This document shows positions 1-53,858 of a stretch of 53,858 bases of DNA, piece by piece (position 1 is the first letter of the stretch; each line of letters opens with the position of its first letter). This DNA comes from a virus. The notes under the pieces were generated by a model. That model saw only the letters and a list, made by a program, of their open reading frames with translations. It did not search any database and was not told the DNA's origin. The position numbers and the translations under genes are program-made. Where the stretch lies: positions 1-53,858 of the IMG/VR virus record IMGVR_UViG_3300009160_001803. One strand, given 5' to 3'.

Positions 1-94
1 AAGGAGTGATTGGTCTAACCAATCGGTAATGAGTGTTACAGGACAAAATCCTGTGGATAAGAGTAGAACCAATAATGACTCGAAAGACACTTAC
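1..94 (+). ncRNA. Candidate structured RNA or leader (cut by window edge)
   Basis: Perfect short inverted repeats are packed together here: GATTGG (8-13) with CCAATC (19-24), ACAGGA (38-43) with TCCTGT (49-54) around a CAAAA loop, and GAGT (61-64) with ACTC (78-81). AGTGT (32-36) and ACACT (87-91) could close the last two into a three-way junction. A terminator follows at 153-185. This looks like a folded RNA or leader rather than ordinary coding sequence, but I match it to no known riboswitch or ribozyme, and its 5' part lies outside the window. An open reading frame also runs through it (2-130), so the two readings compete. Confidence 0.3.
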
Positions 95-130
95 AAAAAC
101 TGTAATCTCAGGTTTTTATTTTTAGGTTAA
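2..130 (+). CDS. Possible C-terminal tail of an upstream gene (partial)
   Basis: One frame is open from the window edge to a TAA at 128-130, about 42 codons; the other two plus frames close within the first 30 bases. The encoded tail is polar and ends in RFLFLG; I recognise no domain. Because the same DNA contains several perfect hairpins, the open frame could be accidental. Confidence 0.25.
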   Translation, partial: RSDWSNQSVMSVTGQNPVDKSRTNNDSKDTYKNCNLRFLFLG

Positions 131-152
131 ATCTTATAAGAAAAAAATTAAT

Positions 153-189
153 AGGGACGATGTGAATCGATCCCTTTTTTTTTGTTTTT
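153..189 (+). terminator. Rho-independent terminator
   Basis: GGGACGA and TCGATCCC form an imperfect hairpin (one bulged base) around a TGTGAA loop, followed by a long T run. It would end transcripts coming from the left edge before the gene at 241. Confidence 0.65.
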
Positions 190-204
190 TTTTATATACT
201 GATG

Positions 205-212
205 TATTTATA
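205..212 (+). promoter_or_regulatory. Late-promoter-like motif TATTTATA
   Basis: TATTTATA with 28 bases to the ATG at 241. It is one of a set of near-identical sites found upstream of virion genes in this window; see the finding on the late regulon. Confidence 0.45.
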
Positions 213-240
213 TTTAAAGATAAATAAATAATTTTACATT

Positions 241-738
241 ATGAAAAGAATAATTAGACTAACAGAATCAGATCTTGCAAGAATAGTAAGAAGAGTAATT
301 AGTGAAGGATTTGCTCAAAATACTGTTTTAGCGTTTGATTCGGTAACTGGATATAAAAGTGCATTGTTCCCGCAATTACAATATAAAAAAAATGGGACGG
401 CATGGGACGTAAATTTTGCGGGTAGTAAAACTTTAGGAAATTTAATGAATATGAGAGATGGAAGTTTCCAAGTAGTTAACACAGAGGCAGACCCAACAAA
501 TATAGATCAAAGGACGGCATTTGGTGTTTTCCTTAATACAACCCCTAAAACAAGAGCTGAGGTAGAAACTGCGGTTAAGGCCGTGGTCCAAGGAGGATAT
601 AAAGACCCGTTCACAATCAAGGCCGGTGGTAAAACTAAAAACGCAAAAGGTGTATTAGTTACTTGGGGTCGACCTGGATTTACGGCTGGAAGCGAAATGA
701 CTGATGCAATTTGTAAATTGTATAACGTTACCGCATAA
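241..738 (+). CDS. Putative internal (packaged) virion protein
   Basis: 165 residues, no recognised domain in the body. The N-terminus is a basic amphipathic helix (MKRIIRLTESDLARIVRRV) that ends in I20-S21-E22 followed by G23. This matches the T4 gp21 prohead-protease site ([I/L/N]-x-E). Similar helices with the same kind of site begin at least four other proteins here. By analogy with T4 internal proteins, the helix would be a capsid-targeting sequence removed during head maturation; this is inference. The rest is a mixed alpha/beta-looking chain without membrane segments or a signal peptide. A strong terminator follows at 762-796 and a late-type motif precedes it, which fits late, stand-alone expression. 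Confidence 0.6.
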   Translation: MKRIIRLTESDLARIVRRVISEGFAQNTVLAFDSVTGYKSALFPQLQYKKNGTAWDVNFAGSKTLGNLMNMRDGSFQVVNTEADPTNIDQRTAFGVFLNTTPKTRAEVETAVKAVVQGGYKDPFTIKAGGKTKNAKGVLVTWGRPGFTAGSEMTDAICKLYNVTA

Positions 739-761
739 TAAAGAGATTTTTATGGAGATAA

Positions 762-796
762 AAAAAACGTAAGTCTATTGTAGACTTACGTTTTTT
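762..796. terminator. Bidirectional terminator between convergent genes
   Basis: A perfect 16-base inverted repeat (762-777 with 781-796) with a TTG loop and A/T tracts on both sides. It can serve both the plus gene ending at 738 and the minus gene ending at 775. The stop codon of the minus gene lies inside the stem. Confidence 0.85.
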
Positions 797-1221
797 GATA
801 TATACCCAATAGCGTAATTACCCTCAATATGGTAAGTGATCAATCTAAATGGTTGATTATTTTTATAAACTACAACCATTCGTGATTTACTATTAGAGTC
901 AGAAATACTTAAAAAAATATTTTTATTATTTAAAATATTTTTAGATGTAATTTGATAATTTTTTAACGTATCTCCTTCATCAACACTTGATATTACATTA
1001 TTTTCTTTAAAGTTGATATTAAAAACCATAAAATAATCTGATTCATAACTTTCCATATATGACCATCTATTCATTGTTGAGTCTGTACTCATAAAATACA
1101 TTAACTCATCTATAGTCATAGTAAAATCATAAAAGTCTGTGGCAAAAATATTTACATTTTTTTGGGAAAATGACAAAAAACTTGACAATGTCATGATTAA
1201 AGAAAAAAATAATGTTTTCAT
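775..1221 (-). CDS. Exported protein of unknown function
   Basis: 148 residues with a clear Sec signal peptide: MKTLFF, a hydrophobic stretch to about residue 17, then SFLSFSQ with probable cleavage before Q20. There is no lipobox Cys. The mature part is acidic and beta-rich in appearance, with no recognised domain. The signal peptide closely resembles that of the protein at 4303-4725, so the two may form a pair of phage-encoded envelope proteins. No TATTTATA motif stands upstream. Together with the host-like export signal this suggests expression early or independent of the late regulon. A role in superinfection exclusion or envelope modification is possible but not shown. Confidence 0.65.
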   Translation of the reverse strand: MKTLFFSLIMTLSSFLSFSQKNVNIFATDFYDFTMTIDELMYFMSTDSTMNRWSYMESYESDYFMVFNINFKENNVISSVDEGDTLKNYQITSKNILNNKNIFLSISDSNSKSRMVVVYKNNQPFRLITYHIEGNYAIGYISKNVSLQ

Positions 1222-1275
1222 TTTTATTAAAGGTTTAAATTAATGATTTTTTTATAAAGATAGTTATTTTTTTTT

Positions 1276-1298
1276 ATCCCCACCATAAAGATGGGGAT
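1276..1298 (+). terminator. Hairpin of the ATCCCCA terminator family
   Basis: ATCCCCA (1276-1282) pairs with TGGGGAT (1292-1298) around a nine-base loop, with T tracts on both plus-strand flanks. It sits between the tmRNA 3' end and the exported-protein gene. The RNA read from the minus strand would have A rather than U downstream, so its action on tmRNA transcripts is uncertain. Near copies occur at 4271-4302 and 47029-47056. Confidence 0.45.
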
Positions 1299-1304
1299 TT
1301 TAAT

Positions 1305-1715
1305 TGGTGGAGGTGCGGAGGCTCGAACTCCGGTCCATAATATCCTGTCAAACAAGGACTACACGTTTAGGTTAACATTTTCTAACGTTCCAAAATATTC
1401 GATTTTTAACTTGATCGAAAACAAGGTTAGTTTGTTCTTCATTATCGTAAACTAACAACCAATAAACGACTCGATTTCGGGTTCAGTCGTATTCCACCTT
1501 AAAGGACTTCTGTTGCTAGGTTATGTGTCCACCGACCCCCGTTTCCGTTAACTAATTAAGCTACAGTAACTTCAGAACCTCTTAGTAAACCAAGAGTTTC
1601 CATTTTCGATAAAACGTCGCCGATTGTTTTTGTGAATCAGTTTTTAAAGAGATTAATTCAGTCTCTACGTGCCCTTTATTCTCAGCCAATACCTGTCAAA
1701 TCCAAAAACACCCCC
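1305..1715 (-). ncRNA. ssrA: Transfer-messenger RNA (tmRNA), phage-encoded
   Basis: The RNA rescues stalled ribosomes and tags the unfinished protein for proteolysis. Read on the minus strand it begins GGGGGTG at 1715. This pairs fully (one G-U) with CACCTCC just before a genomically encoded ACCA ending at 1305. The TTTGGATTTGACAGG 5' signature, the T-arm (CGGAG, loop TTCGAGC, CTCCG) and a total of 411 bases are typical of one-piece tmRNA. The tag frame follows CAAUC with a GGC resume codon at 1621-1619 and runs 21 codons to TAA at 1558-1556: it begins GDVLSKMETL and ends SEVTVA. Most known bacterial tags end in LAA, so this tag is unusual in length and ending. A TATTTATA motif on the minus strand lies 23 bases upstream. 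Phage genes flank it on both sides, so it is not a host ssrA serving as an attachment site. Confidence 0.9.
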
Positions 1716-1738
1716 ATATGTCAAATAACTTTTGTTTA

Positions 1739-1746
1739 TATAAATA
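1739..1746 (-). promoter_or_regulatory. Late-promoter-like motif TATTTATA for tmRNA
   Basis: TATTTATA on the minus strand, 23 bases before the mature tmRNA 5' end. A short 5' extension would be removed by RNase P. This links tmRNA expression to the virion-gene motif set. Confidence 0.4.
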
Positions 1747-1786
1747 CAAATATAATGGGTAAATTACAATAATCAAAATATTTTGA

Positions 1787-1794
1787 TATTTATT
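1787..1794 (+). promoter_or_regulatory. Late-promoter-like motif TATTTATT
   Basis: TATTTATT four bases before the ATG at 1799. If this is a -10 element the transcript would be nearly leaderless. It diverges from the tmRNA motif at 1739. Confidence 0.3.
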
Positions 1795-1798
1795 TTAT

Positions 1799-2878
1799 AT
1801 GTCAGAAATTGGGGAAACATACGAATATTTAAAAAAATTATCAAAAAAGGATTTAACGGATGTTAGATTTAGTAAATACCAGTATCCTGATATAATCGAT
1901 GATATTAAATACAATTATGATTCCCCGTCATCAAGTGTTATTTATTTTGAATTTGAAAATACTGAAGAATATTTTAAAATTTTAGGTATTGAGGATGAGG
2001 AAGATATCTATGTGTGGAATAAATTTATGGATAATTATTATTACGATTATGATTATGATTATTACAGATATGAAGAAGATTGGAAAGAGGGGTACATATT
2101 AAAAGAATTTAGTCCAGAAAATCTTAACTTGGTTAAACAAATTCTAAGATTAGTTAACCCATCAATGGTTTTACGAGATGACGATACGGATGCCAATATG
2201 GGTATTATTGCGACTTATTTAGACAAAAGGTTTGGTGATATTGAATATATTGTTAGTGAATATGGTTCTTTGAACCAAGACTGTACTAGAAGGGCGGTTA
2301 GTAATGTTTTAAAAAATGAAACTAAAAATCCATTTAAAAAACTTGGGATTAGTGAGACTTATGGGAATTACAGATTTAAAACCACTTTAGGTGTATTAAT
2401 ACATTGGTACGAGACTTTAGAGGCCAAAAATTTTGATATACCAGAATTATTAAAGTTAATGTTAACAAAATACGATAGAGAATCTAGAGGTAACTGGTAT
2501 GAATTGGAATATAATGTTTGGTGTGATGATTTTGAATGGGACTCTTTTCACAAAGAAACTGCCCGTCATTTAAATGATATCTTAGAAAAGGTAGAAGAAG
2601 ATTTATCTGAAGATGTAAGTTTTGAAAGGTACAACGAATTGTTTAATATTGTGGAAAAATTAGGAGGTTTTAGAAGATGGATTAATATCCCCTCAAAAAA
2701 AATTGAAGTGTACTTTTCAGATCTAGATATAAAAACAGGAAAACTTAATTTTACCTCTAGAAAACCAAACCATCCTTCAGAAGATAGATCTGTGGATAAT
2801 GTTGAGGATTTAAATTTATCACTTTACCATCCTGAATTATTTGAACAACTTAAAAAAATAAAAGGTATTATTTTGTAA
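1799..2878 (+). CDS. Hypothetical protein, acidic, Tyr/Asp-rich
   Basis: 359 residues, not recognised. The protein is acidic and has a striking low-complexity run of Tyr and Asp at about residues 81-91 (NYYYDYDYDYYRYEED). The C-terminal half reads as helical. There is no signal peptide or membrane segment. The ATG at 1799 is the only Met before residue about 78, so the start is probably right although the leader is very short. It is followed after 29 bases by the M20-like peptidase gene on the same strand. Function unknown. Confidence 0.6.
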   Translation: MSEIGETYEYLKKLSKKDLTDVRFSKYQYPDIIDDIKYNYDSPSSSVIYFEFENTEEYFKILGIEDEEDIYVWNKFMDNYYYDYDYDYYRYEEDWKEGYILKEFSPENLNLVKQILRLVNPSMVLRDDDTDANMGIIATYLDKRFGDIEYIVSEYGSLNQDCTRRAVSNVLKNETKNPFKKLGISETYGNYRFKTTLGVLIHWYETLEAKNFDIPELLKLMLTKYDRESRGNWYELEYNVWCDDFEWDSFHKETARHLNDILEKVEEDLSEDVSFERYNELFNIVEKLGGFRRWINIPSKKIEVYFSDLDIKTGKLNFTSRKPNHPSEDRSVDNVEDLNLSLYHPELFEQLKKIKGIIL

Positions 2879-2903
2879 ACACCATTTATTTTTCGTAAGT
2901 TTG
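2872..2903 (+). promoter_or_regulatory. Possible Bacteroidota vegetative promoter
   Basis: TTTG at 2872-2875 and TAAGTTTG at 2896-2903, separated by 20 bases, fit the Bacteroidota consensus TTTG-N19-21-TAnnTTTG. Transcription would start very close to the ATG at 2908. The -33 element overlaps the end of the previous gene. Confidence 0.35.
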
Positions 2904-2907
2904 TAAA

Positions 2908-3693
2908 ATGGAAAGAAATTACGAATTACTAAAAGAGGTGTTATCGGTACCCTCAAAAACATATCAAGAAGATTTATTGATACAATTTATCTGTGATTGG
3001 TTAGATAAAAATAACATCACATATTATGTTGATGACTTATACAACATATATGCAACAAAACAAACTGATCAGGATATTGAATACTTTCCTTGTGTGGTCG
3101 CACATACTGATACTGTACATAATATTGACACAATAAATGTTAAAGAAGAGATGTTACCTGATGCTCAAGGTAATGTTAAACTATCTTTAAAGGCATATAA
3201 TAATAACGGAGACCCAACAGGAATTGGTGGTGATGATAAATGTGGGGTTTATGGGTGTTTAGAACTACTAAAAGAATTACCTAATCTAAAAGCCGCTTTC
3301 TTTGTTGCTGAAGAAACAGGATGTAAGGGTTCATTTAATGCGGATCCTAATTTTTTCACTAATGTTGGTTACGTTATACAATTTGATGCCCCCGAAAATA
3401 ATATGATTTCAGAATTTTTAATGAACAAACCAATGTTTAATAGAGACAGTGAATTCTTTAATGTTGGGGGTAGACTAATAACAGAACATTTTCCTGGCGA
3501 TACAGAATACCATAGACACCCATACACGGATATATACCCATTAAATAAGAACTTTGGGTTGTCCTGTTTCAATATCTCTATTGGGTACTACAATTACCAC
3601 ACAAGAAACGAATACGTGGTTGTTGACGACACATACAATGGTATTAAGGTGGGTAAATTAATGATAGAGGAGTTAGGTAATAATAAACATTAA
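2908..3693 (+). CDS. Compact M20/M42-like metallopeptidase or amidohydrolase
   Basis: 261 residues. The two-zinc peptidase signature is visible in order: AHTDTV (H66, D68), GIGGDDKCG (D109/D110), AEETGCKGS (E135/E136), FDAPE (D160) and NYHTRNEY (H231). These are the metal ligands and catalytic acids of M20-type di- and tripeptidases and deacylases. Family members usually have about 370-420 residues with a dimerisation lid; here the lid is missing or reduced, leaving almost only the catalytic core. The substrate cannot be read from the sequence: a peptide, acyl-amino acid or cell-wall fragment are all possible. No signal peptide, so it is cytoplasmic or virion-borne. Its upstream region has a host-type rather than late-type promoter. 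Confidence 0.75.
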   Translation: MERNYELLKEVLSVPSKTYQEDLLIQFICDWLDKNNITYYVDDLYNIYATKQTDQDIEYFPCVVAHTDTVHNIDTINVKEEMLPDAQGNVKLSLKAYNNNGDPTGIGGDDKCGVYGCLELLKELPNLKAAFFVAEETGCKGSFNADPNFFTNVGYVIQFDAPENNMISEFLMNKPMFNRDSEFFNVGGRLITEHFPGDTEYHRHPYTDIYPLNKNFGLSCFNISIGYYNYHTRNEYVVVDDTYNGIKVGKLMIEELGNNKH

Positions 3694-3736
3694 TAAAAAA
3701 ATTTACTCATATCCTTTAATTTCTTTAAAATTCATA

Positions 3737-3744
3737 TATTTATT
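3737..3744 (+). promoter_or_regulatory. Late-promoter-like motif TATTTATT
   Basis: TATTTATT with 21 bases to the ATG at 3766, in a region without coding potential. Confidence 0.45.
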
Positions 3745-3765
3745 TGTTAAATACAAAAAAATATT

Positions 3766-4254
3766 ATGATAAAATTTATAATCTCAGAACAAGAAAAAAG
3801 TAGAATTTTGGAAATGCACCAAAACGCTACATCAAGACATTATATAATGGAACAATCTCTTGCTAACACTCAAGCCGCGGCATTTGTTAATGAATTTAAC
3901 AGAGTTATGACGGCATATAAATTACCTGCATACACCGCAAAATTTGTAAAAGGAGCTGATGATTATCACGGAAATATAGTTATTTACAAAGATGGTAAAG
4001 AATTAGTTAAATCACCACAAGATTTTGGTGTCGCAATTACCGCAAACTTATCAACAGGTGTACAACAAGAAAAGGACCCATTAGACAACTACGGAACAAA
4101 AATAGTGGATGGTAAACTAATGCAGTTTAGCGGTAGTTTAGTAAATGTTTTAAATACTGCAGATGCTGCAGTTAAAGATAAACTTGCAATTGCCGTTAGA
4201 AGTGGGATAGATGCGGTTAAAAAAACTTTATTAACTTCCCCAACCCAAAAATAA
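3766..4254 (+). CDS. Putative internal virion protein
   Basis: 162 residues, unknown fold. The N-terminus (ISEQEKSRILEMHQNATSRH, then YIMEQ) is a short charged helix resembling the leaders of the other putative packaged proteins here. The E29|Q30 junction after Y-I-M fits only part of the T4-type cleavage rule. The body is neutral and soluble (AVITANLSTG region) with no membrane segment. It has its own late-type motif and its own terminator, like the gene at 241, and the two look like independent units of one class of small late proteins. Confidence 0.55.
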   Translation: MIKFIISEQEKSRILEMHQNATSRHYIMEQSLANTQAAAFVNEFNRVMTAYKLPAYTAKFVKGADDYHGNIVIYKDGKELVKSPQDFGVAITANLSTGVQQEKDPLDNYGTKIVDGKLMQFSGSLVNVLNTADAAVKDKLAIAVRSGIDAVKKTLLTSPTQK

Positions 4255-4270
4255 AAATATTAAGTTATGT

Positions 4271-4302
4271 AAAAATCCCCACCTGAAAAGATGGGGATTT
4301 TT
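4271..4302. terminator. Bidirectional terminator (ATCCCCA family)
   Basis: AAAAATCCCCA (4271-4281) pairs with TGGGGATTTTT (4292-4302). A and T tracts on the two sides let it act on both convergent genes. The loop shares CCT(G/T)AAAAGA with the copy near 47040. Confidence 0.8.
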
Positions 4303-4725
4303 TTATGATGGTTTTTCTATATTAAACTTTGTAATATTTTTTACTGTGGTTGAGTTATCTGTAAACCAAAACCAAATAACATTTTCGCTCCCATAATTTG
4401 TATTAACGATCAAACCATAATCAAAACTTTTTTCCAATATATTAATCTTAAGTGACCCATTACCAAGATTTACAAATTTAATTGGTAACGAACTAATTTC
4501 AACACCATCAATAAAATATGTGGAAGTTTCATTACCAAGGTCTATAATATATTTGGTGTAATCACTATTAACATCATATATTAAATCCGGTTTCATTAAC
4601 ACAGAATCCACCGATGTTCTATGAAATGAAATCATTTCTTGTTTTTCAAATACGTGAATTATTAATTTTTGACTAAATGATAAAAAATTAAAGAAAAAAA
4701 ATAGGGTTAAAAAAATTGTTTTCAT
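4303..4725 (-). CDS. Exported protein of unknown function
   Basis: 140 residues. The signal peptide MKTIFLTLFFFFNFLSFSQ, with probable cleavage at SFS|Q, is almost the same as in the exported protein at 775-1221. The mature region is short and beta-rich in appearance, with no recognised domain and no lipobox. Upstream, a TAAATTTG element fits the host -7 promoter box, and no late-type motif is present. It is the next minus-strand gene downstream of the ClpC-like gene, with 50 bases between them. Confidence 0.65.
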   Translation of the reverse strand: MKTIFLTLFFFFNFLSFSQKLIIHVFEKQEMISFHRTSVDSVLMKPDLIYDVNSDYTKYIIDLGNETSTYFIDGVEISSLPIKFVNLGNGSLKINILEKSFDYGLIVNTNYGSENVIWFWFTDNSTTVKNITKFNIEKPS

Positions 4726-4740
4726 ATTCTGTTATTAAAA

Positions 4741-4748
4741 CAAATTTA
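4741..4748 (-). promoter_or_regulatory. Possible host-type -7 element TAAATTTG
   Basis: On the minus strand TAAATTTG matches TAnnTTTG and lies 15 bases before the ATG of the exported-protein gene. I see no clear TTTG at the -33 position, so support is partial. Confidence 0.3.
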
Positions 4749-4775
4749 TAAAAAAAAATTTATTTAAAAAAATTA

Positions 4776-6836
4776 TTATCCCTTTTTATTTCTTCCTTTT
4801 TTCTTTGGTTCTGGTTTTGACCTATCCTCAATTTCTATTGTTTGATCATCACCTTCTCCTTTAACAAATAACATATATTCGCCCCCTTCTATAACCTCAT
4901 TGTTTAATATCTTTTCTGAAATTAAGTCTTCGATTTTATCTTGGATCGCTCTTTTAATTGGTCTTGCTCCGTATTGATCATCAAAACCAACTTTTGATAT
5001 AAAATCAGTCACAGAACCTTCATAAGAAACGTTATATTTCATAGATGTTAATCTGTCAATTAGTTTATCAATTTCAAGTTTTACAATTTTATCAATATGT
5101 TCTTTTACTAAAGAATTAAATATTACAACATCATCAATTCTATTTAAAAATTCAGGTGCAAAAAATTTGCGTAATTCTTTTTTCAATACGTCTCTTTTAT
5201 ACTCCTCTTGGACAACTTCACTATTATTATTTGTTTTAAATCCAACACCATTCCCAAAGTCCTGTAATTTTCTAACACCAATATTTGATGTCATAATAAT
5301 TAAACAGTTTTTAAAGTTGATCTTTCTGCCTAACCCATCAGTTAAATGTCCATCATCTAACATCTGTAGTAAGGTTGCGAATATGTCTTTATTTGCCTTC
5401 TCAATCTCATCAAAAAGTATGACAGAATATGGTTTATTTTTAACTTGTTCTGTTAATTGACCCCCTTCTTCATGTCCCACATATCCTGGAGGGGATCCAA
5501 TAAGTCTTGAGATGGTATGTTTCTCTTGGTACTCAGACATGTCAACTCTTATTAAACTATCTTCACTACCAAATATTTCTTTTGCTAATTTTTTTGCTAA
5601 AAACGTCTTACCAACACCTGTTGATCCTAAAAATATAAACGAACCGATTGGTCTATTAGGGTCTTTAATCCCAACTCTATTTCTTCTTATAGATTTTGAT
5701 ATTTTTCCAACCGCCTCTTCTTGACCAATAACGTATTTATTTAAAGTTAATTCAAGATTAACTAACGAATTTTTCTCATCTACATTTATTTTACTAACAG
5801 GAATTTTAGTCATGTTTGAAACTACCTCATAAATGATTTCATCAGGAATACCTCGTTTACTATTTTTAAGATGATCCTCAAATTTCTTTTTCTCCTCTTC
5901 TAATTTAATTAAAACGTTTCTTTCTCTATCTCTTAATTCGGCTGCTTGTTCGTAGTTTTGTTTTTTAATAACGGTCGCCTTCTCTTTCTTTATTTCTTGG
6001 GCCTCAACTTTTAATAACTCAATTTCTTCAGGTAATTTTATATCTATTTGCATTCTTGACCCAACCTCATCTAAAATATCAAAAGCCTTATCAGGAAACT
6101 CTCTATCCGTAATATATCTATCGGCTAACTCAACACATAACCGAAGTGATTCATCGGTATAATTAACCTTATGATGTTCTTCATATTTACCCTTACTTTG
6201 TTGTAGTATTTGAAACGTTTCTTCTTTGGTTGATGGATCTACAATAATCTTTTGGAATCTTCTTTCTAATGCACCATCTTTCTCAAAATGTCTTCTATAT
6301 TCATCAAGGGTTGTTGCTCCAATACACTGAATTTCACCTCTTGATAACGCAGGTTTAAATATGTTTGATGCGTCTAAAGAACCTGAACTATTACCCGCAC
6401 CAACCATAGTATGAATTTCATCTATAAATAAAATAATATTAGGGGTGTTCTGAAGTTCTTCAATAATCACCTTCATTCTTTCTTCAAATTGACCTCTATA
6501 CTTTGTGCCGGCAACAATTGAGTTAATGTCTAAAGACACAATTCTTTTATCTACCAAATTTTTTGGGCACTCTCCACCATAAATCATCATTGCAAGACCC
6601 TCGACGATTGCAGTTTTACCTGCTCCTGGTTCACCAATAATAATAGGGTTATTTTTTTTCCTCCTTGATAAAACTTGGGCAATTCTAAAGATTTCTTTTT
6701 CTCTACCAATTACTGGGTCTAATTTACCTTGTTCGGCAAGTTTTATTAGATCTTTACTAAAATTATCTAATACAGGTGTTCCGGCCTCACTCTTTTTTTT
6801 ATTTTTATCATTACTATCGTCTACAAAATCTAACAT
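4776..6836 (-). CDS. clpC: ClpC-like AAA+ unfoldase without Clp-N domain
   Basis: 686 residues with two AAA+ modules. Module 1 has Walker A GEPGAGKT (68-75) and Walker B ILFIDE (135-140). A middle region with a UVR-like stretch (NYEQAAELRDRE, about 294-305) is typical of ClpC. Module 2 has Walker A GSTGVGKT (404-411), Walker B VILFDE (472-477) and NRID at 565-568. A V-G-F tripeptide at 531-533 sits where ClpA/ClpC carry the (I/L/V)GF loop that docks on ClpP. It therefore probably feeds substrates to host ClpP; no clpP is visible here. The usual N-terminal Clp repeats that bind adaptors are absent (about 20 residues before the first module against about 150), so substrate choice should differ from the host enzyme. 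The C-terminus is a Lys-rich tail. It lies about 3 kb from the tmRNA. Confidence 0.9.
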   Translation of the reverse strand: MLDFVDDSNDKNKKKSEAGTPVLDNFSKDLIKLAEQGKLDPVIGREKEIFRIAQVLSRRKKNNPIIIGEPGAGKTAIVEGLAMMIYGGECPKNLVDKRIVSLDINSIVAGTKYRGQFEERMKVIIEELQNTPNIILFIDEIHTMVGAGNSSGSLDASNIFKPALSRGEIQCIGATTLDEYRRHFEKDGALERRFQKIIVDPSTKEETFQILQQSKGKYEEHHKVNYTDESLRLCVELADRYITDREFPDKAFDILDEVGSRMQIDIKLPEEIELLKVEAQEIKKEKATVIKKQNYEQAAELRDRERNVLIKLEEEKKKFEDHLKNSKRGIPDEIIYEVVSNMTKIPVSKINVDEKNSLVNLELTLNKYVIGQEEAVGKISKSIRRNRVGIKDPNRPIGSFIFLGSTGVGKTFLAKKLAKEIFGSEDSLIRVDMSEYQEKHTISRLIGSPPGYVGHEEGGQLTEQVKNKPYSVILFDEIEKANKDIFATLLQMLDDGHLTDGLGRKINFKNCLIIMTSNIGVRKLQDFGNGVGFKTNNNSEVVQEEYKRDVLKKELRKFFAPEFLNRIDDVVIFNSLVKEHIDKIVKLEIDKLIDRLTSMKYNVSYEGSVTDFISKVGFDDQYGARPIKRAIQDKIEDLISEKILNNEVIEGGEYMLFVKGEGDDQTIEIEDRSKPEPKKKGRNKKG

Positions 6837-6917
6837 AATTAAAAGTTTTATATAAATCTAAATATATTCATATTGTTAGTCAATACTTGTCTTTTTGTCA
6901 GGTGTGGGTATAATTAC

Positions 6918-6932
6918 ATGACAAAATGTCAT
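6918..6932. promoter_or_regulatory. Small palindrome, possible operator
   Basis: ATGACA-AAA-TGTCAT is a perfect inverted repeat in the 186-base divergent region between the ClpC-like gene and the KTSC gene. Size and place fit a dimeric repressor site, but there is only one copy. Confidence 0.2.
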
Positions 6933-6998
6933 ATTTTAATAAATGTTATATTTTTAAAATAAAAAGTCCCATTGATTGGTGGATTTTTTTATTTGTGT

Positions 6999-7006
6999 TA
7001 TTTATT
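6999..7006 (+). promoter_or_regulatory. Late-promoter-like motif TATTTATT
   Basis: TATTTATT with 16 bases to the ATG at 7023. Confidence 0.45.
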
Positions 7007-7022
7007 TTAATAATAAAAAATT

Positions 7023-7268
7023 ATGGCAATTACAAGAGAAGAATTTAAAGGAACAAAGATTATTAACGAAATACAATCGTCAAACATAGTTAAAACAGAA
7101 TATGATACTGAAACAAAAAAAATGATAACTGAATTTAAAAACGGTATTAGATATGAATATGAGGATGTACCTCATCAAAAATACACCGAATTTAGAACCG
7201 CACAATCTCAAGGTACATATTTTAATAAAAACATTTCAAAAATTTACAAATATAAAAAATTAAGTTAA
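7023..7268 (+). CDS. KTSC-domain protein
   Basis: 81 residues. From residue about 19 the protein follows the KTSC pattern: SSNIVKTEYD, then a short strand pair (FKNGIRYEYEDVP) and A-x-S-x-G-x-Y-F-N (AQSQGTYFN) near the C-terminus. KTSC domains are small beta-rich modules common in phages and often found beside or fused to other enzymes; their molecular role is unsettled, with nucleic-acid binding suggested. The gene has a late-type motif and is followed after 25 bases by a nucleotidyltransferase-fold gene. Confidence 0.75.
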   Translation: MAITREEFKGTKIINEIQSSNIVKTEYDTETKKMITEFKNGIRYEYEDVPHQKYTEFRTAQSQGTYFNKNISKIYKYKKLS

Positions 7269-7281
7269 ACAAAAAACTTAA

Positions 7282-7289
7282 TATTTATA
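7282..7289 (+). promoter_or_regulatory. Late-promoter-like motif TATTTATA
   Basis: TATTTATA four bases before the ATG at 7294; the spacing is short, as at 1787 and 13977. Confidence 0.3.
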
Positions 7290-7293
7290 TTTG

Positions 7294-8028
7294 ATGGACA
7301 ATGAATTAATAAAAAGTTTTGAACCAAAAAAAGAATTAAACCCAAAAATTTGGGACGACTCTGGAAAAATAACAAAAATAAACCCAGATGTTAGGGACAG
7401 TCTTCTTAAGACTGCAAATTTATTTATAGATTCTCTTGGGGTAGATATTTTAATAACTGATATTATTATGATTGGATCATTAGTCAATTACAATTGGTCC
7501 AAATATTCTGATATTGATTTACACATTGTCTTAAATTATGGTCAATTCCCATCTGACTCTAAGGATTTATATGTTGAATTCTTTGATCTAAAAAAAATAG
7601 TTTTTAATCAAAAACATAATATAAAATTATTTGGTTACGACGTTGAGTGTTTTGTACAAGACGAGAATGAGGTCGCATTTAGTTCTGGGGTATATTCTGT
7701 TCTTTATAATATGTGGGTTAATGAACCAAAAAAAGATGAAATGAAAGAAATTGATACAGAACTAATTAAAGAAAAGGCAAAACAATGGATGAATATTATT
7801 GATGGTGTTGTTGACAACATCGGAGATGAAAGTCCTGATGAGATAAAATCTATTGTAAAAAAATATAAAGAAAAACTTAAGAAGTTTAGAAGTTGTGGAC
7901 TTGAAAAAGGTGGGGAAATGTCTATAGAAAATCTAGTATTTAAACTATTAAGAAGAAACGGTTATATTGGTAAATTATATGATATACCAACAAAATTAAT
8001 CGACAAAAAATTATCAATGAATCAATAA
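7294..8028 (+). CDS. Nucleotidyltransferase-fold protein
   Basis: 244 residues. MIGSLVNYNWSKYSDIDLHI (about residues 51-70) is the nucleotidyltransferase signature: G-S in the loop, then D-x-D (SDIDLH) that binds metal. A third carboxylate lies probably in YDVECFVQ. The remainder is helical and charged. Such minimal enzymes transfer a nucleotide to a protein, RNA or small molecule (MNT/HEPN antitoxins, AMPylators, tRNA nucleotidyltransferases); the target is unknown here. I prefer the ATG at 7294 to the TTG one codon earlier. No HEPN partner is seen next to it. Confidence 0.7.
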   Translation: MDNELIKSFEPKKELNPKIWDDSGKITKINPDVRDSLLKTANLFIDSLGVDILITDIIMIGSLVNYNWSKYSDIDLHIVLNYGQFPSDSKDLYVEFFDLKKIVFNQKHNIKLFGYDVECFVQDENEVAFSSGVYSVLYNMWVNEPKKDEMKEIDTELIKEKAKQWMNIIDGVVDNIGDESPDEIKSIVKKYKEKLKKFRSCGLEKGGEMSIENLVFKLLRRNGYIGKLYDIPTKLIDKKLSMNQ

Positions 8029-8063
8029 ATAGATTAAAAATAAAACAATATCGATTATTGGTA

Positions 8064-8071
8064 TATTTATT
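8064..8071 (+). promoter_or_regulatory. Late-promoter-like motif TATTTATT
   Basis: TATTTATT with 32 bases to the ATG at 8104. It heads the overlapping cluster 8104-12122. Confidence 0.45.
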
Positions 8072-8103
8072 TAATAAAAATAATTTAATCAAAAAAATAT
8101 ACT

Positions 8104-9420
8104 ATGGGAGGACTAAAACCTATTGGGAGTGAGAAATTAGTTGGTATGGATAAAATCCGTAGAATTATGGAAATTGCTAACTATAACCACGAATTATCTA
8201 ATAAAGATATTGAATTAAAATCTACAGAGTATAGACTTGGTTTATCAGATGGAAATTCATATGACATTGTAAAAGAAAGACAAGGATATATAATTAAAAG
8301 AAATATTACTGAATCTTACTCTGATTATATCGAACCTATGAAAAATAGGAGATATTACAGATCTTACTCTGAAGCATTAAAAAAATTAAATTTAATGGCT
8401 AAAGATTTTAACTCATTATATAATAACGATGAGGGCACAAATCTTTTTACCGAACAAAAAAAGTTTAAACTTAAAGTTCCAACACCAAAGTCAGATGTTG
8501 CCCCTGAACAGGCACCAACATTACCTGAACCATCTCCGGCTCCCGCACCTGCGGCAGAACCATCTCCGGCTCCCGCAACAGGATCAGAAGAAGATCCAAT
8601 GGCAGGACTTATGGGAGGTACCGAAACAACAGGACCAGAAGAAGATCCAATGGCAGACCTTGGTGGGGATGAAGATCCAATGGCAGACCTTGGTGGGGAT
8701 GACGAATCTACCGACGATGAAGAGGAAAATACAGGCAAAGAAAATGGAGTATCGTTTAAGTTGATTCAAAAATTAACAGGAAAACTATCCCAAAAAATTA
8801 GAAAATATCTTAACAGTGAAGAAATGGATTCTGACGATGTTAAGTATATTTTAAATTCTGTGTTATCTTCATTAGATTTATCTGTGTTGGATGACGAAGA
8901 CGTTGAGGAAATTATAGATCGTTTGGAAGGTGATGAAGAAGATAAAGAAGAGGGCGACGAAGAGGGTAATGAAGAAGGTGATGAAAATTTAACCTCGGAT
9001 GAAGACCCTGATGTTGATTCTCCTGAACCACCGTCAGATGAAGGTGAGGTTACAGAATACGGATATAGAAACAGAAATAGAATGACAGTAGGTCCTTTAG
9101 GGACAAGAACAGATAATATGTTCTCAGAATCTAAAGTTGATAAAATCATTGGAAGATATTTTTCAATTAATGAAGATGAAAAAAAGGTTAATAATAGAAA
9201 AAAAATTATTAATAAGGGACTTTTAAAAGAAAATATGGTTGTAAACGAAATGGAGATCAAAAGACTTTCAAAATCAATTCAACAAGAAAGATCGGCATTA
9301 AAATTCTTAGAAAAAAATCCAAACGCGGTTTTAATAGGATCAACAAATAAAAGTAATTTACTATTTAAAGTCGGTATTAATGAACACAAAATATCAACAG
9401 ACGGAAGAAGAGTACTATGA
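8104..9420 (+). CDS. Acidic virion-associated protein with Pro-Ala and Asp-Glu repeats
   Basis: 438 residues. Three zones are visible: a helical N-terminal part (1-130), a low-complexity centre with PSPAPA linkers and DPMADLGGDE repeats followed by long Glu/Asp runs (about 135-310), and a basic helical C-terminus (about 330-438). The centre contains a perfect 30-base tandem duplication at 8641-8700. The layout of acidic disordered core plus basic ends resembles prohead core or scaffold proteins, and the gene opens the plus-strand morphogenesis cluster. Its end overlaps the next ATG (ATGA at 9417-9420), so the two are translationally coupled. Exact role unknown. Confidence 0.55.
   Translation: MGGLKPIGSEKLVGMDKIRRIMEIANYNHELSNKDIELKSTEYRLGLSDGNSYDIVKERQGYIIKRNITESYSDYIEPMKNRRYYRSYSEALKKLNLMAKDFNSLYNNDEGTNLFTEQKKFKLKVPTPKSDVAPEQAPTLPEPSPAPAPAAEPSPAPATGSEEDPMAGLMGGTETTGPEEDPMADLGGDEDPMADLGGDDESTDDEEENTGKENGVSFKLIQKLTGKLSQKIRKYLNSEEMDSDDVKYILNSVLSSLDLSVLDDEDVEEIIDRLEGDEEDKEEGDEEGNEEGDENLTSDEDPDVDSPEPPSDEGEVTEYGYRNRNRMTVGPLGTRTDNMFSESKVDKIIGRYFSINEDEKKVNNRKKIINKGLLKENMVVNEMEIKRLSKSIQQERSALKFLEKNPNAVLIGSTNKSNLLFKVGINEHKISTDGRRVL
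8641..8700 (+). repeat. Perfect 30-base tandem duplication
   Basis: Two identical 30-base units (8641-8670 and 8671-8700) encode EDPMADLGGD twice. A diverged relative (EEDPMAGLMGG) lies just upstream. In-frame, so copy number can vary without breaking the gene. Confidence 0.9.
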
Positions 9421-9824
9421 ATTATTTAATTTACATAAATGGTATGGGACCCAATTATAAGGGAGACAACATTTATGAATTTATTTTTTCAGAAACTTTA
9501 GATGTTTGGGGTGAGAATTGGGAATCAAAACCATCTAATGGTTACCCATCACCACCTGACTTTGAATATATAAAAAAGGTTGGATCATTAATTAATGGGG
9601 AAATCTTATTAGAATTGGTTCAAAACTCAGACGTATTTTCAATGATGGATTCAATGGATGGGGTACTGTCCATAGGTTGGGAAAAAGAAACAAATGAAAT
9701 TGATTTCTCAATCACAAAAAGATTAGTATTTAAGTTTGGGGAAACTGAACAAGACGTAAAAGATAAACTATATGAACGAGATATCGTTCTTGAATTTGAT
9801 AAAAAAGCAGTATATGAATCCTAA
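9417..9824 (+). CDS. Hypothetical protein in morphogenesis cluster
   Basis: 135 residues, not recognised. It begins MNYLIYINGMGPNYKGDNIY and looks like a compact alpha/beta protein with several Trp and acidic residues. It overlaps the previous gene by four bases and the next gene by 11 bases, so it belongs to one translationally coupled string that leads to the terminase. No signal peptide or membrane segment. Confidence 0.65.
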   Translation: MNYLIYINGMGPNYKGDNIYEFIFSETLDVWGENWESKPSNGYPSPPDFEYIKKVGSLINGEILLELVQNSDVFSMMDSMDGVLSIGWEKETNEIDFSITKRLVFKFGETEQDVKDKLYERDIVLEFDKKAVYES

Positions 9825-10758
9825 AAATCATATTTTAACTTTGTTAGAACACGGATTGTCATTTAACACTATTAGTAATTTAAATGACTTACAAATTAAG
9901 GTATTATCCGAAAAATTTACAAAAAAAGAAGAGAATAAAGAAGCGGTAACAAAGACTGTATATCAACCAACAAAAAACCCAAAAGATATGGAAGCAGTTC
10001 AGGCTATGGTAACAAAAGCAGACCCAAACGCTTCAGTTGAGTTAGATGAGAAATTTGAATCAAAATCCCAACAAGGATTATTTTGGTCAAAATGTAAAAA
10101 TAGTACAGGAAAAACAAAAGAAAAATGGTGTAACATGGCTAAAGAATTTTCTGATAGTACATCTAAAAAAGATTATAAAAAAATGCCAGAAAAAAAACAT
10201 CCCGAAAAAACGGTTAAAAAAACAACTAAAAAAACTAATGAAAATTTAGAAAGATTTTTAGAAGATAGAATTGTTAACATGTTGGATGAATATGTGAACC
10301 CAACGTTTACAAAAGGTCAAATGATTAATACAATATCTGAAAAAACAGAAAAATTTAATTCTATGTTTTTGAAAACCCCAAAAAAAATGTCTATGTTTTC
10401 AAACGAATCTGGAATTGAAATGAAAAGTATGAAAAGGCCTATTGGTAGAATCTCTTCTTTAGGGGAAGACACAAAAGAAAAAGAAAGAACTAAGGAAAAA
10501 GAAAGAACTAAGGAAAAAGAAAGAAGAAAGGGTAACCCTTTTAAAGACCCTAATCCTGACGTAGAAGAAAAACCTAAAGCAAATACAAAAGAAAAAGAAA
10601 GAACTAAGGAAAAAGAAAGAACTAAGGAAAAAGAAAGAAGAAGGGATAATCCTTTTAAAGATCCTAATCCTGATGTTAAGGAAAATCCAAAAGCAAAAAT
10701 GGAAAAACAACAAAGTGGTTTCATTGATGCAATAATGAACATATTAAATTTTAACTAA
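9814..10758 (+). CDS. Lys-rich putative internal virion protein with KEKERT repeats
   Basis: 314 residues from the ATG at 9814. An earlier ATG at 9772 would overlap the upstream gene far more, and the sequence from MNPKNHILTLLEHG looks like a natural start. Around residues 75-140 a Cys/Lys-rich module (SKSQQGLFWSKC, then EKWCNMAKEF and KKMPEKKHPEK) looks like a small basic nucleic-acid-binding domain. The C-terminal third is two 38-residue units, each made of three KEKER(T/R) steps plus a DPNPDV linker. The high positive charge suggests DNA contact in the head, which is inference. The stop overlaps the next start by one base (TAATG). Confidence 0.55.
   Translation: MNPKNHILTLLEHGLSFNTISNLNDLQIKVLSEKFTKKEENKEAVTKTVYQPTKNPKDMEAVQAMVTKADPNASVELDEKFESKSQQGLFWSKCKNSTGKTKEKWCNMAKEFSDSTSKKDYKKMPEKKHPEKTVKKTTKKTNENLERFLEDRIVNMLDEYVNPTFTKGQMINTISEKTEKFNSMFLKTPKKMSMFSNESGIEMKSMKRPIGRISSLGEDTKEKERTKEKERTKEKERRKGNPFKDPNPDVEEKPKANTKEKERTKEKERTKEKERRRDNPFKDPNPDVKENPKAKMEKQQSGFIDAIMNILNFN
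10471..10698 (+). repeat. 114-base direct repeat (two units) with inner 18-base repeats
   Basis: Units 10471-10584 and 10585-10698 are nearly identical and each contain 18-base steps coding KEKERT. They encode two 38-residue blocks. Confidence 0.8.
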
Positions 10759-12122
10759 TGGGACATAAATATATTGAGAGTTTAGTGAGGAAAATCATAA
10801 ACGAGGCTCCTGTTGATTATGGGGATTATCCAGAAAGAATGGACCCTAGAGTACAACAAAAGATTGAGGATCCCGAAAGTATCTATGCAAAAAATAGAGG
10901 GTTTCAAGGAGGAGTATCTGATGTTGAGAGGTTATCAGGAGACAGATTCAAAGAGATTGTTGATTACGTAAAAAGATATTATACCACTGAAAGAAATATA
11001 ACAGATCCTTCGGTAATGGCCGCGATTCAAATGGAACAAATGATGGCGGTTAGACAAGCAATGACCAAAGAGCCAAGACATAGAGAAAAACTTAGAGATC
11101 TTGCAGTTGAAATTAAGGCCAAAGAAAATGGTTGGATGCCTAATAATATTACAATGGAAAATGCGTTAAGGGAAGGTCTTGTAAAAAAAAGAAAATCTAA
11201 GGATGGTGGGACCATTTATGAATTTGAATTGATGAATCTTTTAACTTTCCTTGGGGAACAATCTATAGACCCAACTATATTTCAGATGAAACCTAAAAAA
11301 AATGAAAAACTACCAATACCTGCAAACTTTTCATTTGACATTGATGAATTAACTCCAGAAGAAGAAAAACAATTGGAGATTGAAAAACGACACGTTATAA
11401 ATGCATATGTGATGGGTAAGGCAAAAAGAGGTCAATACGCTTATCAGGAATATAAAGATAGATTAGACGCTATAGACCCATCTTTATATGAATTGTATAA
11501 TAAAATTATGGGAGCAAATGATTTAATGTATTTTACCAACCAACAACTAATTGAAATGTTGGGGGGTAATGCGGCAGGATCGGCAGGTAAAGCCAAACCA
11601 GAACAAAGCGATGAAGATGAGGATGACGACCAAAGTGGTGAAGAAATGGATAAAGATACTTGGTTTGCAAATGGATTAATCTTCCCAATTCTATTACATG
11701 AAGTTGATAAAGCATTTGGTATGGTTACCGCAAGACAACAGTGGAAAGGAATGAATCCTGAAATGGCACAACAAGTTATTAGTCAAACTGACACAATGGA
11801 ACATGAACCAATGAACTTCAGAATTGGTGCTGAATTAGCAAGAAAAATTAGAACAATGTTACCTGAAGAATTAGTTTTAGATCCTGATGGTCGTATTTAT
11901 ATGCCGTTCTTTGAAAAGAACCTTTATGAGGTACCGGCGGAAAGATTCCTAAAACAAATAATTGCAAATGTTGTTTCAAATAGAAAAGAAGATAACGCAA
12001 AAGCGGTTAAAGAATTTAAGGACATTTTTGAAAAGGCTAAAAAGGAATATCAGAGATTTAAAGGTGAAGATGATGAGGATGATGAATATAATTATGATAA
12101 TGATGATGATTTATCCTACTAA
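10758..12122 (+). CDS. Putative packaged virion protein upstream of terminase
   Basis: 454 residues, mostly helical, no known domain. The N-terminus (GHKYIESLVRKIINEAP) is a short amphipathic helix with I14-N15-E16|A17, an exact T4-type prohead-protease site. The centre has an acidic linker (DEDEDDDQSGEEMD, about 292-305) and the C-terminus ends in a run of Asp, Glu and Tyr. It closes the coupled cluster starting at 8104, and a terminator follows directly. Place and N-terminus argue for a head-core or injected protein; no enzymatic motif is visible. Confidence 0.6.
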   Translation: MGHKYIESLVRKIINEAPVDYGDYPERMDPRVQQKIEDPESIYAKNRGFQGGVSDVERLSGDRFKEIVDYVKRYYTTERNITDPSVMAAIQMEQMMAVRQAMTKEPRHREKLRDLAVEIKAKENGWMPNNITMENALREGLVKKRKSKDGGTIYEFELMNLLTFLGEQSIDPTIFQMKPKKNEKLPIPANFSFDIDELTPEEEKQLEIEKRHVINAYVMGKAKRGQYAYQEYKDRLDAIDPSLYELYNKIMGANDLMYFTNQQLIEMLGGNAAGSAGKAKPEQSDEDEDDDQSGEEMDKDTWFANGLIFPILLHEVDKAFGMVTARQQWKGMNPEMAQQVISQTDTMEHEPMNFRIGAELARKIRTMLPEELVLDPDGRIYMPFFEKNLYEVPAERFLKQIIANVVSNRKEDNAKAVKEFKDIFEKAKKEYQRFKGEDDEDDEYNYDNDDDLSY

Positions 12123-12137
12123 AAATTAAAAATAGTA

Positions 12138-12162
12138 AACCCACCCAAAAGGTGGGTTTTTT
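12138..12162 (+). terminator. Rho-independent terminator
   Basis: AACCCACC (12138-12145) pairs with GGTGGGTT (12151-12158) and is followed by a T run. It separates the 8104-12122 cluster from the terminase gene. Confidence 0.85.
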
Positions 12163-12182
12163 ATTAAATAAACTATTTAAAG

Positions 12183-12190
12183 TATTTATA
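12183..12190 (+). promoter_or_regulatory. Late-promoter-like motif TATTTATA
   Basis: TATTTATA with 13 bases to the terminase ATG, directly after a terminator, so a new transcript must begin here. Confidence 0.55.
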
Positions 12191-12203
12191 ATAAAAAAAC
12201 TTT

Positions 12204-13976
12204 ATGAGTTTAACAAAAGAACAAGTGATGTTAGAATATGTTAGGTGTATGAAAGATACGGAATACGCTTTAAAAACATATCTACAAACATACGATAATA
12301 CAGTATCTAAATACGTACCATTACAACTATTTCCTGATCAAGTTTCTTTATTGAAAGATTACGAGGACTACGAAGAGAACATTGCATTAAAATATAGACA
12401 GGCAGGAGTTTCTACCGTTACTGCGGCTTGGGTATCAAAAAGGTTAGTTTTTGCAAAAAAGACCCAACCTGAAAAAATTCTAATAATTGCCAACAAACTT
12501 GATACCTCAATGGAAATGGCTAATAAAATAAGAGCGTTTGTTGATCAATGGCCTTCGTGGGTTGGTGCTGGATTTTCCATAGATAAAAACTCACAAAAAC
12601 ATTATAAATTAAATAATGGTAGTGAAGTAAAGGCGGTAGCAACATCAAAAGATGCGTTACGTGGATTTACCCCAACCATTCTTGTGTTTGATGAGGCGGC
12701 ATTTATCGAGGCCGATAGTGATTTTTGGCCGGCTTGTATGGCCTCGTTATCTACTGGAGGTAAAGTAATTGTAGTATCAACACCAAATGGTTATGACCCA
12801 ATATATTACGAAATATATGATCAAACATTAAAAGGTTTTAATAACTTTAAAATTTCTGAAATGTTTTGGTGGAGAGATCCAAGATACGCCAAAGATTTGT
12901 TTTTAGTTCCTACAGATGATCTTGTACATTATCTTTTAAATAAAGATGAACAGGATGAGTCTAAACATGTCTCCTTTGCACATATTGACCCGTATGTTAG
13001 GGATCATACGGAAATATCTAAATACTTTAAAGAGGGATACAAACCGTGTTCAAATTGGTACGAAAAAATGGTTAAAAAATTAAAGTACGATAAGAGGAAG
13101 ATCAATCAAGAGTTAAATTGTGAGTTCTTAGGTTCAGGGGATAATGTATTTGATAATAAACAATTAGAGGAAATAAAAAATAACACCCTTTTAGAACCTG
13201 AAGGTAAATTAATGGGTAACTCATTATGGATGTGGAAAGAACCAATATTGGGCAATAAATACATAATGGGGGTTGACGTATCAAGAGGGGATAGTGAGGA
13301 TTTTAGTTCAATACAAATTATTGATTTTGATGCGAGAGAACAAGTTTTTGAATACGTTGGTAAAATTCCACCTGATTCTCTTGCTGAGATCGCATATAAA
13401 TGGGGGATTATGTATAATGCGTTTATTGTTGTCGATATCACCGGAGGTATGGGAATAACAACAGTTAGAAAATTACAAGAATTAGGGTACAAAAGTTTAT
13501 ACGTTGAGGGTATTGATACCACAAGTATATGGGCTAATGCAAGTAAGGCGGTGGATAAAATCCCCGGAATTAACTTTAATAACAAAAGAGTACAAATAAT
13601 TGCGGCATTTGAGGAGGCGGTTAGACACAAATTTAAAATAAAAAGTGTTAGATTATATAATGAAATGAACACTTTTATATATGTAAATGGTAGACCAGAT
13701 CACCAAAGAGGACAACATGATGACCTTATCATGGGGATATCAATGGCGATTTATGTTGGGGAGTCTTCCTTTACAAAATTAGAAAAGGTTGCCCAACAAG
13801 CTAAGGTTATGTTGGAGTCTTGGACCGTAGCGTCAAATGATTCTGTTGCAAAAGAGGCTCACTTTAATCCATTGTTACCTAACATGAATGTTAAAAGAGA
13901 TAATTTTGGTAGGGAAATTAATGCCGCTACAAAAGATGATTACATTAAATACGGGTGGTTATTTGGTGGTAGGTAA
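12204..13976 (+). CDS. terL: Terminase large subunit (T4 gp17-like)
   Basis: 590 residues. The protein is the ATP-driven DNA-packaging motor and genome-cutting nuclease. The ATPase domain has a Walker A region YRQAGVST (64-71), where T4 gp17 has SRQLGKTT, so the usual Lys is replaced by Val. Walker B is TILVFDEA (158-165), and the coupling motif VVSTPNG is at 190-196. The RNase-H-like nuclease domain shows GVDVSRGDSEDF, VVDITGG and DDLIMGI, the three acidic positions that bind metal. Length and order fit gp17. The portal gene follows after one tiny gene, as in other T4-like phages except that tail sheath and tube genes are not in between. Confidence 0.95.
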   Translation: MSLTKEQVMLEYVRCMKDTEYALKTYLQTYDNTVSKYVPLQLFPDQVSLLKDYEDYEENIALKYRQAGVSTVTAAWVSKRLVFAKKTQPEKILIIANKLDTSMEMANKIRAFVDQWPSWVGAGFSIDKNSQKHYKLNNGSEVKAVATSKDALRGFTPTILVFDEAAFIEADSDFWPACMASLSTGGKVIVVSTPNGYDPIYYEIYDQTLKGFNNFKISEMFWWRDPRYAKDLFLVPTDDLVHYLLNKDEQDESKHVSFAHIDPYVRDHTEISKYFKEGYKPCSNWYEKMVKKLKYDKRKINQELNCEFLGSGDNVFDNKQLEEIKNNTLLEPEGKLMGNSLWMWKEPILGNKYIMGVDVSRGDSEDFSSIQIIDFDAREQVFEYVGKIPPDSLAEIAYKWGIMYNAFIVVDITGGMGITTVRKLQELGYKSLYVEGIDTTSIWANASKAVDKIPGINFNNKRVQIIAAFEEAVRHKFKIKSVRLYNEMNTFIYVNGRPDHQRGQHDDLIMGISMAIYVGESSFTKLEKVAQQAKVMLESWTVASNDSVAKEAHFNPLLPNMNVKRDNFGREINAATKDDYIKYGWLFGGR

Positions 13977-13984
13977 TATTTATA
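13977..13984 (+). promoter_or_regulatory. Late-promoter-like motif TATTTATA
   Basis: TATTTATA directly after the terminase stop and three bases before the ATG at 13988. Confidence 0.3.
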
Positions 13985-13987
13985 ATT

Positions 13988-14158
13988 ATGGGTAGTGTTC
14001 AGAGAAAAAAAAGTGGTAAAATATTTGCGGGTTCAGACTTAATTATAACAGGTCAAGGTATCTATAGTGTTAAAGTTATTAAACCAACTTTTAACAAGAA
14101 AAGTCAGTATAATATGATTGAAGAAATAACCACAACAACAACCACCACAACAAAATAA
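13988..14158 (+). CDS. Small protein with poly-Thr tail
   Basis: 56 residues between terminase and portal: MGSVQRKKSGKIFAG, then a short beta-like stretch (LIITGQGIYSVKVIK), ending in eight consecutive Thr and a Lys. Not recognised. The start is set by the ATG just after the motif at 13977, and the frame is open to TAA at 14156. The position between two conserved late genes and the ordered N-terminus argue for a real small virion protein. The Thr tail echoes the Thr-Pro stalks near 53 kb. Confidence 0.5.
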   Translation: MGSVQRKKSGKIFAGSDLIITGQGIYSVKVIKPTFNKKSQYNMIEEITTTTTTTTK

Positions 14159-14165
14159 TGGAATA

Positions 14166-14173
14166 TATTTATA
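14166..14173 (+). promoter_or_regulatory. Late-promoter-like motif TATTTATA
   Basis: TATTTATA with 50 bases to the portal ATG. Confidence 0.4.
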
Positions 14174-14223
14174 ATATAAGACAATAAACTTTATAAAAAA
14201 AAATTATAAGTTAAATTTTAATT

Positions 14224-16038
14224 ATGGAACAAAACGAAAAAAATTTAACGATTTGGCAAAGATTATCCAAAACGTTCGGACCTAATTCATTATTAGGGAT
14301 GGATGATCCTACCTATAGGTTTGATAAAAAAGAAATATTAAAGACTACCGATAAGTCTAAATTTGAAAAAGAGAAATTAGAAATACAACAAACTTTATTT
14401 TTAAGTGATAATTGGAAAAAGATTGAAAATAACTTATACAGTCAAGCGGTATATTATGAACCAAACAGAATTTCTGCATTCTACGATTACGAATCTATGG
14501 AATATACTCCAGAAATCTCAACGGCCTTGGATATATATGCTGAGGAGTCAACAACATCAAACCATGATGGGTTTATATTACAAGTTTATTCTGAATCACA
14601 AAGAATTAAAAGTATCTTAGTAGATTTATTTAATAATAATTTAGATATTAATACAAACTTACAAATGTGGGTAAGAAACATGTGTAAGTATGGTGATAAC
14701 TTTGTTTACTTAAAACTTGATCCTGAAAAAGGTATTGTAAGTTGTATGCAATTACCTAATATTGAAATTGAAAGATTAGAAAGAGGCATGGAAGCCAGAA
14801 CTATGAACACCACTCCATCAATAAAAAACGAGAAAAACTTAAGGTTTACTTGGAAAAATAAGGATATGGAGTTTAACACTTGGGAAATGGCCCATTTTAG
14901 ATTGCTAGGTGATGATAGAAAATTACCATATGGTACATCAATGTTAGAAAAGGCTCGTAGAATATGGAAACAACTTGTATTAGCGGAAGATGCTATGTTA
15001 ATTTATAGAACATCAAGAGCTCCCGAAAGAAGAGTATTTAAAGTCTTTGTTGGTAATATGGACGATAAAGATGTTGAGGCTTACGTACAAAGAGTTGCGA
15101 ATAAATTTAAACGAGATCAAATTGTTGATTCTAAAACAGGTAATGTTGATTTACGTTTCAACCAAATGGCGGTAGATCAAGATTACTTTATTCCTGTTAG
15201 GGACGCAACACAGACAATGCCTATTGAGACATTGGCGGGAGCCGCAAATCTTTCTGAGATTGCTGATATTGAATATATCCAAAAGAAATTATTAACCGCA
15301 TTAAGAATACCAAAAGCGTATATAGGTTTTGAGGAAGCGGTGGGTGATGGTAAAAATTTATCTTTATTAGATATTAGATTTGCAAGAACTATTCATAAAA
15401 TACAAAAAAGTATAATTTCGGAATTAAATAAAATTGCGATTATACATTTATTTTTACTTGGGTTTGAGGATGAATTAAATAACTTTACTTTAGGTTTAAC
15501 TAACCCATCTAAACAGGCCGATCTATTAATGGTTGAGGTATGGAAAGAAAAGGTTTTATTGTATAAGGATATGGTTACAGAAATTCCAAATTCACTACAA
15601 CCTACATCCGCAACTTGGGCTAAAAAACATATTTTTGGTTTTTCTGATGAAGAAATTAAATTAGAATTACAACAAATAAGATTAGAAAGGGCGGTGTCAG
15701 CCGAATTGGCAAATACACCAACAATAATTACTCACACAGGATTCTTTGATACTGTAGATAAACTTTATAAAACTCAAACAGGAAGTACCCAAACTGCGGG
15801 TGCCGATCCAGCAGCAGGAGGGTCAACACCTCCACCAATGGGAGGAGGACCACCTCCACCACCTGGAGGAGCAGAGTCGGCAGGAGGACCACCAATCCCT
15901 GAAAGTATTAAGAAAAATAATTTAAACTTACTTTTAGAAAGTGATGATATATTTGGGGATGAATATATTGATTTATCAAAGGCGTCAAATTCTTTAGGGG
16001 ATATAGAACAAGAACTTGATAAATTACTAAACAGTTAA
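14224..16038 (+). CDS. Portal vertex protein (T4 gp20-like)
   Basis: 604 residues. The dodecameric portal initiates head assembly and is the DNA channel. The sequence has the gp20 pattern: an early YYEPNRISAFYDYESMEYTP stretch, TPEISTALDIYAEES, GDNFVYLKLD, then YGTSMLEKARRIWKQLVLAEDAMLIYR split over about 237-264. SRAPERRVF follows, and the tunnel-loop region is near LAGAANLSEIADIEYIQKKL. The last 100 residues are an extra Gly/Pro-rich linker (PPPMGGGPPPPPGG) and an acidic helix, not part of the usual gp20 core. It lies between terminase and prohead protease, the T4 order. Confidence 0.95.
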   Translation: MEQNEKNLTIWQRLSKTFGPNSLLGMDDPTYRFDKKEILKTTDKSKFEKEKLEIQQTLFLSDNWKKIENNLYSQAVYYEPNRISAFYDYESMEYTPEISTALDIYAEESTTSNHDGFILQVYSESQRIKSILVDLFNNNLDINTNLQMWVRNMCKYGDNFVYLKLDPEKGIVSCMQLPNIEIERLERGMEARTMNTTPSIKNEKNLRFTWKNKDMEFNTWEMAHFRLLGDDRKLPYGTSMLEKARRIWKQLVLAEDAMLIYRTSRAPERRVFKVFVGNMDDKDVEAYVQRVANKFKRDQIVDSKTGNVDLRFNQMAVDQDYFIPVRDATQTMPIETLAGAANLSEIADIEYIQKKLLTALRIPKAYIGFEEAVGDGKNLSLLDIRFARTIHKIQKSIISELNKIAIIHLFLLGFEDELNNFTLGLTNPSKQADLLMVEVWKEKVLLYKDMVTEIPNSLQPTSATWAKKHIFGFSDEEIKLELQQIRLERAVSAELANTPTIITHTGFFDTVDKLYKTQTGSTQTAGADPAAGGSTPPPMGGGPPPPPGGAESAGGPPIPESIKKNNLNLLLESDDIFGDEYIDLSKASNSLGDIEQELDKLLNS

Positions 16039-16046
16039 TATTTATA
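16039..16046 (+). promoter_or_regulatory. Late-promoter-like motif TATTTATA
   Basis: TATTTATA one base after the portal stop codon, with 12 bases to the ATG at 16059. Confidence 0.45.
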
Positions 16047-16058
16047 ATAAAAAAAAAT

Positions 16059-16778
16059 ATGAAATTTGGTGTTTTAAAATCTAAAATAGAAAAGTGTTTA
16101 ATTGAGTCATACAATAAAAACACGTTAAAAGATAATATTTTTATCTTTAATGAATTGGTTAAAAAGAACAAAAATATAAGTAAAATTTATTATTTATATG
16201 ATGAACTTTCATCTAATAAAGGTTTGTCCGAATCAGTGGCGAATGATTTTATTAATGGGTCAATAACAATATATGAGAACGCATTAAACAAAATTAATAA
16301 AAAGGACATCCAAGAAATTAGTTTATGGTTAAATAACGTTAACACAAAAAACGAATACGAAAAAATAGACAACCTATTTTCAAGTAATGTTGTTATGTTG
16401 GAAAGTAAAATACAAAGTAGAAAACTTGTTGTTGAAGGTCTTAAGTCATCCAAACCATTTTCTAATAACGAGGTTGTTTCACTTCCTTTAGAAAGTATGG
16501 TTAAAGTTGCTAATGATACAATTACAAATTATTTATCTAATGTTAGTGAGTCAGAAAAAAAAGAAATACTTAGTTTATTAAAAGAAGATAACGATAAGTT
16601 AGAAATTAAATTTGACTTCATTAAAGAAAACACAATAAAAAGACTTGAGAATATATTATCTTCTGACTCAGACCCTGATACTGTTGGGGCAATTAAGGAA
16701 ACTATTGAAAAGGTTAAAAATGAATCTTTTGATAAAATCTCCTATATAAAATTAAAAAATCTAAATGAAAGTCTTTAA
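16059..16778 (+). CDS. Putative prohead core protein (gp67/gp68 position)
   Basis: 239 residues, strongly helical and charged, no known domain. The N-terminus MKFGVLKSKIEKCLIES contains L14-I15-E16|S17, a fitting prohead-protease site after a short amphipathic helix. In T4 the genes between portal and protease (67, 68) encode core proteins that are cut up during maturation, and this gene holds the same place. Its last four bases overlap the 3' end of the convergent bS21 gene. Its terminator lies inside that gene. Confidence 0.55.
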   Translation: MKFGVLKSKIEKCLIESYNKNTLKDNIFIFNELVKKNKNISKIYYLYDELSSNKGLSESVANDFINGSITIYENALNKINKKDIQEISLWLNNVNTKNEYEKIDNLFSSNVVMLESKIQSRKLVVEGLKSSKPFSNNEVVSLPLESMVKVANDTITNYLSNVSESEKKEILSLLKEDNDKLEIKFDFIKENTIKRLENILSSDSDPDTVGAIKETIEKVKNESFDKISYIKLKNLNESL

Positions 16779-16954
16779 TTAAAATTCTTTTGTTTATATT
16801 TTGAATTATTTAAAATCTGTCTATTAATGACAGATTTTTTTTTATATTCTTTTAAATCATTTAAGATACTATTTTGTCTTGTTTTGATAACTTTACTTTT
16901 TAATTCTTTTAGAGATCGTTCGATATCTCCTTTTTTCACCTTTACTATTAACAT
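16775..16954 (-). CDS. rpsU: Small ribosomal subunit protein bS21, phage-encoded
   Basis: 59 residues on the strand opposite to the head genes. The sequence starts MLIVKVKKGDIERSLKELKS and continues with KVIKTRQ, LKEYKKKSV and RQILNNSKYKQ. The spacing of KxGDIERxLKxLKxK, KT, EYxKKSV and a late YKQ follows Bacteroidota bS21. In that phylum bS21, with bS18 and bS6, covers the 3' end of 16S rRNA and helps explain the lack of Shine-Dalgarno use. A phage copy could replace the host protein on the small subunit and shift mRNA choice. It overlaps the gene at 16059 by four bases at the 3' end and carries that gene's terminator within its coding DNA. No clear late motif or Shine-Dalgarno is seen before its ATG. 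Confidence 0.85.
   Translation of the reverse strand: MLIVKVKKGDIERSLKELKSKVIKTRQNSILNDLKEYKKKSVINRQILNNSKYKQKNFN
16813..16843 (+). terminator. Terminator inside the bS21 coding sequence
   Basis: AAATCTGTC (16813-16821) and GACAGATTT (16829-16837) form a perfect nine-base stem followed by a T run on the plus strand. It ends transcription of the core-protein gene. On the other strand the same DNA codes KKKSVINRQI of bS21. Confidence 0.8.
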
Positions 16955-17043
16955 AAATTTATATTGATTTTGTTTACCTTGATATATATAACAAATTTAA
17001 GTAAACTTATTCAAAATAAACAATTTTACTATGAAAAAAAAAT

Positions 17044-17511
17044 ATGAAAAAAGGAAAAACCTCAAAAATCAACGGGTTCAGAACGTCAAAAATAACTTAC
17101 GGAACTGTTGATTCGAAAGAATTTAAATCACTCTATTTAAATTTACAAACTTGGGTAGAACCTAAAAAAGACTCTGAAAATTGGACAAGGGTTGTCTTAA
17201 ATATGAATAGGGCAATTAAACACTCCTTATATCAAAACATGGATAAAAATATATTTGATGAAAAATTTATTGTTGATTTGGATCTTAGAACAAGTGGATT
17301 ACAATTAAAGAAAAAATCATTCATGAATTTGGAGGTTAACTTATATCTAATTAAAGAAATTGACTTTAAATCACTAGCATTAAAAAAATCATTAAAATTA
17401 TTAGTAAAAAACATATACGATGATGTCTTAAATAAGAACGAATATTTTAAATGTTATTTAACTAAAAATGGAAATTCTAAGGTAATAAAAGTAAAAACCG
17501 AAAAAGTTTAA
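17044..17511 (+). CDS. Hypothetical protein in head cassette
   Basis: 155 residues, basic, mixed alpha/beta, not recognised. It begins MKKGKTSKINGFRTSKITYG; an ATG at 17031 is in another frame and closes soon. It shows YLNLQTWVEPKKDSENW and an internal FIVDLDLRTSGLQLKKKSF stretch. The protein lies between core protein and protease and is read in the same direction as both, with 21 bases before the next start. No late-type motif stands directly upstream. A head-related function is inferred from place only. Confidence 0.6.
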   Translation: MKKGKTSKINGFRTSKITYGTVDSKEFKSLYLNLQTWVEPKKDSENWTRVVLNMNRAIKHSLYQNMDKNIFDEKFIVDLDLRTSGLQLKKKSFMNLEVNLYLIKEIDFKSLALKKSLKLLVKNIYDDVLNKNEYFKCYLTKNGNSKVIKVKTEKV

Positions 17512-17519
17512 TATTTATT
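17512..17519 (+). promoter_or_regulatory. Late-promoter-like motif TATTTATT
   Basis: TATTTATT beginning one base after the preceding stop codon, with 13 bases to the protease ATG. Confidence 0.45.
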
Positions 17520-17532
17520 AAAAAACTTTAAA

Positions 17533-18252
17533 ATGAAAATATTAGGACCTAATGAAATTGGAAAGGGCATTCTTATAGAATATGATGCGGGATACATTAA
17601 TCCAAGAACTGTAAACAATCAATATATACTTGAGTCTAATAATAATAATTTAGACCATTCAAAACCATTTGAATTTTATGCGGTATTACAAAAATACGAT
17701 ACCCCAAATAGAAACGGTAGAATTTACCCTGAAAAAATTCTAAAAAGAGAATCTGAGAATTATAAAAAAATGATCGATAAGGGAACCTCTCTTTCTGAAT
17801 TAAATCACCCTGAATCATCATTAATTGATTTAGATAGAGTTTCACACATTATCACCGAAGTTTGGTGGGATGGTCCGGTTCTTTTAGGTAAATTGAGATT
17901 ACTTACAAGTCCAGGATTTCATGAAAGTGGTATATGTTCAACAAAAGGTGACTTAGCGGCAAATTACCTAAGACAAGGAGTTACTTTAGGTATATCCTCT
18001 CGTGGTGTAGGATCATTAAAAAAGGTTGGAGAACAAAACGAAGTACAGGATGATTTTGAACTTATATGTTTTGATTTAGTGTCTTCACCATCAACTCCTG
18101 GTGCTTATTTATTCTTAGATAAAAATGACAGATCAAAATTTGATGAGAATTTAGAAGAAAATAAAAAAATGTCAGTAGAAAGAAATGTTGGTGAATCCGG
18201 AAATAAATCTCTTGACTTAATGAAAAGATTAACCGATTATTTGGGTAAATAA
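17533..18252 (+). CDS. Prohead maturation serine protease (T4 gp21-like)
   Basis: 239 residues. The protease degrades the core and trims capsid and internal proteins during head maturation. The characteristic NRNGRIYP (59-66) lies in the first half. The catalytic His is in ELNHPE (H92), the nucleophile Ser in LGISSRGVG (S155 or S156), and the third member is probably the Asp of CFDLVSSPSTPGAY (D181). This is the His-Ser-acid arrangement of the herpes/T4 assemblin fold. The last 40 residues are a charged tail that is probably removed by self-cleavage. The gene precedes scaffold and capsid genes, as in T4. Its expected [I/L/N]-x-E sites are found in many neighbours. Confidence 0.93.
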   Translation: MKILGPNEIGKGILIEYDAGYINPRTVNNQYILESNNNNLDHSKPFEFYAVLQKYDTPNRNGRIYPEKILKRESENYKKMIDKGTSLSELNHPESSLIDLDRVSHIITEVWWDGPVLLGKLRLLTSPGFHESGICSTKGDLAANYLRQGVTLGISSRGVGSLKKVGEQNEVQDDFELICFDLVSSPSTPGAYLFLDKNDRSKFDENLEENKKMSVERNVGESGNKSLDLMKRLTDYLGK

Positions 18253-18260
18253 AAAAAATT

Positions 18261-18476
18261 ATGGAACAAGGAGAAAAATATTTTGTAGCAAAAATTGCTT
18301 CTGATTTATTAGATAGTGAATCAGGAAAAGTAAAAAAAGTAAAAGAAGAAAAATTAGTTTTAGGGTATACCCCAACGGATGTTGAGGCAAAAGTAACCAA
18401 AGTTTACGAACACTATACAATGGATTGGAGAATTACTTCAATTACAGAAAGTAAGATTGATGAGGTTATTGAATAA
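18261..18476 (+). CDS. Small protein resembling DUF4494
   Basis: 71 residues. The pattern EKYFVAKIASD, then KVKKVKEEKLVLGYTPTDVEAKV and a final ITESKIDEVIE resembles the small Bacteroidota and phage family DUF4494. That family typically reads as Y-F-x-x-K, a KK-V-x-E strand, an E-A-E/A helix and a closing strand. The function of that family is unknown. It follows the protease by eight bases, so it is probably co-transcribed with it, and a terminator follows. Confidence 0.6.
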   Translation: MEQGEKYFVAKIASDLLDSESGKVKKVKEEKLVLGYTPTDVEAKVTKVYEHYTMDWRITSITESKIDEVIE

Positions 18477-18498
18477 ATAAAAAACTTAAAATTTTGAA

Positions 18499-18528
18499 AA
18501 GGAGGTACTAATAATACCTCCTTTTTTT
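18499..18528 (+). terminator. Rho-independent terminator
   Basis: AAGGAGGTA (18499-18507) pairs with TACCTCCTT (18515-18523) and is followed by a T run to 18528. Confidence 0.85.
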
Positions 18529-18535
18529 ATTTATA
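18528..18535 (+). promoter_or_regulatory. Late-promoter-like motif TATTTATA (distal, scaffold gene)
   Basis: TATTTATA overlapping the end of the terminator T run, 59 bases before the scaffold ATG. A second copy lies at 18569. Confidence 0.35.
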
Positions 18536-18568
18536 TTAATAAAAACTGAATTTTTTACAAACTCATAA

Positions 18569-18576
18569 TATTTATT
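18569..18576 (+). promoter_or_regulatory. Late-promoter-like motif TATTTATT (proximal, scaffold gene)
   Basis: TATTTATT with 18 bases to the ATG at 18595. With the copy at 18528 it gives a doubled site, which would fit the high demand for scaffold. Confidence 0.45.
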
Positions 18577-18594
18577 TGATAAAACAAACTATAA

Positions 18595-20289
18595 ATGAGT
18601 AGAAAAACAGTAGTAGAAGAGGCAGTTATCCAAATGAAAAATTTAGAAGACGCTCTTAAAGAAAACGCAAAAGGAATACTTGCTTCGACAATGAGACAAG
18701 AAATCAAATCACTAGTAAAAGAATCTCTGAAAGAACAAGATGAGGTTGACACTGATGACGAAGAAGAGGTTGATATTGTATCGCCTGATGACGAAGAAGA
18801 CGTTAATGTTGACGATGAGGAAACTTTTGACGTAGAAGACGATGACATGGATCTAGAAGACGATGACATGGACGTAGAAGATGAAGACATGGACGACGAA
18901 GATGAAGACATGGACGTTAATATGGATCTTGACATGGATGACGAAGAAGAAACTATCGACATGAGAGGCGCTAGCGACGAAGATGTTGCGGTTGTATTCT
19001 CTAAGATGGGTAAAAATGATAAAGTTTCTATCGAAAAAATTGGTGACTATTATGATCTTAAAGACACTGAAAATGACACTGAATATATTATAAAATTAAA
19101 TGAATCTGATGAGGATGAGTTTGGTTCTATGATGGGTTCTCGTTTTAAAGATGAAGATCGTTTTGGTTCTATGATGAGTTCTAGTTTTGATGATGAAGAA
19201 AATGATGAAGAGTTGGGAACTATGAGAGGTCGTTATTTCGGTGACGAAGAAGTGGAAGATGAGTTTGGATCTATGATGGGTTCTACCTTTGATGATGAAG
19301 ATCGTTTTGGATCTATGAAAGGCGGACGTTTTGATGATGAAGATCGTTTTGGATCTATGAAAGGCGGACGTTTTGGTAGAGAACCAGAAGAAACTATTTA
19401 TGAGTTAGAAATCGGTGAGGAAATGGAAGGAGACGTTGGTTTAGGTGAAGACCTTGATGAAATGTACATGGATGAAGATATGTCTTATGAAGATCTTGGT
19501 GAAATGTATATGGATGAAGATATGACTTATGAAGACCTTGATGAAATGTTTGTTGAGGAAGATTCATTAAATTGGGATAACCTAAAAACAAGAAGTCAAA
19601 TGTCGATGATGGAATCTAAACAAAAAACAGGAAATGCGTCAAAATTTAAATATAGTAAAAAACCAAACCAAGAAGGTGGGTTTGATACAAAAATGAAAGA
19701 AGGTTCTAAACGTTATGGAAAATCAGGTAAAGCTAATTTTGATTACGATAACGAAGACCCAAATTCAGAAATTGTGATGAAAATTGTGAACAAAATTACT
19801 AAAGGTAAAAAAATTGAAACTAAAGAGGCTTCAAGAACATTGGCAAACAACAGAAAGGTAAAAAGAAACTTAATGGCATCACCAAGTCAATTGAAAGAAG
19901 AAGTTGAAGTACTAAGAGAAAAGAATGACGAATACAGAAAAGCCCTTGATTTGTTTAGAACAAAATTAAATGAGGTGGCGGTATTCAATTCTAACTTGGC
20001 ATACGCAACAAGATTGTTCACAGAACATTCAACAACTAAACCAGAAAAAATAAATATTTTGAGAAGATTCGATAATGTTGAATCTTTAAAAGAATCCAAA
20101 AATCTTTATCAAATTCTTAAAGGTGAATTATCTAACAATAATTTATCTGATAATAGTATTAACGAATCATTTAATAGAACCGTAACAAAATCTCCGTCTA
20201 CGGGATCTTCGGTTAATTTAATTGAATCAAAAACATACGAAAATCCACAATTCTTAAGAATGAAAGACTTAATGGGTAAAATAAAATAA
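18595..20289 (+). CDS. Prohead core/scaffold protein (T4 gp22 position)
   Basis: 564 residues. A helical N-terminus (1-48) is followed by a very acidic low-complexity stretch (about 49-125) made of Asp, Glu, Met and Val. A 14-residue repeat zone of the form D-E-D-R-F-G-S-M-x-G-x-x-F comes next (about 180-262), then a second 14-residue repeat (EMYMDEDMSYEDLG type, about 285-320). The C-terminus is basic and helical and ends MKDLMGKIK. An L-I-E|S site lies near the C-terminus. Acidity, helicity and the position between protease and capsid gene match the gp22 scaffold, though the sequence itself is not conserved enough to recognise directly. Much longer than T4 gp22 (about 270 residues) because of the repeats. 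Confidence 0.7.
   Translation: MSRKTVVEEAVIQMKNLEDALKENAKGILASTMRQEIKSLVKESLKEQDEVDTDDEEEVDIVSPDDEEDVNVDDEETFDVEDDDMDLEDDDMDVEDEDMDDEDEDMDVNMDLDMDDEEETIDMRGASDEDVAVVFSKMGKNDKVSIEKIGDYYDLKDTENDTEYIIKLNESDEDEFGSMMGSRFKDEDRFGSMMSSSFDDEENDEELGTMRGRYFGDEEVEDEFGSMMGSTFDDEDRFGSMKGGRFDDEDRFGSMKGGRFGREPEETIYELEIGEEMEGDVGLGEDLDEMYMDEDMSYEDLGEMYMDEDMTYEDLDEMFVEEDSLNWDNLKTRSQMSMMESKQKTGNASKFKYSKKPNQEGGFDTKMKEGSKRYGKSGKANFDYDNEDPNSEIVMKIVNKITKGKKIETKEASRTLANNRKVKRNLMASPSQLKEEVEVLREKNDEYRKALDLFRTKLNEVAVFNSNLAYATRLFTEHSTTKPEKINILRRFDNVESLKESKNLYQILKGELSNNNLSDNSINESFNRTVTKSPSTGSSVNLIESKTYENPQFLRMKDLMGKIK
19291..19374 (+). repeat. 42-base tandem repeat in scaffold gene
   Basis: Two identical 42-base units (19291-19332, 19333-19374) encode DDEDRFGSMKGGRF twice. 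Diverged 14-residue relatives extend upstream to about 19120. Confidence 0.85.
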
Positions 20290-20313
20290 AATAAACTTTT
20301 TAAAACAAACGTA

Positions 20314-20321
20314 TATTTATA
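20314..20321 (+). promoter_or_regulatory. Late-promoter-like motif TATTTATA (capsid gene)
   Basis: TATTTATA with 41 bases of A-rich leader before the capsid ATG. There is no Shine-Dalgarno sequence in that leader. Confidence 0.5.
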
Positions 20322-20362
20322 ATATACATAAATAAAAAATAAAGCAAAAAAAACAAATAAAA

Positions 20363-22240
20363 ATGGGAGCATTATTAGAATCAGGTCTTGTTGGTAATAT
20401 TGGGTTAAAACACCTTAAAGTTATCAAAGAAGACACAATTAACAAATGGGATAGATTAGGATTCCTTGAAGGCCTTAAAGGTCACCTAAAAGAAAACGTA
20501 GCACAGTTATATGAAAACCAAGCTTCTTTCTTGATTAACGAATCAACTTCTGAAACTTCTAACGGAGCGTTCGAAACTGTTGTTTTCCCTATCGTAAGAA
20601 GAGTTTTCTCTAAATTGTTAGCGAATGATATCGTATCAGTACAAGCAATGAACTTACCAATCGGTAAATTGTTCTTCTTTGTACCTCGTATACAAGGGTA
20701 TAATTCAGACCCTGCAATTGCCAATCCAGGTGGAACTCACTATTCTCCAATCGGATCTCCACAAGCAATTGCTGATGGTAATAATGATCCTAACCAAGGA
20801 TATCCAGGTGGACCAGGAACACCATACACTAAAAATCTTTATGATTTATTTTATGAAGGTAATGAGGCAGGATTAGATCCTCCAGGATTGTTCGATTACT
20901 CAAAAGGTCAGTGGACTGCGGTAACTCAACCGGCTATTGCACAAGTATGGTCAGGTTCAAACTTAGTTGCAGCGACTAACCAATTTGACGGTGAAGTTAC
21001 AAGAAAAATGATTGTTAAACTTTGTGGATTTAATAACGCAGGTGTTGGTAAATTAATAGGACCTGATGGTAACGAAATCGATACTGAAACTTTCTTATCA
21101 GATCTTAAAATCGTTGCAGACTTAAGTGTGTTAACAGGATCTACAGGTTGTCCTAATTTAGATGAACTTGGAAATACAAATTTATCCGCACCATTATTAT
21201 TTAGAGTTGTTACTCAAATTTATGGTAAAGGTATTGTACAACCTACATCATCATCATTCCAAACTACTTACCCAACTAACGGTAACGGTGGTTCTTTCAA
21301 TGACATTTGTAGCCAAGATGGTTGTATCTATTTAGAAGTTGATCTTTCTTGTCCAGCATGTGCTGATTGTGGAGCAACTACATTAGATGGTTACACAGGA
21401 ACAACAATTGGTGAATTAACGAATAATACAGCCACTTTAGGATCATCTCCATTCCAAGCTGTTTATAGAAGATATAAAAGTTTAGAATTCGAAGATCAAA
21501 TTGGTGAAGTTTCTTTTGACCTTGAGTCAGTTACTGTATCTGTTACAGAAAGAAAACTAAGAGCACAATGGTCTCCTGAATTAGCACAAGACGTTGCTGC
21601 ATTCCATAACATCGACGCTGAGGCTGAATTGACGGCATTGTTGTCAGAACAAGTTGCAGCTGAGATCGACCGTGAAATTTTACGTGACTTACGTAAAGGA
21701 GCGGCTTGGAACCTACGTTGGGATTACAACGGATGGAGAAGACTACAATTAACTACATCTTATACTCAAAAAGATTGGAACCAAACTTTGATCACTGCGA
21801 TCAATCAGTTGTCGGCACAAATCCACAAATCTACTTTAAGAGGTGGAGCTAACTGGATCGTTGTTTCTTCTGAGGTTTCTGCAATCTTTGATGACTTAGA
21901 ATACTTCCACGTATCTAACGCATCTCCTGAGCAAGATCAGTATAACATGGGTATTGAGAGAGTTGGTACTTTGTCAGGACGTTACCAAGTTTACCGTGAT
22001 CCTTACTTCCCACCAAACACAATTTTGATCGGACACAAAGGAACATCATTGTTAGACACAGGTTACATCTACGCACCGTACGTACCTCTACAATTAACAC
22101 CTACAATGTACAATCCATTCAACTTTACACCTATCAAAGGTATTATGACAAGATACGCTAAGAAAATGGTTAACAACCGTTTCTACGCAAGAGTCACAGT
22201 TGATGGAGTTAGAACATTTGACTTAAGAGAATTGAGATAA
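20363..22240 (+). CDS. Major capsid protein (T4 gp23-like)
   Basis: 625 residues. The N-terminal propeptide (1-60) ends ENQASFLINE|STSE, closely parallel to T4 gp23, where cleavage follows E65 in FLTE|A. After it come VFPIVRRVFSKLLANDIVSVQAMNLPIGKLFF, the HK97-fold N-arm region of gp23, and near the end a typical E-loop/P-domain ending with DGVRTFDLRELR. A middle insertion with Cys pairs (CPACADCGAT, about 331-340) and Gly/Pro-rich loops is larger than in T4. Codon use is visibly different from its neighbours, with more C- and G-ending codons, as expected for the most highly made protein. A perfect 12-base-stem terminator follows. Confidence 0.95.
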   Translation: MGALLESGLVGNIGLKHLKVIKEDTINKWDRLGFLEGLKGHLKENVAQLYENQASFLINESTSETSNGAFETVVFPIVRRVFSKLLANDIVSVQAMNLPIGKLFFFVPRIQGYNSDPAIANPGGTHYSPIGSPQAIADGNNDPNQGYPGGPGTPYTKNLYDLFYEGNEAGLDPPGLFDYSKGQWTAVTQPAIAQVWSGSNLVAATNQFDGEVTRKMIVKLCGFNNAGVGKLIGPDGNEIDTETFLSDLKIVADLSVLTGSTGCPNLDELGNTNLSAPLLFRVVTQIYGKGIVQPTSSSFQTTYPTNGNGGSFNDICSQDGCIYLEVDLSCPACADCGATTLDGYTGTTIGELTNNTATLGSSPFQAVYRRYKSLEFEDQIGEVSFDLESVTVSVTERKLRAQWSPELAQDVAAFHNIDAEAELTALLSEQVAAEIDREILRDLRKGAAWNLRWDYNGWRRLQLTTSYTQKDWNQTLITAINQLSAQIHKSTLRGGANWIVVSSEVSAIFDDLEYFHVSNASPEQDQYNMGIERVGTLSGRYQVYRDPYFPPNTILIGHKGTSLLDTGYIYAPYVPLQLTPTMYNPFNFTPIKGIMTRYAKKMVNNRFYARVTVDGVRTFDLRELR

Positions 22241-22260
22241 TCAATTAAACTGAATAAGAG

Positions 22261-22290
22261 AAAAGGAGATAAGAAATTATCTCCTTTTTT
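22261..22290 (+). terminator. Strong terminator after capsid gene
   Basis: AAAAGGAGATAA (22261-22272) pairs perfectly with TTATCTCCTTTT (22277-22288) around a GAAA tetraloop, then T residues. Confidence 0.92.
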
Positions 22291-22364
22291 GTTATGAGCT
22301 AATTTATAACACCATTATGCTCGACCGATCAAATTAATATCTAACACTAAATAATTTCATAAGT

Positions 22365-22372
22365 ATTTATTA
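22365..22372 (+). promoter_or_regulatory. Late-promoter-like motif TATTTATT
   Basis: TATTTATT with 14 bases to the ATG at 22387. It places the secreted-protein gene in the same presumed regulon as the capsid. Confidence 0.45.
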
Positions 22373-22386
22373 GTAAATGATATCTT

Positions 22387-24834
22387 ATGAAAAATTCTCT
22401 ACTTATTTTTTTTGTTATACTAACAAGTTTTTTTGTTAGATCACAAGTAAGTTCTTACACATTTGGAACATCGACTGGAACCTATACACCAATAGTTGGT
22501 GGGGTCAACTATGATAACTTTACAAGTTGGTCAAATACAAATTTTTTAGATGATAATAATTCGGCAGCGTTAGAATCAATTGGTTTTAATTTTATATATA
22601 ATGGAACAACGTATACTCAATTTGCGGTTAACACTAATGGATTTATAACATTAGGATCATTACCAACTAGTAGTTATTTACCACTATCAACAGGAACGTC
22701 AAATAATGTTATATCAGCAATGGGAGCTGATTTAATAGGACGTGGGTCGTTATTAGCAAATAGAACTTCTGGTAGTGCGGTAATTACAATTACGGGTGGT
22801 GACATATCACTAATATCGGTTGGGGATAAGGTAAGTGGTACAGGTATTCCCGCAGGAGCTACGGTATTATCTAAAACCGCAACCACTGTAACAATTTCTG
22901 CAAATGCAACAAGTGGAGGTACCGGATTTCATTTTAGATTTAGTAGGTCAACATTTGGTATTAGATTTCAAACAATAGGGACCTCACCAAATAGGACATT
23001 AGTCGTTCAATGGACAGGATGGCAAAGATATACCACAACAGGTGGTTTTGGTGAATTATATAACTCTCAGATAAGATTAAATGAGACCACAAATACAATC
23101 AACGTGGTCTATAATATACAAGGACCAACAAGTACTACCGCAACAACATTTCAGGTAGGTTTAAGAGGAACCTCAAACACTGATTTTAATAACAGAACAA
23201 CCACAACAAATTGGGCATCAACAACCGCAGGCACATCAAACAGTTCAACAGTTACACTATCAAATACAGTTAAACCAACTTCAGGATTAACATATACGTG
23301 GACTCCACCATCTTGTACTGCCCCCTCATCATTATTGGTGACTTACACATCACCAACATCCGCCAACTTATCTTGGGCGGCATCACCATCATTACCAACA
23401 AATGGATATGAATGGGAAATTAGAACTTCAGGTTTAGGGGGAAGTGGAGCAACGGGATTAGTTGCTAGTGGTAGTGTTGGTGCTGGTGTTACATCTTCTT
23501 CCACCTCATCACTAACTCAAAATACCACATATATATTATATGTTAGAAGTAATTGTGGAGGATTATATAGTTCTTGGAACGCATCTGCAAGTTCAACATC
23601 ACCAGTACCAGCACCCTCAAATGATAACTGTTCAAATGCAACATCACTTCCTTGTGGGACATCAGGACTTGCGGGAACAACTGTTGGTTCTGTTTCAGAA
23701 ACCGCACCTTTAGGATATTCATCACCTTACGGTGTATGGTATAGTTTTGTTGGTGATGGTCAAAATACAACTATTACTTCAGTTGCAGGAACAGGATTTG
23801 ACCACGAAATGGTTATTATGAGTGGAACCATATGTGGTGCAACATATACGTTAGTGACTGACCAAGATGTTGGTTTTTCAGGTGGTACTGAAACTTATAC
23901 GTTCACAACAGTAAACGGTACTCAGTATTATGTGTATATAGCTTATTATAGTACCACAGGTTTGTCAACTAATACAGGAACCTTTACAATGACAAGAACC
24001 TGTGTCGCACCACCAACACCACCAGTTAACGATAATCCGTCAGGTGCAATATCAATAACCCTTAATACTGGAACATATTCAACATACACAAACGTAAATG
24101 CAACATCAACATCAGAAGCAACACCAAGTTGTGCTAGTTATACGGGTGAAGACGTTTGGTTTAGTGTTGTTGTCCCATCAAATGGTATTGTGGAGATAGA
24201 TTTGATACAGGGAGTTATTACTGATGGTGGTATGTCAATATATACAGGTTCTATTGGTTCTTTAACTCAAGTTGCTTGTGATGATGATAATAGCGTTAAT
24301 GGTTTAATGCCTTACTTATATTTAACAGGATTAGGTGCCGGACAAACAATATATATTAGAGTTTGGGAATATGGTGGAGGAACCACAGGAACTTTTGGTA
24401 TCCTTGCAAATTCACCTATTGGATTACCTGTAGAGTTATTATATTTTGAAGGTTATGGTTATCCATCTTACAACAATTTAAAGTGGTCAACCGCATCGGA
24501 ATATAACTCAGATTACTTTTTACTTGAAAGGAGTATAGATGGAGAACAATGGGATTATGTTGGAACCACAAAAGCAACGGGAAATAGTACTCAAGTAGTT
24601 AATTACTTATATGTGGATAATTTTAGATTTAATGGGTCTGTTTATTATAAATTAAATCAGTTTGATTTTGATGGTAATTTTAAAGTGTACGGTCCAATAT
24701 CAATTAATAATACACACACAAATAAAAAGGTAGTTAAATACATTAACCTTTTTGGTCAAGAAGTAAGTTCAGAAACAAACGGGTTTATTTTTGAGGTGTA
24801 TGAAGATGGTACAACTAAAAGAATAATTAGATAA
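22387..24834 (+). CDS. Multidomain secreted protein with T9SS-type C-terminal sorting domain
   Basis: 815 residues. A Sec signal peptide (MKNSLLIFFVILTSFFVRSQ) is followed by a Ser/Thr/Gly-rich beta domain (20-300). A fibronectin type III-like domain (about 306-400, CTAPSSLLVTYTSPTSANLSW) and two beta-sandwich domains of the pre-peptidase C-terminal type follow (about 410-545 and 546-676, each opening with NDN). Next is the characteristic Bacteroidota LPVELLYFEGYG...LKWSTASEYNSDYFLLERS module, and the end (NLFGQEV near 786-792, final KRIIR) reads as a type A T9SS sorting domain. In the host such proteins are exported and attached to the cell surface. A phage copy behind the capsid gene is unexpected: it could change the surface of infected cells, act as an adhesin after lysis, or be a recent host gain. 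No catalytic motif seen. Confidence 0.8.
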   Translation: MKNSLLIFFVILTSFFVRSQVSSYTFGTSTGTYTPIVGGVNYDNFTSWSNTNFLDDNNSAALESIGFNFIYNGTTYTQFAVNTNGFITLGSLPTSSYLPLSTGTSNNVISAMGADLIGRGSLLANRTSGSAVITITGGDISLISVGDKVSGTGIPAGATVLSKTATTVTISANATSGGTGFHFRFSRSTFGIRFQTIGTSPNRTLVVQWTGWQRYTTTGGFGELYNSQIRLNETTNTINVVYNIQGPTSTTATTFQVGLRGTSNTDFNNRTTTTNWASTTAGTSNSSTVTLSNTVKPTSGLTYTWTPPSCTAPSSLLVTYTSPTSANLSWAASPSLPTNGYEWEIRTSGLGGSGATGLVASGSVGAGVTSSSTSSLTQNTTYILYVRSNCGGLYSSWNASASSTSPVPAPSNDNCSNATSLPCGTSGLAGTTVGSVSETAPLGYSSPYGVWYSFVGDGQNTTITSVAGTGFDHEMVIMSGTICGATYTLVTDQDVGFSGGTETYTFTTVNGTQYYVYIAYYSTTGLSTNTGTFTMTRTCVAPPTPPVNDNPSGAISITLNTGTYSTYTNVNATSTSEATPSCASYTGEDVWFSVVVPSNGIVEIDLIQGVITDGGMSIYTGSIGSLTQVACDDDNSVNGLMPYLYLTGLGAGQTIYIRVWEYGGGTTGTFGILANSPIGLPVELLYFEGYGYPSYNNLKWSTASEYNSDYFLLERSIDGEQWDYVGTTKATGNSTQVVNYLYVDNFRFNGSVYYKLNQFDFDGNFKVYGPISINNTHTNKKVVKYINLFGQEVSSETNGFIFEVYEDGTTKRIIR

Positions 24835-24837
24835 AAA

Positions 24838-25065
24838 TTATTCTTTGGGGGAATTGTTTTTAGATAGTATTCTGATTGCTTTAGATAGTACTTCTGTTTC
24901 TCCAATAGAGAAAGATCCTCTATTATATGATGATTTTACTGACTCAATCAAGTAGTATAATGCATATTCTTTATCCATTGTAGATAACATTACTTCTAAA
25001 TGTTCTTCAGACAAAAGAGTTATATTATCAAAAAGTACCCCAAAGTTTTTATTTTCTTGTTCCAT
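24838..25065 (-). CDS. Small hypothetical protein
   Basis: 75 residues, acidic and helical (LSEEHLEVMLSTMDKEYALYYLIESVKSSYNRG), no recognised domain. It is read against its neighbours and ends three bases after the T9SS-type gene. The pattern of two helices around a short turn suggests a small regulator or chaperone-like protein, but nothing proves this. Confidence 0.55.
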   Translation of the reverse strand: MEQENKNFGVLFDNITLLSEEHLEVMLSTMDKEYALYYLIESVKSSYNRGSFSIGETEVLSKAIRILSKNNSPKE

Positions 25066-25080
25066 AATTATTAAATGTGA

Positions 25081-25088
25081 TATTTATA
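25081..25088 (+). promoter_or_regulatory. Late-promoter-like motif TATTTATA
   Basis: TATTTATA five bases before the ATG at 25094. Confidence 0.35.
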
Positions 25089-25093
25089 TAATA

Positions 25094-26014
25094 ATGAATA
25101 TAAAAGACATTGTAAATAAAATTATTAAAGAAGCGTCGTCAGAGAGTGGTAGTCGTGGTTCGTATGTTGCACCATTACAACCAGGATTTAGAGTCTTTAA
25201 AAAAAATATATTAGCGCCTTTTACAGATGAGGTTGGTCATTATGATAGTCCTTTATTACAGTATGATAGTTACGACGGGAAAATGGACGAAACTCCAAAA
25301 CAAATAAAAAAAATTGAGGGGAAATCCAAAAAAGTTACAAACTACATTAAAAAACATCCACTATCAACATTTAGTGATGATGATGGTAATAGTATAAATC
25401 AAACGCCGGGTAGAGGTAAAAAAATTGTTCCAATAAAGGAGTCAGATACCACAATCACTGCTGGTGAGTATAGTGATCCAATTGAAATTGGGTTAAGGAA
25501 GTGGAAAACTCACCATTTATCTCCGTTTACATATGAATTAGATCATGATGTGAACCACCTTAGTAAACAAAAAACACTTAAAAATAATATTAAACGTGTT
25601 GTTGGTATGTGGGACAAAAATAAAGATAATTCTTATGAATATGAAGTATATGATGCCCACACAATTTCTGAAGATCTTGCCGTTTGGTTTGGTAAAAAGA
25701 AAAAACCAAAAGGATCAAAACAACCAAAAGGACCGTGGGTTGATATTTGTCGTAAGGTTGATGGTAAACACCCACCTTGTGGTAGACCTGACACAAATAA
25801 AGGATCTTACCCTAAATGTAGAGCGGCTGGAGTTGCTGGTAAAATGAGTGATTCACAAAAAAGATCTGCATGTCAACAAAAAAGAACCGCAGAAAAAAAA
25901 GACACACAAACAGGAAAAGGACAAAAACCAATAATGACATCGTATAAAACAAAAAAAGAATCCGTAGATTCTTTGATTGATAAAATTTTAATCGAAATTA
26001 GAAACTCGTTCTAA
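25094..26014 (+). CDS. Putative packaged protein with basic Cys motif domain
   Basis: 306 residues. The start MNIKDIVNKIIKEASSES is a short amphipathic helix with I11-K12-E13|A14, a full prohead-protease site. The middle contains repeated FKKNILAPFTDEVGHYD / WKTHHLSPFTYELDHDV blocks. The C-terminal part (about 195-290) is a Lys/Cys-rich module (WVDICRK, HPPCGRPD, YPKCRAAG, RSACQQKR) that looks like a small zinc or DNA-binding domain known from phage and giant-virus proteins. Together they suggest a DNA-associated internal head protein. The end overlaps the convergent gene 25988-26416 by 27 bases. Confidence 0.6.
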   Translation: MNIKDIVNKIIKEASSESGSRGSYVAPLQPGFRVFKKNILAPFTDEVGHYDSPLLQYDSYDGKMDETPKQIKKIEGKSKKVTNYIKKHPLSTFSDDDGNSINQTPGRGKKIVPIKESDTTITAGEYSDPIEIGLRKWKTHHLSPFTYELDHDVNHLSKQKTLKNNIKRVVGMWDKNKDNSYEYEVYDAHTISEDLAVWFGKKKKPKGSKQPKGPWVDICRKVDGKHPPCGRPDTNKGSYPKCRAAGVAGKMSDSQKRSACQQKRTAEKKDTQTGKGQKPIMTSYKTKKESVDSLIDKILIEIRNSF

Positions 26015-26416
26015 GATATTATGTAGAGAGTTAGTAATCTGTGAATTAACGTCAATTTCATACTTAAGTCTTCTCTTATCTGCCTCAAGATCAAAAATAT
26101 ATGTTAATCTTTCCCAATCCCTTTCATGTAATTTAACATTATAATTATAAACGTGATTAGTGATTTCAACTCTACGATCTGTCATTGTTACAAAAATTTT
26201 CATATCGTCATTTTTAAGATAACGTTTATCAGACATTGGGGCTATCATAAATTCTGTATCGCTATGTTGTATTATTTTAAGACATATTTTAAAACAAGTC
26301 TTTTCATATGATAGGGTTTCATCTTGATAAGTTGGTATAATACTTGAAGATTTTTTTGACCAAATGTAAAATTTAATTTTTAATCTATTGAAGAATCTTT
26401 TTATTCTGGTTTTCAT
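25988..26416 (-). CDS. Hypothetical protein with basic N-terminus
   Basis: 142 residues from the ATG at 26416 (MKTRIKRFFNRLKIKFYIW); a second ATG at 26449 would add 11 residues but falls next to a host-type -7 box. The protein opens with a basic amphipathic helix, then a beta-rich stretch (ICLKIIQHSDTEFMI, KIFVTMTDRRVEI) and a C-terminal helix with LEADKRRLKYEI. Not recognised. The basic hydrophobic N-terminus could contact membrane. It overlaps the 3' end of the plus gene ending at 26014. Confidence 0.55.
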   Translation of the reverse strand: MKTRIKRFFNRLKIKFYIWSKKSSSIIPTYQDETLSYEKTCFKICLKIIQHSDTEFMIAPMSDKRYLKNDDMKIFVTMTDRRVEITNHVYNYNVKLHERDWERLTYIFDLEADKRRLKYEIDVNSQITNSLHNILERVSNFD

Positions 26417-26438
26417 ATCTATATAATGTTTGTATCTA

Positions 26439-26446
26439 CAAATATA
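26439..26446 (-). promoter_or_regulatory. Possible host-type -7 element TATATTTG
   Basis: TATATTTG on the minus strand fits TAnnTTTG and lies 22 bases before the ATG at 26416. No good -33 box was seen. Confidence 0.25.
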
Positions 26447-26485
26447 CATAAATTATTTGAATAAAAAATATTTTTAAAAAATTTT

Positions 26486-27163
26486 TTAACAGTAAGCTCC
26501 TGAACAATGTCTTTTACCATCAAGACCTTTTATTTTACCTTTACATACTTGAACAGCATGTCCATTTGAATATGCACTTGGGTACACGTCATATTTTGCC
26601 TTTGCTGATGCCTTACCTCTTGCACAAAGAGGCGTTCCTGTTTTTTTTCTACCTTCCGCCATAACCATATCTTTATCATTCATAGACATTTCCATACCGT
26701 CTCTTTCCGTCTCATTCATTAAAAAATCAAAAACTTGATCCATATTGTTTTTTGCTTCAGAAATATGATCTTGAGCCCAATCGTGACCGTTCTCTAAAAT
26801 AGATTCAACCATATCTTGATCCATATCTAATAATATTTCAGATTGTCTTTTCATTTGTTCTAAATTAGAAAAGAACATATATCTTGATGACATATCTTCT
26901 TTAGATTCTGTAATACTATTATCTCCCTTTGCGTTATTTAAATACTCAAAAGATTTTTCTCCATATATTTCATAAAGTCTTTTAAAAATTAATGCGGGAT
27001 TCTTTCTTAAGTAACGTAAAACATCAGCAGGGACATATGACCCATACTTTTGACCAAAAATACTTTTAACTTCTTTTTCTCTTGGAAAAGTTCCTAATTC
27101 AGGTTCAACCGTATAATCTGACTCAGATAAAACTTTTCTAATAATTCTTTTTAAATTTTTCAT
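26486..27163 (-). CDS. Putative packaged protein with C-terminal Cys/Lys module
   Basis: 225 residues. The N-terminus MKNLKRIIRKVLSESDY is a basic amphipathic helix with L12-S13-E14|S15, a fitting prohead-protease site. The middle is helical and acidic. The C-terminus (about 170-225: RKKTGTPLCARGKASAKAK, then VYPSAYSNGHAVQVCKG and DGKRHCSGAYC) is a small basic Cys/His-bearing domain, different from but similar in style to that of the gene at 25094. Such a domain could bind DNA or zinc. It follows the gene at 27168 by four bases, so both are probably one transcript. Confidence 0.6.
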   Translation of the reverse strand: MKNLKRIIRKVLSESDYTVEPELGTFPREKEVKSIFGQKYGSYVPADVLRYLRKNPALIFKRLYEIYGEKSFEYLNNAKGDNSITESKEDMSSRYMFFSNLEQMKRQSEILLDMDQDMVESILENGHDWAQDHISEAKNNMDQVFDFLMNETERDGMEMSMNDKDMVMAEGRKKTGTPLCARGKASAKAKYDVYPSAYSNGHAVQVCKGKIKGLDGKRHCSGAYC

Positions 27164-27167
27164 AAAT

Positions 27168-27557
27168 TTAATTATTTAATCCGTTTTGACCACCTAAAGT
27201 GATTGCATTTAATTGAGTAACTTCTGTACCGTAATTGTCAGTCCAAACTGGATGAGGGGATGGAACGCTTGTCACGGTGTTTCCTGATGGACCACAAATC
27301 TCAATACAAATATTCTCTTCTGTGTTTGCGCTTCTTGGTATATCAATAATACATTCATGACAATTATCATATAGGGTCATTGCCGAATATGTTGTTGGTG
27401 GAAAAGGTAGACTAAGAGATAATACGGTACCACAAATAGTTTCTCCTGTTAGTCCATCACTAAATGAATAAGTTTCTCCTGTTGTGGGTATAACCGCACC
27501 AAAATCAACTGTAAAAGTATTTAATGATGAACATTGTTCTAATGTATAATTTGCCAT
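27168..27557 (-). CDS. Putative virion protein, Thr/Cys-rich
   Basis: 129 residues, beta-rich in appearance, with scattered Cys (DNCHECIIDIP, ENICIEICGP) and many Thr, Ser and Gly. It resembles a small head-decoration or tail-fibre-type protein in composition, but no family is recognised. It has its own late-type motif 10 bases upstream and leads the pair 27168/26486. Confidence 0.5.
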   Translation of the reverse strand: MANYTLEQCSSLNTFTVDFGAVIPTTGETYSFSDGLTGETICGTVLSLSLPFPPTTYSAMTLYDNCHECIIDIPRSANTEENICIEICGPSGNTVTSVPSPHPVWTDNYGTEVTQLNAITLGGQNGLNN

Positions 27558-27567
27558 ATCTTTATTT

Positions 27568-27575
27568 AATAAATA
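27568..27575 (-). promoter_or_regulatory. Late-promoter-like motif TATTTATT (minus)
   Basis: On the minus strand TATTTATT lies 10 bases before the ATG at 27557. Confidence 0.45.
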
Positions 27576-27578
27576 TCT

Positions 27579-29051
27579 TTATTTTTTATTTACGATCTGA
27601 AATTTAATTTGTTTCTTATAAGTATTTATCTCACCAGAAGAAATTACTTTTAAATCAATAAAATATTCATTTGGTATCTTATCTCTTGTGTCAAAAATAA
27701 AGTAGTATTCATTTGGGGTCTTATTTATTTTTGTCCAATCTTGAACTTGTACCTCAGTTGTTCCTTCTTTTACATAAACTCTATAAAACACATCAACATT
27801 TGGTAATTGTTTATTAGTGGTATATGCTTGTTTAACAATAACACCAACTTTTCTAATGTCGGTATTTAAGATCATTTCATCTTGTTTGATTCCATAATAA
27901 TCGAATCCATATAAAGAAGGATTGTTTGTTGACGTTCCTATCTGTATAGATTTTTGTAATGGATATATTGTAAAATCATTATATATGTCAGGTAAAGAAA
28001 AACCATTTAATTTTACATTTGACCATGTGTCGTTAAAGGTACAAGGGGTTTTATAACCAATTAAAGGTGGTATAATAACTTCATAAACGCCTTTTGTTTT
28101 TTGACAAGAACTAATATTGATTAACCCCGGAATTGGGGATCCACTTGAGTCGCTTATTGTAACTGACGGTGGTTGGTCTAAGTTTTGAAAATCCCCATCC
28201 TCAAACACGTAAAGATAAAGTTTATTTATTTTACCAAGAGTAAAATTATTTCTATCATCATCTATAAGATCGTCATAGTTTGTTTCTAAAAACGGTTCGT
28301 AAAAAGTTTGAGTGTGTCTTGAAAAGAATCCAACAGAATATGATCCTGTTGTCCCTGTTAAATTTTCAACCTGTGGTAAAAACGCAATACCCCAACCAAC
28401 AGGATTTAACGTATCTCCTTTAAGAATACCTTCAATTTCTTCTGTCATATCAAACTCAATATTCTCATCACCAAATTCAAAGTGTTGGATGTCAACAATT
28501 GTTATCGATGAATAGTTAACTCCTGTACCTGTAGATGTATTTAAATTATTGTAAATTCCGGGATTTCCCCAAAAATCTATAGTTGTTGTTTGATACCAAT
28601 TTGATGGTCTATCTGAAAAGTTTTTATCGTTAGGTACTGTAGATATAATATTAGCGTAGTCGTAACCAACCCCTTCGTCCCAAATTTGAGGTTTATCAGG
28701 ATCCAAATCAAAATATGGTATCCTAAAAAGAATTAAATCGAATGATGTTGCTCTTAATCTACCTTCAGAATTCTTTTCATTTAAAAATTCTTTATTAAAG
28801 AATGATGTATTTGTCATTCTTAACGTATGTTTAATGTTATTATTATCACACAAAGGATTTATAATCCCATCGTTATATTTTTCTTTAAGTAGAGTTAAAT
28901 CCAAATCAAATATAAATCTACTAAACCCCCTTGGGTTTAAAAGATCATCATTCCCATAAAACAATTCGATTACAGGGTTTCTACCCGTATTTGTTAAACT
29001 GTTGGAAATTATGGTATTATTCCTACTGAAATATGAATTATTAATCGACAT
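27579..29051 (-). CDS. Structural tail/baseplate-region protein
   Basis: 490 residues, beta-rich, no known domain by eye. It begins MSINNSYFSRNNTIISNSLT and carries patterns typical of phage structural proteins: FIFDLDLTLLKEKY, YYFIFDTRDKIPNEYF and Ig-like stretches in the last 120 residues. It sits directly downstream of the gp5-like gene with 20 bases between, but it has its own late-type motif. A wedge, fibre-attachment or tail-terminator role is possible from position. Confidence 0.55.
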   Translation of the reverse strand: MSINNSYFSRNNTIISNSLTNTGRNPVIELFYGNDDLLNPRGFSRFIFDLDLTLLKEKYNDGIINPLCDNNNIKHTLRMTNTSFFNKEFLNEKNSEGRLRATSFDLILFRIPYFDLDPDKPQIWDEGVGYDYANIISTVPNDKNFSDRPSNWYQTTTIDFWGNPGIYNNLNTSTGTGVNYSSITIVDIQHFEFGDENIEFDMTEEIEGILKGDTLNPVGWGIAFLPQVENLTGTTGSYSVGFFSRHTQTFYEPFLETNYDDLIDDDRNNFTLGKINKLYLYVFEDGDFQNLDQPPSVTISDSSGSPIPGLINISSCQKTKGVYEVIIPPLIGYKTPCTFNDTWSNVKLNGFSLPDIYNDFTIYPLQKSIQIGTSTNNPSLYGFDYYGIKQDEMILNTDIRKVGVIVKQAYTTNKQLPNVDVFYRVYVKEGTTEVQVQDWTKINKTPNEYYFIFDTRDKIPNEYFIDLKVISSGEINTYKKQIKFQIVNKK

Positions 29052-29063
29052 TTACTTTTTTAT

Positions 29064-29071
29064 AATAAATA
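29064..29071 (-). promoter_or_regulatory. Late-promoter-like motif TATTTATT (minus)
   Basis: TATTTATT on the minus strand, 12 bases before the ATG at 29051; it abuts the 3' end of the gp5-like gene. Confidence 0.45.
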
Positions 29072-30601
29072 TCAATTAATTCTAATATTTTGATTTAATA
29101 TTGTATTTGGTGCGTTTAATAGTTGTTCTAAAATTTCTGAAGTTCTAGTTCCGTCCCTTCCGACAGGTACCGGAGATAATCCATGGAATGGATGTACGTG
29201 TGAAATTAAAAATTTAACGATCAAATTAATAAGTTTCATTAATTCATCTCCCCTAACCATAGGATCTGTTTTTGGAATTATTTCTTTGGTGTATTTATCT
29301 TCTTTTATTCCGTATAATGTTGAACTTAAATCTATTTTTCCTTTTGATGGTATCTCTGTTCCGTGAGACAAAATAAATACTTTTTCGGCACCCATTGTTG
29401 AATATGTTATTGGTGCGGTTGAATATAGTATTGGAATATATGTTGATTTATTAATTCTAATTGGTCTTGAGGTTTTATTATAGTCCCAAACTAAATTATA
29501 ACCTGTTTTTGTGTCGTTTGAATTTAATTTAACTTTGTTACTTATTTTACTAACATTGTCAATCTCTGTTGGTGTTGCTCCTGTAAGATTTATTAGTTTA
29601 TCGTAAGTGTTTAGTGTAGGCCTAAAGTAAAATGGAAATTGATCATAAACGTTATGTATTGTATATCCGCTAATATTAATTGACCCCTCATTAACCCCTT
29701 TAATAAAATCATTAATTAATGTGTAAGTTTCTTTTAATGATTTACCAACAAATTGTATATAGTATTCAGGAGCCCCTACTATTTGAGACACGTTACTAAC
29801 AACACTAAAATCTTTTGACTCTAATGATACGTTTAGGGTTCCTGTTAAGTTATACGGAACATTATATAAATAAATTGTACCTGTAAATGCATCCATTGTA
29901 TTATCAGGATTTATGATGTCCCAATCAACAACTTTTCTTATTGGTTTACTATCAACAAATATTGTTTGTTCTTCTCTTTCTTCCCCATTTTCAGATTTTG
30001 TACTATAATTACTTAAATGTAAAAATGCTCTTTTTTCATTTTCTATTGGGAATTTATTAACATCAAAAATACTATTTGTTTTACCGGCTCTTAATAGTAA
30101 TTCATTTTTCTTAACAATAACATCCGCAGTTCCCCTACCTAATAAAGAAGTATCTCCAGGTTCAGGAAAGATCCCAAAACTTTGTATATTTCTATATTCA
30201 CCTTTTTGGTTTTTAAGAGAAAGTGATTGTTTTATTTTAGAACCTGCGGCCGTAAATTTCTTTGCTGACTCAAAGAGTTCAAAATTTGTTGTTTGTGGTG
30301 ATGAGAATGGACCTTGTATGTAATACTGATTTAAATTATCAAAAGACTTGTCTTGATAAATTATGTTGACCAACTCGTCTTTTTCTGGTATTTGACTAAT
30401 ATAAAACGGTAACAAAGATATAAATAAAAACGGGTCTCTTTGAGTCCACGGATCTGTTTCATCACTCCAATTAGGAATAGAGTTAATTACCGCCTGATAA
30501 TCTTTAACTTCAGGTCTAACTCTTAACCTACCCAATACCATAGGATCTTTATTGTCTAAAACAACCCCAGGAAATATTATTTGATTTTCATTACCCGCCA
30601 T
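29072..30601 (-). CDS. Baseplate hub/spike protein with gp5-like OB domain
   Basis: 509 residues. Near the N-terminus GVVLDNKDPMVLGRLRVRPE (about 12-31) is the hallmark of the gp5/VgrG OB-fold domain, usually D-P-x-x-L-G-R-V-R-V. The middle is beta-rich and the C-terminus has a helix followed by HVHPFHGLSPVPVGRDG, a pattern often found at the end of T4-like baseplate spike proteins. No lysozyme domain (as in T4 gp5) is visible. The protein would form the central hub or spike that contacts the cell. It is translationally coupled to the small gene before it (11-base overlap). Confidence 0.75.
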   Translation of the reverse strand: MAGNENQIIFPGVVLDNKDPMVLGRLRVRPEVKDYQAVINSIPNWSDETDPWTQRDPFLFISLLPFYISQIPEKDELVNIIYQDKSFDNLNQYYIQGPFSSPQTTNFELFESAKKFTAAGSKIKQSLSLKNQKGEYRNIQSFGIFPEPGDTSLLGRGTADVIVKKNELLLRAGKTNSIFDVNKFPIENEKRAFLHLSNYSTKSENGEEREEQTIFVDSKPIRKVVDWDIINPDNTMDAFTGTIYLYNVPYNLTGTLNVSLESKDFSVVSNVSQIVGAPEYYIQFVGKSLKETYTLINDFIKGVNEGSINISGYTIHNVYDQFPFYFRPTLNTYDKLINLTGATPTEIDNVSKISNKVKLNSNDTKTGYNLVWDYNKTSRPIRINKSTYIPILYSTAPITYSTMGAEKVFILSHGTEIPSKGKIDLSSTLYGIKEDKYTKEIIPKTDPMVRGDELMKLINLIVKFLISHVHPFHGLSPVPVGRDGTRTSEILEQLLNAPNTILNQNIRIN

Positions 30602-30800
30602 TTCTACTATTTTGTTCTTTTAAAATTGTGTTATATGTTGTTTCTATTTTGTCTAAATAATTAGACAACATTAATAATTTACTTTTAGTCTGATCAAATT
30701 CACCATTTAAAAATTCTAAAACTTTGGTTAAATCTTTATTAGATTTATTTTTATAATCTTTTACTATTTCCGCTATTTTTTCTGCGTCTTTAATATCCAT
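30591..30800 (-). CDS. Small coiled-coil protein in baseplate operon
   Basis: 69 residues from MDIKDAEKIAEIV. An ATG 18 bases upstream would overlap the previous gene by 17 bases, so I prefer the start at 30800, one base after that gene ends. Entirely helical with heptad-like Leu/Ile spacing (VLEFLNGEFDQTKSKLLMLS). It probably acts as an assembly chaperone or small baseplate part. It overlaps the following gp5-like gene by 11 bases. Confidence 0.6.
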   Translation of the reverse strand: MDIKDAEKIAEIVKDYKNKSNKDLTKVLEFLNGEFDQTKSKLLMLSNYLDKIETTYNTILKEQNSRNGG

Positions 30801-30801
30801 G

Positions 30802-32703
30802 TTATATTTTTTTACCACTTAAATTCATTGGCATTACGATCCCGCCAGGAACCCAAGTACCATATCCTGTTATACCTTCTACTTTACTGTTTTCATCTTC
30901 TTCTTTTTTATTCGCCTTTAACTGTGAGAAAAGAGACGCCAATCCTAAATTGGGACTTCCGTCTGGCATAGGACCTGTTGGCAAACCTACTTTTTGATAT
31001 TCCTCAATAGAATTTACAAAGGCTCTTGATGCCGAATATCCACTTAATAGTTTTGTTGCGACTAACAAAGGTTTTGGTACTGTATCACCAAATCCACTTA
31101 TTGCGATTTTTAATAACTGTAAGATTTCATCAACCACCCCCTTACACTCCCTCCAATCCTTTATTAATCTCGCGACGGTTAAGATTATTTCAATTAGTCT
31201 TAATATAATTCTTAGTCTTGTTTGAGAGGTCTCTTTTGTTACATCTAAAATTATTGCTTGTAATAAGTTTTGAATATCTTTTTTAATAATGTTAAAAAGT
31301 TCCTGTATGAAAATTGCACCTATTTGAGACATTATTTGACTTACCATCCTAAAAAATTTCTTAACAAAATCCATTAAAGATTTTACCAAGTCCCCAATTG
31401 TGGACCCAAGAGATTTTAACATTACCATTATCGGTAATAAAACTTTAGGAGATAGTAATGCAAATAAAATTGATTTAGGTAAATTTTTTAATAGACTTAG
31501 ATCAAAATTTATTTTAATTCCAAAACCACTATCATTAGATGCGTTTACAACCGCAGAACTTGCGTTGTCAACCGTAGCATCAACAGTTTGTCCCGATATA
31601 AAAATTAAATCACTAATTGCATCATTTATTAAAACAGGGTCTATAGGGACGTTTACATTATCACAATCCTCAAAAACAATAACCCCTTGATAGATATTAT
31701 TTATTCTTTCCTCTATTTCAAATAGATCAACACTTGTAAATTCAAAAAATGATTCGTCAACCTCATCTAATTCTGAAGTTTTTGATGTTCCAGCAACATC
31801 TATCTCTTTGTTTGAATCAAAACATAAACCTAAAATTCTTTGTAAGATTATTTGGAACTTTGAGAAGTCTCCGATTTTTAAATTACCTGAACCAGACTGT
31901 ATTGATAAAAATCCTGTTAACATCTCAAACAACATAGCAATTACATTGTTAAAATCTAAAATATCTAAAGACGCATAATAATCCTTTAATGTTTCTGAAA
32001 TTTTATTTATACCTGAAGATCTTGACTGTAATGTTACTTTATAAAATTGACCTGGGTTACCGATACCGTCCTGTAAAACAAACTCAATATCAAAAAGATT
32101 TTGACCCGAAGCCCCTCTATAGTATTGACCATATTGATTAAAAAATGAGGTACCCAATGATTGTATTCTATTATACAACTCTTTGTTCATTGCGAAAGGA
32201 ATAGACCCAACGTTTATAGATTGTTTTTCGTATAAAATTTTATTCTTGTCATCTGATGGATCTTTTTTTAGTAATGATAATAAATCAATTGACCTAACAG
32301 GAATATATAATGGTTGGTTTGGATTAAACTCCTGATCTTGACTACAACCAATTGTATTAATTGATTCTTTTAAAAGGATCTCAACTAACTTTGGTTTACA
32401 ATTTGCTAAGGCTCTTACAAATGTTTTTTTTAAATATTCTATAGTATTAGCCCCTTTTCTATTTGTTAAACTTGCAATATCAACTAATTCGTCTAATTGT
32501 GTTTTTTGTTTTTTTTGAGATCTTTTTTTTTCTTTCTCCGCCTCTGATTTAGACCTTCTATTTTTTTTAGAATTAACTTCTTCGTTATCTCCTTTTTTCT
32601 TAGATAATTGGGCAATATCTTGTCTTACCTGATTATAGGTTTTCGCGGCGTTTATTTTACTTTTAACATCACCATAACTAAAGTTTAAATCTTGTGATGG
32701 CAT
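30802..32703 (-). CDS. Large structural protein with hydrophobic helices, baseplate operon
   Basis: 633 residues. A Lys/Glu-rich disordered N-terminus (about 30-75) precedes a mixed domain. A region of long hydrophobic helices (about 405-540: LSLLKNLPKSILFALLSPK, IMVMLKSLGSTIGDLVKSL, FIQELFNIIKKDI) looks able to insert in membrane or pack as a helical bundle. The C-terminus carries GLPTGPMPDGSPNLG. Family not recognised. The place directly upstream of the spike gene and the hydrophobic bundle make a baseplate or injected-channel role plausible. Confidence 0.6.
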   Translation of the reverse strand: MPSQDLNFSYGDVKSKINAAKTYNQVRQDIAQLSKKKGDNEEVNSKKNRRSKSEAEKEKKRSQKKQKTQLDELVDIASLTNRKGANTIEYLKKTFVRALANCKPKLVEILLKESINTIGCSQDQEFNPNQPLYIPVRSIDLLSLLKKDPSDDKNKILYEKQSINVGSIPFAMNKELYNRIQSLGTSFFNQYGQYYRGASGQNLFDIEFVLQDGIGNPGQFYKVTLQSRSSGINKISETLKDYYASLDILDFNNVIAMLFEMLTGFLSIQSGSGNLKIGDFSKFQIILQRILGLCFDSNKEIDVAGTSKTSELDEVDESFFEFTSVDLFEIEERINNIYQGVIVFEDCDNVNVPIDPVLINDAISDLIFISGQTVDATVDNASSAVVNASNDSGFGIKINFDLSLLKNLPKSILFALLSPKVLLPIMVMLKSLGSTIGDLVKSLMDFVKKFFRMVSQIMSQIGAIFIQELFNIIKKDIQNLLQAIILDVTKETSQTRLRIILRLIEIILTVARLIKDWRECKGVVDEILQLLKIAISGFGDTVPKPLLVATKLLSGYSASRAFVNSIEEYQKVGLPTGPMPDGSPNLGLASLFSQLKANKKEEDENSKVEGITGYGTWVPGGIVMPMNLSGKKI

Positions 32704-33071
32704 TACTTATTAAGTTTGTAGTTTTTATCGTCAGTGTCTTTATTAATTAAAGATTTTAAAATATCGTCGTCCATTTCTAAATCAGATAAAGTAAAGTTAT
32801 CTTGTTTTTCTTGAGACTTTTGCCAAATTTGTGCTTGGAGTTTTGATAGAGAAAGTTTTTTCTCAACACAGTCATTTATAATTTTTTGTTGTTTTTCAAT
32901 CACAGGACCTATAAGAGTCATATCTTCAGGTTCTTTCATCATTGTTAACATTTTATTTTGAATCCTAATTGCGGTATTTCTTTGCTCAACAATTTCATTG
33001 TAGATTTCTTGCATTAAAGATAACAATGAGTCTTTAGTTAAATTAATTTCTTTTTTTGGAGGTCTTGGCAT
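32703..33071 (-). CDS. Helical protein, first gene of baseplate operon
   Basis: 122 residues, highly helical and charged (LTKDSLLSLMQEIYNEIVEQ, IEKQQKIINDCVEKKLSLSK). Likely a small structural or assembly protein. The stop overlaps the next ATG by one base (TAATG), and a late-type motif lies three bases before its own ATG. It therefore heads the operon 33071 to 29072. Confidence 0.55.
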   Translation of the reverse strand: MPRPPKKEINLTKDSLLSLMQEIYNEIVEQRNTAIRIQNKMLTMMKEPEDMTLIGPVIEKQQKIINDCVEKKLSLSKLQAQIWQKSQEKQDNFTLSDLEMDDDILKSLINKDTDDKNYKLNK

Positions 33072-33074
33072 ATC

Positions 33075-33082
33075 AATAAATA
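33075..33082 (-). promoter_or_regulatory. Late-promoter-like motif TATTTATT (minus), baseplate operon
   Basis: TATTTATT on the minus strand three bases before the ATG at 33071, in the 20-base gap after the sigma-factor gene. Confidence 0.35.
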
Positions 33083-33091
33083 TTTTTGTTT

Positions 33092-33841
33092 TTATTTTAG
33101 GATTTCATTAATTATTTCTTGATATATTTTTTTATATCTCTTTAAAGAATTCCTTATTTCTTTTGTGGATAAATTTGTCATTTCTCGTATTTCAAATAAA
33201 ACAACATTTTTATTGAACTTATTATTATTTGTATTTTCAACAAAAATATTATTATAGTTTTTAAAGATTTCCATTAAAGCCTCACCTAACTTAATTTCTT
33301 GATCGCTAATGTTTTTTTCGTTCATAGAGTCAGATAATTTAATAATAAATTTATTTATTATTTCCTCAGTTGATACATCATCATTATCTATGTGGTAAAT
33401 CATATCAGGGGCATTATGTAGGTCCGCAGAGATATCTTCATAAGATACTTTACGATTCATTTCTTTTTGGTCTTTGAGTATTTGACCCATAAGGTAGTTT
33501 TTACATATTGTACCAAAATACGAGTAAGCCTTTTTTTCTTTTGATGGTTTAAATTTATCTACTTTAGTCATCAAAAATGAATGAGTGTCTGTATGGATCT
33601 CATTAAAATCCATATCTTTTCTGTATAATTTATATCGTCTTATAATTGACGATATCATTTTATCTAAGGGAAATTTTAAATAATCATTATATATTTTGTT
33701 CTTTTCGTCCATTGTAGTTGCGGTTAGATACATTCTAACCGCAGTCTCTTGTGGTTCATCAAAATAATTATTTAACTTAGGTTTTCTTCCCTTCTTTTTC
33801 TTTTCATCCGTGTCTTCATTTAATTCAACATTTAATTCCAT
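33092..33841 (-). CDS. Late transcription sigma factor (T4 gp55-like)
   Basis: 249 residues from the ATG at 33841 (a TTG precedes it). After a basic linker (KKKKGRKPKLNNYFDEP), the core resembles gp55 and region 2 of sigma factors: IIRRYKLYRKDMDFNEIHTD, then FKPSKEKKAYSYFGTICKNY, the aromatic-rich strand-opening segment, and MGQILKDQKEMNRKVSY. The C-terminal half is helical with a possible HTH (EIREMTNLSTKEIRNSLKRY, about 216-235). It would direct host RNA polymerase to late promoters; the repeated TATTTAT(A/T) sites are the natural candidates. Its start overlaps the stop of the glycosyltransferase gene before it by one base (TGATG). Confidence 0.75.
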   Translation of the reverse strand: MELNVELNEDTDEKKKKGRKPKLNNYFDEPQETAVRMYLTATTMDEKNKIYNDYLKFPLDKMISSIIRRYKLYRKDMDFNEIHTDTHSFLMTKVDKFKPSKEKKAYSYFGTICKNYLMGQILKDQKEMNRKVSYEDISADLHNAPDMIYHIDNDDVSTEEIINKFIIKLSDSMNEKNISDQEIKLGEALMEIFKNYNNIFVENTNNNKFNKNVVLFEIREMTNLSTKEIRNSLKRYKKIYQEIINEILK

Positions 33842-34647
33842 CAAACCTCTTGTGGTTCATACTTTATCTCTCTTTGTTTGATATAGAAATATTCTTTTTT
33901 TGCTGAGTCAATCCAAAATTTGGCTTCATCTTCACTTATTCTGTTATCACCATTTTTGTAATTCCAAAAAATAGACCCTTCTCTTAAATTCATATGTTTG
34001 TAACCAATTTTAGGTATTGACATGACCTTAACGGAATTTTGTGTCAACCTTAAAAAGAATTCATAACCAAAAGTTAATTTAATATTATTTTTTAACCCTC
34101 CATTATTAATAAATTCTTCTTTTTTAATAACCAATCCCGAAATTTGAAAATTTTGATAGTTGAGTAGTGTTTCATTAGTTAGAATCCCCATGTCTTGTGA
34201 TATGTTTGCGGCAAAAGTGGCCTCATTAGTAAACCCAACAAAAACTCCTTGATCGTTAACGTCAACAACAATAGGTAAAAATAACCCAACATTTTTATAA
34301 ATGTCCATATATTTTGATGCGTTTTTAAACCAAATGTTAGAGTACTCATCATCAAACTCTAATAGAGATACCCAAGTTGAGTTTGCTGAAGACACACCAT
34401 AGTTAACTTGGTCTGCAAAATTAGGTTCCTTTTCCCAAACTAATTTTACAACATTAAGACCTTCAAAATCATATGAGTTAATGTGATCAGTTAAATCTGT
34501 TTCATCACAATAAACAATTACTAATTCATTCACAAAATCTTTTTGATTTTTAACTGAAGTGATACATTTATTAAAATAATCCTCGAAGTTTCTGGCTTTA
34601 CCTGATTTAATAGGTAGTACTACCGATATTGTATTTTTATTTTCCAT
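33841..34647 (-). CDS. Glycosyltransferase, GT2-like (GT-A fold)
   Basis: 268 residues. ISVVLPIKSGKARNFEDYF opens like a family 2 transferase, ANSTWVSLLEFDDEYSNIWF gives the D-x-D-type metal site (FDDEY), and FISGLVIKKEEF-like and FGYEFFLRL segments follow in the order usual for the fold. It would move a sugar from a nucleotide donor to a glycan or protein. It directly precedes the sigma-factor gene and is next to a GT4-type gene. Confidence 0.7.
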   Translation of the reverse strand: MENKNTISVVLPIKSGKARNFEDYFNKCITSVKNQKDFVNELVIVYCDETDLTDHINSYDFEGLNVVKLVWEKEPNFADQVNYGVSSANSTWVSLLEFDDEYSNIWFKNASKYMDIYKNVGLFLPIVVDVNDQGVFVGFTNEATFAANISQDMGILTNETLLNYQNFQISGLVIKKEEFINNGGLKNNIKLTFGYEFFLRLTQNSVKVMSIPKIGYKHMNLREGSIFWNYKNGDNRISEDEAKFWIDSAKKEYFYIKQREIKYEPQEV

Positions 34648-34649
34648 AT

Positions 34650-35708
34650 TTATATTGTTTCTAATTTATTTAATTGGGATTCAAAACTTTCCAATCTTGT
34701 GTTTATTGCTCCATTAAAGAATTCAAGAACATCTGATTTAAATTTTTCTTCATTGGATAAATTTTCTGATGTTTTTTCCATGTTTAAATAAAGTTCAGGG
34801 TTAATATTGTCTTCTAACCAATTTTGGATAAAGTCGGCAATTACGTCAGGTAACATATTTTTATTGTTAATCCAAACACCATTATCTTCTCCCATCCAAT
34901 TTGGAACTAAGTTAGGTACTAAACCAATAACAGGGATCCCCATTTTAATTGATTCCAATGGGAAAGTTCCCCAACCACTAACTTCGTCAATCCAGACAGA
35001 AACAAAACTATCTTTCATTGCTTCGGCAAATTCTACTTCAGATAGACCTCTTAAATCTCTAAATGTTAACCATCTATATTGTGGGAATTTGACGTAAAAA
35101 GTTTTAATTAAATTTGTTGTGTCTCTATGGTCTCTTGTGTGAATTGAGATAATTGTCTTAGGTGGAAGTTCCTGTTTTTTAAATGTCTCAGAAATTTTAG
35201 GCTCAATTACATCCACAGAAACATTTCTAACAACATTCTTAATATATTCTTTTTGATTTTCAGATGTTGTTAAACATTTTAAAAACCCTAAAAGAGGCCA
35301 TGTTTGTCCAGGTTGTAAAGTTTCAAAAATATAGTCATAAGATTGACAAAGAACAATTTTACCACAAGGTAAGTTTGTAATTTGATCCATAACGAAACCA
35401 TAAATTTCAGGAATTACAATAAGATCTTCAGGAGAGACATCTAAGTTAGTACCTTCAATTGCCTTATGAGGTAACTCAGTCATATACTCTTCACTAAGCC
35501 AACTTGATACTCCGAAGTAATCTGGTTTTTCGTGAAGGATAATAGGGTTAAATCCTTCTTTTTTTAATTCCATCGCAATTTCGTAGATATATCTAACCGA
35601 TGCCTTGGCATTTCCTTTAGTGTCTTGTACTAGAAAATAAATTCTAGATTTTTTGTCTTTCATGTTTTGAATAGACCTTTCTAACTTTGTTATTTGTTCA
35701 GCATTCAT
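34650..35708 (-). CDS. Glycosyltransferase, GT4-like (GT-B fold)
   Basis: 352 residues. IYFLVQDTKGNAKASVRYIYE at the N-terminus matches the first Rossmann unit of GT-B enzymes. The second half has IISIHTRDHRDTT, FVSVWIDEVSGWGTFPLESIKMGIPVIG split around 240-270, where the E of FPLESIKMG takes the place of the E-x7-E donor-binding motif. Substrate unknown. Two bases separate it from the next gene, so it is part of one long operon. Confidence 0.75.
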   Translation of the reverse strand: MNAEQITKLERSIQNMKDKKSRIYFLVQDTKGNAKASVRYIYEIAMELKKEGFNPIILHEKPDYFGVSSWLSEEYMTELPHKAIEGTNLDVSPEDLIVIPEIYGFVMDQITNLPCGKIVLCQSYDYIFETLQPGQTWPLLGFLKCLTTSENQKEYIKNVVRNVSVDVIEPKISETFKKQELPPKTIISIHTRDHRDTTNLIKTFYVKFPQYRWLTFRDLRGLSEVEFAEAMKDSFVSVWIDEVSGWGTFPLESIKMGIPVIGLVPNLVPNWMGEDNGVWINNKNMLPDVIADFIQNWLEDNINPELYLNMEKTSENLSNEEKFKSDVLEFFNGAINTRLESFESQLNKLETI

Positions 35709-35711
35709 ATT

Positions 35712-35966
35712 TTATAATTTAGTTATTATTTTTTTCATTAATAGGGTGTTAAACGCGATTTTAAAAGGTATTGATACTTCATTACTTTTTAATCCTAAAT
35801 CTTCGTCAACTTCGTTACTTTCCGTGAGAACAGTTTCTAGCATCGATTTAATAACCTCATATTTTACTAAATGTATTTGAGGTTCTCCGCTAACAATCGC
35901 CAAATTGACATAGTTCTCCATTACGTCAAGATCAACATAATAGTTTTCATTCAATATTTTAAACAT
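35712..35966 (-). CDS. Small hypothetical protein
   Basis: 84 residues, acidic, helical in the C-terminal two thirds (EVIKSMLETVLTESNEVDED). Not recognised. It overlaps the end of the HAD-like gene by eight bases and precedes the GT4-like gene by three bases. Confidence 0.6.
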   Translation of the reverse strand: MFKILNENYYVDLDVMENYVNLAIVSGEPQIHLVKYEVIKSMLETVLTESNEVDEDLGLKSNEVSIPFKIAFNTLLMKKIITKL

Positions 35967-36618
35967 TGTAATTTATTTTTTTTAATTCCTCCTCAAATTC
36001 AGATAATGATTTAATCGTAAATTCTGAAGGTATGTGTTTATTGTATTGGGTTTCATATTTTATTAAAATTTTATCCTCATACTTATTCAATAATAAGTCA
36101 GGGTTTGATGTAAGTAAAATATCAATTTCATTAAACATTTTATTTTTTGTTATTTCACTATAAAATAATACTTTTTCTATTAAACAACCAAACTTGGACA
36201 AAAAGAACAAAGATGATGGTTTTGACCTACCGATTTCATCTGAAACAATCATTAAGTCGTAAGTATCTCTTAAGTTATAGTAAATATCATTTAATATATT
36301 AAATGATAACATTTCACTAGATGGGGCATGACCAAACAATTCCATTGTATACTCCTCATACATAAAAGAATATAAATCATCTTTTGATGGAAATGAAAAA
36401 TGAGAACTTAAATCTAAAGATGTGACATCATTTAATATTTCATATTTAAATTGACTTTCCGCTAATTCTAATTCAGTGTTGCCGGAAAGATCCATCAAAT
36501 ACGTCTGATTAGTTTGGTCAACCTCACTTTTATCAATCATATGTTTTTCATAAAGTTGTGTAAATTTACCGATGGTGTCTCTAAGAACACCATTAATTTC
36601 AATCCCTATTCTCTTCAT
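35959..36618 (-). CDS. HAD-like protein with substituted catalytic Asp
   Basis: 219 residues. The N-terminus KRIGIEINGVLRDTI follows the HAD motif I (usually D-x-D-G-x-x-R-D), but both Asp are changed (E7 and N9). A motif II-like SDEIGRSKPSSLFFLSKFG (about 126-144) and DILLTSNPDLL (about 166-176) keep the fold pattern. With the nucleophile replaced, classic phosphatase activity is unlikely, so a binding or regulatory role is more probable. It overlaps the phoH gene by 20 bases. Confidence 0.6.
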   Translation of the reverse strand: MKRIGIEINGVLRDTIGKFTQLYEKHMIDKSEVDQTNQTYLMDLSGNTELELAESQFKYEILNDVTSLDLSSHFSFPSKDDLYSFMYEEYTMELFGHAPSSEMLSFNILNDIYYNLRDTYDLMIVSDEIGRSKPSSLFFLSKFGCLIEKVLFYSEITKNKMFNEIDILLTSNPDLLLNKYEDKILIKYETQYNKHIPSEFTIKSLSEFEEELKKINYNV

Positions 36619-37336
36619 ACTTATCTAAAATTTGAGTAATTAATGGGTTTCTAACATTTTTGGCGTCTTTAAAATCATAAAGACCAATTTTATTAACATT
36701 TTTAAATCTTTTCAATGCGTCATATAATCCTGATTGAGTCTTGTCTTTATATCGGTCAGTTTGTTCAAGATCCCCTGATATGAAGAATTTACTATTATAA
36801 CCAATTCTTGTTACCAATAGTTTCATCTGATTAGGGGTTGAGTTCTGAGCTTCTTCAAAAATAAGAATTGAGTTATCGATATTCATACCTCTCATATATG
36901 CCAAAGCAAATACCTCAATGATATCGGCTTTTTTTAATTCTTCCCTTGCCTCTTTACCAATGATTTTATTTAAAAGGTAATACGAGGGAAAAATGTAAGG
37001 GTCTAATTTTTCTTCTAAGTTTCCAGGTAAAGATCCTAATTTTTCTTCGGCTTCAACCGCAGGTCTAACAATAATTATTTTCTCGTAAGAGTTGTTCGGA
37101 TCAATTAACAAATCAACCGCCGCCTTCATTGAAATGAAACTTTTACCGACTCCTGCAGGTCCTGAACAAATTGTGATTTCTTTTTCTTTCAGAAGGTTAT
37201 AATATTCTTCTTGATGGTCAGATAAAAATTTATTTTTTTGTTTCTTTTTTATTATTGTATTAATAAAATCTTTTTTGGAAATTGGTTGTGATGTTGGGGT
37301 TTCTTCTTTTTGTGGTACTATTTTTTTTCTTGTCAT
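36599..37336 (-). CDS. phoH: PhoH-like P-loop ATPase
   Basis: 245 residues. Walker A GPAGVGKS (59-66), VRPAVEAEEKLGSLPG (90-105), a Walker B ILIFEEAQN (157-165) and FISGDLEQTD (185-194) are the PhoH signature. PhoH proteins are common in phages and are thought to act on RNA or as helicases. The N-terminal 40 residues are Lys-rich. It overlaps the HAD-like gene by 20 bases and is probably co-expressed with it. Confidence 0.9.
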   Translation of the reverse strand: MTRKKIVPQKEETPTSQPISKKDFINTIIKKKQKNKFLSDHQEEYYNLLKEKEITICSGPAGVGKSFISMKAAVDLLIDPNNSYEKIIIVRPAVEAEEKLGSLPGNLEEKLDPYIFPSYYLLNKIIGKEAREELKKADIIEVFALAYMRGMNIDNSILIFEEAQNSTPNQMKLLVTRIGYNSKFFISGDLEQTDRYKDKTQSGLYDALKRFKNVNKIGLYDFKDAKNVRNPLITQILDKYEENRD

Positions 37337-37386
37337 TTTAAATTATTATTTGTTTATTATGTTAACTGATTATTCTACATAGAGTT

Positions 37387-38097
37387 TTATTTACCTCTCA
37401 GTTCATAACCTTCTTCATCGTGTCGACAAGTTAAGTCATTAATATATTTACTTTTTAATTTATTATTAACAATAAATTTAGAGACCCTACTCCAGTATTC
37501 CGCATCTCCAGGAGACCCAACTGTACCTGTTTCTTTAAACAAATCAATATATCTTAATGGAATAGTTTTAATATTCATACAAACTGAAGAATGTATTACC
37601 CCGCAAGGAACGGGTAAAAAATCAATATACTTATCGTTAGATGTTATTCTTGGTAAATATCCATTCTTATAGGTTGATTTGGTGATAATAAAATCTGTTT
37701 TATCATTATTAACTAATTTGGCTATCTCTTCTAAGTGGTTTGGATACCAAAAATCGTCGTGATTTAAAAAACAAACGTAATCTATATTTTCTTTTACACA
37801 AAGATCCATAGCGTAATTTGTGGCAAAAGTTCCGGCATATGACCATAAAGCTTGTTTGTTATCACCATATACATCCCTTTCGTGCGCGAATTCTAAATTC
37901 TCACAATAATTGTCGGTTAAACTTATTAATTTTTTATATTGGTTAAACTCAATTTCGTCTTCATACCTATCCCCTATTAAAAATATTTTATAATTTTTAT
38001 ATGTTTGGTTTAATACGGAATTTAGAGTATTTGTTAAATACTCAATAGTCTTACCGTCTTTTCTTTTATATGTACAAATTATTACCCCTATTTTCAT
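37387..38097 (-). CDS. Glycosyltransferase family 2
   Basis: 236 residues. KIGVIICTYKRKDGKTIEYL, SVLNQTYKNYKIFLIGDR and YVCFLNHDDFWYPNHLEEI (about 109-127) are classic GT2 motifs with the D-D metal site. A predicted acceptor region with RHDEEGYEL closes the chain. The start overlaps the stop of the fusion gene at 38094 by four bases (ATGA). Confidence 0.85.
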   Translation of the reverse strand: MKIGVIICTYKRKDGKTIEYLTNTLNSVLNQTYKNYKIFLIGDRYEDEIEFNQYKKLISLTDNYCENLEFAHERDVYGDNKQALWSYAGTFATNYAMDLCVKENIDYVCFLNHDDFWYPNHLEEIAKLVNNDKTDFIITKSTYKNGYLPRITSNDKYIDFLPVPCGVIHSSVCMNIKTIPLRYIDLFKETGTVGSPGDAEYWSRVSKFIVNNKLKSKYINDLTCRHDEEGYELRGK

Positions 38098-39263
38098 TTT
38101 TTTCCTTTTTTACAAACAAACATTATACTAGAACATAGATCAGGATATTGTTGGCCTAATTTAAAACAACCATCCAAATATTCTTTAGAAATAATGTCAG
38201 TACTTAATAATCTGTCCCATTGAAAGTTGGCTAAAGCCTTAAAAAAAATTCCACTCCTATGTAAGATTTCTAAACCTGATTCTGTTATATCTCGTTCTAA
38301 AGTATCTAACGTATAGGTTATATTGTGTCCGTGTTTTTTTTCTGATTCGGTAATCGCATTATTGTTTGATATAAGACCCATTTTAACCGCAATTTGTCTG
38401 GACGGAGCATTTGCATTTGGACAAACAACAAATAAGACACCGTCATCTGTTAACCAGTTATCGTTTATTTTTTTTAATAACCTTACAGGGTTATCTATAT
38501 GTTCTAAAACATGAGTTAAAATAACGTTATCAAACTTTTCTGACATATTTAAATCCTCAAAAGTCGATAAGATAATGTTTACATCATTATTAAATTTTTT
38601 ATTTGCAATCTTAACCGCATCTTCAGATCCCTCAATACAAGTTATTTTTTTAAAAAAAGGAATAATTTTTTCTGTAAAATCTCCTTTATAACTACCTAAT
38701 TCTAAAACATTATCTCCTTTAAAAAAAGGGATAAAAGATTTAACCATGTAGTTGTGCATCACATCAAAATCAAAGTTGTAAGAGTATTTGTGATCTTTAG
38801 TGTCTAAAGATTCTTCATTATAATTTCTTGTTGTATCTAATTTCATAATTAACTTATTTTCAGTTTGATCATTTATTTTAAATTTATTTCTTTTATAAAA
38901 TTTAATAGCATTTAGGTTATTTTTAAATACTTCTAAGGTTATTTCACAATAATTTTGAGATATTACATATTCTTTACAATTATATAATAGTTCTTTGGCA
39001 ATACCATTTTTTTGATAATTGTACTCAACGCTTACATTAGTAATAAAGGATGTTTTATTTTTTGGGTTGGTGTATAGAACTAACAACCCAATTAAGTTGG
39101 AGTTATGGTAACATTCAAATCTTACTCCCTTATTATGTAATTTTTTAGAATACATTTCTATGTCAACATAATCACCTAAACTTGGGGTAAATAGATTTGA
39201 GCATTTTTTTAAATGGTCTGTAATGTTCTCTAAACTAGAATTATTTACTTTATACTCAAACAT
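38094..39263 (-). CDS. GNAT acetyltransferase fused to SAM methyltransferase
   Basis: 389 residues. The N-terminal half (about 40-145) is a GNAT fold: ITNVSVEYNYQKNGIAKELL carries the acetyl-CoA loop (Q-x-x-G-I-A), and NNLNAIKFYKRNKF the closing helix. The C-terminal half (about 165-389) is a class I methyltransferase: VLELGSYKGDFTEKI, then the acidic CIEGSED and VILTHVLEHIDNPVRLLKKI. A single protein could acylate and methylate the same sugar, as in the making of N-acylated, O-methylated amino sugars. Overlaps with both neighbouring genes tie it to the glycan operon. Confidence 0.8.
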   Translation of the reverse strand: MFEYKVNNSSLENITDHLKKCSNLFTPSLGDYVDIEMYSKKLHNKGVRFECYHNSNLIGLLVLYTNPKNKTSFITNVSVEYNYQKNGIAKELLYNCKEYVISQNYCEITLEVFKNNLNAIKFYKRNKFKINDQTENKLIMKLDTTRNYNEESLDTKDHKYSYNFDFDVMHNYMVKSFIPFFKGDNVLELGSYKGDFTEKIIPFFKKITCIEGSEDAVKIANKKFNNDVNIILSTFEDLNMSEKFDNVILTHVLEHIDNPVRLLKKINDNWLTDDGVLFVVCPNANAPSRQIAVKMGLISNNNAITESEKKHGHNITYTLDTLERDITESGLEILHRSGIFFKALANFQWDRLLSTDIISKEYLDGCFKLGQQYPDLCSSIMFVCKKGKK

Positions 39264-40224
39264 TTTTTTCTAAGATTGCTAAACCAAAACCATATTTACC
39301 AAAATCATTGCCGTTATAAGTCATATATGTTTCATTATTTATTTTAAAAACGTGAGGGTAGTGTTGCATTGTACTGTCCCACCCGCCTTCTGAATAGGAT
39401 ATTCCTGACTCACTGTCTTTACGATTCCAATTGAATAAATCTTTTGACGTTGCGTAACCTATTTTATATCCTCTCCCTAAAGTCTCTCTAAAATCTGTCC
39501 CCTCTCTGTACACAAAATACATATGATATTCTCCGTTATATTCAAAAACATCGGGACCTGCTTGGCATTCATTTTCACCTAAAACATCGTTTATAATATT
39601 TTTATTATATCTTTCCCATTTTATTCCATCTTTAGATGTTGCCATTCTATTTTTATAAATTATTTCTGGTCTACCGTTTACGTTTATCCATTTTGTTCCT
39701 GATAAATAAAACATAAACCATTCATTATTAAATTTTCTAATTTTTGGTCCACTAATAACAAAAGGTTCGTCTAAATCTGCAGAAATGATTGGTCCTTTAC
39801 CTAATCTTTTAAATGTTTCTCCATTATCATAACTAATCGCAACCCCAATTGAGGTGTTAAATGGTACTGATTGTCCTCTTGTCCATCCCGCATAATAGAA
39901 AAGAATTTTGTCTCCATCAACAATATTAGAAGATGGATAAACCGCAAATTCATCAAATGTTCCTAATTCCCCTAGATCCATTATTGGTTTATCTGAAACT
40001 CTTATTATTTTAGTTAGATCTTCTTTATCAACGTCTAAAAATGTGGTGTATGATTTTGCAAATCCATTTATATCGTTTTCAGGTCTACAAGAAAAATATA
40101 TCCTTACAACCTCATCCAATACTAAAGTATGAGTACATTGGGAGTGGGTCTTCATCCAAGACCGATCAATCCCATCATTCCATTTTGTTGGATCAAATAT
40201 ATGTCCTAGTTTTTTCCATTTCAT
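39256..40224 (-). CDS. Beta-propeller glycosidase-like protein (GH43/GH32-like)
   Basis: 322 residues. Repeated blade patterns are visible: SIGVAISYDNGETFKRLGKG, RMATSKDGIKWERYNK and KIGYATSKDLFNWNRKD, each an S-x-D-x-x-x-F/W blade edge. Acidic residues near the N-terminus (CRPENDING) and in AGPDVFEYNGEYHMYF are at places typical for five-bladed propeller glycosidases. The same type occurs in surface-polysaccharide clusters of Bacteroidota. It has no signal peptide, so it may act on intermediates in the cytoplasm. It overlaps its neighbours by eight and four bases. Confidence 0.65.
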   Translation of the reverse strand: MKWKKLGHIFDPTKWNDGIDRSWMKTHSQCTHTLVLDEVVRIYFSCRPENDINGFAKSYTTFLDVDKEDLTKIIRVSDKPIMDLGELGTFDEFAVYPSSNIVDGDKILFYYAGWTRGQSVPFNTSIGVAISYDNGETFKRLGKGPIISADLDEPFVISGPKIRKFNNEWFMFYLSGTKWINVNGRPEIIYKNRMATSKDGIKWERYNKNIINDVLGENECQAGPDVFEYNGEYHMYFVYREGTDFRETLGRGYKIGYATSKDLFNWNRKDSESGISYSEGGWDSTMQHYPHVFKINNETYMTYNGNDFGKYGFGLAILEKNV

Positions 40225-40928
40225 ATTAAAGTATAATTATTTAAATATTCTTTTATTTGGTTTCTTGAATTAAACATCATTACATCAATTATTGACAACC
40301 AAGGAACAAATTCATTATTAAATTGTGTATATTGGATTGGGTTTGATTTGATGAAATTGAGTTCAATATTATTTTGTTTAAAGGTTTCTTTGTTATATAA
40401 TTCTACCCCACCTATAGAGTTTATATAAATATCCGCATTTTGTTCTTTACATAAGGATAAGACTTTATCTTGAGATTTCAAAGTATGGTCTGTATCTATT
40501 GTAGAAGAGATTATAATAGGTGTTTTAATTTCTAAATGATCATTCATTAAAACGATACTATCGTATATAAATTTAAATAAATTAACCTCAGAATTATTTA
40601 AACATTTTGAAATTAACTCAAATGTTTCTTGAAAATAAGGGGATTTACCATATGAAGACTTAATAATATTTAACATCTTACTTTTATCTTTCTCCCATGA
40701 CTTAGATAATTCTCGTTTTACTACATCTAAATAATCTGAGTCTTTTTTAATGGGTAAGGTAATAAGATGGTCTTTTCCATTTGATAAGATGCGGTTTCGG
40801 TTTATCCATCCTTTTTTAGTGTATTGGATATTATCATATATAACAAACATATCAACAGAATTTATTAATTGGAAATAACCAATGTATGGCATAAAATAAG
40901 GTTGCATTATTGCAATTTTTTTACTCAT
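40221..40928 (-). CDS. WbqC-family protein
   Basis: 235 residues. KIAIMQPYFMPYIGYFQLIN, VIYDNIQYTKKGWINRNRI and a later SQDKVLSLCKE...YINSIGGVELY are the WbqC signature. WbqC-type proteins are found in O-antigen and surface-glycan loci and appear to take part in the synthesis of acylated amino sugars such as Qui4N derivatives; the exact reaction is not settled. Its presence next to a DegT-like and a GNAT gene supports an amino-sugar pathway. Confidence 0.88.
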   Translation of the reverse strand: MSKKIAIMQPYFMPYIGYFQLINSVDMFVIYDNIQYTKKGWINRNRILSNGKDHLITLPIKKDSDYLDVVKRELSKSWEKDKSKMLNIIKSSYGKSPYFQETFELISKCLNNSEVNLFKFIYDSIVLMNDHLEIKTPIIISSTIDTDHTLKSQDKVLSLCKEQNADIYINSIGGVELYNKETFKQNNIELNFIKSNPIQYTQFNNEFVPWLSIIDVMMFNSRNQIKEYLNNYTLI

Positions 40929-41620
40929 ATTTTATTAAATCTTTTTTTTAATTTTGTCATATATTCTATACCTTCTCTTATTGCATTATTTTTTTCCTCT
41001 GTTGACAAACCAGACCAAGCTCCACCAACAGGATTATATGTGGTCATAAAACTATTAATATAATACATATCCCCAACAAGAAAAAGATAATTTTGCATAA
41101 TACTGTCCGGAGTGTCATCTTGTGTTATATTTTCTATATTAGAACATCTAATAACTCTAGACGACGTATGACTTAAAGATGTGAACTCTTCATCTTTATA
41201 TATTTTTGTCTCGTAATTATGTTTTATTAGTGGGTTTTCTTTCACTATTGTGTTATGGGAACTAAAAGAACAATTTTTGTTTTTTTCTAATAAATCTACT
41301 TGTAATTGTAATTTATTTTGGTCGCACCAATAGTCATCACCATCACAATAAGCAAGATAATCATTATCTAAATTTAATTTAATTGCGTTATAATAATTAT
41401 ATTTTGGTCCTAAATTTTTTTTATTTGTGTTTAGTATAATTTTGTTTGGGTATTTTTTAACATACTCATTACAAATATTAGTCGTATTGTCAGTAGAACA
41501 ATCATCTGTAATAAATATTTTATGATCATATTTAATATTTTGGTTAAGTATAGATTCAATACATCTGGTTATATATTTTTCGTGATTATATGTCACAATA
41601 ATAGATGTTACTTTTAACAT
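40925..41620 (-). CDS. Glycosyltransferase family 2
   Basis: 231 residues. VTSIIVTYNHEKYITRCIES, KIFITDDCSTDNTTNIC and DNDYLAYCDGDDYWCDQNKL (about 91-110, D-G-D-D) are clear GT2 motifs. It overlaps the WbqC gene by four bases (ATGA), so the two are coupled. Confidence 0.88.
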   Translation of the reverse strand: MLKVTSIIVTYNHEKYITRCIESILNQNIKYDHKIFITDDCSTDNTTNICNEYVKKYPNKIILNTNKKNLGPKYNYYNAIKLNLDNDYLAYCDGDDYWCDQNKLQLQVDLLEKNKNCSFSSHNTIVKENPLIKHNYETKIYKDEEFTSLSHTSSRVIRCSNIENITQDDTPDSIMQNYLFLVGDMYYINSFMTTYNPVGGAWSGLSTEEKNNAIREGIEYMTKLKKRFNKI

Positions 41621-41632
41621 ATTAACAAATAT

Positions 41633-42274
41633 TTATTTTTTATATATCTCAAATTTAGATAAATCAGGATATGGCATTTCTAAGTCCTCATTGTGTTTTG
41701 GGGTTTCTCCATGGTAAAATTGGTTCATGAGAAGCAACCCACGAGCGGCTAGTTCAGGCATCATATAAAAATTCCAACCTAACATATCAAAATTATCATC
41801 ATGGTATGAACATTCTCTTCTACCACTATATCTTGCCCTTTTAAACCAAAGATACGCATCATGATTGTCGGTTAAAATTGCCCCACCTTTTGAAAGTTTA
41901 AAATGTTTGTAGGGACCTGTAAATGAAATACACATATGAGTATTTGGTATATACATATTATGAGTAAAACTTAATGCGGAATCCCAAACATTACTACCAA
42001 CTAAATTATAGGACCCTTTTATTGTCTTACCCTCAACAGGTAAAAAATTTACTTTTAAACCTGCATGTATAATTTCACATGGTACGGATGGGTATGTCCT
42101 TGAAGGTATTGATATTGTTTCTTCTGTTATACTTTTTTTTACATTTTTTTCATAAAAAAGAGATAAGAATAACGCATTACTTTGGTTATCAACAGTGACC
42201 ACATACGGGGCTCCCGTATAGTCAGATAAAGATTTTTCAAAATCTTCGGTTATTTTATAAACACCATTTGCCAT
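41633..42274 (-). CDS. Shortened DegT/DnrJ/EryC1-type sugar aminotransferase
   Basis: 213 residues against about 370-400 in the family. The opening FEKSLSDYTGAPYVVTVDNQ, SIPSRTYPSVPCEIIHAG and SFTGPYKHFKLSKGGAILTD (with a Lys in the place of the PLP lysine) follow the family in order. The chain ends shortly after the RARYSGRR and PELAARG motifs. The C-terminal small domain is missing, yet the reading frame is clean and in an operon, so this seems a stable short form rather than a fresh decay. It could aminate a keto-sugar or act as a binding protein. Confidence 0.65.
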   Translation of the reverse strand: MANGVYKITEDFEKSLSDYTGAPYVVTVDNQSNALFLSLFYEKNVKKSITEETISIPSRTYPSVPCEIIHAGLKVNFLPVEGKTIKGSYNLVGSNVWDSALSFTHNMYIPNTHMCISFTGPYKHFKLSKGGAILTDNHDAYLWFKRARYSGRRECSYHDDNFDMLGWNFYMMPELAARGLLLMNQFYHGETPKHNEDLEMPYPDLSKFEIYKK

Positions 42275-42276
42275 TT

Positions 42277-43791
42277 TTAAACTATTATAATTTTGTCTTT
42301 TATTTTTTCAATTACATTTTCATTAATCATAGGAATAAAATTATGATTGTAATCATAAATAAAGTCTTCATCTTTTTTTGGGTCTTCGTTTCTTGTTTTA
42401 GATTCATAGTGGTAAGCAACACAATCCCCACAAATATAATTTTTATGGTTACCACATAATAATTTAATATTTAATTCCACATCTTCTAAACAAGAAATGT
42501 AATTTTCATTAAACATACCTTGTTTAATAAATGTGGTTTTTCTTACCAATAACAAACCTCCAGTACTTCCAATCACCTCTTTTAAATTATTATGATAGTT
42601 ATAATAGTTTTTAAAATTAAGATGACCTAAACCAAATGAATTATTCTTTCTATTTAATGTGATAAAAATTCCGTCATGTTGTATGGTATTATCCTCAAAA
42701 TGTAATCTACAACCAACGCTACCCGTATTTTTGTGTTCATTAAAAACGTTTAACATTCCGGATATTACATCATTTAAAATTTTAATATCGTTATTACAGA
42801 ATAGTAAAAATTCATAATCATCACTAATTTGGTTTTTAACTACATTATTATTTATTTTTGCAAAATTGTAGTAATCATATATAATTAATTTTACATTACC
42901 AATAGGTAGTATTTTATTTTTTATAATCTCTAGTTCATCATTATTTGATCCTGTGTCCGCAATAAATACATCAAAAATATTTGGGTCGCAATTATCATAA
43001 AATGATTTTACACATTCGTATAACATATTAACATTTCCTTTTGTTGGTATTATAATTGCAATTTTTTTAAACTTTTTAAATTGTTTACGTTTTATTTGTG
43101 GAGCATAGACTGACTCAGGTTTTAAATCTAAAGGTAATTTATCCCCCCACTTCTCAATAAATTTATTTTTACTCTCCCAAAATTCTTGGTTTGGTTGACC
43201 TACAGATTGGTGAGTAATTTCAAATGAGGTAGTAACACCAATTTTAACATCATCAAGGTAATTTGGAATACAAAATCCGTGATCATAAAAATGGAACTTA
43301 CCAATTGTTTCATCAAAGGTATGTTTAATTTTTGTTTTATCAAAAGAAATAAATAAACCATCAATTGTTACAACAGGAATTAAAAAAGGTAATTTAGGTG
43401 AATATCTACTTAACCATTTTTTTTGTCCGTCAGGGTGGTGATAAACTTGACCCACCATAGTCTGACTTAATTTTTCCCAATATACTCCCGACTCAGGAAA
43501 GTAACAAGATCCTGCCTTTCCTATAATTCCAAATTCAGGATTAGATACGAAATCATTAATTAATTTTTTACCCCAACCCTTTTCTAATTTAATGTCATTG
43601 TGACAACAAACTATAATATTGTGTTTAGATTCTTTAATACCTTTATTATAAAGTTCGGATAATGAATATTGGTTGTGGTTTATGTACTCCAATATTTGGA
43701 TGTTATCAATACCTGATGTTTGTAATAAATGTTGTTTAAATTTAGAATTATATTCTAAGTCTTTATGTGTTGAGTATAATATTGTTATCAT
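42277..43791 (-). CDS. Double glycosyltransferase (two GT-A domains)
   Basis: 504 residues. The first half (1-230) is GT-A-like with YSLSELYNKGIKESKHNIIV and CCHNDIKLEKGWGKKL (N-D in place of D-x-D). The second half begins KKIAIIIPTKGNVNMLYECV and has FLLFCNNDIKILN and GSTGGLLLVRKTTFIKQGMF, typical for GT2 enzymes such as rhamnosyltransferases. A duplication of this kind may add two sugars in turn. The C-terminus is Lys-rich. Confidence 0.8.
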   Translation of the reverse strand: MITILYSTHKDLEYNSKFKQHLLQTSGIDNIQILEYINHNQYSLSELYNKGIKESKHNIIVCCHNDIKLEKGWGKKLINDFVSNPEFGIIGKAGSCYFPESGVYWEKLSQTMVGQVYHHPDGQKKWLSRYSPKLPFLIPVVTIDGLFISFDKTKIKHTFDETIGKFHFYDHGFCIPNYLDDVKIGVTTSFEITHQSVGQPNQEFWESKNKFIEKWGDKLPLDLKPESVYAPQIKRKQFKKFKKIAIIIPTKGNVNMLYECVKSFYDNCDPNIFDVFIADTGSNNDELEIIKNKILPIGNVKLIIYDYYNFAKINNNVVKNQISDDYEFLLFCNNDIKILNDVISGMLNVFNEHKNTGSVGCRLHFEDNTIQHDGIFITLNRKNNSFGLGHLNFKNYYNYHNNLKEVIGSTGGLLLVRKTTFIKQGMFNENYISCLEDVELNIKLLCGNHKNYICGDCVAYHYESKTRNEDPKKDEDFIYDYNHNFIPMINENVIEKIKDKIIIV

Positions 43792-43809
43792 AGTTTTCTA
43801 AATTCATTT

Positions 43810-44412
43810 TTATATACCAGTACTCCCAAACCCGTTGTCGGATCTATCTTTATTTTCAACCTCAGAAACTTTAACAATGTCAATCCATTTACCACAAACA
43901 ACAGGACATAAAACCGCTTGAGCTATTTTCATTCCTTTTGTTACTATAAAGTCTTCTTTATTTGTGTTAAATAATATTACTTTTATTTCTCCTGTATATC
44001 CTTGATCAACAGTTCCTGGCGAATTTAAAACAAATAACCCTTGGTTTAATGCCAATCCACTTTTAGATCTAATTTGTATTTCATGATTTTCGGGAACATC
44101 AATTACAATTCCTGTTGGGATTAGTTGTCTACCCATAGATGGTATTACAAATTCATCTACAGAATATAAATCCACACCAGAATCTGTGTCATATGCAAAT
44201 TTAGGTAAAACTGCGTCCCCGTGAATTAATTTAATTTTCATTTGAACTTTAGGGACATCTTCGGTAAAAACCCTTTCCAGCTCATTAAGATCAATACCAT
44301 ACTCATTCATTAGAGCTTCTAACTCTAAGTCATCATTTACTTCGTTCTCACTAAATAAACTTTCAAGATCTTTAGTTTGTGATAATATTTTATTTAATTG
44401 ATTTTTATCCAT
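43810..44412 (-). CDS. dut: dUTP diphosphatase
   Basis: 200 residues. The enzyme hydrolyses dUTP to dUMP and diphosphate, keeping uracil out of DNA. Motifs are in order: DSGVDLYS (77-84), IRSKSGLAL (114-122), GTVDQGYTGEIKV (133-145), and the C-terminal RSDNGFGSTGI (190-200) that closes over the substrate. An extra acidic N-terminal stretch of about 50 residues is not part of the usual enzyme. The stop of the exonuclease gene overlaps its start by one base. Confidence 0.93.
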   Translation of the reverse strand: MDKNQLNKILSQTKDLESLFSENEVNDDLELEALMNEYGIDLNELERVFTEDVPKVQMKIKLIHGDAVLPKFAYDTDSGVDLYSVDEFVIPSMGRQLIPTGIVIDVPENHEIQIRSKSGLALNQGLFVLNSPGTVDQGYTGEIKVILFNTNKEDFIVTKGMKIAQAVLCPVVCGKWIDIVKVSEVENKDRSDNGFGSTGI

Positions 44413-45113
44413 TATTTTAAATCTTTTAATTGTTTTATGAATTCAACTAATACATCAACATCTTTTTCACAATACTCAGCAATTTGGGGTAATTTTTGTT
44501 CTACCCAATAAGCGTGATGTACTTTATCTCCTGTTATTTCTCCGTCTTTAGGTGTTGGTATTCCCATTGTGGAACAAACCAAATCTAAGGAACCTATTGA
44601 CGTGTAAGACCCATATTGCCAAATTTCTTTTGTGTCAATTGCTTTAACCTCCCAAGGCTTCGTATCGTAAGATGGTAATAACTTAGACGGTAAAATTCCG
44701 TTTATTATCATTCTTTTTGCCAACATAGGAATATCAAAATTCTTTAAGTTATGACCACATAGATAGAAATCTAATTTATGACATCTATCGAGAAGACTTC
44801 TCACTTGTGTTAATAAAACTTTTTCATCATCACCTGAGAATGTTTGTTTTTTTACTTCTCCGTTATCCATAACAAACGCCATAGAAACACAAACAATTTT
44901 TGCAAACTCAGGAACTAATGCTGATCGTTTTTTAAAAACTTCTTCTATTGATAATCCATTATCTTCTGGAAATCTTTTTTGAAACCAATCAAAATATTTC
45001 TCAAACTGTTCTGCAATTTCAGGACTAAATCTTTCGCAAGATTCTAAATCAGGACAACCTCCAACAGTTTCAATGTCAAGGAATAAAATTTTTGTTATAG
45101 GTACGTTAATCAT
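44412..45113 (-). CDS. 3'-5' exonuclease, DEDDy type
   Basis: 233 residues. Exo I FLDIETVGG (D13, E15), Exo II GHNLKNFDIPML (D127) and Exo III YCEKDVDVL (Y214-x3-D218) give the four acids and Tyr of DEDDy enzymes, close to the stand-alone proofreading-like exonucleases of the PolB type. Likely acts in phage DNA replication or repair. Lies in the operon between dUTPase and a methyltransferase gene. Confidence 0.9.
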   Translation of the reverse strand: MINVPITKILFLDIETVGGCPDLESCERFSPEIAEQFEKYFDWFQKRFPEDNGLSIEEVFKKRSALVPEFAKIVCVSMAFVMDNGEVKKQTFSGDDEKVLLTQVRSLLDRCHKLDFYLCGHNLKNFDIPMLAKRMIINGILPSKLLPSYDTKPWEVKAIDTKEIWQYGSYTSIGSLDLVCSTMGIPTPKDGEITGDKVHHAYWVEQKLPQIAEYCEKDVDVLVEFIKQLKDLK

Positions 45114-45115
45114 CT

Positions 45116-45757
45116 TTATACTATTTTTCTTATAATAAATTCATTACTACTTTTTAAATCTGGATTATTGGTTTTTTTTATTAAATCATAATTTAAACTA
45201 CCAATAATTTCGTATTCATTTTTATCTAAATTATTTACAATATCATTTACCGCAGGATAAACGCCAGGACTATGAACATCATCTAAGTAGTCGTCAAAAA
45301 CTATGAAACCTCCAGGTAAAACCAAATCTTTATAGTTTTCAAAGTCTTTTATGACCGCATTATATTTATGGTCACCATCAATAAATAAAATATCAACATT
45401 TTTAATTAAATCGTAAACTTTTTTAATTGTTTCTTCTGATTTAGAATCCCCCTCAATATAATCATATTCGCAATTGTCATGTTTAAAGTTGTTAACATTT
45501 TTTATTGGAATTTCTTTTTTTATTGGGTATCCTATGTCGACGCTGATTATTTTTTTAACTTTTTGGTTTTTAGACATTAAAGATGCGGATCCTCCCGCAA
45601 AAGTTCCTATTTCCATGTATGTGATATTATCTTTATCAATATTCTCACATAAATCATAAAGAATATGAAAATGATTGTGAAAAGTATGTCTTTCCATATT
45701 TTTTATAATTTCATTAACTATGTTTAACGAAATTTCAGTTATATTAATATTTGTCAT
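45116..45757 (-). CDS. SAM-dependent methyltransferase (Methyltransf_24-like)
   Basis: 213 residues. ITYMEIGTFAGGSASLMSKN, IISVDIGYP and DILFIDGDHKYNAVIKDFEN followed by LVLPGGFIVFDDY are the Rossmann motifs of the small methyltransferase group often found in sugar-modification clusters. Target probably a glycan hydroxyl, by context. Confidence 0.8.
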   Translation of the reverse strand: MTNINITEISLNIVNEIIKNMERHTFHNHFHILYDLCENIDKDNITYMEIGTFAGGSASLMSKNQKVKKIISVDIGYPIKKEIPIKNVNNFKHDNCEYDYIEGDSKSEETIKKVYDLIKNVDILFIDGDHKYNAVIKDFENYKDLVLPGGFIVFDDYLDDVHSPGVYPAVNDIVNNLDKNEYEIIGSLNYDLIKKTNNPDLKSSNEFIIRKIV

Positions 45758-45759
45758 TA

Positions 45760-46977
45760 TTATTTAATTAAAGATTTATAAAATTGATATCTTTCGCGAG
45801 TAACGTTATTAAGGTCATATTTGTCTTTTACGGTTTCATAAAGTCTTTCTCCAAGATCAACAATCATACTTGGATTGTCGACCAACTTTTTAATATTTTT
45901 TGCCCAATCACTATGGTTATTATTTTCGTTAACCAATAAAGCGTTACCATCGGTAAATTTACCTTGATGTAAAGCGTGTTTTAAATCAATCGTGTATGGA
46001 CCAACATTTGATGCAATTAAAGCTTTCTTATAAAATCCTGCCTCAATAACTTTCAATTGAGACTTCATTCTATTAAAGATATGATTTTGAATTGGTGATA
46101 ACGATATGTCAAATTTAGAATAATTTTTAGCATATGACGTTACAGGTTTTGTCCATACTCTTACATAGTTCTCGTTATTTAAAGACCCAAAATAGGTTTC
46201 ATCCGTAAATTTATTTAAAAACTCTTTGTATTTTGGTGAAACTATTTTGTAGTTATTAGTAAAAATTTCTTCGTACTTAACCCATACAGTTTCTTCAGGG
46301 TTGATTGGTCTTTGTTTCTTTTCTCCTGTTTGTTTATTTATTTCGGTAACCATACCTCTTGTGTCAAAACCACAAACATAAAATTGTAATTTATCTTGTA
46401 TTTGGGATAATTTGCTAACCGTCCCATCTAATAATTTTAAATCATGTAAGTGAGAGGATCCCCCTAACCAACCTACTCTTATTTTATCTGAAGGTAATGT
46501 TTCCTCATTGTATTGAGGATCCTGTGGGTCTATTGCGTTTGGTAACACAATAACATTTTTATTAAATTTTCTAATCTCATTAGCAAAAATTTCAGTGGTT
46601 GTTGTTACGTATGAGGCGGCTTTAAGATTTTGAACTATTTTTTCATGTATCTTATTTGCCAAGATAAGTTGTTGTATTGGATGTTCCTTTGTTGGTAACC
46701 AATAATCATCAATATCCCCAACAACAATAATTCCTTCTGATTTTAATTTATTTATTAAAGATAAAGATTTCTCATAATCTTGCCCAATACTTCTATGAAA
46801 ATGAACAATTTGGTATTTTTTAAAATAGTTGATGTCATCAACGTTTGGTTGATAATCAATATCAATATGAAATTCTTCAGGGTACATGTTTTGTAATTTA
46901 ACATGTGGATCTATAGATCTATATTTACCAACACCTGATTGATCTGAAGGTAATACTAATACGTTAATTTTTTCCAT
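45760..46977 (-). CDS. Glycosyltransferase, GT4-like (GT-B fold)
   Basis: 405 residues. INVLVLPSDQSGVGKYRSID at the N-terminus holds the Gly-rich loop. The linker region has VTTTTEIFANEIRKFNKNV and VLPNAIDPQDPQYNEE, and the second domain has IRVGWLGGSSHLHDLKLL. A motif near SQLKVIEAGFYKKALIASNV takes the place of the E-x7-E donor site. It is the first gene of the minus-strand glycan operon, with a weak host-type -7 box just before it. Confidence 0.85.
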   Translation of the reverse strand: MEKINVLVLPSDQSGVGKYRSIDPHVKLQNMYPEEFHIDIDYQPNVDDINYFKKYQIVHFHRSIGQDYEKSLSLINKLKSEGIIVVGDIDDYWLPTKEHPIQQLILANKIHEKIVQNLKAASYVTTTTEIFANEIRKFNKNVIVLPNAIDPQDPQYNEETLPSDKIRVGWLGGSSHLHDLKLLDGTVSKLSQIQDKLQFYVCGFDTRGMVTEINKQTGEKKQRPINPEETVWVKYEEIFTNNYKIVSPKYKEFLNKFTDETYFGSLNNENYVRVWTKPVTSYAKNYSKFDISLSPIQNHIFNRMKSQLKVIEAGFYKKALIASNVGPYTIDLKHALHQGKFTDGNALLVNENNNHSDWAKNIKKLVDNPSMIVDLGERLYETVKDKYDLNNVTRERYQFYKSLIK

Positions 46978-47028
46978 AACAAAAATATATCTAAATATTA
47001 TGGAAATATCAACCTAAAAGACAATAAA

Positions 47029-47056
47029 AAATCCCCACCTTAAAAGACGAGGATTT
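47029..47056 (-). terminator. Terminator (ATCCCCA family, minus strand)
   Basis: On the minus strand AAATCCTC pairs with GGGGATTT (one mismatch) and is followed by a T run. It ends the operon 49818 to 47081 before the glycan operon. Confidence 0.6.
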
Positions 47057-47080
47057 AAAAATTTTTATTATAGTTTAAAC

Positions 47081-47686
47081 TTATCTTGCAATCTTTTTAA
47101 CTTTTAAAAGTTTACCTTCAAAGATATGTTGACCAACTCTAAATTTAAAAATATCATTAGTACTTGATTCTGACTCGGTTAATAATCCATTACTTCTTAA
47201 AACATCCTCAACTGTCTCTTTCACTATGTTTTTAATGTCATTTGCGGTAAGACCTATCTGAGGTACTTTATTTTGAATTGTTGGACTTTGTTTTTTTGAT
47301 TCCCCTATGTTATCTCCTTTGGCATTAATATTCATAAGTCTTGATGCCTTTTCAACTAAGTCATCAGATAATACGGAATTGTTTAAAGGTCCTGATGGTT
47401 GTTGTATTGGGTGTTCAATCATCAATCTTTTAATTTCATCAGGTAATCTAGAATTTAAAATTTTATCTTCCGTATTATCAAATTGGTTTTGTTTTTTTTG
47501 TTTTACTGCGTCTTCAGATAAATATTCTTGAGGTATGTTGTAAGTTCCTTTTACAGGTTCGTACGTATCAACATTTATATTATTATCTAAAGATTCTGTT
47601 ACTGTGTTTCTACCCATATTATTATGTTTTTGCATAATTTGTTTTGATATCTGTAGTTTTTGTAATAACGCTTCTTCTGAATTCAT
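47081..47686 (-). CDS. Putative virion protein, helical
   Basis: 201 residues from MNSEEALLQKLQISKQIMQK. A start 45 bases earlier would overlap the upstream gene by 26 bases and add a leader unlike the rest, so the start at 47686 is preferred. Polar and helical, with LTANDIKNIVKETVEDVLRS (about 150-170) near the C-terminus and a closing beta-like FRVGQHIFEGKLLKVKKIAR. Not recognised. Last gene of a five-gene operon headed by a late-type motif. Confidence 0.55.
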   Translation of the reverse strand: MNSEEALLQKLQISKQIMQKHNNMGRNTVTESLDNNINVDTYEPVKGTYNIPQEYLSEDAVKQKKQNQFDNTEDKILNSRLPDEIKRLMIEHPIQQPSGPLNNSVLSDDLVEKASRLMNINAKGDNIGESKKQSPTIQNKVPQIGLTANDIKNIVKETVEDVLRSNGLLTESESSTNDIFKFRVGQHIFEGKLLKVKKIAR

Positions 47687-47705
47687 ATTATTTAAATTTT
47701 TTTTA

Positions 47706-48089
47706 TTAATCAAAAATTGCATTAATAACAACTCTTGACATACTTTTATCTCCGTTAGGGTTATAGTTTGGTCTAGGTTCGTTAAATTTCTCCATAGTTG
47801 GTTTTAATGCTATTATTTTATCTACTCTAAATAATCTCCAGCTTGGTAATGGTTTTTTACCTTTATACCCCCTATGTGAAGCTCCTTCCATATCCCATGC
47901 TCTTAAGACAGGGTTTCCGGATTTACTATACCCAAAACAAACAGGTTCAATAATTCTTAAACCTTTTCCTCCCGGTTCATCACCATCATAATAAACAATC
48001 ACCCTACGCTTTTTTTTGATTGCGTCGACTATTGAGGATATTGATGCTACCTCAACAATAATGTCTTTAAATGAATTGTAAAGTTTCAT
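47706..48089 (-). CDS. WYL-like domain protein, possibly packaged
   Basis: 127 residues. The start MKLYNSFKDIIVEVASIS is an amphipathic helix with I11-V12-E13|V14, near the prohead-protease pattern. From residue 22 the chain follows a WYL-like SH3 barrel: AIKKKRRVIVYYDGDEPG, LRIIEPVCFGYSKSGNPVLR and WRLFRVDKI. WYL domains bind nucleic acid or ligands in bacterial regulators and anti-phage switches. A stand-alone late-expressed phage copy with a head-targeting leader would be unusual. The stop of the gene at 48089 overlaps its start by one base. Confidence 0.6.
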   Translation of the reverse strand: MKLYNSFKDIIVEVASISSIVDAIKKKRRVIVYYDGDEPGGKGLRIIEPVCFGYSKSGNPVLRAWDMEGASHRGYKGKKPLPSWRLFRVDKIIALKPTMEKFNEPRPNYNPNGDKSMSRVVINAIFD

Positions 48090-48379
48090 TAGGTTAACGA
48101 AGCGTAAGGATATGGGTTGTCTGATTTATATTTGTTAATAACAATTTCTGATTTTCTTTCTAATTGGTCGGTTTTTGTTCCGCCATTTACAGTATCTAAG
48201 AAAACACCGGTACCTCTACCTTTATCATCACCATCACTCATTGCATCTTTATTAGTCGATGAATACTCGTTTGTGGTCTTATAATCATTTTTAGGTATTA
48301 GTTTTTTTCTTTCTTGATCTGCATATTTAGACAACAAATTATTTGGTTGACTAAAATCTAAAGGTTCTAAAGTTGGCAT
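48089..48379 (-). CDS. Small polar protein in virion operon
   Basis: 96 residues, disordered-looking, rich in Lys, Asp, Ser, Thr and Asn (KNDYKTTNEYSSTNKDAMSD), no recognised domain. Coupled to the WYL-like gene by a one-base overlap (TAATG) and one base after the gene before it. Confidence 0.55.
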   Translation of the reverse strand: MPTLEPLDFSQPNNLLSKYADQERKKLIPKNDYKTTNEYSSTNKDAMSDGDDKGRGTGVFLDTVNGGTKTDQLERKSEIVINKYKSDNPYPYASLT

Positions 48380-48380
48380 A

Positions 48381-48842
48381 TTAAATTATTTTTTTTATTA
48401 AATCGTTTATCCTAATTAGGGTTTCTTTTATTTTTAAATTGTCTGTCATATCAGACGCATCAAATTCACTTGCTAAAGGTCCCAAGTCTTTAAGAAAATC
48501 CTTATCTATTGGGTCCTCTGGCATGTAATCATTTTTAATGGTCTTTGTAAAATTATCGGTATCTCTCAAACCTTTTATTGTGTTTGTTACCCAATTTCTC
48601 ATTAAATCACCACCATTTAGTATGTACGGGGCATCTTCCTTGTTTCCATTATAATATCTAAACCAATTATCAATTCTTTCTAACTGTTGGAAAGTTGCGT
48701 TTTTAGAACTCCTTAATTCCTCATTTCTTTTATGACCCTCAACAGAAGAATCAGAATTAGGGACTTGTTGAAAACAAATTGTTAAATGATCCAACATTTC
48801 TTTTGGTACATCAATAATTTTATTATATAAATCTTTATTCAC
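48381..48842 (-). CDS. Hypothetical helical protein (GTG start)
   Basis: 153 residues. The start is GTG at 48842, overlapping the end of the preceding gene by eight bases; the first internal Met (16) would remove the well-formed MNKDLYNKIIDVPKE segment. Acidic and helical (FQQLERIDNWFRYYNGNKED, IKETLIRINDLIKKII). Not recognised; position suggests a structural or assembly role. Confidence 0.6.
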   Translation of the reverse strand: MNKDLYNKIIDVPKEMLDHLTICFQQVPNSDSSVEGHKRNEELRSSKNATFQQLERIDNWFRYYNGNKEDAPYILNGGDLMRNWVTNTIKGLRDTDNFTKTIKNDYMPEDPIDKDFLKDLGPLASEFDASDMTDNLKIKETLIRINDLIKKII

Positions 48843-49818
48843 CTTTTTTTAAGATTTGTATTAATTTATTTAAGTTAATGTCTTCTTTATCTGCAATTGT
48901 TTTAATTGATTGTAGATTTTTTTTTATAATTCTATAAATAGGCGTCTCATCGTCAGATTTAAGTTTTTCTTTTTTTACAATATCTTCACTATCTGATTTT
49001 TTACTTAAAACTATTTCATCAATTAAAGTGTCTAACTTATCTTTTTCTAATTCGAACAATCTTCTTTTTGTATAACAATTTTTACATCTACCTCGTTTTT
49101 TTTCTTGTTTTAATTCTAAATCTAATTTTTTATCAAAACCAAAAACTTTACATCTCTCATCTCTTTCTAAAAACTCTTCAACTCCAAGGTTTTTCATCGA
49201 TTTCATACATGCCGGATATGTTTTATCATATTTTGTTTCTTCACCACCAAACGTACCTGTTATATCTTCTTCATCTATTACAGGTTTGTCTTCTTCGGAT
49301 TCACCATAATAAATTCTTGCAAATGGAAATTGACTTACTCTGGACATTCTTGCCGTTTGATCCGTTGTTTTTCTTGGGTGGTGATTTAATTTTAAAATTG
49401 GAACATTAGATCCAATTGGAGATCCGTCGGACGAAACCAATTCGTCAATTTCACCATCGGTTTTTACTTCTTTATATTTTTCAGGAACTTTACTTGTTAG
49501 TTTAATCCCTAACTTTTGACCAAGTTTAACAATGAATGGTGTTGCAATTGATGATCCAGGGACCAACTGAAAAACAATTAGAGGTATTAATTTTAATATA
49601 TCTGAAGATTGATCTTTAATAAATTTTTTCTCTTCTTCATTTAAATCAAAATCTTTATTTTTTAAATAGTCTTTGGTTGTTGAAATAAGTATTTTTACAA
49701 GTAATCTTGTTTCTTTTACTTCGCTAATTGCTAAATCTTTATATTTTTTTAACGCACCCAAAACCGAACCAGTATTTTTTGGTTTGTCTTCACTTAACAA
49801 ATTATTTGAATGTGACAT
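48835..49818 (-). CDS. Protein with LETM1-like segment and Cys motifs
   Basis: 327 residues. The segment DILKLIPLIVFQLVPGSSIA followed by a further hydrophobic stretch and KLGIKLTSKVPEKYKE (about 72-117) resembles the LETM1 ribosome-binding region (D-x-x-R/K-L-I-P-F...P-x-x-x-x-L-P). The similarity is by eye and weak. A Cys cluster further down (TYPACMKS, ERCKVFGF, GRCKNCYTKRR, about 205-255) may bind zinc. The C-terminus is Lys-rich and helical. It heads the five-gene operon and has a clear late-type motif, divergent from the papain-like gene. Confidence 0.5.
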   Translation of the reverse strand: MSHSNNLLSEDKPKNTGSVLGALKKYKDLAISEVKETRLLVKILISTTKDYLKNKDFDLNEEEKKFIKDQSSDILKLIPLIVFQLVPGSSIATPFIVKLGQKLGIKLTSKVPEKYKEVKTDGEIDELVSSDGSPIGSNVPILKLNHHPRKTTDQTARMSRVSQFPFARIYYGESEEDKPVIDEEDITGTFGGEETKYDKTYPACMKSMKNLGVEEFLERDERCKVFGFDKKLDLELKQEKKRGRCKNCYTKRRLFELEKDKLDTLIDEIVLSKKSDSEDIVKKEKLKSDDETPIYRIIKKNLQSIKTIADKEDINLNKLIQILKKGE

Positions 49819-49831
49819 ATACAGTTTTTAA

Positions 49832-49839
49832 TATAAATA
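49832..49839 (-). promoter_or_regulatory. Late-promoter-like motif TATTTATA (minus), operon 49818-47081
   Basis: TATTTATA on the minus strand, 13 bases before the ATG at 49818. With the plus copy at 49853 it forms a divergent pair in a 53-base gap. Confidence 0.5.
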
Positions 49840-49852
49840 CTTTGATCTGTTG

Positions 49853-49860
49853 TATTTATT
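49853..49860 (+). promoter_or_regulatory. Late-promoter-like motif TATTTATT
   Basis: TATTTATT with 11 bases to the ATG at 49872. Confidence 0.5.
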
Positions 49861-49871
49861 AAATAAAAAGA

Positions 49872-52727
49872 ATGGCGGGACAAAATATTAATCAATATGT
49901 GTTTCAAAAATATAAAATAAACACCGTTAATGAGTCAATGGATATGTCATTGTCGTCAGATGAAAGAGATTATAACGAGGAAGTTATTTTTTCTCCATAC
50001 CTTATTGCGGAAACCTACGGTAATAAATTACCAATTAATATTGATATTAATAATCCATTAACATCTCAAGGATTAATATTAAATTATAAAAATTTTAATT
50101 CTAATAATGTTTTTGTTTCTCAAAATTACTATAACCCAAACAATGAAGATCTAACTTGTTTTTCATCATCAACATTATGTGATGTAGGTTTAACAGGTAT
50201 AGATAATGGTTTGGTTGATAAAATGACGGGGGAGACCTTAAATTATACAAAAGGATTATATAATGATTTTTTAAAATTTGACAGATTACATTTTGATAGA
50301 AGAATTAAATTATTCCAAGTAACGGGATACACCCAAAGTAATAATAAATTTTCAGGAATTACAAAAGACACTCTTTATGAGGTTGTAAGTAAAAACGATC
50401 CTCAGTTTGGTAAGTACCATGAATTGTACGGTGGTTTCTACCAAGGATTTTACAAACTATTTGGATTTGATTATGAGGTTTTACCTGAAAGATCTTCTAA
50501 AGGTTGGTCGGTAGAAATGTTATTAAGACCTAGATTTGTTAATGAATACAATCCATTACCTACTGAAACAACTCTTAATGAGATGTACCCAAAAAATAAA
50601 AATACGTTTTTTTATTTTGGTACAAGAGCCGAAAATAAATTTTACCATCATGCCGATGGACACCCAAATTGTTTAACTGGTTATACAAGAGTTACTAATT
50701 CATTAAGTGGTTGTCCGTCAACATGTGCTTGTTGTGATAGAACAGTTACGGATAGTAGATGTGTTTATGTTTACCCACCAAGATCTTATAATAACCAACA
50801 TGATCCACATTTAAATTATGGATGTCCACTTTGTGGTGGAGACAAAAAAATCTCACTAACATGTGGTTGTGGTTGTAATGAAAGTTCATGTGAAACTTGT
50901 GGGTGGGAATGCCAAATACATAATTGTGAAACAGTAATTTTACCAACACCTACCCCGTCACCAACACCAACACCAACTCCATCATGTGAAACACAAACAC
51001 CGGTATGTACACCAACCTGTACTAAATGTGAAACGTGCGATGAGTGTACAACTTGTGGACCAACGGGTTTTACTTCTATTGAGTACACATGTGAGACCGA
51101 TCCATTGTTTGATGTTATGTCAAATAACATATCGTTTAAACTTTGTGGTGATGTAAAAAACCCACAGATTGGTGTAAAGGTATTAAGGTTTACTGGTGGT
51201 TGTGAAACAACGGGAACTTGTGTAACGGGTAAAACATATGTTACAGGATATACTATTGATGAATATTGTTCACCACCAATTTATCCTTATTGTGAAATTG
51301 TTAACCCTGATTTCTTAAATGAAGAGCATTGGTTTTTAGTTAATGTAACTTGGGAAAGATATTCATGGTTTGATTTCTGTGATTTAAAATTTTATGGAGG
51401 TTTGTTTGACATTACTAAATTTGAATACTTGGAATCCTTGGCAAACAACAGTGTTGAATTAATAAGGCCTCCTTTAACCCATAACAATAAAAGCGGAGAA
51501 TTAATAGAATTAGTTAACTTAAATGAAACTTGGTTAGATGAAAAAAAATATAGATTAGGAAGATTAAAGATTTATGTTAACGGTAAAAAAATATATACAA
51601 TAGAGGACTTTGAAGAAGTAATACCAAGAGGTTTGTTTACCGATAAAGAAAAACAAATAGGGGTTCCTTTTAATATCTCTTGGGGTGGTGGAACACAAGG
51701 ATTACATGAAAATTTAACTTTTTCATCTTGTTCTGCGTTAACATCAAATTACATACAAGATCCAGAATGTTTACCTAATAATATATTAAGTGGTACTACT
51801 TTATCAGGGTTAAGTACTAACATATTACTTGAACAAAATTTCGGGGGAACTTTTGATGGGGGGATATCTCAATTCAGATTTTATATTGAACCGTTAGAAT
51901 CTGATGAGATCAAACATAATTTTAAATTATTAAAAGATAAATTTATTTTATTTGATCCTGATTGTCCTGATTGTGATACTAAATTTTGTAAGACAAATGA
52001 TTTAACATATCAGATAAATAATGTTGTTACAAGCACAACAACAATAAATTCTTTACCACATAGTTTAGGTAGGGTTTATATTGAGGACAAAAGAGATTTA
52101 AATTATCTTATAAAAAACAACCAACGAACACTCCAACAAATATCAACACCACCAAAAGTTTTAACTCAAAGGTATTGGGATGCCAATGGGTGGTGGGGAG
52201 ATCAAGGAAACACACCTCAATGTGTTGGGTATTCGTGGTCACATTGGTTAGAAGATGGTCCTATACAACAATCGGGAATACCACCGATAATAAAACCTTT
52301 TGATATATATAAAAACGCACAAAAATTAGATGAGTGGTATGGTGAAAACTATGACGGAACATCAGTTAGAGGGGCGGTAAAATATCTTAAAAATATTGGT
52401 AAAGTAAAATCATACTATTGGGCGTTTGATGTACAAACATTGTCTGAAACAATTTTAAAATTAGGTCCTGTGGTTGTTGGGACTAATTGGTATAATGGAA
52501 TGTTTTATCCTAATAAAACTGGGTTAATTAAAATTAGTGGACAGATGGTTGGTGGTCATGCCTACTTAATAAATGGTGTTGACACAAAAACAAAACAATT
52601 TAGAATAAAAAACAGTTGGGGTAAATCTTGGGGTAATGGTGGACATGCATTTATTTCGTTTAATGATATGTCAAGGTTAATAAAAGAAAATGGAGAAATC
52701 TGTTTGGCAATTGAATTAGGAAGTTAA
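49872..52727 (+). CDS. Tail-type structural protein with C-terminal papain-like protease
   Basis: 951 residues. The first 260 residues read as a virion structural domain. A Cys-rich centre (about 265-400: [34 protein letters not shown]) with a [14 protein letters not shown] linker follows, then a lectin-like or concanavalin-like beta region (about 400-700). The C-terminus is a C1 papain-like peptidase: oxyanion Gln and catalytic Cys in TPQCVGYSW (C784), His in [10 protein letters not shown] (H896) and Asn in KNSWGKSWG (N914). All catalytic residues are present and no propeptide or signal peptide is seen. Placed in a virion it could cut host surface proteins during adsorption or process tail proteins. 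The next ATG overlaps its stop by one base. Confidence 0.85.
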
Positions 52728-53473
52728 TGAGTACAAGTATTACAATAGAAAGTATTAATTTTATTGGGGAAAGTGTCACAGTACTTTTCAAACCCGATAA
52801 CGATTTGGTTACAATTAATTTGGGTCCAATAACTCTACCGTTTATATTTTTCCCGGCTTCTTTAAACCCACCAAGAGAAGTATATGGAACATACACAATA
52901 TTAGTGGATGGAAGTAAATGTGTTAACATACTTAATGTTCCTAGAGTTACACCAACACCAACACCGACGATTACTCCAACAAGAACTCAAACACCAACAC
53001 CAACACCTACTAACACTCCAACAACGACTTTGGATCCTTGTAAAGTACCAACACCAACACCTACGGTAACGCCAACAATAAGTTTAACTCCAACAATAAC
53101 ACCTACACCAAGTGCGACTTGTACTAATCCTTGTGGGTGTGGTGACCCAACACCAACACCAACAGTTAAACCACCTAAACCAACACAAACTTGTACAAAC
53201 CCTTGTGGATGTACCCCAACACCTACACCAACAGGAACTAATACCCCAACACCTACACCAACAGGAACTAATACCCCAACACCTACACCAACAGGAACTA
53301 ATACTCCAACACCTACACCAACAGGAACTAATACTCCAACACCTACACCAACAGGAACTAATACTCCAACACCAACACCTACACCAACAACACCTACATT
53401 TATATTTTATATAACCGGTGAAGATGGGAATAGGATACTTTCAGAAATAAGTCAGTACATAATTGCAGAATAA
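52727..53473 (+). CDS. Thr-Pro-rich stalk/fibre protein
   Basis: 248 residues. A beta-rich head (1-70) is followed by a long Thr-Pro stalk (about 72-225) with two CTNPCGC knots and five copies of the ten-residue unit [11 protein letters not shown] short C-terminal domain ([18 protein letters not shown]) ends the chain. The composition suggests a stiff spacer or a glycosylation-prone fibre; the glycosyltransferases in this window might act on it, which is inference. Coupled to the papain-like gene by a one-base overlap. Confidence 0.7.
53213..53362 (+). repeat. 30-base tandem repeat, five units
   Basis: Five consecutive 30-base units (53213, 53243, 53273, 53303, 53333), nearly identical, differing mainly by ACCCC/ACTCC at the unit edge. 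They encode [10 protein letters not shown] and leave the frame unchanged for any copy number. Confidence 0.92.
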
Positions 53474-53475
53474 AC

Positions 53476-53483
53476 TATTTATA
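53476..53483 (+). promoter_or_regulatory. Late-promoter-like motif TATTTATA
   Basis: TATTTATA with 15 bases to the ATG at 53499. Confidence 0.45.
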
Positions 53484-53498
53484 ATTAAAAAATAAAAA

Positions 53499-53858
53499 AT
53501 GTCAGACGTTAAAATATCTCAATTTCCATATGTGGGTAATACAGGTTATACACCAAATGATTTGTTTGTGTTTGTTAACTATTTGAGCCCAACCGGAACA
53601 ACAAGTAACACAAAAATAGACGACTTTAAAAATTTCATAATAATTGATTCTTATAATTATTTTCTACCATTAAGTGGAGGGAGTGTAACAGGATCAACAA
53701 CATTTACAAATGGATTAACCGCAAACACAATATCCGCAACAACATATCAAAATTTACCTAAAGATATATTTGTTACAGGAGGAACATACACTAATGGGAG
53801 TACCACGTTTACAAACAATACAGGTGGTACATTTACAATTACAGGGTTTAGTACAACA
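53499..53858 (+). CDS. Tail fibre-like protein (partial, runs off window)
   Basis: At least 120 residues, open to the window edge. It begins MSDVKISQFPYVGNTGYTPN and continues into repeated Thr/Gly/Asn-rich beta segments (SGGSVTGSTTFTNGLTANTI, then FVTGGTYTNGSTTFTNNTGG) typical of trimeric tail fibre or appendage proteins in Bacteroidota phages. The end is not in the window, so length and C-terminal domain are unknown. Confidence 0.7.
   Translation, partial: MSDVKISQFPYVGNTGYTPNDLFVFVNYLSPTGTTSNTKIDDFKNFIIIDSYNYFLPLSGGSVTGSTTFTNGLTANTISATTYQNLPKDIFVTGGTYTNGSTTFTNNTGGTFTITGFSTT

Follow-up and report, generated by a model that had tools for sequence, protein, structure and literature searches.

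A one-piece tmRNA gene in a phage genome

The stretch of DNA analyzed here (the window) is a 53,858-base linear virus record from IMG/VR that carries genes for a terminase, a portal, a head protease, and a major head protein. It encodes a tmRNA and a ClpC-type unfoldase on the minus strand, and genes for an M20-like metallopeptidase and a conserved 359-residue protein lie between the two on the plus strand (Table 1).

Table 1. Positions of the features of the tmRNA-unfoldase region in the window
Feature	Position	Strand	Basis
One-piece tmRNA, full length	1305..1715	minus	RF00023 (cmscan) at 1715..1305, 104.3 bits, E 9e-40, model 1-374 of 374; covariation across 35 relatives
3' acceptor strand CACCTCC and encoded ACCA	1305..1315	minus	Pairs with GGGGGTG at 1715-1709, including G3.U70
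Tag frame GDVLSKMETLGLLRGSEVTVA, closed by TAA; resume codon GGC (1621-1619)	1556..1621	minus	Sequence; A at -4; frame open in all relatives
Hairpin CTCTTGG-TTTA-CTAAGAG within the tag frame	1579..1596	minus	RNA fold of the tag region; fold varies among relatives
Conserved 359-aa protein beside the tmRNA	1799..2878	plus	Homologs in 55/80 clp loci; model pLDDT 89
M20-like metallopeptidase between clp and the tmRNA	2908..3693	plus	phrog_4191 peptidase, 1.5e-34; weakly matched in the PDB by Xaa-His dipeptidase and peptidase T
ClpC-type double-AAA+ unfoldase, 686 aa, without N-terminal domain	4776..6836	minus	PHROG 4871; Pfam AAA, AAA_2, AAA_lid_9, ClpB_D2-small
ClpP-docking G-V-G-F loop (unfoldase aa 530-533)	5238..5249	minus	GF kept in 80/80 homologs

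The covariance-model match to the tmRNA spans the whole Rfam model and scores twice the gathering cutoff of 47 bits, and together with the covariation it bears out an earlier note on this DNA that had read a complete one-piece tmRNA. The elements quoted in that note were all read correctly; the strand was absent from it, and all of them lie on the minus strand. The 3' CCA is encoded in the sequence, and other elements on this strand include TTTGACAGG and the T-loop TTCGAGC. Of 35 aligned tmRNA sequences, 34 keep the alanine determinant G3.U70, and RNAalifold found compensatory changes in 33 of the 40 predicted pairs of the same 35-sequence alignment. With this covariation, and with the recurrence of its tag family in more than 100 other IMG/VR contigs, the window tmRNA is far beyond chance. 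That the gene is a degenerate relic was ruled out by the covariation and by the conservation of the frame. ARAGORN reported no tmRNA in the window; the identification is therefore based on Rfam and on comparison, and phage annotation that uses ARAGORN alone will miss this tmRNA family. A search of 50,697 annotated phage records for the tmRNA and its tag returned no match.

Flavobacterium myoviruses are among the sources of the nearest annotated capsid proteins. Two small proteins encoded on the minus strand (775-1221 and 4303-4725), both without family matches, have what appear by eye to be Bacteroidota-like signal peptides ending in FSQK. The capsid relatives and these signal peptides make a Bacteroidota host likely, and the large phages that carry the tag family probably infect members of this phylum. 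The nearest capsid protein is that of a 484-kb uncultured phage, LR756508.1. At 92434-92880 this genome encodes a tmRNA whose tag, read as GVNNADYESAGFTAEDFAQMDGESLYHGSERKPAAV, is longer still, and, at 414804-414915, a separate 112-nt tmRNA consisting of the tRNA-like domain only, like that of phage DS6A.

The tag frame and its translation

Read from 1621 down to 1556, the tag of the window tmRNA comprises 21 codons followed by a stop, which confirms the peptide proposed in the earlier note (GDVLSKMETL...SEVTVA). The fourth base before the resume codon is an A in all 35 aligned sequences; in Escherichia coli tmRNA, A86 sets the tag frame (PMC2481249), and the invariant A of the phage tmRNAs matches it, which supports the frame. 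The frame is open in all 38 distinct 21-codon tag sequences, and stops interrupt the other two frames in 37 and 33 of them. Pairwise differences at codon positions 1, 2, and 3 numbered 4808, 2724, and 6451, an excess at the third position that was counted among related tag sequences and not among independent events. The hairpin within the frame sits where the Rfam consensus has its stop codon, so the tag frame reads through the hairpin. Another resume frame with an ordinary ALAA tag was also looked for, and none exists in the window tmRNA. Judged from these comparisons, the gene is a tmRNA that retains its whole tRNA-like domain (G3.U70, CCA, and T-arm), a conserved resume signal, and a tag frame under selection at the protein level, and we are nearly certain that it is a real tmRNA whose private tag is translated.

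A family of long tags distinct from those of bacteria

A degenerate pattern for GDVLSKME retrieved 39 stretches from IMG/VR, about 33 of which carry this tag. A homolog search from the neighboring unfoldase gave 80 loci, and 51 of the 75 new records among them have a tmRNA above the gathering score. A broader tag pattern matched at least 120 stretches, and all 79 that were read among the matches listed contain tags of the same kind, one of them partial. Fifty-seven distinct tags were read from these IMG/VR contigs, 45 of 21 residues and 12 of 22 residues (examples are GNVLNKMEAIGLIRTSEVTVA, GNVINKLSAVGLIRAEEAVVA, GNVLDKMAAIGLIREDAAVVA, and GETFAKLSAIGLIREESVVAA). Among the 57, G1 and G11 are invariant, and K6, L12, and R14 are kept in 56, 55, and 53 tags, respectively. 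The last residue is A in 55 and is preceded by V in 50, and none has the [AV][LM]AA end of the canonical LAA/MAA type of ssrA degron. Rare ends are VTVS, found in four contigs, and VTVAY, found in a single contig (L004, L007, L017, L018, and L031 in all); L018, which has a VTVS tag, also encodes ClpP.

In 84,980 bacterial genomes the narrow tag pattern gave 35 matches, none of them in a tmRNA context, and the broad pattern matched in none of 396 Bacteroidota genomes. The Bacteroidota set was the phylum of a Saprospiraceae metagenome-assembled genome, taken as Bacteroidota, with 297 genomes drawn; a tmRNA scored above the cutoff in 277 of these 297. Host tags were sampled from 70 genomes and read by script in about 60, the N-terminal limits set by the script often being too long; they are short, finish almost without exception in LAA or MAA, and are in no case similar to the phage tag. 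In the tmRNA database, tags of 10 residues are the commonest (PMC11915505). The view that the phage tag is long and noncanonical therefore stands: tags of this kind have 21 to 22 residues, lack an LAA/MAA end, and do not occur in the bacterial genomes searched. What the earlier note had missed is that the tag belongs to a family.

A ClpC-type unfoldase linked to the tmRNA

The earlier note had guessed that tagged proteins might go to an unfoldase of the phage itself, and a ClpC-type gene (clp) does lie 3.06 kb from the tmRNA on the same strand, in an arrangement conserved in the family. Linkage was assessed in record sets that overlap in part. The unfoldase gene is present in 31 of the 33 tag-bearing records first found, and the two without it are short. 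In the second set, all 51 records having both genes have the tmRNA on the same strand as clp, 1.9 to 4.8 kb downstream. Among the 24 clp records without a tmRNA match, 20 have less than 2.5 kb of downstream sequence, and 1 of the other 4 (L164) has a divergent tag, GNTFEKLQAVGLLTTEAVTVA, 2.8 kb downstream of clp with no RF00023 match above the cutoff; this tmRNA of the family (L164:12720-13120) has a good tag and a broken 3' T-arm, a sign of either gene decay or faulty assembly. In the set found by tag alone, clp lies upstream in 49 loci, that is, in all 49 with enough sequence, and the remaining 30 loci, without clp, each have less than 2.7 kb upstream. Canonical tags of the Bacteroidota type were found in 26 viral contigs, of which some are probably prophages at ssrA; no clp lies in the flanks examined for these contigs, a contrast that is confounded by descent.

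The M20-like peptidase is found in 76 of the 80 clp loci, usually adjoining clp and mostly on the opposite strand. Because opposite-strand genes lie between them, clp and the tmRNA do not form one operon, and they may be linked through common descent as parts of one core gene block. The 359-residue neighbor was considered as a possible adaptor, and its model gave no match in the PDB at an E value of 0.001 or below. Upstream of clp, a protein encoded at 7291-8028 on the plus strand is conserved in 78 of the 80 loci and has, by eye, a nucleotidyltransferase-like GS...SDIDL motif.

Pfam found no Clp_N domain in the window unfoldase, which aligns to Staphylococcus aureus ClpC from ClpC residue 148 onward. 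The N-domain is missing in all 80 phage homologs, which have 38 to 60 residues before D1, compared with 198 to 234 in host ClpC. The ClpP-docking loop, at a site where host ClpC has GVGFG or a similar sequence, separates the phage protein from ClpB. In comparison with 30 bacterial ClpC proteins, the phage unfoldases keep two AAA+ domains, the pore-1 loops, and the Walker motifs and have 40 phage-specific positions, including N-S for G-A in the D1 pore-2 loop. Bacteroidota genomes carry full-length ClpC, mostly 53 to 59% identical to the phage unfoldase, and since the pore-1 loops of the two are equal, their specificities need not differ. ClpC1 and ClpA without their N-domains still act on SsrA-tagged protein, which ClpC1 unfolds, and ClpA in this form escapes ClpS (PMC6274998); this behavior makes direct pore engagement by the phage unfoldase plausible.

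ClpP is encoded in 8 of the 43 larger family records. Of the first 34 family records, one encodes it, with an intact open reading frame (such a locus is L051:1363-2043). Unfoldase, peptidase, and tmRNA are therefore found together in some of these phages. A search of the 34 family records found no SmpB, so the phage tmRNA would depend on that of the host. Many Clp-matching phage records in GenBank (Listeria, Enterococcus, and Acinetobacter) are short or clpB-like and may be host contamination.

A possible route from tag to protease

We hypothesize that host alanyl-tRNA synthetase, EF-Tu, and SmpB load the phage tmRNA onto ribosomes stalled during infection and that translation would then resume at the GGC codon, adding the phage's own tag to the stalled product. 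The hydrophobic body and V-A end of the tag would be engaged by the phage ClpC-type unfoldase which, without the N-domain used by adaptors, would take substrates directly through its pore. The GF loop would dock the unfoldase on ClpP, either that of the host or, in phages that encode one, that of the phage, and the nearby M20-like enzyme, a candidate end-stage peptidase, may finish the degradation products. In this way ribosomes would be freed, truncated proteins recycled, and host adaptors bypassed. The uncertain step is the routing of the tag to the phage unfoldase, a pairing proposed from genomic linkage.

Counting for the full chain are the tmRNA with its covariation, the tag family, the absence of the tag from the bacteria searched, the linkage to clp, the lack of clp in the flanks of canonical-tag viral contigs, the loss of the N-domain with retention of the ClpP and pore-1 loops, the action of N-domain-less ClpC1 and ClpA on SsrA-tagged protein, and the presence of ClpP in some members. 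Counted against it are the possible shared descent of the core block, the lack of a single operon, pore-1 loops equal to those of host ClpC, and a V-A end that may suit host ClpXP. Weighing these, we judge that the complete route, from phage tag through phage ClpC-type unfoldase to ClpP, has an even chance of being correct. Somewhat more tentatively, this route could form an orthogonal channel, in which a private degron poorly read by host ClpX is fed to ClpP by an N-domain-less phage ClpC insensitive to host adaptors.

It is possible, though less likely, that the tag has merely diverged as a degron and continues to be recognized by host ClpXP, and that the phage ClpC serves other substrates, being a neighbor by descent only. 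LVA variants of the ssrA tag are known ClpX-type degrons, and the final V-A of the phage tag with its free carboxylate is close to them, which may leave the tag legible to host ClpXP; the position of clp and the tmRNA in a conserved core block means that their co-occurrence needs no functional link. However, the host tags read end almost always in LAA or MAA, an end of which the 57 phage tags offer no example, and the conservation over 21 to 22 residues, with G1, K6, G11, L12, and R14 among those kept, goes further than a bare V-A degron would require. We consider it improbable that the tag is not a degron at all and that the tmRNA frees ribosomes while sparing the tagged products or marking them for another fate. 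The canonical LAA end has been lost in all tags read, and in E. coli assays rescue without degradation suffices for phage growth, the tag function not being critical (PMC2481249), but the tag is conserved at the protein level and, like degrons, terminates in small hydrophobic residues, and an unfoldase with a ClpP loop is always nearby. Very little probability attaches to the idea that the conserved stretch is mainly RNA structure (the hairpin and pseudoknot region) with an incidental peptide, since the predicted fold, for all that a hairpin lies within the frame, varies between relatives while the amino acids stay conserved, and the tag frame is the only one open throughout.

Comparison with known systems

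A tag that is shared by many phages, unlike those of all bacteria sampled, and linked to an unfoldase makes it testable why phages carry tmRNA. If the proposed routing is correct, infected cells may contain a tag-and-destroy line run by the phage itself, and the tag and unfoldase could provide another degron-protease pair, orthogonal to the first, with which to degrade proteins in a controlled way.

The phage tmRNA is like bacterial one-piece tmRNA (ssrA, RF00023) in its tRNA-like domain, G3.U70, A at -4, and single tag frame, but its tag frame, unlike theirs, reads through a hairpin. Bacterial tags (e.g., GENNYALAA and ANDYSYAMAA) are mostly about 10 residues long (PMC11915505) with an LAA/MAA end, whereas the phage tags have 21 to 22 residues and end in V-A. 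Bacterial ClpC (S. aureus 6em8, Bacillus subtilis, and Mycobacterium tuberculosis ClpC1) shares with the phage unfoldase the two AAA+ domains, middle domain, pore-1 loops, Walker motifs, and ClpP loop but has the N-terminal domain that the phage protein lacks. In Pseudomonas phage pf16, an SspB-like adaptor is likewise a phage gene touching the host ssrA/ClpXP pathway (PMC5587285); pf16 has the adaptor and no tmRNA, whereas here there are a tmRNA and an unfoldase and no recognized adaptor.

Phage-encoded tmRNAs are known, and such phages need no SmpB of their own (PMC4131195, PMC9004378). Mycobacteriophages Bxz1 and Wildcat, Bacillus phage G, and the marine myophage Melnitz are likewise tailed phages with a tmRNA gene; that of Wildcat is the most expressed lytic gene of the phage (PMC7474061), and that of Melnitz is two-piece and of the alphaproteobacterial type, whereas the tmRNA of the window is one-piece. 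The publications consulted on these known phage tmRNAs describe no conserved private tag family or linked unfoldase, and we found no description of either in the open-access literature, a scope outside which most subscription papers fall. What is new here, as far as that literature shows, is therefore not a tmRNA in a phage but a private tag family and the unfoldase linked to it.
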